64,000 nucleotides of DNA, taken from the NCBI RefSeq assembly GCF_026151205.1, contig NC_087074.1, positions 11,317,226-11,381,225 of the forward strand, given 5' to 3'. This stretch comes from Bolinopsis microptera (Eukaryota; Ctenophora; Tentaculata; Lobata; Bolinopsidae). Each line of letters opens with the position of its first letter. The first letter of the stretch is position 1. This document shows positions 1 to 64,000 of this stretch, piece by piece. Both the position numbers and the translations under genes were made by a program. The notes below the pieces were generated by a model. That model searched no databases, had not been told where the DNA came from, and was given only the letters and a program-made list of their open reading frames with translations.

Positions 1-3000
1 GGTCAATCTTACACCTTGGGAAGAATTCTGCAATCAGTTAACGATCTCCTGGTCCTGTCTTGTCACCTTCCCCGAGCTACATGCCACTAAATCGCCTCCA
101 TCATCAAGAGTAACGTTACTTTCCCATCCGAGTATTAGCCCGGAGGTTTTTTAACGTTTGCTGAGGAGATTATCTTTGCTGTCCATAGGGGACTGTTTAC
201 CGAGGAGCAGTTGGAGGGAGAGGAGACGTTCATGAGAGTACAAATAAACAGTTCAGATAAGTTTTACAGAAGCATGACAGTGAGTTCAGATGAGGGTGAG
301 CTGCTGCCTTACTGTTATAGCAGGAATAACAGGAGACGGAGGGCATAATCGGAGGATGATGACATCTCAAGAAAGAAAAAACTAAAAGCGATGGCAGAAA
401 AGCGTTAAAGGAAAGATGCTGAACAAAGGCAAATAAAATTCCCTGTATTATTGGTGGGTCCAAAAAAGAAGAAGCTGCCATAGGGTCCTTTCCTTCTCCA
501 GATCAATGGGATAGAACTGAGCTTTCTCCAGAAAATATGTCCGGAACACCTCGAAAACACAATTAAAAGTGAAGGTTAATACCCGAAATCATCTGATGTA
601 AGCGAGAAATCTCCACATAAAACATATAACTACTCAAGCTTCACCGATACGTCACAACCATATCTGATGCTTCAAGAACTAGAAACAGTCCACAAAATCT
701 CGGACTTCCACTAAACAGAAATCAGATTCGAAACCTCCTCTGTGGGTGTAAATGTAAAAATCAGAGCGCAGACATGAAACATGAGACCTATAACCACTCT
801 TCAGTGGTATGACTCTGGACTCCAAAACTCTTGAAGAACGGTCTCTATGAACCCCCCTGATAAGATAGCCCTTCTGAACATGTGAAGGCACAGTATAACC
901 TCCACTAGAGGTTTAATTGACATCACCTCTATTATACTGAACTCTGAAATTGAGAAATGTCAAAGCCGAACCACCATATAACCACCTATGAGGAAACGAA
1001 GGAGTGACATCAAAAACATCAGCCCATGGAAGGAAAAGAAAGAAAGAGGTCTGATAAGAAATCTAAATACAATGTTTTATCAGGGAAGTCTTCTGGAAGT
1101 ACTACAGTAACCGAAAAAGAAACAAACCAAAAAATCAAAATCAAGAGTTTGATAACATGGTTTTTTATATCATATTATTTGGGGCAGTTTTAAAATTAGA
1201 TCCTTACACGCTATAAAAGCTACACGTTCTCATATTATCAGAATAAATAATTTAAAGTAGGTTTTTTCTAGAAAAGATAATTACATAGTCATAATTGAGA
1301 ATTTTGGATTTTGGAAATATTTGGACTTGATTACTATTCGTTTACAAAGATTTTGCTGACTCGAAGAATTTAATAGCTTTTACAGTATACGTGAGAAAAA
1401 ATTTTTTTTTATTTTATTTTATTAAAAATGCTATTCCATAATGTACATAATTTTATGTATAATATGATATATTTTTTGCTATTGTTTTGAAGACAATTGC
1501 AAATATTTGTGCAATTGCGAAATTTTTAATTATTATCTAAACAATGATTTAATATCTGAAGGGAAGGTAATCAACATTTTTCTGAAATGTGATAGTAAAT
1601 AATCAATTTGCATTTTTATTTCCACCACAAATATGTATGTATAAATGAATAGATCATTTTATAAAATTGGACTCGGACTCAGTTTAATATAAGTGATATT
1701 TTGCGTTAGGCGTCGTTGGAATCAGCTTTGTACATGTGATAAATTGTTATAACATAATATGTATACATCACTATCACTATTTGTTATATTTTTCGCCTTA
1801 AATAAGTTTAACTTCAGTTTCGCAATTCCTAACAATTATTTAATTATCTTATATTACTTATAACCTACTTTAAGATGCGCCGACTTACAAGCAGCGTTAC
1901 TACACCCACTGGAAGTTTGAACAACGTTCTTCCAGCAAGGATCTCTGGGTCCGCTTCTAGGAAAAGTTTACAAAATTTGACCCCGCTTGTGGAGAAGAAC
2001 GGGTGGTAAATTATTTAACACTGTGACTTGAATTTTAAGAAGTACCTGGGCATCTGCTTATGGAATAATTTAGTATGTTATTCTTCTACAACTGCTTGAC
2101 CGTTTTATCAAGATACTCATATTCATTGATATCTACTTTTTCAGGTAACAATTCAATTGAAACCCATACTAAACGCTGGTGGAAAAGATATTTCACACTG
2201 TTCAACACCAATGGAACTAATGTAAGTGTCAAATATTTCATTTAATGAATCAATGCGACCTAAGCTGACCTGAACTACTCTTTAAACAATACCTAAAATC
2301 TAACACTTGTTGCAGCGCAATAAGATACACGGACAGTTTAATTCCCGGTGTATTGGGATGACCAGCATATCTCCTTTTTAACTAATCCTAACGCCACTTT
2401 CGTTGGTTTCACATGTTTATATACTTCTAGAACAAATATAAAAATGTATGTAGGAAAAACTTTAACAGATACTTCAGATGTACTTTTGTTTAAACTGAGT
2501 GGCGACCTCATTTTGTTCCTCTCACATAAAAATCACATTTACATTTATATATCACACTCATTCACATTTCACAGAGCGAGCCACAAACCACCTCCACCAT
2601 TTCGAGAAAAATGGACAGCAGTAATTCAACTGTTGAAATATCAACACCACCCAGTTCTCAACACTCATCACCCACTAATGATAATGACAAACTGAAATGC
2701 AAAACTGCATCAATTAATAACGAATTCCTCAAACGCATATTTATTAGGCAAACAATTTTGTTGCTTTTACATTTTTTGTCGACCCAATTCGGCAAAAGTC
2801 AATATGACTTTAATCCGCCGTCTGCGTACCGATGGTTGTGTGGACTGTTATGGGTAATGGATATTAAACATTCTGAAAGCAAGAGAACCTTTGACCCCGG
2901 CAGTTGTTACGGTAAATGTCTAAAATTAGTAAATTATTGTAAGTTTTTTCGGCATTTTTAGTAAAGAGTCTCTAAAATATCCAATAATTTTTTTGTGGGC

Positions 3001-3349
3001 AAGTAATTTGCTCAATGCGGATGTTGAAAAAGTTAAAACTCATATTCCCGAACGTTTGCGGTGAGTTTAATTGAATATGATGCGGGATATAGTTTCTTTA
3101 AGCAGCCAGAACATTACTCACGTATTGCATATTCTAATTGACGGGATCTGTATTAAGAAGAACTCATCTGTGTGGTTTACATCGTCTGTAAAGTCTTAAG
3201 GCAGAAGTTTATTAGTATTTTATAGTATAGATTTGATCTACTTGGATGTATTTTGTTTTGACTCATGTGATTCAGCTGAATAAAGTAACTCCTATAAGTA
3301 TAGCGGGTACTATGAGATCACCAATATCATATTGGCAATATGTGTGACC
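1..3349. other. No recognisable gene (AT-rich intergenic)
   Basis: Only short ORFs without recognisable domains occur here. An ORF at 2611-2961 (plus) begins with a Ser/Thr/Pro-rich stretch followed by a hydrophobic run and could be an exon, but I see no supporting splice structure or homology. No tRNA, rRNA or clear transposon end was recognised. Confidence 0.5.
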
Positions 3350-3362
3350 ATGGGCGCGAGCT

Positions 3363-4521
3363 CCTACATCAAGCGTCAAATCGACAACAAAGTCAACAGA
3401 CTGAATCAGGAAACTTGGTTAACTGACGGTCCCAGACACACCAAACTGACACTCGGCCACAAGCATGCCAACATCATCAAAAACCTCAACACTACACTCA
3501 ACAACATAGTTGGTTCGTGCGTCAATTTTTCGGGAAAAGTACGTAAAGTGCGTTTGAATTATTTCGTGCGTTAAAAGTGCATTTAAGTACGTTTACCGTT
3601 GAATTCACCAGCATTTTCTGTAAACTGTAGAGACAAACAATTAAAACACATGAATAACGTTCTTAAAGATTACATAGCGAATAAATTACATTTATTTCTC
3701 TTACATTTTATAGTTTCACGCACACTGGCATTCCAAAAATAGCTACTGTAAGGCTCACCAATGACAGTTTATGTGAAATCTTGGAAATAACACTGTCTGA
3801 TGTTTTGAACTGTGTATTCAAAAATGAAAAAACCGCAAATGGCCAAGCGAGGGTAGGTAAAAGTGCGTTTTACGTTTTTTCGTACGTTAAGTGCGTTATG
3901 TTTTAAAAGTACGTTAAGTGCGCACGAACGAACTATGCTCAGCAACAACAGACAGTGTCTGATACACGACTACAGAACTGCAGTTCACCTCATCACGGGT
4001 CACTGCGGCTTAAACAAACACCTTCACACCATTTGCAAATCAAACACCAGTGCTTGTCTTATGTGCGGCGACGGAGAGGAAACTGTCTCACACTTCCTTG
4101 GACAGTGTCCGGCTATTGCCCAAATTAGAGGTCAATATTTCCATGGGACTACTACCTCTCTGTCAATGACATATTCGACAACCAACACATCACCACGATT
4201 GTCAATTTCGCAAACCGCACCAAACGCTTAATTGTACCGGAAGAGCTGGATCAGACCGGGGTGACTTAAAGTATTATCTCATATATGCTGTCTCGTCTCG
4301 TTTTACTTTTCCAATTAACCCAGCTGGCACTTAAGCGTATCATTTTGACTCATATCACTTCTTACACCATCCTCCACCATTCACTCTGATTTCACCGGCA
4401 ACCTTCCCCAGGGTTGCCACACACCAGAGGTAGGCAGAGCATCTCAATGCTATCCTCTGACCTCTCGTGGGCTATCTTGGCCGAGCCTCTCTTTTTTTTT
4501 TTTTATTAAAAATTTTAAAAT
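3363..4521 (+). mobile_element. 5'-truncated LINE copy (RNase H tail and zinc-knuckle end) with 13-bp TSD
   Basis: The translated pieces SSYIKRQIDNKVNRLNQETW and LITGHCGLNKHLHTI match the C-terminal part of the LINE at 22.2-24.4 kb in this same window, including the terminal Cys/His cluster (CLMCGDGEETVSHFLGQCP). The copy ends in a poly-T/A-rich tail near 4490-4521. The 13-bp sequence ATGGGCGCGAGCT flanks it directly on both sides (3350-3362 and 4522-4534), which is a classic target-site duplication from target-primed reverse transcription. The reading frame is broken by a nested insertion at 3505-3937 and by frameshifts, so the copy is dead. Its 3' UTR (about 4230-4490) is fuller than in the second copy and defines the element's end (GCCGAGCCTCTCT plus tail). 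Confidence 0.85.
3505..3937. mobile_element. 433-bp hAT-type MITE nested in the LINE
   Basis: Its termini are inverted: CATAGTTGGTTCGTGCG at the left and the complement of CATAGTTCGTTCGTGCG at the right (one mismatch in 17). It sits precisely in a stretch that is contiguous in the related LINE copy. It is flanked by CTCAACAA (3497-3504) and CTCAGCAA (3938-3945), an 8-bp target duplication with one substitution, typical of hAT elements. The interior has repeated AAGTGCGTT/ACGTTAAGTGCG motifs near both ends and no transposase, so it is non-autonomous. Confidence 0.8.
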
Positions 4522-4534
4522 ATGGGCGCGAGCT

Positions 4535-8118
<3,584 letters not shown>

Positions 8119-9665
8119 GCATTAGCTTTAACATCTTATTCTTAACCAATCAATTGTGATCAACCAGGCATGTACTTTGTTAAGGGACCGTTCTCGTAGA
8201 ACATTACCATCCTCAATGGGGGAGAACTTCGAAAACGCCGACGGTTGTTGCCGAAGTGTGCATACCTGACCTTCACCTAATCCTCCTGATTTTCAGGCTG
8301 AAAATAAAATGGTCTTTGATTTTGAATTATATTTGTCAGTTTATTTGTTAATCCTACTGGTTAATACGTGTTTAAAATACGGTAGGTTTATTTGTCCGAA
8401 TGTTATGTTAGGAAAATTTTTATTCGAAAATACGTGCATTAGTCCAGCTAAAAAGCCGAATGTTGGGAAAACGTTTATTTCAGTAATCATTTCAACGAAT
8501 AGGTAATTTATATTTTGGCGTGTGTGTCTGGGTGGTCTTTACTGGGCCGCGCTCAGCCTGTCATTCCGCCGAATCTCTATGTTTATAAACATGATAGCCT
8601 GAGGTCCCCAGGTGAGGTGGTCTACGACGCCAGCTGGAGCTGCACAGACGCACGTAGTGTGAATTTAAAAACCGCTTTAGTCAACTTTCCCCAGTTTGAT
8701 TTTAAACAAATGATGCTGAATCGATGCCAATAATGTCAGTTGCTTTCCTGGTCAAACATTACCGACTTATAGTTATAATAACCGTACGATCTAACATTCC
8801 ATCATCTGAGCAGTTTGTACATAGTTGATGGTGTTTTACTTTCTTCGTCGGTTTATTGAATAGCCAGTCGAAAAGTGGACAAAGCATTAGCTTTAACAAA
8901 GCATTAGCTTTAACATCTTATTCTTAACCAATCAATTGTGATCAACCAGGCATGTAATTTGTTAAGGGACCGTTCTCGTATTTAACATTAGTATTACCAT
9001 CCTCAATGGGGGAGAACTTCGAAAACGCCGACGGTTGTTGCCGAAGTGTGCATACCTGACCTTCACCAAATCCTCCTGATTTTCAGGCTGAAAATAAAAT
9101 AGTCTTTGATTTTGAATTATATTTGTTAGTGTATTTGTTAATCCTACTGGTTAATACGTGTTTAAAATACGGTAACTTTATTTGTCCGAATGTTATGTTA
9201 GGAAAATGTTTATTCGAAAATACGTGCATTAGTCCAGCTAAAAAGCCGAATGTTGAGAAAACGTTTATTTCAGTAATCATTTCAACGAATAGGTAATTTA
9301 TATTTTGGCGTGTGTGTCTGGGTGGTCTTTACTGGGCCGCGCTCAGCCTGTCATTCCGCCGAATCTCTATGTTTATGAACATGATAGCCTGAGGTCTCCA
9401 GGTGAGGTGGTCTACGACGCCAGCTGGAGCTGCACAGACGCACGTAGTGTGAATTTAAAACCCGCTTTAGTCAACTTTCCCCAGTTTGATTTTAACAAAT
9501 GATGCTGAATCGATGCCAATAATGTCAGTTGCTTTCCTGGTCAAACATTACCGACTTATAATATTAATAACCTTACGATCTAACATTCCATCATCTGAGC
9601 AGTTTGTACATAGATTGATGGTGTTTTACTTTCTTTGTCGGTTTATTGAATAGCCAGTTGAAAAT
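8119..9665. repeat. Tandem duplication of a ~765-bp non-coding block
   Basis: Two head-to-tail copies, about 8119-8880 and 8901-9665, offset by about 782 bp and differing by scattered substitutions and small indels (for example an extra AACATTAGTATT around 8980 in the second copy). Each contains the block GGGCCGCGCTCAGCCTGTCA, which recurs in diverged form at about 17840 inside the foldback element. The duplicated unit therefore derives, at least partly, from a dispersed repeat. The short ORFs in both copies are conserved only because the duplication is recent. Confidence 0.9.
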
Positions 9666-12600
9666 TAGTGTAATGAACGATACAAAAGTTGAGAATTATC
9701 TTTCTTAGAATCCCATTATCCGGGCAGGTATTCCCGCACTTGCCTAAATTTGGCGAAATTTGGCGAATAATGCGGCTAGAAGGCTGCGATTATATATTTT
9801 CTAGTCTATGCAATAGGCGCCAAGAGTTGGCACAGTTATTTTTCTCTGAATTTGATGAATTTGCGCAGAGGTCTGAATTTGACGACGTAACCAATTGTTT
9901 AATCTTCCAGCTCAAACTTTTGAAGCTAGTGTGTAAATGGTCCCTCATCACATCAAAACCATGAATGGAATGGATATAATTAGTTGGTGCTCAATAGTGG
10001 TGGTATGGCAAAAAACTCCACCGTATGTAGTAGTAGCCGTATAGTACTATTTTACTATATGATGCGATGAGGGAACTAGTCTCGGCTGACTCCGAAAACA
10101 CAATGACAAAGATGTGAAACTAAAACTTATAAAGAGTTTACTAGTACAAAATTAAAACCGATAAAACTTTGAACTTTGAAGGAGAGCGAAGTTTGAGCTA
10201 AAATATGAATCAATTATACACTGCCACACGTGAAATGTTTATCTGATGAGGTAAAACTAAACCGACGACATTTATATTTTATAGTGAAACCATATCACTT
10301 ACAATTTAGTACCAAACTTAATTTTGTTTTGAATACGCCTTAACAGTACTTGGAACAGTGGCATTTTTTCCCTCTTGCAACATTAAGTTGATTTCGATGA
10401 GTGTGTTTTTCGTTCTAACCATATTTAAGCGGTATGTAGCTCTGCAGCTAGACTGGTGATGGGTTCCAGAAGTTGCCGTCAGCCTAATGAGTTCGGGTTA
10501 CTGGACTGACGAACAATAACATCTCAAAGCAGAGGCAATATATTTAAGTGCAAAATTTTGCAAAAAGCGCATTATCATTTCTCACACTTGTCTAAAATCG
10601 TTTAAAAGTAGTTCACTTTCCTTGTCAAAAATAAGCGTGGTCTCACTGACACTCTCAGACCAATCAAGAATTGTATTCAAGGAGCAACCTATTCCTTTAA
10701 ACCCCGACACGGTTAATATGGTAATGCAGTAACACTAACAAGATCTCCCAATAAGTCTCAAAATCTTCCAAAATTATGGTAGGTCATGGTCATTAGGTTT
10801 TATTTAAAATTGTGAACAATTGTGCGGGAAGTTCGGATTTGCGTGGAAAAGTGCGGAAAACGACTTTTAGTGTGAATGACAGAATATGTGCGGAAAACGG
10901 CTAAACAGCTACAAGTGCGATTAGGCACTCACTTAAAGTTAAATGCACTACATCTGGTCATGGACTCACAATACGGATAATATTAATAACACATTGGTCC
11001 ACTGTCTTGCAGTTACAGTCTTACACTTACAGTCACACCACGCAGTCATATTTCGTTAGAACTTTAAAGTATTTTCCTATTATTTATAACAGCTCCAATT
11101 TATGTTTGTCTCTTATTTATAACAGCTCCGATTATAGACCTGGCATAGTGGTAGACATTTTCTGAGTTGACAAAGACGCCGTATATATTAAATGTAAATA
11201 GAAGAATTGAAATTTAACCCTAACTGATCAAAGAAAATATCATTCTCCTGATGAGTTATAAATTAAGGTTTAGTGTCATAACCATTAACCATCCTTTATT
11301 TTTCAACCAACTTTCCAATCGACCTATAAAGACACAGATATGTATTTGTGTAATGTATAACGGGGTTTGTGTTTCAGTTGACAAGCAGATATTCCACCTT
11401 GTGGTCTTGTGGTTAATGATATAAATGTAAATAGGTGGTAAAATAGTGGTAACTGTGGATTTTCCTGAAGTCGAGGATTTTGGGAACTCTCTGGAATGAT
11501 TCCTGGGACCTGTCCCGACCATAACCCGTTAAAATCGCTTTGTTGCGAATTTTGTCCGACAAAAAGACGGATTTGACTGTACTAAAAGGGACAAGCACTT
11601 ATATAAAGGAAGAGTTGAAGTTACATTTGTTTCATCCAGTAGAACCTTAATAATTTCGCATGTACTTGAGTACTTCTCATAAAGTTTGATGAAACAGATT
11701 AAAAGATTTTAGCACGTTTAAAGTCCAATTTGGGTGATAAAAACAGCGTGTCAGGAAGGCAAGGATGAGCACGACAGAAAGCTCAACACGAGGTATGAAA
11801 AGAGCTGGAGTTCAATAACTCCAGGCAGGGTTGGTGGCCTTCCCATGTACTGTTGAGAGAGAGGACTGTAGGAGGGCGGGGGTATAGCCATGGGGGATCC
11901 ATTGTTATTATAATACTTTTGCAACCTAGATTGTGATTCACTTTGGGTTTGCTCGGCCTCGGAGCATATTTTTTCTTGAAAACCTTCGGAATAAATGGTA
12001 AATGACGATGACCCCCCCTCTCCCACTTGCTAAACGCAACTAATTCACGATATGTACGGAACTACCCGAACCGCGTGACCATCGTACTATGACATACTTA
12101 TAGAGGTGGTCGAGAGAGTACGTGTCCTTCGCTTTGTACTCTTGAGTTTTGTCTAGTTTGTAATATTTTGTTGTATCTAGAAGTAGAAATTCGATGAATC
12201 CAGGCTTAAAGTTTGAAGTTTAATTAAATTTATCTCTATTTATACCGAGTTAAAGAGTACGCGATATATCCTTGAAATTAGATGATGGATCATCGTTAAT
12301 CTTTATTTAGACATGAAAGCGATCGTCCGGTCACCTCATTTCATGCTACGGAGGTATGGACATATAACTAGGTTTAATATTTAACAAGTGGGGGACGTGT
12401 GTCTGATTTCCAGCTCCAGGCAGCTAATCTGCGGATTACAACTGTCCCAACGTTTCAATGCATTAGTGAACATGGACGTTATGGCGGGAAGATAAACGGT
12501 ATGTCATTATAAGTGACCTTTAGTAGACAAGCATGTTTTATTGCATCTCTTAAGAAAGCCCTTTTTGTCCTACTAAACACGCACAAGTCAATTAGAGGCC

Positions 12601-12986
12601 CGATATCAATCAAGTCAGATTCAAATCTGGTGCCACGTACCCGCCGCGTGGAATCTGGTTTCGCGTTATTTGAAGTGATCAGCTTGCAAATTTGTTTGAT
12701 AACTTATTATAACTTTATAAGCTTATCTGTATATTTTTTTGTAGCTTTGGATATTAATTGTCAATTTTCACCTTTACTTTGTGAAATAGTATTTTTGATC
12801 GAGCTTGCCTTTTTGTTACGAATGTTTTTCCCCCCTCACCAGTTAAAGTATATATACTTTTTAGATGTTTGGACCAATCATCATTTCAATAAAGCCAATG
12901 AAGCAAAGATACTACATCAGATTCAGAAAAAATAGATAAATAAATAACAATTCGTTACACTCTTCGCAGCCTTTTATAGTTATATA
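9666..12986. other. No supported gene
   Basis: Only short ORFs. A minus-strand stretch at 11751-12026 encodes a Gln/Ser/Pro-rich peptide (SPMAIPPPSYSPLSQQYMGR) that could be part of an exon, but I find no convincing splice partners or domain. Confidence 0.45.
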
Positions 12987-13652
12987 GTCAGTGTAATAAG
13001 CGCCAAGCGCGAGCACAGAACTTTTTTTCTCCTATTTCGATAAATTTGGTACCAAAAGTTGTCTAAAAATGTGAATAAAATAAATCCACCGTGTAGCAAT
13101 TTTCGGAAAAAATGCTACACGGCGCTTGTTCGCCGCGCGTGCTTTTTTCGCGCAAATTTTTAGTTATTGGCCTATAACTGTCACATTTTAAATTATTATC
13201 ACATAGTTATTATGATATCGTAATCAGCTCATCGAGACGAAACTTTTAGTACTAATATTTTAAGATTTAAAGGAATTTTTTCAAAAGTTTTTAATCTGAA
13301 CACAAGGGTCCCCCCTTGTGTAAAATGTTGAACAAATTTTCGAAAAATTTGGTGCTTTAAATATTATAATTTTGGTACCAAAAGTTGCGTCTGATTAAGC
13401 TCATTACGATTCTGTAAGAATTATTTCAAAATATTCAATATTTTAGGAGTTATAGGCATTTTAAGCAATAAATTAACCATTTTTCGTCCATAGTACACTT
13501 TTGCAATGCACAGGAGGCCCACATACATCTCAACGAATCGTGCTACACGGTGAATTTTCATTATTCACAGTTAAAGGCAACTTTTGGTACCAAATTTATC
13601 AAAATCAGAAAAAAAAAATTCTGTGCCAACTCATGGCGCTTATTACATAGAC
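12987..13652. mobile_element. TA-flanked MITE, copy 1 (666 bp)
   Basis: Terminal inverted repeats of roughly 70 bp begin TAATAAGCGCCAAGCGCGAG at the left and are mirrored at the right (GGCGCTTATTACATAGAC). The inner part of both arms shares ATAAATTTGGTACCAAAAGT. TA occurs at both ends (12985-12986 and 13653-13654), as expected for Tc1/mariner-type insertion. A second copy lies at 42693-43363. No transposase ORF. Confidence 0.85.
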
Positions 13653-13654
13653 TA

Positions 13655-15263
13655 ATACTAATATTACTATATAGTTTCGTCTGTCTTTAAGCAGTCGTCA
13701 TCAGTAATCACTAATCCAGCGGCCATGTTGAATGCCATTTACTACATATCACAAATCAAAATGCTGACAAGTAATCGAGTATTGAGTATTGACTATTGAG
13801 ACTCATTAAGTGTTAAAGGTTCCGCGATAATGAGTCTATTTTTTTCTGTACTATATAATAATTGGTCGAAGTTTTTTTACGTGATGGTGACAGTTATTCT
13901 TTGATTTTGTCGGTTGTCATATAAATTAAATATTAAATACCCTTGGCTAGTCCGCAAGGGTAAAGAATTACTACCGAATTTACACTTAACAACTTTAACT
14001 CTACGGGTATTTTACGGTTCCTACGCTCAGTTAGGCGTATGTTATTATAATATCAGTATACCGATAACAAAAATCACGGTGAGACTGATCTGAAGGGTCT
14101 AACATCAGTCGTAGGAATTAGATTTAGAATGTTCCGGGTATTTCAATAAACGAAGAAGCCATTCAGTTGATCGCTGATGATCTCAATTATGAGTCACCTA
14201 ACGAGGCTCAACCTTAAATCGTTCGACATCCCGGCCGTATTTAAACCTTGTGTTTTACACCTGTTTTGCGGACATCCCGGCCGTATTTAAACCTTGTGTT
14301 TTACACCTGCTTTGCCGACATCCCGGCCGTATTTATTATTTAAACCTTGTGTTTTGCGGATGATTTTCTAGACATCCATGCGACAAATTATTAATTTTTA
14401 TAACATTTTTAAGATTCATCTTAGTTTTGTAAATGTAATGCAGAGATTTTGTATTCCAATCTTTTAAAAGCTCATTTTATTCGATCTTTACATTCTTGGG
14501 ACTTTAGTTCCAAGCCAAACCGTCTGAGTGTAATGTTCGTCTGATGAAATTCAGTGGGTTCACTAAAACCCAAAATTATGTACGCCCCTTTCTACTTCAT
14601 GTGTTTTTCAATTACTGCAATTCAATCTGCAAGTCAGGGTAGAGTTAATTGATCGTGACTACCCAGTCCAGGTTTTACATCACGCGACACAGATCACGAT
14701 CACACCATAATCCCGATCACGACCCCTTCTCACACCGTATCAGGACTCAAGACATGACATGATCACAAGTCGAGGATATTGAAGCTTTACCCTCGTACAA
14801 CAATTTGTGGTGTTTTTTTCTATGAGGGTACCATCCGACAGCATGAAAAGTTCCATCGTCATTATTTAGAACATCTGTGTCGGAAAACCAATTATAGCCG
14901 ACTTTATTTTTAGCTTTTCTGGGGCATGATTGAGATTGGGAAATAAAGTCATCTTGCCAAAATAAATATCTTAACTTATCGGTGAGGCTGCAAAGATTTA
15001 AAGAGCTAGAAGTAAAAGCAGTCATCCCAGTTCAATTTGTAACGGAGTTTTATATTAACAGGAAACGATGTAACAGAGTTGATATATTTTAATGTTGCCA
15101 TGGGGTAGCAAGTCCCCATACATCGTGGTCCGGTAGTTTCATTGCCTCCTAATATGTATGAAGCTCAAAGTTTATAAAACGCAAAGAAAGGATTAAAAAT
15201 GACCGTTAGTTCGTAGTTTGATGTGGGTTTGTCATTACTCCTATCTGTTTCATGAGATCAAAC
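13655..15263. other. Intergenic with one short tandem repeat
   Basis: No gene recognised. The only structured part is the three-copy repeat listed separately at 14224-14365. Confidence 0.5.
14224..14365. repeat. Three tandem copies of a ~46-bp unit
   Basis: The unit GACATCCCGGCCGTATTTAA followed by ACCTTGTGTTTTACACCTG is repeated three times. The third copy has a small TTTATT insertion. Confidence 0.85.
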
Positions 15264-16669
15264 TTTTAATCGGCAAGTTTCCATAAACGATATTTTATGA
15301 TCGTCGCCGATAATCGCTTATTGAGCGCTTTTTCGGCGCTTTTTAAAAAAAAAACCGTTTACAATCGCTTTTTTTACGATTATAAACGGTTCAAAAAAAA
15401 TCGCTTATAATCGACTATAATTGGTGTCATAATTCAAAAAAGCGCTTTTTTGAATTTAAAAGCGCTTATAAGCGCTTTTAAGCGCTTACTAGCGTCGCTG
15501 AGCGATTTGAAAGCGGTTTTCCAGTAGGATTGGTGCCAAAAACGGGTGGATAAGCGGTTGGCCGGATAAGCGATTCGTAGGCGCTTTTTTGAACCATTTA
15601 TAAGCGATTATAAGCGCTTATAATTGGGGTGCAATTTAGCTGTTTGTAAAGCGCAAATAAAGCGCTTATAAGCGCTTTTAAAATTGAGTCAGGAAAACGC
15701 TATATTACATCTTATAACCGCTTATAATCGATTATAAGCGTTTTTTTAGAAATCGCTTATAACGGCTAATTCATCGCTATTTCACCGCTTTTACCGCTTT
15801 TTCTATCATCCATGGCCAGGTGAGCAGGAATTAAAAAGCGCTTATAAGCGCTTTTTCGATGCTGCCCCTAGCCTGGTCGGAACGGGGTAGTGCCCGGAAT
15901 TTAAAAGCGCTTATAAGCGATTTCTCAATTCCCCTTAACCTGGTTGGAACTTTCATGTGCTTTTCTGAGCAACCTGGGGTGCACCGGCAGAGTCAGGATT
16001 TAAAAGCGCTTATAGGCGCTTATGATCGCTTTTCTACCACTTTTCCTATCACCCATGGCATGGGTTGGCAAGAATTATAAAGCGCTTATAAGCGTTTTTC
16101 AATGCTGCCCCTTACCTGGTCGGAACGGGGGAGTGCCCGGAATAAAAAAGCGCTCATAAGCGCTTTTTAAATGCTGCCCCTAACCTGGTCGGAACTGGAA
16201 ATCAGAGTGCCCGCTTATAAGTGCTTTTCTGGTCAACCTGGGGTGCACCGGCAGAGTCAGGATTAAAAAGCGCTTATGATCGCTTTTCTACCGCTTTTCC
16301 TATCACCCATGGCCTGGTTGGCAAGAATTATAAAGCGCTTATAAGCGTTTTTTCAATGCTGCCCCTAACCTGGTCGGAACGGGGGAGTGCCTGGAATTAA
16401 TAAGCGCTTATAAGCGATTTCTCAATTCCCCTTATCCTGGTCGGAACTAGAAATCAGAGTGCCCGCTTATAAGTGCTTTTCTGTGCAACCTGGGGTGCAC
16501 CGGCAGAGTCAGGATTTAGAAGCGCTTATAGGCGCTTATGATTGCTTTTCTACCGCTTTTCCCATTACCTAACCATGTGCTTTCGCGCCACTTCGGGCGC
16601 GCTTGTTTCACAAGTACGTCAAGAAGTGAGTGGGCGCGCGCTACTGCAAGCGCAAGGGCTCTGGATAGA

Positions 16670-17105
16670 GCAAATGGCACCCAGCTAGTGAGGCGAAACT
16701 CACTGATCTTTCCAAAAAGGTATGACAAATTTGGTATTGTGAAAATTCTCACAGTCTCTAAAAATCAGTGTTACAAAAAAATTTTAAAATCTGAGCAAGT
16801 TTATTATATCGTCCACCCCTAATCCAGAGCCGTTGAGCTTTGATCTAGCCGCCTACCCTCCATCGATTTTGGCAACCATATATTGGTTCCCAAAATTTCC
16901 CGCACTTTGCAGTTTCTGCAGTAGGGGTAATTAGGTATAAACTACAATACAGCTGTACTTACAATTAGGAGGTGCACCATAAAAATAAACTTGCTCGGAT
17001 TTTAAAAATTTGTGTACCATTGTTTTCTAGAGACTGTGAGAATTTTCACAATATCAAATTTGTCATACCTTTTTGGAAAGATCAGTGAGTTTCGCTTAGG
17101 TGCCA
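16670..17105. repeat. Inverted repeat nested in the foldback centre
   Basis: The sequence CTGATCTTTCCAAAAAGGTA with TGACAAATTTGGTATTGTGA (about 16703-16745) reappears inverted at about 17045-17095, followed on both sides by a shared AAACTTGCTC-type stretch. The two arms of ~150 bp flank a ~130-bp unique loop. This is probably an independent MITE or foldback captured by the larger element. Confidence 0.75.
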
Positions 17106-19087
17106 TATTTGATGGTGCGCGGCTTTTGGAGCAAAATTAGCTGTAAAAGTCGCGTAATTTGACCAAATTTGACCAAATTCGTTGATTTTTGTCGTATTAT
17201 TTGGAAATATCTTCAGTTCCTTGAATGAGATCAATCTGAAAATTGGCGACGACCTTCCAATAGGGCTTTCACAACTGTCCGAAAAATTTGGTGAATATCG
17301 GAGTTGATATAGTGATCAAAATGGTGCAAAATACGCTGCTTTTAGCTGTAACATAATGTCTGATGGTTGGATATGCTTTAAACTTTTCGGACACCTTCCT
17401 TGTAAGTCTATGAGTAAGCTTACCAATTTTTGTTGCAATCGGAGGTCGGGAAGGATACTTAATATCTATTTGTTTGAAGAAAATTGTGCTGGCCGAAATT
17501 AGCGCTAAAAAACCATCCTACAGTCGGCACGCGCGGCTCACTGTCGATGGCGCACTACCTATTACAATCACATTCACAAGCATGCAAGCTCACCTGGTCC
17601 AATGAGCCTAGCGGGAAACAGAAAACGTTTTAATTAGTTTGTTAAACGAAGTGTCGTACGTTAATTGACGATGTCAATTCATGGCAGCTCGGCGCGGCAC
17701 AGTAGCGCATCTCGCCGATCTAGCCAGTGAGAAGCCTCATTGAGTGCGCGGCGCGGAACAGTAACGCATCATGCATCGCGCTACAATGTCGTACGTCACC
17801 TTAAGATCGGGTGACAGGGTGCTTACAATTCGCGTTACTGGGCGGCGCTCAGCCTGTCATTCTGCATTCCGCCAAATCTTTATTCGGGCTGAGTGAATTA
17901 CGACTTTCATCGCCCTAAAAAAGTGCGAATGCTCATTGGACTAGCATTCACGTGATCGTTCAGAACCAATTACAGCCGCGCAAAAGATCACGTGCACGCC
18001 AACTACCAATAAAAAAAGAAGTGACGTATGCACTACAAGAGCCGCGCGCTGAGTTAGATTGTAAAATCTGATTATTTGATTGTAAAATCGCATAAACACG
18101 CCTATTTGCGCGTTTTAGAGGGTTTAATTACGCCAGGCTATGCTTATGAACATACTAGCTTGGGGTCACCTGGTAAAATTCGCGCCACTTGTTTCACAAG
18201 TAAAGAAAAGCATCAACTCGCCTTCGTGCGCGCGCCCGCAGTGTTCATGTTGCCACGCGCGACGTTAGATTGCAGATATGAGGACAAAATTTTGACACCC
18301 AATATGCAATATAAAATTGCTTAGATCCGTGCCCAGGCTGCAAGCATTTTTTTCGCACAAGTACCGCCTCTGTGTCACCGGGAGGTGGGGCGCCACTGCA
18401 AGCGTAAAAACCCGGGTACTTAAACATTTAAGCAATCCGATTATTTTAAGAGTCAATGTTAGCGCGCGCCGTATTTGTGCAACTTAGAATTTTCCACAAT
18501 GAATAATTTGTTACTCTTGAAACAGTATTCTAAAATCGAGCCTGTACTAAACAGCAATGACAAATAATTTTTTGTTGGTTGCAGTACTGCATGGTCTGGC
18601 CCGACATAGCACGTGCCATCGTGGCATTTCGAGAAGAAAGCGGCGCGCGCTACTTAAGACGAGTAACATCCGTCAATTAAGAGTATCACCTGTTAACCAT
18701 GGGTATTGGGTCTATTTGTATCATTCAGGTCGCGTCGTGACATAGTCATAAGTAAATTAAACAATTGCGCGGTAATCGTGAATCGGTAAACAAGCTGATA
18801 TGCCCATTTTACAGCATGAACTAACATGAGACAAAATAAAATATTGACTCACAATGCGATGTCAATCTTTCAATTCACAGCTTGGCGAGGCCCAGTCTAG
18901 TGGTGAATTTTTACCAAACTAGCGAAGCGCAATGTTGAATGTGATTGCGAGAATTGACGGGTGACACTCGTAAAATATTTGTTCCATATATTGGAGTCCA
19001 ACTCGGCTTTTACTAATTCGCTCGCCCAAAAATTTCACGTGACTTTGGTTTTTATGGTTTTGCAGCCGTACAAAACGGTTTTACATA

Positions 19088-19172
19088 AATCCTAATCCCA
19101 ACCCTAACCCTAACCATAACCCCGAAATTAACCATAACCCTTTCCACAAGCCTAACCCTAACCCGGGCCCTA
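19088..19172. repeat. Degenerate telomere-like (CCCTAA)n tract
   Basis: Several CCTAACC/CCCTAACC units occur here (for example CAACCCTAACCCTAACCATA), interrupted by variants. They match the animal telomere repeat TTAGGG read on the other strand. The tract is short and degenerate, so it is an interstitial tract and not a chromosome end. Confidence 0.6.
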
Positions 19173-21402
19173 AACAATCGAATTCGTATTTTACTAGCCT
19201 GTCACGTGACCAAAACGGTTTTTTGCCCATAACTCTCCAGGGAAGCATTTTAACCCTACGTCATGGGGGGGTGATTCGGAATCAGCGTCCAAAATAAGGG
19301 CCTTTTCACAAGAATTTCCTTAAAATTTGGGCGAGCGATTTAGTAGAAGCGGTAGAAAAGCGATCATAAGCGCCTATAAGCGCTTTTAAATCCTGATTCT
19401 GCCGGTGACCCCAGGTTGCACAGAAAAGCACTTATAACTATAAGCGGGCACACTGATTTCCAGTTCTGACCAGGTTAAGGGGAATTGAGAAATCGCTTAT
19501 AAGCGCAGCATTAAAAAAGCGCTAATGAGCGCTTTTTAATTCCGGGCACTCCCCCGTTCCGACCAGGTTAGTGGCAGCATTGAAAAAGCGCTTATAAGCG
19601 CTTTCTAATTCTTGCCAACCAGGCCATGGGTGATAGGAAAAGCGGTAGAAAAGCGATCATAAGCGCTTTTAAATCCTGACTCTGCCGTGTACCCCAGGTT
19701 GCTCAGAAAAGCACTTATAAGCGGGCACTCTGATTTCCAGTTCCGACCAGGTTAGGGGCAGCATTTAAAAAGCGCCTCTGAGCGCTTTTTAATTCCGGGC
19801 ACTCCCCCGTTCCGACCAGGTTAGTGGCAGCATTGAAAAAGCGCTTATAAGCGCTTTCTAATTTTTGCCAACCAGGCCATGGGTGATAGAAAAAGCGGTA
19901 GAAAAGCGATCATAAGCGCTTTTAAATCCTGATTCTGCCGGTGACCCCAGGTTGCACAGAAAAGCACTTATAACTATAAGCGGGCACACTGATTTCCAGT
20001 TCTGACCAGGTTAAGGGGAAATGAGAAATCGCTTATAAGCGCAGCATTAAAAAAGCGCTAATGAGCGCTTTTTAATTCCGGGCACTCCCCCGTTCCGACC
20101 AGGTTAGTGGCAGCATTGAAAAAGCGCTTATAAGCGCTTTCTAATTCTTGCCAACCAGGCCATGGGTGATAGGAAAAGCGGTAGAAAAGCGATCATAAGC
20201 GCTTTCAATTCCGGGCACACCCCTGTTCCGAACAGGTTAGGGGCAGCATTGAAAAAACGCTTATAAGCGCTTTATAATTCTTGCCAACCAGGCCATGGGT
20301 GATAGAAAAAGCGGTAGAAAAGCGATCATAAGCGCCTATAAGCGCTTTTAAATCCTGACTCTGCCGGTGCACCCCAGGTTGCTCAGAAAAGCACATGAAA
20401 GTTCCAACCAGGTTAAGGGGAATTGAGAAATCGCTTATATGCGCTTTTAAATTCCGGGCACTACCCCGTCCGACCAGGCTAGGGGCAGCATCGAAAAAGC
20501 GCTTATAAGCGCTTTTTAATTCCTGCTCACCTGGCCATGGATGATAGGAAAAGCGGTAAAAGCGGTGAAATAGCGATGAATTAGCCGTTATAAGCGATTT
20601 CTAAAAAACCGCTTATAATCGATTATAAGCGGTTATAAGATGTAATATAGCGTTTTCCTGACTCAATTTTAAAAGCGCTTATAAGCGCTTTATTTGCGCT
20701 TTACAAACAGCTAAATTGCACCCCAATTATAAGCGCTTATAATCGCTTATAAATGGTTCAAAAAAGCGCCTACGAATCGCTTATCCGGCCAACCGCTTAT
20801 CCACCCGTTTTTGGCGCCAATCCTACTGGAAAACCGCTTTCAAATCGCTCAGCGACGCTAGTAAGCGCTTAAAAGCGCTTATAAGCGCTTTTAAATTCAA
20901 AAAAGCGCGTTTTTGAATTATGACACCAATTATAGTCGATTATAAGCGATTTTTTTTGAACCGTTTATAATCGTAAAAAAAGCGATTGTAAACGGTTTTT
21001 TTTTTAAAAAGCGCCGAAAAAGCGCTCAATAAGCGATTATCGGCGACGATCATAAAATATCGTTTATGGAAACTTGCCTTTTAATCTGTCATTCACAGCA
21101 CTATATAGTACAATCATATGACACGTTAACAAAGTTTTGAAATTTTATCAGACACGCGCTTGTGGGATTTCAATCTGTCTTTGGCATGCAATCTGTCTTT
21201 CTTTGCATTCCTTGTATCCCTATGATAACAGTACCACCACTAGTTATTTTATCTCCTTTTGATTGAAGATTGATCACACGATATGCTCACAGTTCACACA
21301 TCTTTTTTCCATATCGTACTGCCACTGGTACATATGATTTTTAATTTAAAGAAAGATTTTTTTCAGCAATTACATAGTTAGATAGTTTCATATTTTAGTT
21401 GT

Positions 21403-22091
21403 GATATTCTTAGTATATTCCACCCTGTTACCTCTGTCAGCATGTTTCTTAGTATATTCTGCACCCTGTTACCTCTGTCAGCATGTTTCTTAGTATATTC
21501 CACCCTGTTACCTCTGTCAGCATGTTTCTTAGTATATTCCACCCTGTTACCTCTGTCAGCATGTTTCTTATTATATTCCACCCTGTTACCTCTGTCAGCA
21601 TGTTTCTTAGTATATTCCACCATGTTACCTCTGTCAGCATGTTTCTTAGTATATTCCATCCTGTTACCTCTGTCTGCATGTTTCTTAGTATATTCCACCA
21701 TGTTACCTCTGTCAGCATGTTTCTTAGTATATTCCACCCTGTTACCTCTGTCAGCATGTTTCTTAGTATATTCCACCCTGTTACCTCTGTCAGCATGTTT
21801 CTTAGTATATTCCACCATTTTACCTCTGTCAGCATGTTTCTTAGTATATTCCACCCTGTTACCTCTGTCAGCATGTTTCTTAGTATATTCCACCCTGTTA
21901 CCTCTGTCAGCATGTTTCTTAGTATATTCCACCATTTTACCTCTGTCAGCATGTTTCTTAGTATATTCCACCCTGTTACCTCTGTCTGCATGTTTCTTAG
22001 TATATTCCACCCTGTTACCTCTGTCTGCATGTTTCTTAGTATATTCCACCCTGTTACCTCGGTCAGCATGTTTCTTATTATATTCCATCCT
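21403..22091. repeat. 39-bp minisatellite, about 17 copies
   Basis: Unit of 39 bp containing CTTAGTATATTCCACCCTGT and TACCTCTGTCAGCATGTTT, with a few point variants (CATGTT, CATTTT, TCTGC for TCAGC) and one copy with a small insertion near 21460. Because 39 is divisible by 3 and stop codons are absent in several frames, it yields long spurious ORFs on both strands (repeat MFLSIFHPVTSVS). The array ends in a unique ~75-bp tail (about 22091-22165) that also follows the right-hand array. Confidence 0.95.
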
Positions 22092-22165
22092 AGTACCGCG
22101 CCGATCTGTCTGCATGTTTATACTTGACTACGCGATAATAAGCTGTTAGACAGTTATAAGTCTAC

Positions 22166-24429
22166 CAGAAAAATCATGAAACCCAACACATTCCAACTTT
22201 GTGGAAAGAATCCCTTGGAATCTTTCTCCCAAAGCCTGGAAAAACTGACTACAACCAACCAAAATCATTTCGTACTATCACCCTTTCTCCTCTGATGTTA
22301 AAACTACAGGAGAAGGTGATACTGTGGCATATGCAACACGACCTTAATATCGCTAAAGACATCAACAAACGACAATTTGGCTTTAAGAAGGGATGTTCAA
22401 CCGAAGTAGCCCTTCATAAAGTTACTCACACCATCGAGCGCAGGATAGCTAAGAAGGGATATGTCTTAGGAGTCTTTCTAGATATAGAGGGAGCTTTTGA
22501 TAATGTCTCTTTCAAGGCTATTTCTGACGCTATCAAGACCACGAAAGTGGACCCGGCCACAGCACAATGGATTATGAACATGGTAACTAACAGATTCATC
22601 ACATTAAATCATAAGGATAAGTCGAAAAGGGTTCGGATCCGGAGAGGGTGCCCCCAAGGTGGCATCCTTTCCCCTTTCCTTTGGAACCTGGTAGTCGATG
22701 ATCTCCTGGCCTACACCGCAAGAGACATACCAGGTTATCTGCAAGCTTTTGCAGATGATCTGCTTTCTCTAGCGGAGGGGAATGATTTAGACATCATCTG
22801 GAACAGAACACGCAAAACCATCAACACAATAGAAAAATGGTGCCAAACCAAAGATCTATCCATAAGCGCACTCAAAACACAAATAGTCATGTTTACCTGG
22901 AATAAGAAATGGACACTTAGACCTGTGGTGGTGGGTAACACCACTATAGGTCTATCCAAATCTGCCAAATTCCTAGGAGTGACCCTCGACAGCAAGCTCA
23001 ATTTCAATGAACATATCACCAATACCACCAAAAAAGCTACGGCATCCCTTATGCAATGTAGAAGAGCTGTCGGCCCCACTTGGGGTATGAGCCCTAAAAC
23101 ATGCAAATGGATGTACACCGCTGTCATCAGACCTATTCTATCATACTGCTGTAGTATATGGATTAGGGCAACCCAAACAGACACCAACGCGAGGAAGTTC
23201 AAACGAGTTCAGGCATTGGCATTGAGAATGATGTCTGGTGCCATGCCTAGTACTCCCTTCATCGCACTGAACCACCTCACTAACACTCCAGATATCATAC
23301 TTTTCCTGAGAGGTGAAGCAGCAAAGGGCACAGCCAGGCTTCAAGCATATGGAAGCCTAACCCTCGAAACTATCGCCCCCAGAAAAGGTACCATCACAAC
23401 TCACACCACTATCAACAAACAATTCATGGTAGACCTCAACATACCACCCAAAGCAGAGAGAGACCTATCTATACCAACCATGATGCTTGATCGACGCTTC
23501 ACGGTCACCACTCCTGGAGCTGACAACATGGAATATAGAGGCTCACTCCAAAACACCATCGACAACATCCCCAGTGAAACCATCACCTGCTACACAGACG
23601 GGTCACGCACAGACTCAGGTAGCGGGGCTGGTTATATTATCACCACAGACAACAACAACACTACACTAGATGAAAGATCATTCAAGCTTCCTGATTATTG
23701 CACCGTTTATCAAACAGAACTCACTGCCATCATCGAAGCTTGTAAATATCTATCAACTTACACAAACACACATATCATCATATGGTCAGACAGTCTCTCC
23801 TCTATTCAAGCTATATCCTCACCTTCAACGAGGAGTAGAACTACTAGAGACTGCTACGACACCCTCAATACACTCGGATCCACTAACACCTTAGAGATCA
23901 GATGGATAGCAGCACACATCGGATTGTGGGGTAATGAAAAAGCAGACGAGCTGGCCAAAAATGGCACAACCAGTGAATCCACTTTGAATTGCCCAATTCC
24001 ACAATCTTACATCAAACGCCTGATCAACGACAAAGTCACAAAACTTAATCAAGAATCATGGATTACTAATGGTCCCAGACACACTAAACTGACACTTGGA
24101 CATAAAAACATCAACATCATCAAAAATCTCAACACTACACTCAGTAACAACAGACAAAATTACAGAACTGCAGTGCACCTCATCACGGGACATTGTGGCC
24201 TCAACAAACACCTACACACCATTCACAAATCAGACACAAGTGCTTGTCCTAAATGCGGCGACGGAGAGGAGACTGTCTCACACTTTCTCGGACAGTGCCC
24301 GGCTATTGCCCAAATAAGAGGTCAATATTTCCGGGACTACTACCTCTCTGTCAATGACATATTCGACAACCAACACATCTCCAACATCTCGTGGGCCAAC
24401 CAGGCCCAGCCTCTCTTTAAAAAAAAAAA
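22166..24429 (+). mobile_element. 5'-truncated LINE (RT + RNase H) inside the minisatellite
   Basis: The element is bounded at the left by unique sequence following the minisatellite tail and at the right by a short A-run (24420-24429). It keeps the reverse transcriptase, RNase H and terminal Cys/His knuckle but no endonuclease, so the 5' end is missing. Compared with the copy at 3.36-4.52 kb, most of the 3' UTR is deleted, joining the coding region to the terminal GCCCAGCCTCTCT. A ~255-bp block (four 39-bp units plus the unique tail) is present on both sides of it. An RNase H domain after the RT suggests the R1/LOA/I/Jockey group of LINEs. Confidence 0.88.
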
Positions 24430-24439
24430 TGTTTCTTAG
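22166..24439 (+). pseudogene. LINE polyprotein, C-terminal part: reverse transcriptase - RNase H - zinc knuckle
   Basis: The frame is open throughout. Near the start HIPTLWKESLGIFLPKPGK is the usual lead into the RT domain. RT motifs are FLDIEGAFDNV, RRGCPQGGILSPFLW and the catalytic LQAFADDLLSL. The RNase H domain has the D-E-D-D set: CYTDGSRTDSG, QTELTAIIEA, IWSDSLSS and GNEKADELAK. It ends with CPKCGDGEETVSHFLGQCP, the Cys/His cluster common at the end of such ORFs. No endonuclease domain or start codon remains, so I class it as a truncated copy. The frame runs through the A-run into the minisatellite and stops at a repeat TAG, so the native C-terminus is lost. The catalytic residues are intact, which suggests fairly recent insertion. 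Confidence 0.85.
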
Positions 24440-24684
24440 TATATTCCACCCTGTTACCTCTGTCTGCATGTTTCTTAGTATATTCCACCCTGTTACCTCT
24501 GTCAGCATGTTTCTTAGTATATTCCACCCTGTTACCTCTGTCTGCATGTTTCTTAGTATATTCCACCCTGTTACCTCGGTCAGCATGTTTCTTATTATAT
24601 TCCATCCTAGTACCGCGCCGATCTGTCTGCATGTTTATACTTGACTACGCGATAATAAGCTGTTAGACAGTTATAAGTCTACCA
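24430..24684. repeat. Right-hand copy of the minisatellite end and its unique tail
   Basis: Four 39-bp units are followed by the same unique tail (GTACCGCGCCGATCTGTCTG through TAAGTCTACCA) that ends the left array. The tail is identical as far as I can read. The TCAGC/TCTGC variants in the repeat units occur in a different order on the two sides. Confidence 0.92.
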
Positions 24685-27600
24685 AGCTGATCTAAAGTCT
24701 GAGTTGGACTAAAAGTTGGCACCCAGCGGTCCAACTGTTATACTACAGACAAAACGCTCAGCGAAAAGAGTTGATCATTTTTATTATTTCTTTTTTTGTC
24801 TACTTTTCGCTCATATCGTAATTTTGTCATTTGAGCAATTACTTACCCCGACTCACACCGCATGTTTCTACTTTGAGCTATTTCCGCCCAGTAATTCATG
24901 TTTTATTTAGGCAACAAAGGCACCATTTTATCATTTTTTAAAATTATTCAATAGCGCAACGTTTTTGATTTCCTTGGCAAAACTACACATAAAAATGCTA
25001 AAACTGTAGGGCAAATTGTGTGCAGACTCTGTAACCGCAGTAATAAAATGATGCCTTCTGTTTGTTTGTTTGTAGGATTGGGTCTGGTAAGTCTACATAA
25101 CACACTTCTACAATGCAAATTGAAGATGTAGCATAAACGCGATTGCGCCGCCGTGGTATCATTAATATTAGTAGTATCTGCAATGAAAAAGAAAAATTCA
25201 CAATTTATACATTTTCGATTCCATTACGCTTCAATAGCGACCACAGCACCAAAACCGCATTTACGCAAAGGCTTTGTGCCATCGCTTTGTTGTGTAACCC
25301 TGGAAAATGTGGCCTCTAGTTCCTCTGAAAGCAATATTAATCCGAATCAAGCATTAGAATCAAGCTTGATCCTTGATAACCCAACTGTTTTCACTAACCA
25401 CTTACGAGGTTGAGAAATTGCTTGATGCTTTAACTTAAGTTTAACGAAACGGGTTTAATTGTTAAGCTGGTAATTTGTTCCGTACACAATCTGCTCTCTC
25501 TACCTGGAGCCTTAGCAATGAAACTTAGTAAATTATTGCATTGATTCAAACGTTTTCACGTGACATCGTCACGGTCACATAACCTGTTTGAGCAGCTTTA
25601 AATGCTCGAACGTTCGGAGAAACCTTGCAAGCAACCCAAGAAACTTGTCGATATCATGATCTCCAGACTAAGTTTTAATTACCTGACCGTTTCAGTTAGT
25701 TCAGCCAGCAATGGCCGTTTACTTTTTTAGCTTAAATAATGAGATTTTGTTAGCTCTCATATTTGTTTATAGTTTGGCTAATAAAAGTGCTGAGAGGATG
25801 AGTTTAATAATATTCATGATGGCTGGATCATCAGAAAGTTCGTTCTTATAGTTTAATTTCACATTCAGTTGAAGAGCTTGCACACTGCCCAATTTGTATC
25901 TGTAGTTCTTGTGATCCTAGCGTTATCTGTTTATTTGTGCATAAGTTTATCTCTTCGAAAGATATAGACCAACCTTTACTTGACAATCTGACTTTGATTC
26001 ACCGCTATACTGATAGCTAGCACCTGGTACATGAAACATGAAGTTAATTGCTTTATAGACCATGTTACCTGTACGATGGAAAGTATTAATATAGCAGGGT
26101 GGTCTGTAAGCTGCGGGCTGCCCCTGTCACGTGAACCACCACCTCTACTATCCTGCCTTCAAGAAACAAACCATCTTATTATGTTTTGCAGATTCAACAA
26201 GAATACTTGGAAGACATAATATTTGTTTTGACAAGATGGGACAATTCTATTTTTGATTTGATTGGTATGATTTTCTTGCTGATCAAAACATTTTTAGGAT
26301 ACCAAACAATCGAGCGTGCACCAGAATTGAGAATCAGTGCAATGTCCAGATTGACTCCTATAGGCTATAAGACAATAAAGCAATTGGATTTGGACGAACC
26401 TTTATTGTGCTGATCCTTATAGTTATAAAGGGGGCCAAAAATCACATATAGACATATGGTGGGATTTATATTATATTGACATACGTTGCATGCCACTTTT
26501 CGCGCGCGAAGCCGAATATTATCTTTGATATTGGGATACGAAACATGTATCAAATATTTTATACGTCTGAACTTTGCCATTTTTTGTGGTCTTTCAGCCT
26601 TAGTATCCACATTTAGACAGATATAAAGCTATAACTTACAGAGAATATGTTGTTTAGGCCGAAATCTATCAAATTTGGCGTGTATGCCCGAATATGGGCA
26701 AATGGTTTTTGGCTTATAACTCAGTCATTTTTTGTCTAATCTTGATGATATTTCATAAACTAGTTCAGGAGACCACTAACTACAAGTAAACCTGGATTTT
26801 GGGCATGTTCAGGGTATTTGGCCAAATTTTGCCAAATTTGGACCAAATATGGGCATGGCTGCCCCGCGGACACCGTTCGGGGTCCAAGTATTTGGGTCAA
26901 CTACTATCTCGAAATCAAGTTTCCTAAAGAAATACCCATTGGCCCCCCCCCCCCCCCTGGATTTATTCCAGGCTTTATATAATGTATAATGTATATACGA
27001 TTTAAATACGGTCGCTAAAGAAATATAATCAGTAGCTGAATTGTTCGTAGGTTAAAAGTTTTGAGGTACAAAATATGAAATATCATATTGGACTTCTTGA
27101 TATTGCATTTTTAGGGATCCTAATGAGATGATTTTGACTGTGTTTGATCAAATCAGTAGTTTGGCAAGTTATAAACTCGTCGAAATTTGTCCTTGCGCCA
27201 CTTTCTTGCATATGTTCACGACCATGTCACTGGTTAAAAACGGTTTGTATATGTAACCAGATAAAAGTAAAGAAATAATCAACATTAACTCTTATTTACT
27301 TACTTATGGATATACTTGAAAAAGTATCCTCCTAGTTGTTGGAGTGGCCTGCACCACACAGTAACTCCTTTTCCCGATGTATGAGACCTCTTCAATGAAC
27401 TCTGTATGTTGCTTGATTTTCTGCTGCTTCTATTGTGATACCATTGAGTATTGACACCTGTGAAAAGAGCTGCATCCTCAAGGACACAATATGATAACCA
27501 GATCTTGCGTGGTCTGCCTCTAAATCTACCTACCTCTAGCTGCTCGTTCAAAACTATCAACAGGGGCGATGTTGGTCCGCTTGAGTACGTCATCGTTAGA

Positions 27601-30600
27601 TACATAATTGTCCCAATTGATATTCAGGATTCTTCTCAAGCATCTTTGATGGAACATGAAAATATTTTAGGTGCACCTCAAATATTTTCATCCGCGTCTG
27701 AGTGGTATTCCATACCTCACTTCGTCTGAGTGGCATACCTCACTTCATACCTCACTTCCATCAATCCGTATAGATCCAGGTTTGAGTTGGTGTCTTAATT
27801 TTACTGAGCAGCTGAGCTGATAGAATGCCCCAGAGGCCTTTGGAATGCAAGCTGAGAATTCTTCTCTAGCCAAGTTAAACAGGTGTCCAATATAAGAAGA
27901 CATATGAGCGGAACTTTAGGTCGAGTCCAGTATAACAGGTGTGCAACAACAAGCAATGAAATTCACATCACAGTTTCTAGAAATAAATAAACTTACTTTA
28001 AATTATAGGTGCTGACAGTTCGCCATGCTGTCAAGCAATCAACTAGATTACCGTAAGTTAAACAGCAGCTCCTAGACAAGACACTAATCTTTACACCGCT
28101 ACTAGTTCAGCTGCTATGGTACGTACTTGTTAGATTCAATGTTAGACTCACTGTACCATTCACATTTCACCTATTACTAATATTATTCAGTGTGTTACGT
28201 ACTTATATAGAGTTGGATGCTATTCGAATATATTTTTTCTCTATCGAAACCTTGGTTTATGATTTTCCACAACTCGAAAATTAGCAAAGAACAATTATCA
28301 GAGCAGTTTAGTTGTTTATGAACATTTCCACCTAGTGAATGCCGAATGAAGCAGCATTTGCTAAACTTATACTAGGCGTAGTCTCAGCCGTGTACTTACA
28401 ATCACGGCGATTAGATCCAAGAACAAAATTATAATCGTACCAGCTAAAATCTGGGCATTATCATACCTTGCATCAATATCATTGAGAATGCATGCTTTCA
28501 GTATCAGATTTAATATTAATATCGATTTGTTTGACTTTGAAGTTAAATCCCCCGAAGTTTCCAGACACTACGAATGTTACGAGAATATGGTGATCACTTC
28601 ATACAATATGTAGTGCAAGTAATATATCGGGATTTATATGGATCACAGATTCACAGTGCATAATATATTGATGAGGTATGACAGAATGTTTAAAAATCAA
28701 AATGAGCTACACCTCATTCACCAAATGAATAACTTGTCATAATGAATTGAAAACTTTTCAATGTACTTAGATGAAAGATGCTTCCCTTTAACAGTATAGT
28801 ACTCTGTCTCACCTTTTTTTTCACAGGACTACTAAAATCTGACGTTCTTGTCTTACTTACCTCGAGTAGAGTATCTAAAAGGTTTTGGCGCTGTTGTTAT
28901 AAAAGTACTTGCAATGGTAGCTTGGCTTGGTTGGTGTTGCAAATCGGAGTTCCCGTTATATGGATGGTTGGTGATATTATGGTTAATGGGACATATTTTT
29001 GCTAATATCAGTATTTGCATTTTACAGCATGGCAGTCCTGAAGCGTACAGTTTCATGCTCTTATTAACTAAGACCTTGACAACAAATCATGATAATTGTT
29101 TATTTGTAATATCAATAAGATTCTACATGGGTCACTACTCACTAGGTACTAAAAAGCATTTCACGGACAGCACCGGAGCTCCGTGATTCTGGACACTTTT
29201 CATTGATTTAAACTGAGTTTAATAACATTACCAACTATTAATCACATTTCATATTCAAACCTATTATAGCGTCAACAGATTTTCTAGGGTTTCCACGCTA
29301 TCAGACTATCTTAAGCTTACGGTTTTTACTATTTTAGTCTTAAATACGGCAAACGAATGTGTAATCATCGATTAACGAGCACTTAGTCTATTTAGTGGCA
29401 ATGTAAAAAACTGCATACCGAGAAATACGATTAGGTGGGACCTATGATGAGAAGTACGTACTCGTTTAGGGGGGGGCAAAGTACGTCTTGTAGCAACTTG
29501 AAAAGTCCGACTCATTTCGACGTACGACTTTAGATAGAAATTTTTTGTTTTTGGAATTATTATCTGGGGCCGTTGTAAAATGTAATTATTTCCGATGTTT
29601 AGAGAAAAAATCCGTTCGCGGAACAAAATAACACACCAATTCTTAAGTCAGAGCACGCATTATAAATAAAAAAATATTCTACAAAATTACTAGGACGATT
29701 TACTTATTTAAACAGCTTGTTCCTCTAACAGTTATCTTTAAGTTAATTCGAGATTGGAATATGAAACACACGTTTTTTAAAACGCTCAATATTTGCCGTA
29801 AACAAGCGATTTAGAACTCTTCCATGGATTTCTAGAAGGAGAACTTTTCAGTAGATTGAAAAGTTACGTTTACGATACGAGTAAATTGAAAAGTCCGACT
29901 CATTCGTACTTCTCATCTTAGTTAGTGACTGCAGACAGACTACTACTACTACTACTACTACTACCAGTATCACTGGTCGTGCAGCTCGGAGGCAGGTACA
30001 ACCAGACTTCATAACACCCACCTCACTCTAATATTAATGCTTTTCAAACAAAGAATATATATACTGCGCGGATGTGTGACCGCCACTTCATGGTAATCTA
30101 CACTGATGTAGATTTGTCATTTGTCTGTAATTGAAACGGCCGGTCGAAAGTCAGAAACTGGATTAGTTATAGTTCTGTAGAATTTGCTGTGTTTGGATAA
30201 TGGTCATCATTAGCTCGGGACAAGCTAAACTCTTGCTTGTTAATTGTTGTGTGGAATCAGTCTAATTTCAAGCTTCGGCCAATCTTACTACCAGTACGTT
30301 GTTTTTGTTTTCTACCGATACAGATACTAGTTACATCCGGGTAACTAGTATTACTAGTATATTTGTAGGAACGTAACGTGTTTTTCTTTTATGATATTTT
30401 TCATGGCAACAAATCTGCTAACCCAGTTCATTCTGTGATCATGCTAGACCTGGTAATTATATTATGCTTAGCTCCAAACATTGGTTGATTATTGCCTTAT
30501 TGTCAGGTACAAAGTGCACTTTTCTACTACTTAGAAACAATAATCTAAAATTAGCAGTAGTATGAGAGAAAACGTATGCGGAGGGAAATTAAATCATCTG

Positions 30601-31259
30601 GTGATGACCCAAAACGATTAAATAATAGCCATTTAGTTGTAGTCAACATTAGGGGTCGTTCAAATATTATTGTTGGGTAATTACTGAGGGGAAGGAGGTT
30701 GTTTCTAAATTATTACGCTAGTCTAATTATATAACAATAGCTATGTGTAAAACTGATTACGGAGGAGGGATCAGAGATTTATCAATTTACCAACATATGT
30801 TATAACGTAATATTTGAATGACACCTTATTACTATTATTCTATTAGTCGTGGCATACTTTTAGTTGTGAGACCGAGCTGGATCCAGCTGGAATATTAAGT
30901 TGCAAGTTTGCTATTCATTGTTTGGCATAAAATCGCAAATTGGTTTTCCGCAAACATTATGTCATAGGTGGACAGTCACTGCTTGTAATTTCATTCAATT
31001 TCAAGATGATATAATCTTATTTACACATTTGCAATATTAATTATTGTTAAAGAAATGATATAGGAATGATACCGTAATTATATTTGCGCGCTGGTCGGCA
31101 GGATATAAACTTACAAAGGAATGACTGTCTATTCCTCTTATCTTTTCCTAAGAAGAGGACAGCACTCATTTTATTACTATTCATTTGAACCAATCAGTCA
31201 TTTTGTGGAATATTGACGGATTGATTCACACACACACTCACCGAATCATTAGTGTGTTG

Positions 31260-31512
31260 GTAGCTACTATTACCTAGGTGCGTCCTGGGACGACGGTTGG
31301 AAGTCGTCTAGGTGACCAAAAACCTTGTCTCTATACAGCGATACTGTTAGTTAGCTGTAAACTGAGAAACCTTGTCCCCAGGTAACTGTTGCCTGGTAAC
31401 TTGAACTCTATCTCTAGGTTACTGTAACCTGTTAACTAAGAAACCTTTTCTCTAGGTAACCGTTACCTGGTAACTTAAACTCTCTCGCTAAGTAACTGAA
31501 ACCTTGTAACTA
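31260..31512. repeat. Diverged ~70-bp tandem repeat with GGTAAC palindromes
   Basis: Two to three diverged copies of a unit containing GAAACCTTGTC, AGGTAACYGTTRCCTGGTAA and CTAAGTAACTG. Each unit contains the near-palindrome AGGTAACCGTTACCT. Confidence 0.6.
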
Positions 31513-34367
31513 GAATAAGACCCTGTTTATTGTTTAAATTGTCACTTGAGTACTACTACTAGTACTAGTAAGCTAGTACAATGTATTTCCTAGTGGTATT
31601 ATACTACACGGTACATATAGCTACACCCAGTCGTCACTTTATTTTTGATGCTAGTTCAGTGATTGCAAAAAACGTTTCAATAATGGGCTTTTTAATTAAT
31701 ATGTTTTGATATTAAAAGGTTTGGCCTTGGGTCCTGGAAACATACTATAAATCCAAATTGTTTACCAGTAAAAATCGAGTCCATTCAAATATTTGCTTGT
31801 ACACATGGTTGATACAATCATAGCCCACTCACAACTACTATAATAAAATAATAACTTGGCTGTTGAGTGCTTCCCTCGATATTCCCCGACGCCTTGGCGG
31901 AGGGATCGCGGGGCACGAAACTAAGCCAAGGTGTCGTTTTTTTATAATTCTCTCCGGGCCTGAATTATATCAAAACAAATAACAGTTGCACACAAAATTT
32001 ACACACTATATTATATTGTACACATTATCGCGGGTATCACTCAACAGCCAAGCAAGGTATTGTTTTAATAATATAATTTCTCCGGTTCTGGATGAAATAA
32101 TGTGTAATGTGATACGTGCGCATGATATTGATACAATATATCATAATAGTGTGTAATATAATATTGTGCGCAGTTACCAGTACGTGTTCACGACTTTCGG
32201 GGATATAATTCCCGGAGAGAATTATAGTTGTTACAGTACGTTCGGTCTTTTGAAGTTTCGGAAACTTTCATGTAAGATTTAATTTTGCTTATCTGTTCAG
32301 TTGTTTTGCCTTGTTTCAATTATGCAGAGTTGATATGATGCAAAAGATATGGTGTTTTAATCTTAATCATAATACCGAGGAGTAGGAGGAGGAGGTATAT
32401 GTGAACAAACATACATGACGTACATTATACAACATGTACATTGTACATTGTACAGCATGCAAATCGTACAACATGTACAATAAGGCAAGTTGTGGGTTCA
32501 GAAGCTTTCATTCTCAGAATCTCAACAACTTTTGTTAATCAGTTGTTCAGCTACACTGCCATGTTTACATTATCATACAGAGGATATGATGCAGTAGAGA
32601 GTACTAAATCATTGTACTTGTAGACACGAAGGTACCTCTCTTATACGTGAAGAGGTGCAGGCAGCTTATTTATTAGTGTCACCTATTATTAATATTATAA
32701 TATTATATCAACTATGTTGAGATTCGTTAAAAGGACCGCAATCACATCATGTTAGTGTTACCATCCCACAAAGAGGAGACCATGTCATTCCTCCAGCAAA
32801 GCAGCTGAATAATTAATGTTTATTAATTTATTGTGCAATATTGCCCTTTCTAATTAGTTGTAATGACTCTTTTGTTTCATCTTCCAATCTCAATACGTCT
32901 GCAGTTGAGTTAGGGCGAAACGTCAGAGCTTCCACCGCGGTGACTCTAACAATTGTTTATGTAGTCTTTGTTCTTCAAGTTCAATTCTTTACAGACTAAT
33001 ATTAAGTTTATCTTATTTACTTCTTTCAGTCTCATTTAAGTTACTCGGAAAAGAGATGTCCATTATTTCTTGCTATCCTGCGGTTGTCATGAAAAGTGAA
33101 ATTGTCAATTAAATACTTATCAGCTCTTCAAACTTTCAAAGTTGTTGGATAGTTGGAAATTATAAGTATAAATCAGGATCTTTTTGTTTGTGCATTTTAA
33201 TTCATCTAACGAATATTGTTCCTTAGACAACGCAGCTATTAAGATTCATTTTTTCTTAAAACTTAACATTTTTATAGTTTTATTTTTAAACAAGCCGCCT
33301 GGGTTGCCGGCGTCAAAAAATATTCCATTTTTTCCTGTTTGGCGGTTGCAGATTCGCTTTATATTTTACGCAACTTTATGTGCAATCTTGCAATTAAGAT
33401 GAAAACAGTTTATATACTGCGCCTTAATCATAATGGAGCCTCAGGGGCTAACACACCATAAAGCTGTTTGACTGCATGTTCATTCGACAACTGGCATGTC
33501 TCACAGATCATTGTCCCAACAGCTTACGGCCATTACTCACAAATTAGCAATCATCCTTGGATCATTAAAGATAGCGGAGACTGGTGTTAAATCCCCACCT
33601 AATTCTTTCCGCCGCGGCTCATCTCTCTATTTTCTCAGACTAACAGATGATCTTTTGCCTTTGTCTTTTGTCTTTTTATTTGGCCGCCCTACGGTGCTTT
33701 ATAAAAATTCATTTTTCAAACCTTAATCGCGATGGCAGGCTCTTGTTTTATATTTGTATCTCTGGCAATGCTGGGATGTACAGTTGGACTAAAATTGTTA
33801 CTTAATTGATAGATAATAACTTAATAAATAAAGCAACAGACTCCGCTTGAATTTAATAGGCCACTTCTAAATCTCATTGCCTTTAATTCGGCGTATATAA
33901 AGATAATGACAAAGTCTAAATACCTTGAACCACACTCATTCCTGGCGATTATAATAATAATATGTCAATTAAAAGTACAGTTAAAATAGCAGGATTGCAG
34001 TCTTAGATTTCATAATAAAGTAATAATGCCAGCCAACTCAGAGTGCCCATTAGAGTTAAACTATAGAGTAACCACTGGTTTCTTAGAGATTGAAACGGGG
34101 TTTAGACTGGTCCGCATATCTCTTTTGTTGCCCGTTTCTTTATCTTAGCAGTTACAACATACATACTACATCATTTCCACTGTAGTAGACTGTACTGCAG
34201 CCCAAACTTTAATCCTGGACAATAGAGTTACAATCGCTTTTATAGCGTAATTTCTAATCCCTCCAAGTTTAAAGTTAATTCTACAGGCAGTTGTGGAGTA
34301 TCACTGAATGTTTTTGATTTTACAAACTATTAATCTGTTTTTGCTCTTTTGAGTGGGTCGATCATAT

Positions 34368-34452
34368 AATTGATGTTTTGGGACAAAGTGAGAGTCTCCA
34401 CTCAGTTGTAAGACTGAGTGGAGACTCTCATTTTGTACCAAAACATCAATTG
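34368..34452. repeat. Hairpin with ~38-bp arms
   Basis: AATTGATGTTTTGGGACAAA and GTGAGAGTCTCCACTCAG pair with an inverted copy after an ~8-nt loop, with only a few mismatches. It is a compact foldback of unknown origin with no ORF. Confidence 0.85.
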
Positions 34453-35494
34453 TTTTTACAAACTGTTGAATTTACATTTAGATTGTTTGCATGCAAACTT
34501 GAAGAAACGTGCACTGGAAATAGAATCGAGCTTGTAGCATGCAAAAGCAGTTTATTTTATCGTTTTATCTGCCATTGAATTTGAGGTATGAAGCAATTTA
34601 TACAGTTCCGTAAACTTACGCACATTATTTGTATGCCTATCATCAGTTGCTTTAAAGATTGGTTAAAAGGTCACTACCACAATTGTTCAATAAAAATTGT
34701 GAATTATGTTCCAAGAAAGTTAAATCATTATACCTTGAGAGGGTATCCACAATTTCTAATGAACATATATGAAATTGTTGAATATTGCTTTGAACGGATA
34801 TTTTGACAAACTTTGAGGAAATGATGATTTGATTACGCAAACCAGAAACCCCCCTCCCCCCTCGTAATCATTTGAAACCCCCTCCCCAGTCCCCTTTTAA
34901 ACTATTAAATATTTGTAATCGTAATATCGATACTGATTACATAATACGACGTACCACTGTCACAAGTCACAAACCCCTTATAATGATACCAAACCTCAAA
35001 GACCGTAATCGGAGTGCAAACATGTTTTTGTTATTTAAGTGTTGATCGTTGAAGCATCATTGTTATTCAGCACAGACCATGTTTAAGAGTTTTAAGAAAG
35101 GAGAAGTTGAAACTTCCTTTTAACTTCAAGGATACCTGTTTTTCCTCTGCTTTTCATTCCAAGGGGATCAAGAATTCAACAGAACCGGAAAGATGATAAG
35201 CGATAGGATTAGTTCATATTATTATTTATCATCGTGTAAATACGTAACGCGAATTAAATAGGTAGTAATTATTTTTTAGTCTCTTGAGTCTTGACACCAC
35301 TTTAGGGTTAGACGGGTTCCTGCTAGTGCTTATAATTCATAGTGATATTGAACCCATATTATTCAGTATTCACCAGGCCACCAACTTTAATCATGTTTTA
35401 TTCTAAAAGTCATGCAATGGTGACCATTTCAGAACCTGTTAGTCCTCGTAGTTGCAGTAAAGATTGAGCGAGTTTATCGATTGAGTATCACTAA

Positions 35495-35583
35495 CATACC
35501 ACATCTAGCATACCATATCTAGCATACCATATCTAGCATACCATATCTAACATACCATATCTAACATACCATATCTAGCATAG
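35495..35583. repeat. 15-bp tandem repeat (ATACCATATCTAGC-type), ~6 copies
   Basis: Consecutive copies of CATACCATATCTAGC with C/T and G/A variants. Confidence 0.9.
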
Positions 35584-35637
35584 AAAACTAAACGAAAACA
35601 TTTTCCATAATTCAGCCCTTCTAAACCGAGCTCCCTA

Positions 35638-36022
35638 GCCTTACCCTAGCCCCACCCTAGCCCCACCCTAGTCCCACCCTAGTACCACCCTAGTCCCACC
35701 CTAGCCCCACCCTAGTCCCACCCTAGCCCCACCCTAGTCCCACCCTAGCCCCACCCTAGCCCAACCCTAGCCCCACCCTAGTCCCACCCTAGCCCCACCC
35801 TAGTCCCACCCTAGTCCCACCCTAGCCTTACCCTAGCCCCACCCTAGTCCCACCCTAGCCCCACCCTAGCGCCACCCTACCCCACCCTAGCTCCACCCTA
35901 GTCCCACCCTAGTCCCACCCTAGTCCCACCCTAGTCCCACCCTAGCCTTACCCTAGCCCCACCCTAGCCCCACCCTAGCCCCACCCTAGCCCCACCCTAG
36001 TCCCACCCTAGCCCCACCCTAC
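35638..36022. repeat. C-rich minisatellite, ~10-bp CCCACCCTAG unit
   Basis: About 35-38 copies of CCCACCCTAG with T/C/G variants at the unit boundary and a few CTTACCCTAG units. The minus strand reads CTAGGGTGGG repeatedly, giving dense runs of three Gs. The array ends about 740 bp upstream of the SLC4A11-like start codon. Confidence 0.95.
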
Positions 36023-36763
36023 ACATCTCCCTCTATTAAACTACTATTACTTTTACACGGGACATTAGATCACGACAACATCCCACTTTGAGGCCAAACA
36101 GAGCAGATTGTTAGTCTCCAACAGCTGCTATGAACAGAAGGGGTAGTCTACCTGCCTTTTGTTTCCCTTGTCTGGGAGTACCAATAATCTTGGTAGCATG
36201 GTGGCGACTTCATGGGTCTGGTCGCGGTGTAGTGAATTAACTGGATAATGTTATCTAACAAAAGGTTCTCCTCCACATCAAGTCATCAATTTAGATGTCC
36301 TCGTTTAGTTAGCGTTTTCCTGGTCTCCGTCAGTTTCTCCTCATAAGCCTTACTGTTTATAGTATGGTTATTCCTTATCAGCTTACATTTTCAACTTATT
36401 TCTTTACTATTGCACGTTGCATCGTTATGAGTATTATCTTATTTTATAATGGTTATTATTATAGTGCTTTTTTGTTTGGTCAGACTTGAATTGTCCGGCA
36501 AAAATGTAATAGTATTTTACATTACTCAATAAAATTAACGACCAATTAATATCTCTGTTATCAGAAAGTAGCATTTTGTTGCTAGTTGGCATTTAAGATT
36601 CATTAATTGCATAGTCAACTTAAATCCTGAGTATTACTAACTTTTAGCACAAGATCTGAATTTCGATTGAAAGCAATTATGAATTAGCATTATCAATTAT
36701 TAGGAAACAGATCAATGACCATAAATCATCGCAGGTATAACAAGGCCAATGACCTGAAACATC
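36023..36763. other. Upstream region of the SLC4A11-like gene
   Basis: AT-rich, without recognised motifs. CAG sites just before the start codon (for example at about 36731-36733, TCGCAGGTATAAC) could be 3' splice sites for a 5' UTR exon. I cannot identify the promoter. Confidence 0.4.
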
Positions 36764-39409
36764 ATGATAAAAAACCCGGCAGCAGACCACACACAGGACC
36801 TTGCAAACGGACAAAGTAACCAACATGAGGGTCAGGTGACTCTAATGAGTAATGGAGGCTCACCCCCGGCCCCGCAGAGTAAGAGAATGGTGAAACAAGA
36901 TACCGTGGGGGACTATCTGGACGACGCTGATGAGATGGAAATGGACGGGGTGGACGTGGAGGTCAGGTCCCCACTCTCCCCCGGTCTTGGTAACCTCTCC
37001 AAAGTCCTGGCTGTCAAGTCTATGGCAACCAAGTGGAGGAAGAAGGTTATCAAGAAGAATGATCTGAACATGGCCTTCTCGGATTCGCCTCACGTGCCTC
37101 AGGTGGATGCTTGTCATGCCATGTACTGGACCAAGCGAAGGTCTGTCCCTCTTAAGAACTATCACGACGAGGCTAGAGCAGAAAAAGATATCTCCAAGTT
37201 CCTCGAGAACCCAGTAGTGTTGTTCAAAGTGAGAGGACAGCAGTGGAAAGACATTGCACACGAGATGTTGGAAAATATCAGGGTGCTGAAACCCAGCTTG
37301 AACCTGAACGTAGAGCGCACCTACAAATGTCTGATAAGTGGTGCTGGAGATTACACCATCCCAGAGTTGGTGCAAGGCCTGGTCTACAACCAAGAATCAG
37401 ACATTATCTGCGAGCAGAGCTTTGTGGTGGTCCTTGGTTCAACCCCCGCCGTTTTGGAGACCCAGACCTCCTTTGCCATTCTGAAGAACTCCGTTAATCT
37501 AGGAGCTCTAATGGCTGAGGTTAAAATGATATGCATGATCCTCTCCCCGGTAAAGAGCAAACAGACCAAGTCTGGGATAGAAGTAGGGAGGACGTACACA
37601 ACGCTACTCTCTGATCTGGAACTGCGGAGAAGGTTGATGGAAAGCAAGACTCCAGCAGAGTTTGCTGCAATTGTTAAAGAGGGCTGCACTCATGTAATGG
37701 ATAAACATACTGAAGTGTACAAACAGGAGAAGGTGATGACACAGGAGGAAGAAGAAGGAGACAATAATATCTCTCCTGTTACAAAGTTCTTCAGAGATAT
37801 CATGCCGCCTGGTAAACTCCTGTGGAGGGACATTAAGCGGAGGAAAAAACACTACATTTCAGATTTCACGGAGGGCATGGACAGTTGGAGATCTATCAAA
37901 AAATATGGCACGTCTATCATCTTCTTGTACTTCACTTTGCTCTTGCCTACCATGGCTTTTGGGGTTTTGAACGCTGACAACACCTATCAGGAGATTGAGA
38001 CCAGGAAGGCTATCTTAGCGCAGGCGTTCGGTGGTATTATATTTGCTCTGTTTGCTGGGCAGCCACTGTCTGTTGTTCAAACCACAATCCCCATCGTTCT
38101 TTTTATTAAACTGGTTTGGACATTCAGCCATGATTTGTTCAACGTGGATTTTTTAACTTTCTACACACTGGTGGGCCTTTGGAATGGATTCTTTCTAATC
38201 GTGATTGCTTTTACCGGGGTTAGTCAAATCATGGCCTTTTGCTCCAGATCTACGGAGGAAATAGTGGGTATATTTACCTCAATAGCTTTCATAGTGGACA
38301 GCATGAAATATGTGAGCAAGCAGTTTAGTCAGTACTGGTGCGAGGAAAGTGGGTGTGACAGGAGTGTTGCACTGGCAGTCTTCATTGTGACATTTGGGAC
38401 ACTTTTCATTGCCTTACAGATCTACAATTTCAAGTGGAGTCCATTCCTCAGCTCCGGGAAAAGGAAGTTGGTGGCGGAGTATGCTCTGCCTTTCTCCGTG
38501 CTCGTTATGTCACTAATTGGCTCTTATTTCATGAGTAATGTTAATCTAGAGACTTTTACAGATGCGAAATATGAGATGGAGCCTACGTATTCGCCGTTTG
38601 ACTATCGGCCCATGAAGTTCTACGGGTGTTCAGAAGACCACCACGTGGAGAGAAGAGCAGCCACGGACGGGGAGGCTGAGGAGCCTTGCAAAGCCATCGG
38701 AGCTGCATCTTTCATCACAAGCGCAGCTCTCGGGTTTATAGTGTCCATGCTGTTCTTCGTGGAGGCAAACCTAGCAGCCAGTATGGTCAACAATCCTCAC
38801 AATAAATTAAAGAAAGGGTCCGCGTATCACCTTGATATGTTGACGACAGCCATCATCAACATTATCCTGAGTATATTCGGGTTGCCCTGGATGCACGCCT
38901 GCCTGCCAACATCCCCCATGCACGTGCGAGGGCTAGCGGACGTGGAAGAGAAGGTTGAGCTGGGGTACGTGAAGGAGATAGTAGTGCGGGTGAGGGAAAC
39001 GAGAATAACAACCCTGATAGCAAACATCCTGGTCTTCATCTCCCTCCTCATGATCCCCGTTCCCCTAGAGTACATTCCGATCCCTGCCCTGTACGGGGTG
39101 CTCCTCTTCATAGCCATTTCCTCCTTGTCTGACTTCCAGCTGTGGGAGAGAGTGTTGTTGATGCTGACCGAGCAGACTCTCTACCCGCCCATACATTACA
39201 TTAGGAAGGTGCCGCAGAAAGCTGTTCACACCTTCACAGCGCTGCAGCTCCTTCAACTGGGCGTGCTTTGTGGCCTGTCATTTTCTGGGATAGCTTACTT
39301 GAAGATGCTCTTCCCCTTTATAATAATCGCTCTTATACCGATCAGAAAGTTTTTGATACCCAAAGCTATTCACGAAGATCATTTGGAAGCATTGGACGGA
39401 TCACATTAA
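36764..39409 (+). CDS. SLC4A11: SLC4A11-like anion/proton transporter (bicarbonate-transporter family)
   Basis: One uninterrupted 881-residue ORF, close to the ~890 residues usual for SLC4A11. Residues ~120-340 form the band-3-type cytoplasmic domain (region around DISKFLENPVVLFKVRGQQW). The membrane domain starts near residue 380 (TSIIFLYFTLLLPTMAFG) and runs nearly to the end. Features favouring SLC4A11 over other SLC4 members are FALFAGQPLSVVQTT, RSTEEIVGIFTSIAFIVD, IFGLPWMHACLPTSPMHVR, the following VEEKVELG segment, and the C-terminal FPFIIIALIPIRKFLIPK. Vertebrate SLC4A11 is a plasma-membrane H+/OH- (ammonia-stimulated) conductance; its older borate-transport assignment is disputed. No introns are visible, although vertebrate orthologues are split into many exons, so intron loss or a retrocopy is likely. 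The intact frame argues for a working gene. Confidence 0.92.
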   Translation: MIKNPAADHTQDLANGQSNQHEGQVTLMSNGGSPPAPQSKRMVKQDTVGDYLDDADEMEMDGVDVEVRSPLSPGLGNLSKVLAVKSMATKWRKKVIKKNDLNMAFSDSPHVPQVDACHAMYWTKRRSVPLKNYHDEARAEKDISKFLENPVVLFKVRGQQWKDIAHEMLENIRVLKPSLNLNVERTYKCLISGAGDYTIPELVQGLVYNQESDIICEQSFVVVLGSTPAVLETQTSFAILKNSVNLGALMAEVKMICMILSPVKSKQTKSGIEVGRTYTTLLSDLELRRRLMESKTPAEFAAIVKEGCTHVMDKHTEVYKQEKVMTQEEEEGDNNISPVTKFFRDIMPPGKLLWRDIKRRKKHYISDFTEGMDSWRSIKKYGTSIIFLYFTLLLPTMAFGVLNADNTYQEIETRKAILAQAFGGIIFALFAGQPLSVVQTTIPIVLFIKLVWTFSHDLFNVDFLTFYTLVGLWNGFFLIVIAFTGVSQIMAFCSRSTEEIVGIFTSIAFIVDSMKYVSKQFSQYWCEESGCDRSVALAVFIVTFGTLFIALQIYNFKWSPFLSSGKRKLVAEYALPFSVLVMSLIGSYFMSNVNLETFTDAKYEMEPTYSPFDYRPMKFYGCSEDHHVERRAATDGEAEEPCKAIGAASFITSAALGFIVSMLFFVEANLAASMVNNPHNKLKKGSAYHLDMLTTAIINIILSIFGLPWMHACLPTSPMHVRGLADVEEKVELGYVKEIVVRVRETRITTLIANILVFISLLMIPVPLEYIPIPALYGVLLFIAISSLSDFQLWERVLLMLTEQTLYPPIHYIRKVPQKAVHTFTALQLLQLGVLCGLSFSGIAYLKMLFPFIIIALIPIRKFLIPKAIHEDHLEALDGSH

Positions 39410-39613
39410 TGACTTAGTGGAGGAGTGCATGTTTTAGACTGTTTTGTTGATTATTAAGTTTTAATATATCAGACGGAGCTTATTAGTCTGGAACTTTTAA
39501 ATACTTTTTGAAGGTTTTTAGCCGTTTTTAGAATTATTAAGAAAGTCTATTATGAGATAACATGATGTGCATTCTGCATATTGTGATAATGATATTTTGA
39601 GGGGTATTTAGTA

Positions 39614-39619
39614 AATAAA
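39614..39619 (+). terminator. Candidate polyadenylation signal AATAAA
   Basis: AATAAA lies ~205 bp after the SLC4A11-like stop codon in GTAAATAAATTATAAAG. It is a plausible poly(A) signal for that gene, although the sequence is AT-rich. Confidence 0.45.
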
Positions 39620-41269
39620 TTATAAAGCCGTGTTTTGGATTGATCTAAATAACTATGACAGTGTCTCCCGCAGATAGTATTAAGAATAGGAGAAATTGTA
39701 GTACCTTGTTATTCGTTGGAACATGGAAAATCATAATGTACCATTATCAATTAGCTTTGAACTTATAAAATTTTCTGATCTGAGATGATTGAGGGAAAGA
39801 TCCGGTACATTAATTTATTTAACTATTGAGTGTAGCATTCATTGATCATTTGCTTGAATTATTAACTATTTGATATATAAGATTTTAATAATTAAGAAGT
39901 CTGGGTGATAGCAATTTTATGTGAGCTTTGATAATGTCCGTCAGACAAAGTATTCTGATAATTATTTTAAAGAGAGTTCCAAGAAACCGATATTAGCGAC
40001 CATCAGTTAGCCGACTGATTCTCTGAATTTTATAGTTATTTTAAAAGGACGATCACATGAGCTTCTCCCTGGTCAACGTGACCAGACTATCTTGTTGTTA
40101 AACAGAGCGGAAATTGTTAGTTTTGTAGATTTATGGTAAGATTGAATATAACTTCGACACTATTCAGACCAAAGCGTTTTCCCAATCAGTTTCAACGAAA
40201 TTACAAGATGATTGCCATCAGAGTCACTAAGTAACTGACTAAGTAACTGAGCTACCGCGGAATGAGCACAACTTGGCGATCTGGAAATAGTATAATAGAC
40301 AATCAGTACTCTTTAATAACGACAATGTTTTAAACAACGACATGTTATTTACAAAATTGACATTCAAATAGACAATTAATCAATAATTAATGGTTCATTA
40401 GTTATCAAGATTAGAAACTGGCTGTTTAATAAACTCACGTAAATCATGCTTGCCAGAAACACTTACAAAGTTGCCATTTTTAACACCAACTTTTATCAAA
40501 CACACGGTATAATAATATAAACCCTGATCAAGTGGGTAGTGTTTGTTATAATTAAAAAATTGTTTTAAATCTGATCAGATAATAATGAACTAAGGTATTA
40601 AGGTATAATTCAGGTACAAACGAGGCGAATTTCTGTAGAAGAAAAGCAACAAAAAAGTAGCTCTGTTGTGATTAGTGAGCAACTAAGGTGAGCAACTACC
40701 TTTTTTGTAAAACTCCAGATAAGTTTAGGAGGACTGAATAGCACTCAGATAAACTAGATATAAAACCACAATTAATATAAATAGTACATTACAGGTGTGT
40801 TACCAGTCCGTGGATACTGGACCAGACGTTCGCGTTGGTCGCTTTAAATCGAGCCAATCGGCAATCAGTCAACATGACCGGAGAATAACCATCAAGGGGA
40901 TTATCCCGCCTGATGACTATCCCGCCTGATGACTATCCATTATAAGGCATAATATTATCACAGATCCTCTACCTAACCCTAAACAAATCTCAAGAAGGCA
41001 GTATTCAGATAGCCCGACAGGTGTCCATGGACAGTTGCCCACGGACAGTTGTCCACAAACATCTTATGGAAAGTTGTCGACAAACATCTTATAACATTAT
41101 ATGACCGCATGACAGTACATTGGATCAAGCAGGGTTCACATCTTCGCAAGCACGGTTGATTCACACCATCGCACGCGAATTTCAATCAACTAATTACCAT
41201 CATTGAAATTTGAATGGTATCATGTATGGTATTTTGGATGCAATTAATTATGACTAGCATTGCCATTAA
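39620..41269. other. No recognisable gene; part of an outer inverted repeat
   Basis: AT-rich. Near 40999-41150 the strings CAGATAGCCCGA, CCACAAACATCTTATGGA and GGATCAAGCAGGGT reappear inverted at about 42353-42432, enclosing the foldback at 41270-41977. No ORF of substance. Confidence 0.5.
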
Positions 41270-41977
41270 TGGGGCCGGGGGTCTCTCGAAATCAACTTTT
41301 ATATAATTGTTTCTGAAAGAGGGGAGTGATATCTATCAGCTGCTTTTAATCCCATTGAAAAATATTGTTTCTAGCCGAAATTATCGCCGGTTGAAGGTCA
41401 GCGCTTATGTGTAATTGTATTGCGCGAGCGATTTTAAATCGCGCGTTCTGAAAATCGAGTCTAAAAATATATCTTCTCCTACATTTTTTGAATAATCACC
41501 CTCAAACTTTCAGGATAATATGTTCTTAGGATCAGTTAGAAGAGAACTCTAGAGCCAGAATTTTAAGATAGGCCTTTAAAGAGTTTTAATTCGATTTTGA
41601 AAATCTTGGACCTCTAAAAATCGGCAAAAATCGATGTCCAAGATTTTCAAAATCGAATTAAAAATCTTTAAAGGCCTATCTCAAAATTCTGGCTCTTCTA
41701 ACTGATCCTAAGAACATATTATCCTGAAAGTTTGAGGGTGATTGCTCAAAAAATGTAGGAAAAGATATATTTTTAGACTCGATTTTTAGAACGCGTGATT
41801 GAAAATCGCTAATACAATTACACATAATATAAGTGCTGACTTTTGACCAGCAATAATTTCGGCTAGGAACAATATTTTGCCATGGGACCAAAAGCAGCTG
41901 ATAGATATCACTCCCATCTATCAGAAACAACTATAAAGTCGATTTCGAGAGAATTTTGATGAAGACTCCCGGCCCCC
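41270..41977. mobile_element. 708-bp foldback element with TTAA at both ends
   Basis: Two ~310-340-bp arms are near-perfect inverted copies (for example AAAGGCCTATCTCAAAATTC at 41668-41687 against its complement at ~41557) around a short central loop near 41610-41640. The ends are GGGGCCGGGGGTCTC and GACTCCCGGCCCCC. TTAA flanks the left (41266-41269) and right (41978-41981) junctions, as in piggyBac- or Kolobok-type insertion. There is no transposase, so it is non-autonomous. Confidence 0.85.
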
Positions 41978-42692
41978 TTAATTGTAGCGTAGTAAATTGC
42001 TGGATCAAACTATTGATTGGTTACCAGATGTTATGACCGCATACCAATCATTAAATTTTCTGACATTAAATGGTACATGTATGGTATCTTGGATATAATT
42101 AGTTACGAAGTTACGACTAGCATTGATTGTATATATTACTCAATGAAATAAATGATTACGATTTAAATGTGGTTTATAAGTCGTTCGTTTTTGGTGGAGA
42201 GTTGTCAGTTACCATCATTAACTACAACAACAACTATACCAATTTCTGACATGGTACTCTTCTGTCTACTAGACGAAATCTATGGACCCACGGTCTCCAT
42301 AGAGAACGAGCCTTCCTATTCCACAAAAACCTTCTAAATAGCTCCATGTCATGATGTGGACCCTGCTTGATCCAGTGCCTGTTAACTGTCCATAAGATGT
42401 TTGTGGACACCTATCGGGCTATCTGGATACTACACTAAATAACGCTATAACCAAAACCCAGCCATAATTAATACATCCTATATCCTGTTAGGTGATACAC
42501 ACTCTCTGGCTCGTAGGACTATTGGACTAACCCCCCTACAGCTAGTATAGTGCCTCGGCACAGAGTGGCTTAAGGTTACCGAAAAGGAGATAAGCCACTC
42601 AGGCCATCCCAACTTGTGGGAAAGACCTGCCCTTGTATAATATTGTATATTGTATATCCTGTTAGTCAGAAGAGGTACATTAGAAACTGTTA
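41978..42692. other. No recognisable gene
   Basis: Contains a direct repeat of sequence left of the foldback (TACATGTATGGTAT and GACTAGCATTG at about 42072-42121 versus 41213-41262), and the inverted partner of 40999-41150. No ORF. Confidence 0.5.
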
Positions 42693-43363
42693 GTCAGTGT
42701 AATAAGCGCCAACCGCGAGCACAGAACTTTTTTTCTCCGATTTCGATAAATTTGGTACCAAAAGTTGTCTAAAAATGTGAATAAAATAAATCCACCGTGT
42801 AGCAATTTTCGCTAAAAATGCTACACGGCGCTTGTTTGGCGCGCGTGCTTTTTTCGCGCAAATTTTTAGTTTTTGGCCTATAACTTTAACATTTTCAGTT
42901 ATTATCACATTTAATTATTATGGCATTGTAATCAGCTCATCGAGACGAAACTTTTAGTACTAATATTTTAAGATTTAAAGGAAAATTATTTTCAAAAACT
43001 TTAAATCTGAACACAAGGGTCCCCCTTGTGTGAAATTTTGAGCAAATTTTTGAAAAATTTAGTGCTTCAAAAATTATAATTTTTGTACTAAAAGTTGCGT
43101 CTGACTAAGTTCATTTCGATCCTGTAAGAATTATTTCAAAAAATTCAATATTTTAGGAGTTATATGCATTTTAAGCAATAAATTACCTATCTTTCGTCCT
43201 TTGTACACTCTTGCGATGCACAAAAGGACCATATACAGCTCGACGTTATCGTGCTACACGGTGAATTTTCATTATTCACACTTAGAGGCAATTTTTGATA
43301 CCAAATTTATCAAAATCAGAGACAAAAAATTCTGTGCCAGCTCATGGCGCTTATTACATAGAC
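42693..43363. mobile_element. TA-flanked MITE, copy 2 (671 bp)
   Basis: Same family and orientation as the copy at 12987-13652, with the same ~70-bp inverted ends and TA at both borders (42691-42692 and 43364-43365). The interior aligns throughout with scattered substitutions, including TCCACCGTGTAGCAATTTTC and the mirrored GTGCTACACGGTG. Confidence 0.87.
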
Positions 43364-43365
43364 TA

Positions 43366-43822
43366 TGTGTAAAGTACTGATATTATAGCGGAGCAAACAA
43401 AGCGGCTATACCCCATCTGCTGAACAGTTATGTAGTTGGCAAGGCAAACCTGAACAGCTATGCAGTTGGCAAGGCAAACCCGGCAATGGAAGTACTATTT
43501 TTTCATAACCCCCACAATGGAAGTATTATTTTTATAACAACACCAGGAATTAATTAATTTGTTAGAGTACTGAACTCAAGAAGGCTGAGAACTGGTATTT
43601 TAATTTTTAACCAGCATGCATGACCTCAATATTCAGAGAATGAATTGTATTGCCGCGTTGTCACGTGACATCGAGGTTTAGTGAACAAGTGCGCCCGCAA
43701 CAACAAAACGTTTTCGCGCGCTACAACTTCAGTAGACTTTGCTAGTTGTGGGAACAAATTTGCCAGTGGTCATCTGAACTCTAATAAAAAACAAGGTCAC
43801 GGGATACTGGATAGTCAGATCT
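43366..43822. other. 3' flank of the dsRNA-binding protein gene
   Basis: Nothing is recognised apart from two copies of CAGTTGGCAAGGCAAACC at 43430-43480. It should contain the 3' UTR of the minus-strand gene to the right. Confidence 0.45.
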
Positions 43823-45541
43823 CTATTCTGAAACGTGAACGTTTGTGTCTGAACTAACTGAAGAACCTGGACATAACTGTACCAGCTCACTTAAATTGCA
43901 GCCAAGTATCTCTGCATGCCTCAAAGTAACAAAAGCCAATGTTTCAGTAGCAATTTCGAGGGTCACACCGTAGGACATGTTCAGATATTGCTGAGTCCGA
44001 TCGTTCGTCTGCTTCGGTCTGATGGTCAGAAAAGTTAAGAAAGATCGTTTGAAATCGTCCACATCCTTCAGTTTCTGGAATGTAACGTCGATGTCTCCGA
44101 GCTGGGATGCTTTCTCTAGTAATATGCTGGCAAAACGCCAGTCTGACCGGATCTCATATGGCTGAAATTTGAACAGTTGATAATTGTCAATTCCTTTATG
44201 AAAATCAATAGTTTGGAGTTCGATTTTAAACCAGAGGACAGAGAGGTCTATAAATTTAAGGTTTAGCATAAGAAACAAGATCTTTAAATCTGAGCATAAT
44301 AAACAAGATCTAAAACCGAAGATGAATTGTTAAAGAGACTCACCACAGGGTAGGTATCAGAAGTGTCCTCTATAACTTGACTCTCAGTCATTTTCAGATC
44401 CTTCAGGTCCTCCAAATTGTTTGGCAGATTGTCAATATTAACGGGAGCAAAGCAGGCCGCTTGAGCAGACCTACTGTCCTCATACTCCGACACAATCCTG
44501 CTCCTTACACTGCCCTGAAACTCGTCCAGATCAGTATAATGATAGTCCGGTACAAACTCCTCCTCCTTCTCCTCCTCCCCCTCCTCCATTGTCTCTCCTG
44601 ACTCGCTACTCCCCTCCTCCTCTTCCTCCTCTTCTCCGAGTATCTCCAACTTTAGCTCCGCGTACATCATCTTAGAGCATGCTAGTTTAGCGATCTTCTT
44701 GCTGGAGCCGCGCCCCTGTTGAGTGTGTGATCCTATACACACTTCTAGCAAGTAGTCACTCCGACTCCCTCCAGGGGATTCTAACACTTGGTAGGAGGGC
44801 TTAGCTAGCTTGTGTCTCTGTATAAACTCCTGGGGTAAATTTAGGTTAGTTACTTGACACCATCAAGATAGGAAAGTTTAACATGATTTTCGGAGCCATT
44901 TTCCGTTTCTACTTTAAACGTTTTAAAATCTTGACTCAAATACACATGTATGCTTGAACGTGTCAACTTACGTGTAACAGAGCTACAGCATTTTTCCTGA
45001 TCCTCCTCCCGGCCCCAATAACTCTCTGCTGAGATACCTCCTGAGCGGTTATCTTCTCTAGCTCTTTTACTATGTCACGTGCTGCATTGTTCTTTGCTTC
45101 TTGTTTTGTTTTCCCTGTTCCTACTTTGTCCTGGAGAAAGGGACCATTTAGACAACACTGGTAATAGCACGGCAGTAGAAATTAGACATACTTTCACGAA
45201 TAGACGTAGTTTTCAAGTTTTGCTCAATTTGAAACAAAATTAATGATGGTCAGGCCGGTCGGATAGGAAGAGGAAAATAAAACACAAAATACGCACTGTA
45301 TTAGTGTGTAAAAGTAAAATCTCCAGTTTCTCCTAAAGTGAATTTAACCATTTGTAAAATAAAATCCCCACAAGTAGCACTCACATACAATGACGAGATC
45401 AGGAACACGGAGTGTCAGTGAGTATAGGATCCCAGTAGGGGTATCCGAGGGAACACATGACACTACTACTGGCAGTGAGATCTGCTTCCGGGTTAGGTGC
45501 TTGTTAAGGAGATCCAGGTAGTGGTTCTCTCCTTCCGTCAT
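43823..45541 (-). CDS. Double-stranded-RNA-binding domain protein (Staufen/TARBP/PRKRA-like), 4 exons
   Basis: Predicted exons on the minus strand are 45541-45389, 45130-44972, 44829-44344 and 44161-43823. All introns are phase 0 with GT-AG ends (donors GTATGTGAG, GTAAGTTG, GTGAGTCT), giving 378 residues. dsRBD 1 spans ~7-75, crossing the first intron, and ends with the basic motif GTGKTKQEAKNNAARDIV. dsRBD 2 spans ~98-168 (AKPSYQVLES, GRGSSKKIAKLACSKMM). A very acidic linker (EEEEEEE, then EEGEEEKEEE) follows. The C-terminal ~110 residues resemble the degenerate last dsRBD of Staufen or TARBP-type proteins (SQLGDIDVTFQKLKD). Such proteins bind duplex RNA and mediate protein contacts in RNA localisation, Dicer complexes or sensing. 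Two canonical dsRBDs plus a third degenerate one fits TARBP/PRKRA/Loquacious as well as a short Staufen. I cannot choose between them. A further 5' exon is possible. Confidence 0.75.
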
Positions 45542-46171
45542 CCAACCTTACTGAATTAGTTTTATTAAGCTGTTATTTTAGGTTATTTGTGAGGTGATTT
45601 GGCCTAGGAATTCTCAAATTAACTGAGCTCAATGTTATCAAGTTCAAAGAAAAGTATTATAAATTATTCATTAACTAAAGGTGGAGAAGCAAAGAAAGAC
45701 AGTTGTTGTGATTTTATGTAGATAAATTATTGGAAACAAAAAATTACAGAATCAAAGAAATTCATGCATTGTTGTGGAAGTGCCATCTTCGTAAAAACCT
45801 CTTACCTTGAATTCAATATGTTGACACTTGAAAAGTTTTTAAAATAAAAAAATATTATATTAAACTTTCGAAAAATGATCAAAACATGCTGTAAAATATT
45901 TGCAGCTTTAAAATCGTAAATTCATTCTTGAATTATTATACAATAACTTTTCAATTAAAAATTATTAATTGATCATCATTTTTAAAACAGTATACAGGGT
46001 GTGTCAAAATTAACTATGTTGATTTATAAAAAATGATAAAAGTTCATTCGGACCCCCCGAGTGGCTTGTAAAATGTACACTATTATCTACATAACGTATC
46101 AAAACAAACTAATCATCGACCATTAAACCACGTTACTTATCATCTAAAAACCACATTTATGTCCGCTCAAT
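45542..46171. other. Intergenic between dsRBD gene and modular gene
   Basis: AT-rich. TATACAGGGTGTGTCAAAAT at 45991-46010 looks like the terminal repeat of a mariner-type element, but I find no matching second end nearby. A related CAGGGTGGGCCAAAAG occurs at ~53560. Confidence 0.45.
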
Positions 46172-47977
46172 TCACTTCTTCTTCTTGTTCTTTCCACCAC
46201 CACTACCAAAGAACATGGCAGCCGCCACCCCAGCAATAGCTACCCCCGCAATAGCCGCTCCAGCCGCTATTGGTGCCACTATATCAACCCAGGACTCCTC
46301 CTTCTCACTCTGAACACTAGAGGAGGGTCCGCTAGAGGAGAAGGTCCCTACTTCTTGTTTCAGACTTGGTTGTGAGCATGTTGTTGAGACTAGTGATCTT
46401 CCTGGTTGAGATGAGATGCTACGTGGAGGGAGGGAGTTAGGACGGGTACTGGAGTTAGGAGAGGTACCGGAGTTAGTACTGTCTCCAGGGTTGGTATCCG
46501 GGAGCAGGTTAGTGCTAGCATCAACAAACTCATCACGTGACTCATCACGTGACTCGTTACTTCTGCCTTTGTTCTTTAGCACTGCTACTCCACTGATAAA
46601 ATGTAATTTTAGTGGTTCTACAATATAAATGCACTATCATCCAACATGTTAACACTTAACAGTTTTCTTTTAGAATCAGTACCTATTGTTGCAGATTGAG
46701 TTAATTTTTGACACGCTGGGCAATGTTGAGCATTTCAGCAAGTTGTTTTATGGAACTCTTTCGTAAAAATACTTTAGAGCTTTTATTTAGATTAAAAGGA
46801 AATGAGATTAAGTAACAGTACCAACCTTGATACAATTTGTAAAGCGGTCTGTTCGCCAATTCTCCTATCTTTCACCACATCGAAATAGATCCCATTTTCT
46901 TTAGTGATAACATACGGAATTTTACCTGCCACTATTCGTCCTAATCCACTGAAAATAACCTTCGGTTATAAGTTTATAAGTTTATACTAAATACCATCTT
47001 ACCATACATATCTAATGCCCATTCTAACCAAATTTAAGTTTGATACTTCCAACTTCAATTTCTATATACTAAGGTTAAACAGTAAAAACAGAGAATTTAC
47101 AACAAAACCATAGCAGTTTAAAAACCCGACCAAAGGCAAAATAAACAGTAAGACAAACAGGTAACAAGAATTGCGCCCGTTGTTTCGTTTAGGCGGACGC
47201 TAGATTTCCATTCCACATTTACTATAAATTTAAGTATAAGCTCCAATCAGCTCACTTCAATCTTCATGATAATAATATTGATAAATTAAAACGTCCATTC
47301 GTAACCTTCCACTTTAAATTTTTACAAAATGGTGGATGGAAAAAATTAAAATAAATAAAACAAACATTTGCTGGAGAGTGTTGGCATCAGCTTCACATAG
47401 GAACTTATCAGTGTCCGTATTATAGTAGCACTCCCAATAAGGGCTGGACTGATCATGCAGGATAACACTGCACGAGGTAGAGGCAGGAGCTCTTCCTATC
47501 ACTATCTTACCAAGGCCTCTGAAAGAAGGGTTTTTAAAAATAACATCAGGAAATTAATTGTTATATTGGGGATACAAATGGCATTTTGATTTCGTTTTCT
47601 AACGTAACCAGTGTAAGTTTACACAGTAACTGAATAATACATTATTTACCAGGTTACTAAGTTACTTGATAGTTACTAAGTTACTTACTGGTTACTTAGA
47701 CTCTGTGCCTCATTAGGAGAAATGAACTGTTTGATAGAAGTGTTGTAGAACTGTAGAGACTCTTCTTTTGAAGAATCGTAAATTATCTCAAACCTGTTGT
47801 AATAATAAAGCGTCTTAAACAAAGCAATTCTAGTGATATTAGAACTGGAAACTGGCACTGATATTACTACTGGCACTATAACTAAAAACTGCCAAATTGA
47901 ATTTATGACTAGTAGGCATGAATAGTTATCAGCCATATTATGGACCAAAAGTAAAGTTTCCCAACTTACTGTGCCAT
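46172..47977 (-). CDS. Modular protein with exon-encoded ~40-50-aa repeats and C-terminal hydrophobic segment
   Basis: Predicted exons are 47977-47970 (ATGGCACA only), 47844-47689, 47518-47366, 46948-46826 and 46592-46172. All introns are phase 2 and GT-AG, giving 286 residues. Exons 2-4 each encode one copy of a repeated module whose core aligns without gaps: QFYNTSIKQFISPNEAQSL, CYYNTDTDKFLCEADANTL and IYFDVVKDRRIGEQTALQI. Modules after the first open with GLGKI/GLGRI. Exon 5 opens like another module (GVAVLKN), then turns into a Ser/Asn/Pro-rich linker. It ends with an Ala/Gly-rich hydrophobic stretch (AAGAAIAGVAIAGVAAAMFF) and a lysine tail (KNKKKK), consistent with a C-terminal membrane anchor. 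The neighbours on the same strand share the modules or an IFI27-type domain. I do not recognise the module. It faintly resembles plectin-type repeats (aromatic-D...LS..EA). Function unknown. Confidence 0.7.
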
Positions 47978-48862
47978 AGTTTCACGGTCTTTAAACAGAG
48001 CTTTCAGTGAACTAGTTTTCAGTGAGCTAGTTTTCAGTGAACTAGTTTTCAGTGAACTAGTTTTCAGTGAGCTAGTTTTCTCGAGACTAGAGTCGCGCGT
48101 TGGCCCTTCCTAGTGGACATGAACTGTAGAAGTTCTTATAAGATGTATCTGTCAAATGGTATAACGTCGATTTAGTATTATAACAATGATAATATAACTG
48201 TCGATGATCATTATCTTTTTGATATAAGAAGTCCTTCAAGACATACATTTTATTAAGTTAAGCGTGGCAATAAAAAGGTCGCAAAGACGCAAATTACGAG
48301 CCAGTGGATACTTCATTATTTATTCTCATTTTACTTAGTTAACAGCATTTTTATCTTCTTCAATTAGTGATAAATCATAGTTGCCATTATGGACGAGGAA
48401 GGACAGCAATGGACAGAAATAATATTAAACATTATAATGCATTCATACAATACAATGGTCTAAAACGATATTACACAATATAGTAAAATAAAATATATAT
48501 TATGTAAAACAAAAATTTGATAAAAATTTCGACTGTTTTGGTTCGACTAACGTTTGCCGAGGTTTAAGATGAAATAAAATCATAGAACTATTCATAATCA
48601 ACAAGGTGCAGGTTCGTGATTTTCTTCGACAAAATCTTAAATCTCCAATCTCCATGCATGATTCAAATCAAAATGAGCCGTTAAAAATTTTAAAATTGAA
48701 GTAAGATTACATGTTAACGTTGACTTAATCATTGTCCTACTCTGGGATTCAATTCTTGAAACGTTCTTTTTTTGCTCGTCATCTTCAAAATAAACCTTTC
48801 CTTGACGGTACTTCCTAGAAGCAGCACACGGCCCATTTCGGACTTGCACGAGTTATAATTAA
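47978..48862. other. Spacer between modular genes
   Basis: Holds the 15-bp tandem repeat at 48001-48075. It also has a minus-strand ORF at 48637-48849 whose peptide (RQGKVYFEDDEQKKNVSRIE) loosely resembles the repeated module but lacks phase-2 splice sites. The rest is AT-rich and unassigned. Confidence 0.45.
48001..48075. repeat. Five 15-bp tandem repeats just upstream of a start codon
   Basis: TTTTCAGTGAACTAG repeated five times with an A/G variant. It reads CTAGTTCACTGAAAA on the coding strand of the gene starting at 47977, placing it 24-98 bp upstream of that ATG in the 5' UTR or proximal promoter. Each copy carries one GAAA core. Confidence 0.85.
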
Positions 48863-51100
48863 TTAAATTGACGGTAAAACACTCTTTCTTCGTTTTCTCT
48901 TCTCCCCGAGATAATTATATTTAAGAAGAGCACCAAATGTAACTGTCGCTGCTGCAGCTACAACAGCTACCACTGTTGGAACTGCGGTCCCTATCAAAGG
49001 TGTTGCAGCAACACTCTGCAGGGAAGCAAACCACGATCCAGCAGCCACGCTGCCAATACCAGACTGGATCCAAGCAGCTGCTGAACCAGCCGCTACACCT
49101 GCTGATGTGAATCCCATTGCAAAGGGGACTGAAGCAGCTCCAGCAGCTACTGCTGTGGTTCCACCTGCAACTGTTCCTCCAACCAAAATTCTGGGAGATA
49201 AATTTATGTGTCGGGTTTTAGCTTATCTGGGCGTTTGAGTGCTTTTTTAATGGGAGAATCTGAAAAATTGTAGTAGTGGACAAAACATACGCCTTATCAT
49301 TTCTTGTAAATGGACACGTTCAAAAAAAGGTGGCACTAGAGATTGATTTTTTTAAATGCGTTTTAAAAATAGTCATTGTTCTTTGTTGGTTGATATATCT
49401 ATCTATACCTATAGAAATTCGATTAAATTTCATGATCCTGAAATCACGGAGTCTCTAGTGCTTATATTACAGGAGTTATCGTTATTTGTGTGCCAATGAT
49501 TCAAATATCACACAATTAGAAATGCAAGATGAATCAACACTAGATAATCTGAAAAGTACTATTCACAAAGACGTCAAAATTGATATGGTGATTATAATGC
49601 ATGTAAGGAATGGAATGTCTTATCTGAAATTGTTATTGGTGCCAAAATGATTCAAAAATCACAACTTAAACGTTGGAAATGAGCCTATTTTGAGCAGTGA
49701 TTATTGAATCATCTTACGTTTTTATTGGCTTTCTATCATTTTTTAGGGTACAAAATAGTTTTAAATAGTATTAAAACCAGTTAATATGATTCAAAAATCA
49801 CATTTTCGTTAAAGGTGCGCTAATAAGTCACACTATAGTAAGCCTTAAATTAAGTGCACGATATGACAATTTATATCCATTCTATGATTCTTATTATGTG
49901 ATTTTTGAATCCATGTCTAAGCTTATACCATATTAAAGGCCTTTGAGCGATAATTTTTGGTCTCGGTGCTTAAATGATTCAAAAATCACACAAATCTGGC
50001 CACCAAATATGTAATTTCCTTTAAAGTGTGATAATTGAATCATACGTAATGTTCAAGTTGTAATGACATTTTGAAAGTAAAGGTAATGAATCGATAATCA
50101 CATTTCAAAAATCCGATTAAGTATTATATGTAACTGATATGATTCATTTGTCACATTATGGCGACAAAATTATCATGGCTTGAGCTGTAAAAGTACTTGC
50201 CTAGTTTACTCAGTTTAAAATCAGTTTTTTGTGATTATTGATTCCACTATACTCTAATAACGAACTTCTCCATGACCATAAACAAGTGTCACAACAAATT
50301 ACTGCAGATTTACTATGAATACCAACCTGATATAGAGCCAAAAAGTGATACATTCCCCTGATACAGCATAATTTCAATACATGCTCATTTATGTGATTTT
50401 TGACTCATTATGGCACTTTTAACCATCTAAATTCTCTAAATATTAGTTAGCATGATATAATTGTGATTGATAGAGTTCATTGTTACAATCGTTCCGTTGA
50501 TATTCATATCACATTCATCATTCTAAAACACTTAGTCAGAATTAACCCTGTGTGTGATAATTGCATCGTAACGCCACATTTAACCGGTGATACTTTGCAC
50601 TTTTAACACTCAACTATCTCAAAAAGGTTCAATAATCACATTGAGAAGCAGTACACACTCACAGAATGTAAATTCATCATTAGAGGTGCAAGAAATGAAT
50701 ATTTTGTGATTTCTGGCTCATATCTGCACAATTAACAGATATAAAGAGATGAATGACTTAATTATGTGATATTTGAATCTTTTTGGACCACATATTAAAA
50801 TTTGGTTAACTTTCATAGCATACTCATTGAGATACAAGTATTTTAAAATGCTTCACACAATTTTGGCAGTGAAAAATCAATCTCTAGTGCCACCTTTTTA
50901 TGAACGTGTCCAAATCACGCTTATTATATGACCTCAAGTTTCAAAGTATTAACGATGGTCGGTAACCCTACATTCACTACAATGATCGGTGGTTCGGAAC
51001 TAACTTTTCGTTAAGCTCATCATTCTCACTCTCTAAAAATCTTCTTCTGATAAATCTAAATTTATTCATAATTTTGTATTGCCGAAGAATTGGCTGATGC
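48863..51100 (-). CDS. ISG12/IFI27-like hydrophobic protein, 5' end not found
   Basis: The last exon (49190-48863) encodes 109 residues with a Gly/Ala-rich domain (PFAMGFTSAGVAAGSAAA, then IQSGIGSVAAGSWFA) typical of the ISG12/IFI6/IFI27 family, and ends with a basic tail (EKRKRRKS). These small membrane proteins are interferon-induced in vertebrates and occur in mitochondria and other membranes; the role in invertebrates is unclear. A preceding exon is supported at 51100-51005 (peptide NKFRFIRRRFLESENDELNE): acceptor TTACAG, donor GTTAGT, 96 nt, phase 2 at both ends, as in the neighbouring gene. The intervening intron carries the 1.6-kb TIR element at 49311-50912. I could not find the start codon or repeated modules further upstream, so the gene is incomplete here or decayed. 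The core is nearly identical to that of the gene at 51967-53514, which suggests recent duplication or gene conversion. Confidence 0.65.
49311..50912. mobile_element. 1.6-kb TIR element packed with a 16-bp partial palindrome
   Basis: The ends are inverted: TGGACACGTTCAAAAAAAGG followed by TGGCACTAGAGATTGATTTT at the left, and the complement with one or two changes at the right (~50872-50912), giving TIRs of ~40 bp. AAAT adjoins both ends and may be the target duplication. The interior has no ORF. It holds about 20 dispersed copies, in both orientations, of a motif near TGATTCAAAAATCACA (clear ones near 49496, 49647, 49697, 49786, 49896, 49974, 50027, 50085, 50138, 50231, 50391, 50552, 50626, 50702 and 50763). 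The motif is an imperfect palindrome, TGATT...AATCA. The superfamily is unknown and the element is non-autonomous. Confidence 0.85.
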
Positions 51101-51966
51101 CTGTAATTTTGAAATGATCAGAAGATTCAGAGCAACGATACACTGGCCGATAACTGAACTAATTTGTATCAGGTCCTATGAAGCGTCTGGACTATAAATA
51201 ATTATTGTTAAATTAAAGTCGTTCAACTTCCAAAATCGCTATTTTCTTGATAAAATGATCTGTTTGTCTAAGTAATCAATGCGACTTCAGTTCATATCTT
51301 GAATCGACTTCTTGGATCTATGTCTTTTGAAAAATCATAAATACCTTTCAAACGATGATAGTTGATGTCAGAGAAGGGAACAGATTAGAGGGCCGATCCA
51401 AGAAATGAACCCAGAAAACAAAACAGATATTGGGATGAAAAGAGAGCCATTCTAAGAGAAGACATGGACAATCGTAGGAGGATGAAATGGAATCCTATCC
51501 CACAGTACCGTGAAGTGGATAATATTGGAGAGATTATTATTATTGTACTGTTTAGAAGTTGTGTATGGATTGAGAGGGCAAAACTAATGAGGGGGTCGCA
51601 GAATGTTGATATAATTATAGTGATGAGTTTAGTTTTTGTGTGTGTGTGTGACAAAGAAAACACAGACTGTTTTATTCAGTTATTTTCTTTGAATTTTGAG
51701 AGAACGATAAAATGAACAGAGCAAAGAGCATTTTAATAATTCAAAAATTCAATTCTTTGGAAAAGATCAAAATCAGGGAGGGGGGTCTTCATATTCAGGG
51801 GGCTGATTCCCCCCAAGACCCTTATTGTTTCCGTTAACATTTACACGTTCATTGTCATCATCATCATCTAGCTGATCTTCATATTCCTCTAACAATCTAT
51901 TCTCTGACATTAAAGCCTCAGCTTCTTTACTAACTATTAAACTCTCTCTCTTCTCTCTCCTCTTCT
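51101..51966. other. Spacer between two IFI27-like genes
   Basis: Should contain the missing 5' exons of the gene to the left, but I find no module-like reading frame flanked by phase-2 splice sites. A second copy of the acidic-tail coding sequence of the right-hand gene lies at ~51838-51909. Confidence 0.45.
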
Positions 51967-52046
51967 TCAGACATTTACACGTTCATCGTCGTCATCGTCA
52001 TCTAGTTGATCTTCATATTCCTCTAACAATTTCTTCTCTCTAACTA
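51838..52046. repeat. Tandem duplication of the acidic C-terminal coding segment
   Basis: The string ATTTACACGTTCATYGTCRTC, followed by CATCTAGYTGATCTTCATAT and CCTCTAACAAT, occurs at ~51838-51909 and again at ~51972-52040, a spacing of ~134 bp. The right copy encodes the Asp-rich tail of the gene ending at 51967. The left copy lies beyond its stop codon. Confidence 0.85.
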
Positions 52047-53514
52047 AACTCTCTCTCTTCTCTTTCTTCTTCTTCACGTGCTTGTGCAACAGAACACCGG
52101 ATGTTACCGTCCCTGCTACAGCCCCAACAGCTAACACTGATTGAAGTGCAGTTCCTATGAAAGTGGTAGCTGCAATGCTCTGCATGATAGCAAACCAAGA
52201 TCCAGCAGCCACGCTGCCAATACCAGATTGTATGGCAGCGGCTGCTGAGCCGGCAGCCACACCAGCTGATGTGAAACCCATTGCAAAGGGGACTGATGCT
52301 GCTCCTGCTGCCACTGCAGTTGTTCCGCCAGCTGCTGTTGCTCCAAGCAGTAATCTGATGGAGTAATTTTAAAATCAGGATTCAGATGATAATAAATTTA
52401 CAAATCGCAAGGTAATATGGGGGGGGGGGGGGCCGGGGGCTAATTTTTATCACTGACCAAATAGAGGCAAGGGGAGAATATAACTTACTTCTCTTTAAGT
52501 TTTTCTTTCTTATTCTCACGATCAATTTGCTCAATATCGTCAGTTAGAGAGATAGATTTAGGATTGGGTGTTTCATCTGCCGGTTCAGATATTAAGCTGT
52601 GATCAGTCAAAACAATTTTCAAAGTTGCGACACCACTGAAGGAATATATTATATAATATTATGTTTTGTAGTAGTGGAACAGCAATACTAAGGTAATGGG
52701 ACTTAGTATTGCTGTTCCACTACTACAGAAATAATCCTGATAACACTCGACCTCTGCCTGATCCAGAGGATATCACCATTTTACCTTCACACAGACATCG
52801 AACGCTGTAAGAAGATGACGATCAGACCTCATTAATATTATGTTTTATTTAATGATTTATTTATTGGTTAGTTAACACTTTAACAAATTGTAAGGAAACA
52901 TATTTTTATAAATCAGCATTTAATAAATTATACGCCGTAATTTACTGGGCTTCTAACGCTCTAGCCTATATTGAGCAGGTCGTATAATCATCATCTAAGT
53001 AACCAAGTGCATAGTACAATGAGCTGAAATAAAATAACCTTAGATCAGTAAGTCTCTTAGCCTCAGTCTCGCTGATACACGTAGACTTTGTTGTATCAAA
53101 GAAGCGTCCTGATGAAACATGCAGCAAGATGACGTAAGGAATGTCATTAATTTCTATTTCAGCAACTCCGCTGAAAGGGGGTTATTTTTATTATGAAAAC
53201 ATTAAAAAAATAAATTCCATTTCATAGGGATACTCTTACTTCCTTTGGTTAAATAGATTTTTTAAACGGTTCAAGTACACCTATTCAACAAACAAAACAA
53301 AAAACAGCCGGCCACTTTTAAACTATTTTAGGAGTATTGAATTACCGTAATTCTGATGTATTTTCCTTCTTTCTAACCAGATTTACCTGGTGATAAGTTC
53401 TGACGTTATCTTCCGATCAAGAAACTTATTGTCCAAGGGATCATAGAAGTTTGTTGGTCCAGGACTTTTCCTACTGTAGATTATGATGCGTTTCTTCTTT
53501 CTATCTTTCTCCAT
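51967..53514 (-). CDS. Modular IFI27-like protein: exon-encoded repeats plus ISG12-type membrane domain
   Basis: Predicted exons are 53514-53387, 53170-53039, 52635-52489 and 52354-51967. Every intron is phase 2 and GT-AG, giving 264 residues. Exons 1 and 2 each encode a module with aligned cores NFYDPLDNKFLDRKITSEL and RFFDTTKSTCISETEAKRL. Exons 2 and 3 open with GVAEIEI and GVATLKI, but exon 3 becomes a charged linker (IEQIDRENKKEKLKEK). Exon 4 is an ISG12/IFI27-type Gly/Ala-rich domain (~137-205: PFAMGFTSAGVAAGSAAA, SVAAGSWFAIMQSIAATT). It is followed by a Lys-rich and then Asp-rich tail (DDDDDDE). Vertebrate ISG12 proteins are short, without N-terminal repeats, so this is an unusual architecture. 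The start ATG has no upstream in-frame extension that I can support. The donor after exon 2 (GTTATT) is weak. The coding LINE begins only 262 bp beyond the start on the opposite strand. Confidence 0.75.
52668..52726. repeat. Perfect 25-bp inverted repeat hairpin in an intron
   Basis: GTAGTAGTGGAACAGCAATA plus CTAAG (52668-52692) is perfectly mirrored at 52702-52726 after a 9-nt loop. It lies in the second intron of the gene at 51967-53514. It could be a tiny foldback insertion. Confidence 0.9.
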
Positions 53515-53776
53515 GCCGGACTATATAATATTTTTACAGTTTTGACTCCCGATAGGTACAGGGTGGGCCAAAAGTCAGTACCCATACGTTGGGTCTTATA
53601 CCTCCTCCGTGTTTTATATTTGAGAGTTTTTGCTTTGCAGATGGCATACTGTACCTACTTGTTCGAAGGTTCCGTCACCAAAATTTGAAAATTCGATTTT
53701 TGGGGGCCACACCCAATCAACATTGAATTGATTATACTAATGTTTTTAGGATGGTGTGTGACAGTAACGAGTCCGC

Positions 53777-56700
53777 ATGGCAGTGAAAGCAGCCAGTAAG
53801 TTTATCGCCTCGACGAAGATCGCTGGATACCTTCTTTGTGCAACTTTTTCCATCATTGCTAGTACGACACTCAATTTTGGGACATGGAATGTTTGTGGTC
53901 TCTCCACCACTCACAAGCAACATCTTGTTGCAGAGGACATCGACAGATACGATTTAGATATTTTGGCCTTACAAGAAACCAAAACTCGTGAATTCTTGGA
54001 AACAACACTTCCCGGTCATCATAGACTGTTTCTGTTTGACCAGAAGCAGGGTAGACATGGGGGTCTTGGTTTTGTTGTTAACAAGCGTTTTATGGACAGT
54101 GTTTTATCGCATCATCAGATCAGTGACAGAGTCGTTTACATGGACGTTAAACTAAAACCCAATCGGGTAAACAAACCACCTTGTTATATCAGAATTATAA
54201 ATTGTTACAGTCCTACTAATCCTAAATCAGTCCAGAACCCTCAACTAGCTGATCAATTTTATGGTGAGCTTCTTGAGGCTATCAGTGTTCCTGCTCGATT
54301 TGAAGTATGGATGTTAGGTGACTTCAATGCCAAGTTAGGCAAGCGTTCACTTGTTGATGAAGAAAATGGTTTACAGCAGCACATAGGTAGGCATGGTGTT
54401 GGTAGAAGGAACGAGAATGGAGAGAGATTGTTACATTTTCTGGCAGCAAATGGCTTATTTGCTACCAATACTTCATTCTCCCACAGCAGCAGGCATATAA
54501 CTACACGCACTGGATGGATAAGAGACCAATCCACCCGAAAGAGTAAACCATACTTCTCACAGATAGACTATATACTTTGCAAGTCCAGGAGCAAAGCACT
54601 ACTGACTGATGCAAGGTCATATGCGGGAACTAAGCACCGCAGTGACCACAAGCTTGTAGTTGCAAAAGCAGATTTTTCCCTGCGTTATAGTTTCTACAGG
54701 AAGAAGAGGACTACTCAGAAGGCATTCAACACAACCACTCTTGTAGGTAGCATTGCAGCGCAACAACAGTTTAAATCTGCACTTACTGTTAATATCAACC
54801 AACTTGTATCTGAACCTGACTATTCTTCTAATGATACTTGTCAACAGTTCGGAAAACTATTTAAAAGTATTGAGACTGCTGCCATCTCCACTGTGGGTCT
54901 ACGCGAGCCACAGCGAAAGAGACACCACTCTTCTGATAGTGAAGTTGTTGAAATGTCAGAGGAAAGAAAACGATTGCTACAACTTCTGAATAATAATGAA
55001 TACAGAGACAGAAAGGACTTGAGATCAAAAATTAACAAACTCTCAAATGACATTAAGAAGCGACTGAATACTCTCAGAATAGAAGTTGCAAACAGTCTTG
55101 CAGACTCTATCAATAATACAGACGACGGCCGTAAAATGTTTGAAGCTGTCCGGCAACTATCAGGTAACAAGAAATCAGACTCCATCTCTGTTTTTAATGA
55201 CAAGAATCAACTGGTAGATAATGAGAGTGACAAAGCTGACATTATACGCAACTATTTTGAGCAACACTACACAGGACCAGACAGTGAACCTCCACTTGAG
55301 CCGTTTGTTGGCAGTCCTCAGCCACTAAACAATCCCATAACATCCTTTGAAGTGGAACAAGCTGCCAAAAAGCTAAGAAATGGTAAGGCTGTTGGTCCTG
55401 ATGGTATACCAAACGAATTCCTTAAACACTCCCCACCTATTTTCTATTCTACATTTGCACAACTGACCAATCAATCTTTTGAACGTCATGAACATGTACC
55501 TTCATTCACTGAAGGATTCCTTACCCCACTGCAAAAACCTGGTAAGCCACGTGGACCTTTAAAAAGTTTGCGCCCTCTTTGTCTTTTAAACGGCACCAGG
55601 AAGATATTGTCCATGATAGTCCTTAGACGCATTCAAAGACAAGTTTCTCAGTACACTGGACCTTGGCAAAATGCCTACAAGCCTGGCCATAGCTGTGCAA
55701 ATATTGTTTGGACACAACGGATCCTAGTTTCAGTTGTAAAGGAGAAACGCTGGTCTCTACACAAAATGGGTATTGATATGTCATCTGCATTCGACACCAT
55801 TAAGAGATCAGTTTTGCTAGAACTTCTTGCTGATGCTGGTTGTAGTGAAGACGACATCCGACTGGTAAGGTACCTACTCTCATGTACCAAACTGAAGATT
55901 AAAGTGAGGTCTACCGTATCAGGGGAGTTCATTGTCACGATAGGTGCGTTCCAAGGTGATAGTTTGTCTGGAAACCTTTTCACCCTGTATTTGGCTGGCG
56001 CACTTTACCACCTTCGTGCCTTTATGTCTTATCTAAGACCCAACCCTCCGTTTGCTGAAAACCTGCTACCTCTTGAGTGGGAGTACGCAGACGACGCAGA
56101 CTTCACAGACGTGGATAAAAAGAATTTGGAGTCCATGTTACCAATATGCAAGGAGATATTGGAGGAGTGGAATCTTTTTGTCAACGAATCAAAAACAGAG
56201 TTCACACATATCTATCTGGCCGAGAAGAACGAAGTTGATGACAAAGGAGAGCCACTTCGAGGAAGAGAGCCCTGGAGATCATCTATCTCACTTGGTTCCA
56301 AATTGTGCAGCAACGAGGACATAAAAAGACGATGTGTTCTGGCAAATCTTGCTTTCCAAACCTACAAGAAAGTTTGGGAACAAGGTAAACGCATACCTCT
56401 TAAGACCAGACTTAAGATCTACGAAGCCCAGGTGGTCTCCGTCTTAATGTATAATTGTAGCTGCTGGGCAGCTTCAAAGCAGCTACTGAGTAAACTGGAT
56501 ATTTGCCACAGAAAGCATCTGAGGCAAATCATCAGAATGACTTACCCTAATATAATCAAAAACGACACCCTTTACAAGAGATGTGAAGTGGTTCCACTCA
56601 GTGAGCGTGTTGCATGTGCACGATGGAGGATGCTCGGACATGTCCTTCGCAGTGATAACAACTCACCTGCACAGCTTGCATTACACTTTGCAGTAGAGAG

Positions 56701-56863
56701 TCAGAGTACTAAAAAGGGTAGAGTAGGTAGACACCAGTCGAACTTGCTTAAGACTATTAAATTTGATTTAGGTAGCAGGAACATTCCATTTGTAAATACA
56801 GACGATTTGTACAATTTAAGACTTTTAGCCTCTGATAGAGCGGGATGGAAGAAGTTGTTATAG
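53777..56863 (+). CDS. LINE polyprotein: AP endonuclease + reverse transcriptase (1028 aa)
   Basis: A single uninterrupted ORF. The apurinic-type endonuclease covers ~33-295, with its metal and catalytic residues in place: NFGTWNVCGL, LALQETK, MLGDFNAKLG and HRSDHKLVV. The reverse transcriptase covers ~530-830: KAVGPDGIPNEF, LQKPGKPRGP, GIDMSSAFDTI, GAFQGDSLSGNLF and the catalytic WEYADDADF. The C-terminal region ends in ARWRMLGHVLRSD, a tail motif common in endonuclease-bearing LINEs of the CR1/L2/RTE groups. Family members copy their RNA at an endonuclease nick. LSG in place of the usual LSP after QGD is a variant I note. No ORF1 is visible upstream. With no stops or frameshifts, this copy is young and may be active. 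Confidence 0.93.
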   Translation: MAVKAASKFIASTKIAGYLLCATFSIIASTTLNFGTWNVCGLSTTHKQHLVAEDIDRYDLDILALQETKTREFLETTLPGHHRLFLFDQKQGRHGGLGFVVNKRFMDSVLSHHQISDRVVYMDVKLKPNRVNKPPCYIRIINCYSPTNPKSVQNPQLADQFYGELLEAISVPARFEVWMLGDFNAKLGKRSLVDEENGLQQHIGRHGVGRRNENGERLLHFLAANGLFATNTSFSHSSRHITTRTGWIRDQSTRKSKPYFSQIDYILCKSRSKALLTDARSYAGTKHRSDHKLVVAKADFSLRYSFYRKKRTTQKAFNTTTLVGSIAAQQQFKSALTVNINQLVSEPDYSSNDTCQQFGKLFKSIETAAISTVGLREPQRKRHHSSDSEVVEMSEERKRLLQLLNNNEYRDRKDLRSKINKLSNDIKKRLNTLRIEVANSLADSINNTDDGRKMFEAVRQLSGNKKSDSISVFNDKNQLVDNESDKADIIRNYFEQHYTGPDSEPPLEPFVGSPQPLNNPITSFEVEQAAKKLRNGKAVGPDGIPNEFLKHSPPIFYSTFAQLTNQSFERHEHVPSFTEGFLTPLQKPGKPRGPLKSLRPLCLLNGTRKILSMIVLRRIQRQVSQYTGPWQNAYKPGHSCANIVWTQRILVSVVKEKRWSLHKMGIDMSSAFDTIKRSVLLELLADAGCSEDDIRLVRYLLSCTKLKIKVRSTVSGEFIVTIGAFQGDSLSGNLFTLYLAGALYHLRAFMSYLRPNPPFAENLLPLEWEYADDADFTDVDKKNLESMLPICKEILEEWNLFVNESKTEFTHIYLAEKNEVDDKGEPLRGREPWRSSISLGSKLCSNEDIKRRCVLANLAFQTYKKVWEQGKRIPLKTRLKIYEAQVVSVLMYNCSCWAASKQLLSKLDICHRKHLRQIIRMTYPNIIKNDTLYKRCEVVPLSERVACARWRMLGHVLRSDNNSPAQLALHFAVESQSTKKGRVGRHQSNLLKTIKFDLGSRNIPFVNTDDLYNLRLLASDRAGWKKLL

Positions 56864-56956
56864 CTTGTGTATCAGTTTTTCTTTTTTTCTGGCTACTTAT
56901 CAGATCTTTAAGATGTTCATTTATGTTCTATTTTTGATTTGAATAAAGTTATATTT
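53777..56956 (+). mobile_element. LINE with complete endonuclease-RT ORF
   Basis: A non-LTR retrotransposon whose 5' boundary lies somewhere in 53530-53776 and whose 3' boundary is probably just after ATAAAGTTATATTTT (~56956), where a tRNA-derived SINE begins. I could not find a target duplication or a clear poly(A) tail. It is unrelated to the RNase-H-bearing LINE at 22-24 kb: it has no RNase H and its RT tail differs. Confidence 0.8.
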
Positions 56957-57284
56957 TAGCGGCCAGGTAGCGCCAGGGACAAAAGGATTTCGCGGCATGT
57001 ACGAAACCGCGAAATTTCCCTTTTTCCGCGACAAATCGCGATTTTTTACGTTTACCGCGACAGACCGCGAAATTTCCCATTCTCCGCGACAAATCGCGAT
57101 TTTTTCAGTTTTTCGCGAAAAATCGCGCATTTTCCTTTAAATCTGAAGACCAAATTTGTGCATTTTCTTTTAAATCTGAGGACCAAATTTGCGCATTTTC
57201 CTTAAAATCTGAGGACCAAGTTTGCGTATTTTCCATAAAATCTGCGGGCCAAATGTCACGTTTTCTACAAGTATATGAAACCAA

Positions 57285-58440
57285 TCACATTTTCAGCCTT
57301 CCGTGAGTTCTGATTGTAGGTACATTCTCGATACATATTACATACCTCTGAAAGTGAAGGCGGAGCTCCCGCTTCCGAGCTCGTATTGCGAAAGGGAGGC
57401 CTGCCTTCCGAGATCGCATTACAAGGGGAGCCCTCGAGTCCAATATCGTGTATCGAAGGGTATGTGTGACCTTTGAAAGCCGAAAAAAATTTTTCGGCTC
57501 ATAATGATCAGGGTAGCATGAAACATGAACAAAAGTAGTTTCCAGAAAAACTTTGAAAAAATTTTGACTTAGAAAATTTTCGGTCCGAGTCATTCTCGAT
57601 ACGTACCTCTGAAGGCGGAGCTCCCGCTTCCGAGCTCGTATTGCGAAGGGGAGGCCTGCCTTCTGAGATCGCATAACAAGGGGAGCCCTCGAGTCCAAAA
57701 TCGTGTATCGAAGGCCAGGGTATGTGTGACCTTTGAAAACCGAAAAAATTTTTCGGCTCATAATGATCAGGGTAGCATGAAACATGAACAAAAGTAGTTT
57801 CCAGAAAAACTTTGAAAAATTTTGACTTAGAAAATGTTCGGTCCGAGTCATTCTCGATACGTACCTCTGAAGGCGGATCTCCCGCTTCCGAGCTCGTATT
57901 GCGAAGGGGAGGCCTGCCTTCCGAGATCGCATTACAAGGGGAGCCCTCGAGTCCAATATCGTGTATCGAAGGGTATGTGACCTTTGAAAAACGAAAAAAA
58001 TTTTTTCGGCTCATAATGATCAGGGTAGCATGAAACATGAACAAAAGTAGTTTCCAGAAAAACTTTGAAAAATTTTGACTTAGAAAATTTTCGGTCCGAG
58101 TCATTCTCGATACGTACCTCTGAAGGCGGAGCTCCCGCTTCCGAGCTCGTATTGCGAAAGGGAGGCACGCCTTCCGAGATCGCATTACAAGGGGAGCCCT
58201 CGAGTCCAAAATCGTGTATCGAAGGGTATGTGTGACCTTTGAAAAACGAAAAAAATTTTTTCGGCTCATAATAATCAGGGTAGCATGAAACATGAACAAA
58301 AGTAGTTTCCAGAAAAACTTTGAAAAATTTTGACTTAGAAAATTTTCGGTCCGAGTCATTCTCGATACGTACCTCTGAAGGCGGAGCTCCCGCTTCCGAG
58401 CTCTTATTGCGAAGGGGAGGTCTGACTTCCGAGATCGTAT
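57285..58440. repeat. ~255-bp satellite, about 4.3 copies inside the hAT
   Basis: Unit starts (ACCTCTGAAGGCGGAGCTCC) lie at about 57344, 57605, 57863, 58116 and 58371, so the period is 253-261 bp. Units contain GGTCCGAGTCATTCTCGATA and TCATAATGATCAGGGTAGCA and are nearly identical. The long minus-strand ORFs through it have no domain and result from the low stop density of the repeat. An inverted relative lies outside the transposon at 63771-64000. Confidence 0.95.
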
Positions 58441-58443
58441 ATG

Positions 58444-58650
58444 GAAGTTGACCAGTAGACATATAAAACTTGACCAGACGACATAAAGTTGACCAGTAGA
58501 CATATAAAACTTGACCAGACGACATAAAGTTGACCAAACGACATATAAAACTTGACCAAACGACATAAAGTTGACCAGACGACATAAAGTTGACCAGTAG
58601 ACATACAAAACTTGACCAAACGACATAAAGTTGACCAGAAGACATACAAT
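58444..58650. repeat. Short tandem repeat GTTGACCAGTAGACATA / ACTTGACCAGACGACATA
   Basis: About ten alternating 18-22-bp units built on TTGACCARNMGACATA, directly following the 255-bp satellite and ~120 bp before the transposase start codon. Confidence 0.9.
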
Positions 58651-58767
58651 GGATTAAGAAATCGAACAGTAGGTTAAATCAGTGTTGTTATTGAATCGTC
58701 ACTTGTCAGATATTTCGTCATCGATAACGTCATCGTTATTTGCTTGGTATTGTAATCGCTTGTTATA

Positions 58768-61501
58768 ATGGACCGCTTTGTCAAACGGCCTGCCGACAAA
58801 CCGGCTGGTCCTTCGTCTAGCAAACGCTCGAAACAGGCCAAACAGGGCAATGTAACAGCTCTCACGAGAGTGGCTGAATTTGGCAAATCATCATTTTATG
58901 CTGACAATGGGAAGCTATTTTGTAGAGCGTGCAACCTCGTCGTAGACCACACAAGAAAAAACACACTGACTCGGCATTTGGAATCGAAGGTAAATAACTT
59001 TATTTATCATTATTATCTTTCTACTATACAAAACGAAAGTTCATTTTTGTCTGTACGGCGCCACGTGCATTTAAGATTAGAAATAGGAAGTTGCATAGTA
59101 TTTAGTAACCATAGTTACGTGGTTGAACCGCGCACCTGCACGTGCGCCGTGCAATGATAATTATAAGGCACTTTGATCAGATTTGTTTTTATTTCGTTGT
59201 GTTCAGTACACTTTAATCGGCTGTATCTTCGGTTGTGATAGGTATTTTTTGATTCAATAAAAACTGACTACCAAAGAGTACCATTACCTCCCTCCCTGTG
59301 ACCACGGGCTTTCTAGTGTTATTATAATGCACCGATCTAGAACATCTTGTGCCTTTGTAAGCCTTTTAATAAATAGTTGACTATGTCATGCATCTTAATA
59401 TATTTCTTGCCGCACTCTAAGTTAAACATTATTTTTATCAGAAACATACTGAGTGTGCAGAGCAGTCAAAGTCGAAGGTTGATAATAGAAACGAAAGACT
59501 CCAAACTCTAAACAAAGTTATTAACCACAAGACTGATGCTCAATACGCTAGGAAGTTGTTAGCTGTGGATCTTTCTGAAGCTCTCATAGCTGCTAATATT
59601 CCTATAGAGAAACTAGATCACCCTGCCCTTCGTCAGTTTTTAGAGAACAGAGTTCCGGGGGCTGGAGCTATTCCTACTGCTGCTGGTGTTCGTCAATGGT
59701 ACCTGCCAACGGTAAGAATCTACAATCTGGTACAAATAAAGTTTTTTAATTGTTAGCCTTTATTAAAACCCGCGACGAATTGTATTGCTGTAAGATACCT
59801 TATTATTTTCGATCATAATTTAATTTTTGTATACCGTTCAAGATTCAAGAAGCACACGATGTAGAACTTAAGAAGATCATTGCTGGAGCAGATGGAGTCA
59901 TCATCACCGTGGATGAAACATCTGACAATGTCACCGACAGATCAGTCCTAAACTTGGTCCTGACACCCATATCTGCCAGCGCTGCTACTGATAAAACTGC
60001 TTCATACATCGGCGACCAAATTTATGTGGACAAACTAGATCACAAGATCATTGCTGCCGAGGTGATGAAGGTCGTAGATAAGTTTGATATAAACCACAAT
60101 GACGTTATTGCCTACGTGGCAGACAATGTGGCGTACATGTCGAAGGCGTTTACCCTTTTCTCTGGTAAGAAATTTAATATTATAATCATTTTAATAGTTT
60201 AAACTTTTATAGAAGGTCATGATTATTTGGTTATTATTAACTATAATTATTACTGTAAAATTTGTTTAAGACTTCCCTCATACATTGTTAACTGCCTAAT
60301 AAAGCTTAATAATCTTTTCAGCATTCTTCGAAAACTGTATTCACGTGACGTGTACAGCGCATTTATTCCACCTTCTGTTCGAAAGAGTACAAATGTACAA
60401 CGGAGAGGTGCACAAGTTTATGCAACTGTGGCAGTCGTATTTTAAGAACTCGGTAGCAAGGAGAAAACGATATATCCACTACATGGCTTCTAAAGAACTG
60501 TCAACAGCTAAGGTATGATGATCAGATAGTATTTTTATCGTTTTATTAGATTCAACTATGTATGTAATGGTATTTTTAAACTTTTTAAACCAACAAATCA
60601 ACTAACATTTGATAGATAATTAGGTTTCTATAAATTCAAAATAAGAAAACTTGCATCCCTAGTTTAAATTATTTCTTATCTATTTTTGATTATTATCATG
60701 ATATGTATCTAAAAACTAACCGTTTTTCAGTGCCCGAAGCCCTGCACCACTAGGTGGACTCCATGGCTGCGAGCGGTGCTATGGCACGAGGAGAGACATC
60801 GCCATTTGGACGAATTCTTAGCTGCTGAACACACTCAGTCTGATTCTGTTTCTTCTAGAGAACTCCAGGACCTTATGGCCGACGGAACATTGGAAAGGGA
60901 TTTCCAGTACCTTGGATCAGTAGTACCAACCTTGATTGAGGCTATTGAATGCCAGGAGACGACTAGCGTCAGTAATCACCACCTCATAGAAAAACTGTCA
61001 GATTTGAAGGCTTTTATGAAGACAGAGCAGAAGTCAAGAACCCACAAGGAGTGGAAGACTATGTGGACAGACATTCTGAGCAAATACGAGGAGTATTTCG
61101 AGTGGACTGGTCAGCCTCCGACATACTCTCAGAAAGGACTCAACTTCTTTAGAAGAACCCGCCTTCTGGACCCGAAACAGGCTGCAGAGTTGGAACCTAC
61201 CATAAGTGAGCTGCAGATGATTCCTCTTCTAAAATCCTGCCCTGTAAGCCAGATACAATCATACATTGATGAAGTAGGATCAGTAACTCCTTCTAGTACA
61301 CCGTGCTACTGGCAAAACAGACTGGTTAGGTGGCCAGTACTAGCCAAAGCGGCTATCCTTTCTATCTCAATACCTAGCCACTCTGCTGAGGTGGAACGTA
61401 GCTTTTCAGCTTACTCCAGAGTGATGACTAAGCTCAGGACAAACATGTCGGACTCTACTCTGAGAACATGTAATATGCTACACTTTAATTGTATTATATG
61501 A
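58768..61501 (+). CDS. hAT-family transposase, five exons, 591 aa
   Basis: Exons are 58768-58989, 59442-59711, 59843-60164, 60322-60512 and 60731-61501, with GT-AG introns and a frame that joins without stops. The N-terminus has a BED zinc finger whose ligands C52, C55, H70 and H76 are completed only by joining exon 2 (H76). The hAT catalytic core includes ITVDETSD (D188), the later AYVADNVAYM (D258) and CTAHLFHLL (C282, H285, the family's C..H signature), followed by TTRWTPW. The C-terminus carries the dimerisation motif SAEVERSFSAYSRVMTKLRT with its conserved acidic residue. hAT transposases cut the element out through hairpin intermediates on the flanking DNA and act as multimers. All key residues are present, so it is probably functional. 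The ATG was chosen because it precedes the BED finger in frame. Confidence 0.9.
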
Positions 61502-61690
61502 ACAATCTGTAATCTGTTATCTGTATGAAGTTGTTGTTTATATGAACGTGGAATATGGAACGTAGCTTTTCAGCTTACTCCAGAGTGATGACTAAGCTCA
61601 GGACAAACTCTGAGAACATGTAATATGCTACACTTTAATTGTATTATATGAACAATCTGTTATCTGTATGAAGTTGTTGTTTATATGATA
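61390..61690. repeat. Partial tandem duplication of the transposase 3' end
   Basis: The block GGAACGTAGCTTTTCAGCTT through TGTTGTTTATATGA (about 61394-61543) recurs at about 61558-61689, with internal deletions (ATGTCGGACTCTA and a TCTGTAA). The second copy lies after the stop codon and is non-coding. Confidence 0.92.
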
Positions 61691-61819
61691 AATTGTTTAA
61701 TAGTATAATATAAAATTTACGTAGTAGCTGTTTATATGGTAAATTGCTCAAAGATATAATGTAAAAGTTACGTAATCAACAATATCTTTATATTTTAATC
61801 ATAACTAAGATGAGTTGTT

Positions 61820-62509
61820 TCAGTGAGTTGAGTTGACCGTGGCTTCTGGTTCTGCTTCTGGTTCTGTAGCTGCAAGCATTCCGGTTTCAGAGGCAATTTT
61901 TCGGTGTCTTTTTCTAATCCTAGAGTGTTGTATGCGAAATGTGTTGTCGACAATTACTCCAAGCTCTGTTGCCAGAGCTCTAACAGGTTTCGTGATATCG
62001 GCGGAGTAAGTGACGTGCAGCCGATGTCTTTTCCTATGTTTCTCTAGACTGTTAGGGCTTCTGTCCGGATGGTTGTGGGGCCCGTTGTAACTTAGAAGAA
62101 GACTTCTGTTCTTGTCTGTGGTAATGGTAGCAGGACAATTTCCATTCCTCGCGTGGTATTGGCTACATCTGTAACTGATGTTGTTTTTCAGCTCCGATCG
62201 TTGCTGAAACAGGTTGTCTTCGTGAACAACCATGGGCTTACCACGGGATGTGGTTAAAACTTCAAGAAGGTTCGTGCAAGGGACTGGGGAAAGGATGTCG
62301 TCAAGGTTTATATAAGCTTCGAGGGGTAGAGGTTCGATGCTAGGTAGGGATAGAGGAATAGGATTGAGAAGGTCGTAGTATTCCATTGCTATCGTTGTGA
62401 ATTGCAGATGGTCGAATGATGATGTCTCCTGTCGTCTGTTGAAAGTTATATAGTATCGATAACGAGATTCGTCATACAGTACGTATGACATTGCAACATT
62501 TGAGATCAT
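61820..62509 (-). CDS. FLYWCH zinc-finger protein carried antisense in the hAT element
   Basis: A single-exon ORF of 229 residues. A FLYWCH-type zinc-binding module lies at ~86-148, with putative ligands C115, C125, H145 and H147 (SYRCSQYHARNGNCPATIT, then YNGPHNH). FLYWCH domains bind DNA and are often linked to Mutator-like transposases. Here there is no transposase domain after it; instead the C-terminus is basic (RKRHRKIA) and then Glu-rich. It lies convergent to the transposase gene, 319 bp beyond its stop, and its start is ~345 bp inside the right TIR. A role as an accessory DNA-binding protein of the transposon is my inference. The alternative is a captured host or Mutator-element fragment. 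The intact frame supports selection or recent capture. Confidence 0.75.
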   Translation of the reverse strand: MISNVAMSYVLYDESRYRYYITFNRRQETSSFDHLQFTTIAMEYYDLLNPIPLSLPSIEPLPLEAYINLDDILSPVPCTNLLEVLTTSRGKPMVVHEDNLFQQRSELKNNISYRCSQYHARNGNCPATITTDKNRSLLLSYNGPHNHPDRSPNSLEKHRKRHRLHVTYSADITKPVRALATELGVIVDNTFRIQHSRIRKRHRKIASETGMLAATEPEAEPEATVNSTH

Positions 62510-63205
62510 GTCAAAGTTATGGTAGCTCTCGTAACTCGTTGTTATGGACCCCCATCAGCCTGTATCAGATCATATGATGAGATCACATCCTCATGGGACA
62601 TGAGCCGATCAAATAGAATAGTCAAAGAATATGTGAACTCTAACTAAGCACTGTAAATACATTATTTTTTGCCGCGAATTCGCCGCGATATTTCGATTTT
62701 TCGCCGCGAATTCGCCGCGATTTTTCGATTTTTTGCCGCGAATATGCCGCGATTTTCGGAATTCCCGCCGCGAAATAGCCGCGAATTAGCCTAGTTTGGC
62801 TTGTCGCGGTGCCGCGATTTTTGGCCAAAATTACCGCGAAATCCTTTTGTCCCTGGGTAGCGCAGTTGGTTAGAACGCCTGTCTTACAATCGTTAGGTTG
62901 CGAGTTCGAAACCCACTGACTGCCTGGTCGTGGGGTGAGCGTCGTCGACGTTCAGCTAAGGATCATGAGTGGTCTATGCAGCCCCCCGGTCTACTCAGCC
63001 GAATACTCGAGAAATCGGGTGTGAGGGTTAAATGAGGAGCTGCACATTGCAGCAAAGTCTCGGACGAAGAAAGTATGGTACACACTACCTTAACCGTCAC
63101 TGGCCAAAAAGATCCTTCGGCTTCCTGTAATTGGCTGGTTGCACTTGTGTAACATTGTGGCTGTTGGAATACACCGAAGTAAAATAAGTGTCTAGATTAA
63201 AAAAA

Positions 63206-63770
63206 ATATAATAATGTTTGTGAATATGTTAGAGACTCCGTTGTAACATATTGCAATAGGTCATTTAATCCGGAATATGATCTGAAAAGATGGTGCGAAA
63301 CGGATTTAAAATGACGAAGTTATCAAGCAATTTGTTAGCAAAATTGATTGGGTACTCAATGATTGCCCAATTACGGCACCGTAATTGTGCTCTCTGCACG
63401 ATTCCCATAATGTGGATCTAGCCTCAACCCAATTACCTGATCACATGTAATGAACAAATTTGTTATGCTTCATATCTCGGTCATCTGAGAAGCTGTAACT
63501 CTCAGTTTTTCAGGACAAACGTAATTTAAATGACCAAACACCATTCAATAATATTTGGCTCGATCCGACTATCCGAACCATCAAATAAATGCAAAAATGA
63601 ACCGTTGAAAATGAACAACAACAAAGATTTGCAAATAGAAACATTCGAACGAATACAATCAATGATGAAAAATTATACAAAAGTTAACATATTAGTCTAA
63701 AAGTATCAACCGGGTTGGGTCATAATCTAAAAACACAACAATACCATCTCTGCAAACAAAGATTTATAAA
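63206..63770. other. No recognisable feature
   Basis: AT-rich flank of the SINE with no ORF or repeat that I can support. Confidence 0.5.
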
Positions 63771-64000
63771 AACATATTAGGTACGTATCGAAAATGACTC
63801 GGACCGAACATTTTCTAAGTCAACATTTTTCAAAGTTTTTCTGAAAACCGCTTTTCTCCACGTTTCATGCTACTCTGTTCATTATTTGCCGAAAATATTT
63901 TTTCGGTTTTTCGAAGTCCACACCTTCCCTCGATACACAATTTTGGACTCGAAGTAATGCGATCTCGGAAGGCAGGCCTCCCCTTTGCAACACGAGCTCG
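63771..64000. repeat. Diverged inverted copy of the 255-bp satellite, cut by the window end
   Basis: Reads as the complement of the satellite inside the hAT: GTATCGAAAATGACTCGGAC, CATGCTACTCTGTTCATTAT, GCGATCTCGGAAGGCAGGCC. It has several substitutions and continues past the window edge. Confidence 0.9.

Follow-up and report, generated by a model that had tools for sequence, protein, structure and literature searches.

Two genes on the minus strand of the 64,000-nucleotide stretch of DNA analyzed here (the window), from the ctenophore Bolinopsis microptera, carry strings of short modules, one per exon, ahead of a hydrophobic C-terminal part. This raises the question of what the modules are and how they came to be joined, in one of the two genes, to a domain of the ISG12/IFI27 type. 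Our preferred answer, to which we give about even weight, is that they are modules for protein interaction, spread by exon shuffling and held on a membrane anchor. The first gene (gene A; 51967-53514, minus strand) has a 264-aa ORF that translates without stops over four exons of 128, 132, 147, and 388 bases, giving intron phases of 2, 2, and 2, with GT-AG at all splice sites. Exon 1 (53387-53514) translates cleanly and comprises the start codon, a basic N terminus, and module A1 (FYDPLDNKFLDRKITSEL), ending in a phase 2 donor (gtaaat); exon 2 (53039-53170; phase 2 at both ends) is module A2 (GVAEIEINDIPYVILLHVSSGRFFDTTKSTCISETEAKRLTDL); exon 3 (52489-52635; phase 2 at both ends, GT-AG) opens with G-V-A-T-L-K-I and continues as an acidic/charged linker; and exon 4 (51967-52354) encodes the ISG12/IFI27-type (Ifi-6-16) domain, followed by a charged tail. 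A Pfam scan matched this last domain to PF06140 (Ifi-6-16) at 30.5 bits, above the gathering score of 29.1 (E = 3.5 × 10−7), which bears out its assignment in the preliminary description. A LINE-like open frame lies head to head with gene A; the distance from its beginning to the gene A start codon is about 250 bp.

The second gene (gene B; 46172-47977, minus strand) encodes 269 aa in five exons, with all four introns in phase 2. Its short exon 1 (47970-47977; ATGGCACA, ATG GCA CA) ends in a phase 2 donor (gtaagt) and joins 47793 in frame, which supports the start proposed earlier at 47977. Exons 2 to 4, each phase 2 at both ends, are modules B1 (47689-47793; FEIIYDSSKEESLQFYNTSIKQFISPNEAQSLSN), B2 (47366-47518), and B3 (46826-46948). 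Exon 5 (46172-46592) opens with G-V-A-V-L and proceeds through a Ser/Pro/Thr-rich linker to a C-terminal hydrophobic segment and a KNKKKK end. We infer splicing at these junctions; the translations are clean and all seven modeled introns of the two genes are in phase 2, in keeping with the earlier view of complete genes with one module per exon.

The likeness among the five modules was assessed in several ways. When the 19-residue cores were aligned without gaps, their summed BLOSUM62 score was 177, against a null maximum of −50, and none of 5,000 shuffles reached the observed value; with the register left free, the score was 188, and the highest of 300 shuffles was 52. The proposed similarity of the cores therefore holds. 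In leave-one-out HMM searches, each module ranked first among 7,959 sequences (the module itself, 2,000 shuffles, and 5,958 six-frame segments), with E values of 4.6 × 10−6 for A2, 5.3 × 10−5 for B1, 6.3 × 10−4 for B3, 0.0019 for B2, and 0.034 for A1, the weakest of the five. Because adjoining modules in these inputs overlap by their common 7-residue opening and B1 carries one residue from an alternative model, the core-shuffle test is the cleaner of the two. Across genes, an HMM built from the three modules of gene B placed A2 first (E = 1.2 × 10−6) and A1 second (E = 0.12), and one built from the two modules of gene A placed B3 first (E = 0.012), with B1 only 27th and B2 78th. All five exons that follow a module open with G-[VL]-[AG]-x-[IL]; the preceding residue is S or Q in four of them and I in exon 4 of gene B, so that the opening S/Q-G-V/L-A/G-x-I/L earlier ascribed to most such exons is found in full in four of five. 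Since this opening also recurs after the last module, it may be the strand that completes the unit before it, in which case the exon boundary would fall within the fold unit. Judged by its sequence, the module, of about 35 to 50 residues, is a repeat unit carried on symmetric phase 2 exons and has no significant match among catalogued domains.

Searches with the module region against Pfam, NCBIfam, PHROGs, and the PDB returned no significant match, consistent with the earlier description of the family as unrecognized. Three Pfam candidates below the cutoff were judged to be chance matches, namely, PfEMP1_CIDRalpha1_dom for module B2 (E = 0.035), HHH_5 in gene B (E = 0.089), and U1snRNP70_N in gene A (E = 0.12), and the best PDB match by sequence, ribosomal L33 (E = 0.12), was not significant. 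AlphaFold2 (AF2) models of modules A2 and B2, each of low confidence and predicted from five sequences (pLDDT 70.3 and 69.3, respectively), agree in a strand-strand-strand-helix order and leave the G-[VL]-[AG]-x-[IL] opening unplaced; neither model had a PDB match by fold at an E value of 0.001 or better. Among the 50 Foldseek matches listed for B2, all with E values of 2.7 or worse, 10 were WW structures, none of them significant. Like WW domains, B2 is predicted to form a meander of three strands, the second of them aromatic. WW domains have two conserved tryptophans and a proline; the tryptophan pair is absent from the modules, tryptophan occurring only in B2, and with no Pfam match to PF00397, membership in the WW family was ruled out.

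Could the modules instead be a highly diverged hairpin-helix family, most likely of the plectin type, that looks new because five sequences yield a weak profile? We consider this doubtful. In hhalign, the module alignment scored 17.0 against 16 plectin repeats, at a probability of only 15.6%, and both the hairpin and the helix lined up in register, as expected. Among 300 column shuffles, 1 reached this score and none the probability, and the reversed profile scored 10.7. The modules also share with plectin repeats a hydrophobic-hydrophobic-D ... I/L-S ... E-A pattern at the same spacing. Against this, WW domains, in the same test, reached 13.6 (probability 4.3%; 2 of 300 shuffles reaching the score), and since they score nearly as well, the plectin result seems to reflect a local motif that is shared. 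The plectin fold consists of a hairpin followed by two antiparallel helices, whereas AF2, at a pLDDT of about 70, predicts strand for the remainder of the module, where plectin has its second helix. A plectin HMM that we built ranked the best module 141st of 6,610 sequences reported, under several shuffles, and left B2 unreported. Pfam scans of the genes and modules listed no match to PF00681, and none was found in the whole genome at E values up to 10, in a search whose controls were 14 well-known genomes rather than animal exons. Hence, of the plectin comparison put forward in the preliminary description, a weak hairpin-helix likeness stands, but the plectin HMM fails to single out the modules; membership in PF00681 was ruled out by Pfam, the HMM ranking, and the whole-genome search.

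Returning to the modules as repeat units of their own, we detected them, in a genome-wide search of low sensitivity, in only three genes at one locus: A, B, and A', a full copy of gene A outside the window that encodes 295 aa. Genome queries with the core, gene B, gene A, module A2, and a consensus recovered no modules beyond these three genes; the search is insensitive, as the gene B query missed all of the gene A modules and the consensus recovered three of seven known copies. A module HMM run across 234,001 bases (the window plus loci of at least 4,000 bases) found no further modules, the next match having an E value of 1.2. None of 11 pattern matches of the gene B module region in viral contigs and none of 49 of gene A in prokaryotic genomes was confirmed. 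The family seems to be of modest scale. Among the open-license titles listed on the ISG12/IFI27/6-16 families, invertebrates, or ctenophores, none concerned a module-ISG12 architecture, and a term search of a Mnemiopsis immune-gene paper (PMC11797021) found no mention of interferon, ISG12, IFI, or plectin.

How the modules could have become linked to an ISG12 domain is suggested by the other ISG12 loci. Between genes A and B lies gene C, a 130-aa ISG12 gene without modules, whose exon 1 (MNKFRFIRRRFLESENDELNEK; 51005-51069, minus strand) contains no module and ends in a phase 2 donor and whose exon 2 (48863-49190, minus strand) encodes the ISG12/IFI27-type domain (PF06140 in the spliced protein, E = 3.7 × 10−9, above the cutoff). 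As an unmodified gene between modified ones, it offers a built-in comparison. We found 15 ISG12 loci in the genome, 13 matching PF06140 and 2 recognized by protein similarity alone. Genes were modeled at 12 of the 15 by eye, from sequence and without transcripts, and all 12 (A, A', C, and nine others) have a phase 2 intron directly before the ISG12 domain. In these models, the module exons and the recipient ISG12 introns are all in phase 2, so module exons can enter ISG12 genes with the frame kept; the earlier suggestion of module shuffling via symmetric exons is strengthened accordingly. The locus would represent a compact case of exon insertion, with a phase 2 intron common to the modeled genes and phase 2 module exons. 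The C-terminal domains of genes A and C belong to the ISG12/IFI27 family (FAM14, PF06140), whereas the segment of gene B is unmatched: the Pfam scan of its protein, with the C-terminal segment complete, listed no PF06140 match at E values up to 10, for a query with a longer N terminus and one extra residue and with HMMER filters that remove most matches above about 0.1. Human IFI27 is described as a putative protein of 122 aa (PMC10175689), a length that leaves no room for a module N terminus; the claim that vertebrate ISG12 proteins lack one stands for this protein, the one vertebrate member compared.

Membrane targeting via the C-terminal part is plausible; ligand sensing by the modules, also suggested earlier, is speculative. 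In gene A, the module region has no hydrophobic stretch (Kyte-Doolittle maximum, 1.13). Counting against a membrane anchor in this gene, its ISG12 domain has a single segment that reaches the hydropathy cutoff of 1.6, and that one barely (1.68). Gene B has one C-terminal segment above the same cutoff (residues 230 to 262 of 269; peak, 2.22) and none earlier, the module region having a maximum of 1.14; this is the hydropathy pattern of a tail-anchored protein, for which membrane insertion is predicted. A quite unlikely alternative places the modules in the lumen or outside the cell. If gene B started from the ATG at 47936 with its first intron retained, it would acquire a hydrophobic leader, putting the modules on the opposite side of the membrane in a membrane or secreted protein. 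The 176-base intron is indeed open in frame, the Kyte-Doolittle value peaks at 2.39 after this ATG, and five of the nine other modeled ISG12 genes (the chromosome C1 group, read by eye) have a hydrophobic, signal-like start. However, the intron has a strong phase 2 donor (CA/gtaagt) and an acceptor (ttattattacaacag/G; the slash marks the splice site), the short start exon resembles the ATGCC/ start exons modeled for three C8 ISG12 genes, and genes A and A' start with a basic, unleadered N terminus.

Genes A and A' are, from their alignment, a recent duplicate pair. Exon 2 (module A2) is identical at 129 of 129 aligned bases, apart from one 3-base gap; gap columns number 0, 3, and 0 in exons 1 to 3 and 27, 190, and 1 in the introns; and the identity ranges of introns (94 to 99%) and exons (96 to 100%) overlap. 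There are 7 synonymous and 10 nonsynonymous codon differences, a comparison that cannot reveal selection on residues, as the pair is too alike and the changes are few. We regard it as very unlikely that these are copies in decay or without expression, in which the module pattern is inherited without function. In favor of such a view, the tail of gene A is altered by a tandem duplication in the last exon and by a stop codon that comes early, a weaker donor has a 3-base difference, the LINE-like frame lies close to the gene A start, and the A-A' residue changes bear no sign of constraint. Against it, the open frames of genes A, A', B, and C remain full length over all modeled junctions, and the core pattern is kept in five modules despite wide divergence.

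Under the preferred reading of membrane-anchored interaction modules acquired by exon shuffling, phase 2 module exons would have entered the phase 2 intron ahead of an ISG12 domain to yield a module-ISG12 gene, which then would have duplicated to give A and A'; gene B, which has three modules and another type of hydrophobic anchor at its C terminus, would be a related gene. The modules are most likely cytosolic and may serve as a protein-protein interaction platform, which the C-terminal part would hold at a mitochondrial or ER membrane. In vertebrates, ISG12/IFI27 genes are studied for their interferon-induced products, which are linked to mitochondria and to the sensing of RNA. A bolder proposal, which we think improbable, is that a domain born in comb jellies spread by phase 2 exon insertion into the ISG12 family to produce innate immune sensors or adaptors bound to membranes. 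In these, partner choice would fall to the modules, and the ISG12 part would exert its effect at the mitochondrial or ER membrane. The approximately 15 ISG12 loci of a comb jelly, some of them module bearing, provide a distant relative for considering the early role of the family in animals. The C-terminal end of A' bears PPEY and PPPY after the hydrophobic domain, and such PPxY motifs are absent from A, B, and C. PPxY motifs pair with WW domains, including those of NEDD4-type ubiquitin ligases, and A' could recruit such proteins. NDFIP-type PPxY membrane adaptors offer a comparison; the position of the motifs in A' would be apt for a membrane-held adaptor of NEDD4 ligases. WW-domain matches number 25 in the genome, and several of them form clusters.

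Five module cores in two minus-strand genes of this ctenophore, gene A (51967-53514; modules A1 and A2) and gene B (46172-47977; modules B1 to B3), make up a real and statistically firm family that no described family matches significantly. Their resemblance to one another, proposed in the preliminary description, is borne out by a score of 177 (null maximum, -50; reached by 0 of 5,000), and with the register left free they score 188 (null maximum, 52; 0 of 300). A profile of the other four modules ranked each module first of 7,959, A1 weakly (E = 0.034), in a leave-one-out test in which adjacent modules overlapped by the common 7-residue opening. The signal between the genes is uneven: the gene B profile found A2 strongly and A1 weakly, and the gene A profile found B3 and neither B1 nor B2. 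The common opening noticed earlier in the exons after modules, G-[VL]-[AG]-x-[IL], starts all five such exons. Because it comes also after the last module of each gene, we read it as a possible closing strand of the preceding unit, in which case the exon boundaries may not coincide with those of the fold unit. AlphaFold models of single exons, with an input alignment of the five window modules that excluded the near-identical copies in A' (a copy of gene A outside the window), give strand-strand-strand-helix for A2 (pLDDT 70.3) and B2 (pLDDT 69.3), with the opening left unplaced.

The description of these modules as an unrecognized family stood up to comparison with known domains. When the whole proteins and the individual modules were scanned against Pfam, no domain exceeded its cut-off in the module region; the best subthreshold match was PfEMP1_CIDRalpha1_dom (E = 0.035, module B2). 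For the same region, NCBIfam and PHROGs gave nothing significant and the best PDB sequence match had an E of 0.12; Foldseek returned no match at an E of 0.001 or better for the A2 and B2 models. The proposed comparison with plectin repeats yielded a weak profile likeness (probability, 15.6%; score, 17.0; attained in 1 of 300 column shuffles), but membership is rejected, since a plectin HMM ranks the highest-placed module 141st of 6,610, beneath several shuffled sequences, and PF00681 has no match in the genome. Membership among the WW domains, a comparison suggested post hoc by weak Foldseek matches (10 of the 50 listed for B2), is likewise rejected (4.3% and 2 of 300 shuffles in the same profile test). 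We take what the modules share with plectin repeats and WW domains to be probably a local hairpin motif.

The gene models agree with the earlier coordinates: translation is in frame and stop-free over all modelled junctions, giving 264 residues for gene A and 269 for gene B, and every intron is indeed in phase 2 (7 of 7), with GT-AG ends. The gene B start at 47977, also correct, relies on a first exon of 8 bases. Between the two lies gene C, absent from the preliminary description, a 130-residue ISG12 gene without modules (minus strand; exons 51069-51005 and 49190-48863). About 14 kb beyond gene A, the 295-residue copy A' (minus strand, 3877-2399 of extracted locus L003) has intron phases 2, 2, and 2. 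The last exon of gene A shows a tandem duplication, and A stops ahead of the PPxY tail seen in A', a tail that, we infer, A has lost and A' has not newly acquired.

Several neighboring features were recorded. Upstream of the start codon, A and A' remain alike for about 35 bases. Some 250 bp from the gene A start codon, head-to-head, begins a 1,031-aa open frame (53768-56863, plus strand) that by eye is LINE endonuclease-reverse transcriptase-like; long open frames of repeated units (RARKRELRLQRYVSRMTRTENFLSQNF and similar) at 57285-58653 (minus strand) are probably a tandem repeat. Also by eye, the gene C intron holds an approximately 1.6-kb element (50935-49290) with inverted terminal repeats ggcactagagattgattttt, resembling a small DNA transposon, and a short tandem repeat of the gaaaactagttcact type (48086-47998) lies immediately upstream of the gene B start. 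Two of the open frames that lie downstream of gene B (44284-45181, minus strand) match the double-stranded RNA-binding motif PF00035 at E values of 1.2e-7 and 1.4e-4, the latter slightly below the cut-off; three adjacent frames scanned there gave no match.

Across the genome (264.65 Mb, 232 contigs; the window lies on contig C3), queries with a core, gene A, gene B, module A2, and the module consensus identified no module carriers other than A, A', and B. These queries are insensitive, the gene B query recovering none of the modules of A and the consensus 3 of 7 known copies, so diverged modules may occur elsewhere in the genome. A sensitive HMM run over 234,001 bases of the window and extracted loci found no further modules (best other match, E = 1.2). 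The family as found so far occupies one locus in one ctenophore genome, where two genes join the modules to a known membrane family. Among other genome-wide matches, the IRF-type DNA-binding domain has four in three places (C1:22675816, C7:10431046, and C5:17866166), and ionotropic glutamate receptor genes (32 PF10613 matches) are grouped on contigs C12, C6, C3, and C8, with several open frames of >900 aa. Among solved structures, entries named ML032222a, from the comb jelly Mnemiopsis leidyi, come nearest to a receptor segment of this kind (121.5 bits; next protein, 81.9), which identifies the host as a ctenophore.

The ISG12 domain (PF06140) has 13 genome matches with E values of up to 0.01, of which 8 exceed the cut-off and 5 fall short of it; with two loci that only protein similarity recovered (C8:1686084 and C1:24390010), the total is 15, among which modules were found ahead of the domain in A and A' only. 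All 12 genes modelled by eye from sequence alone (A, A', C, and nine others) have a phase-2 intron immediately before the domain; left out were C8:1465797 (no first exon in the stretch read), C1:1806090 (a stop in the upstream frame, by eye), and C1:24390010 (no intron seen). Phase-2 module exons could hence have entered an existing phase-2 intron with the frame unchanged. Such insertion would fit the phase pattern well, a pattern that leaves the direction of events unfixed. On C8, a long array of an approximately 20-base unit (ctagcaactctaattgtaac) lies upstream of an ISG12 gene.

The gene B protein has a single hydrophobic segment, at its C-terminus, with KNKKKK after it, and the modules of genes A and B contain no hydrophobic stretch, which suggests as the simplest topology that the modules may lie in the cytosol, held on a membrane anchor. 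Human IFI27 is reported to be mitochondrial and to bind RNA and RIG-I (PMC10175689). The C-terminal end of A' carries PPEY and PPPY. With 25 WW matches in the genome, these motifs could recruit a WW-domain ubiquitin ligase, a testable hypothesis that applies to A' and to none of the other genes. Directly following the A' tail, at L003 2040-2460, we noted by eye an array of an approximately 31-base unit (accccctgaatatgaagacccccctccctac), one frame of which itself encodes a PPEYEDPPPY motif.
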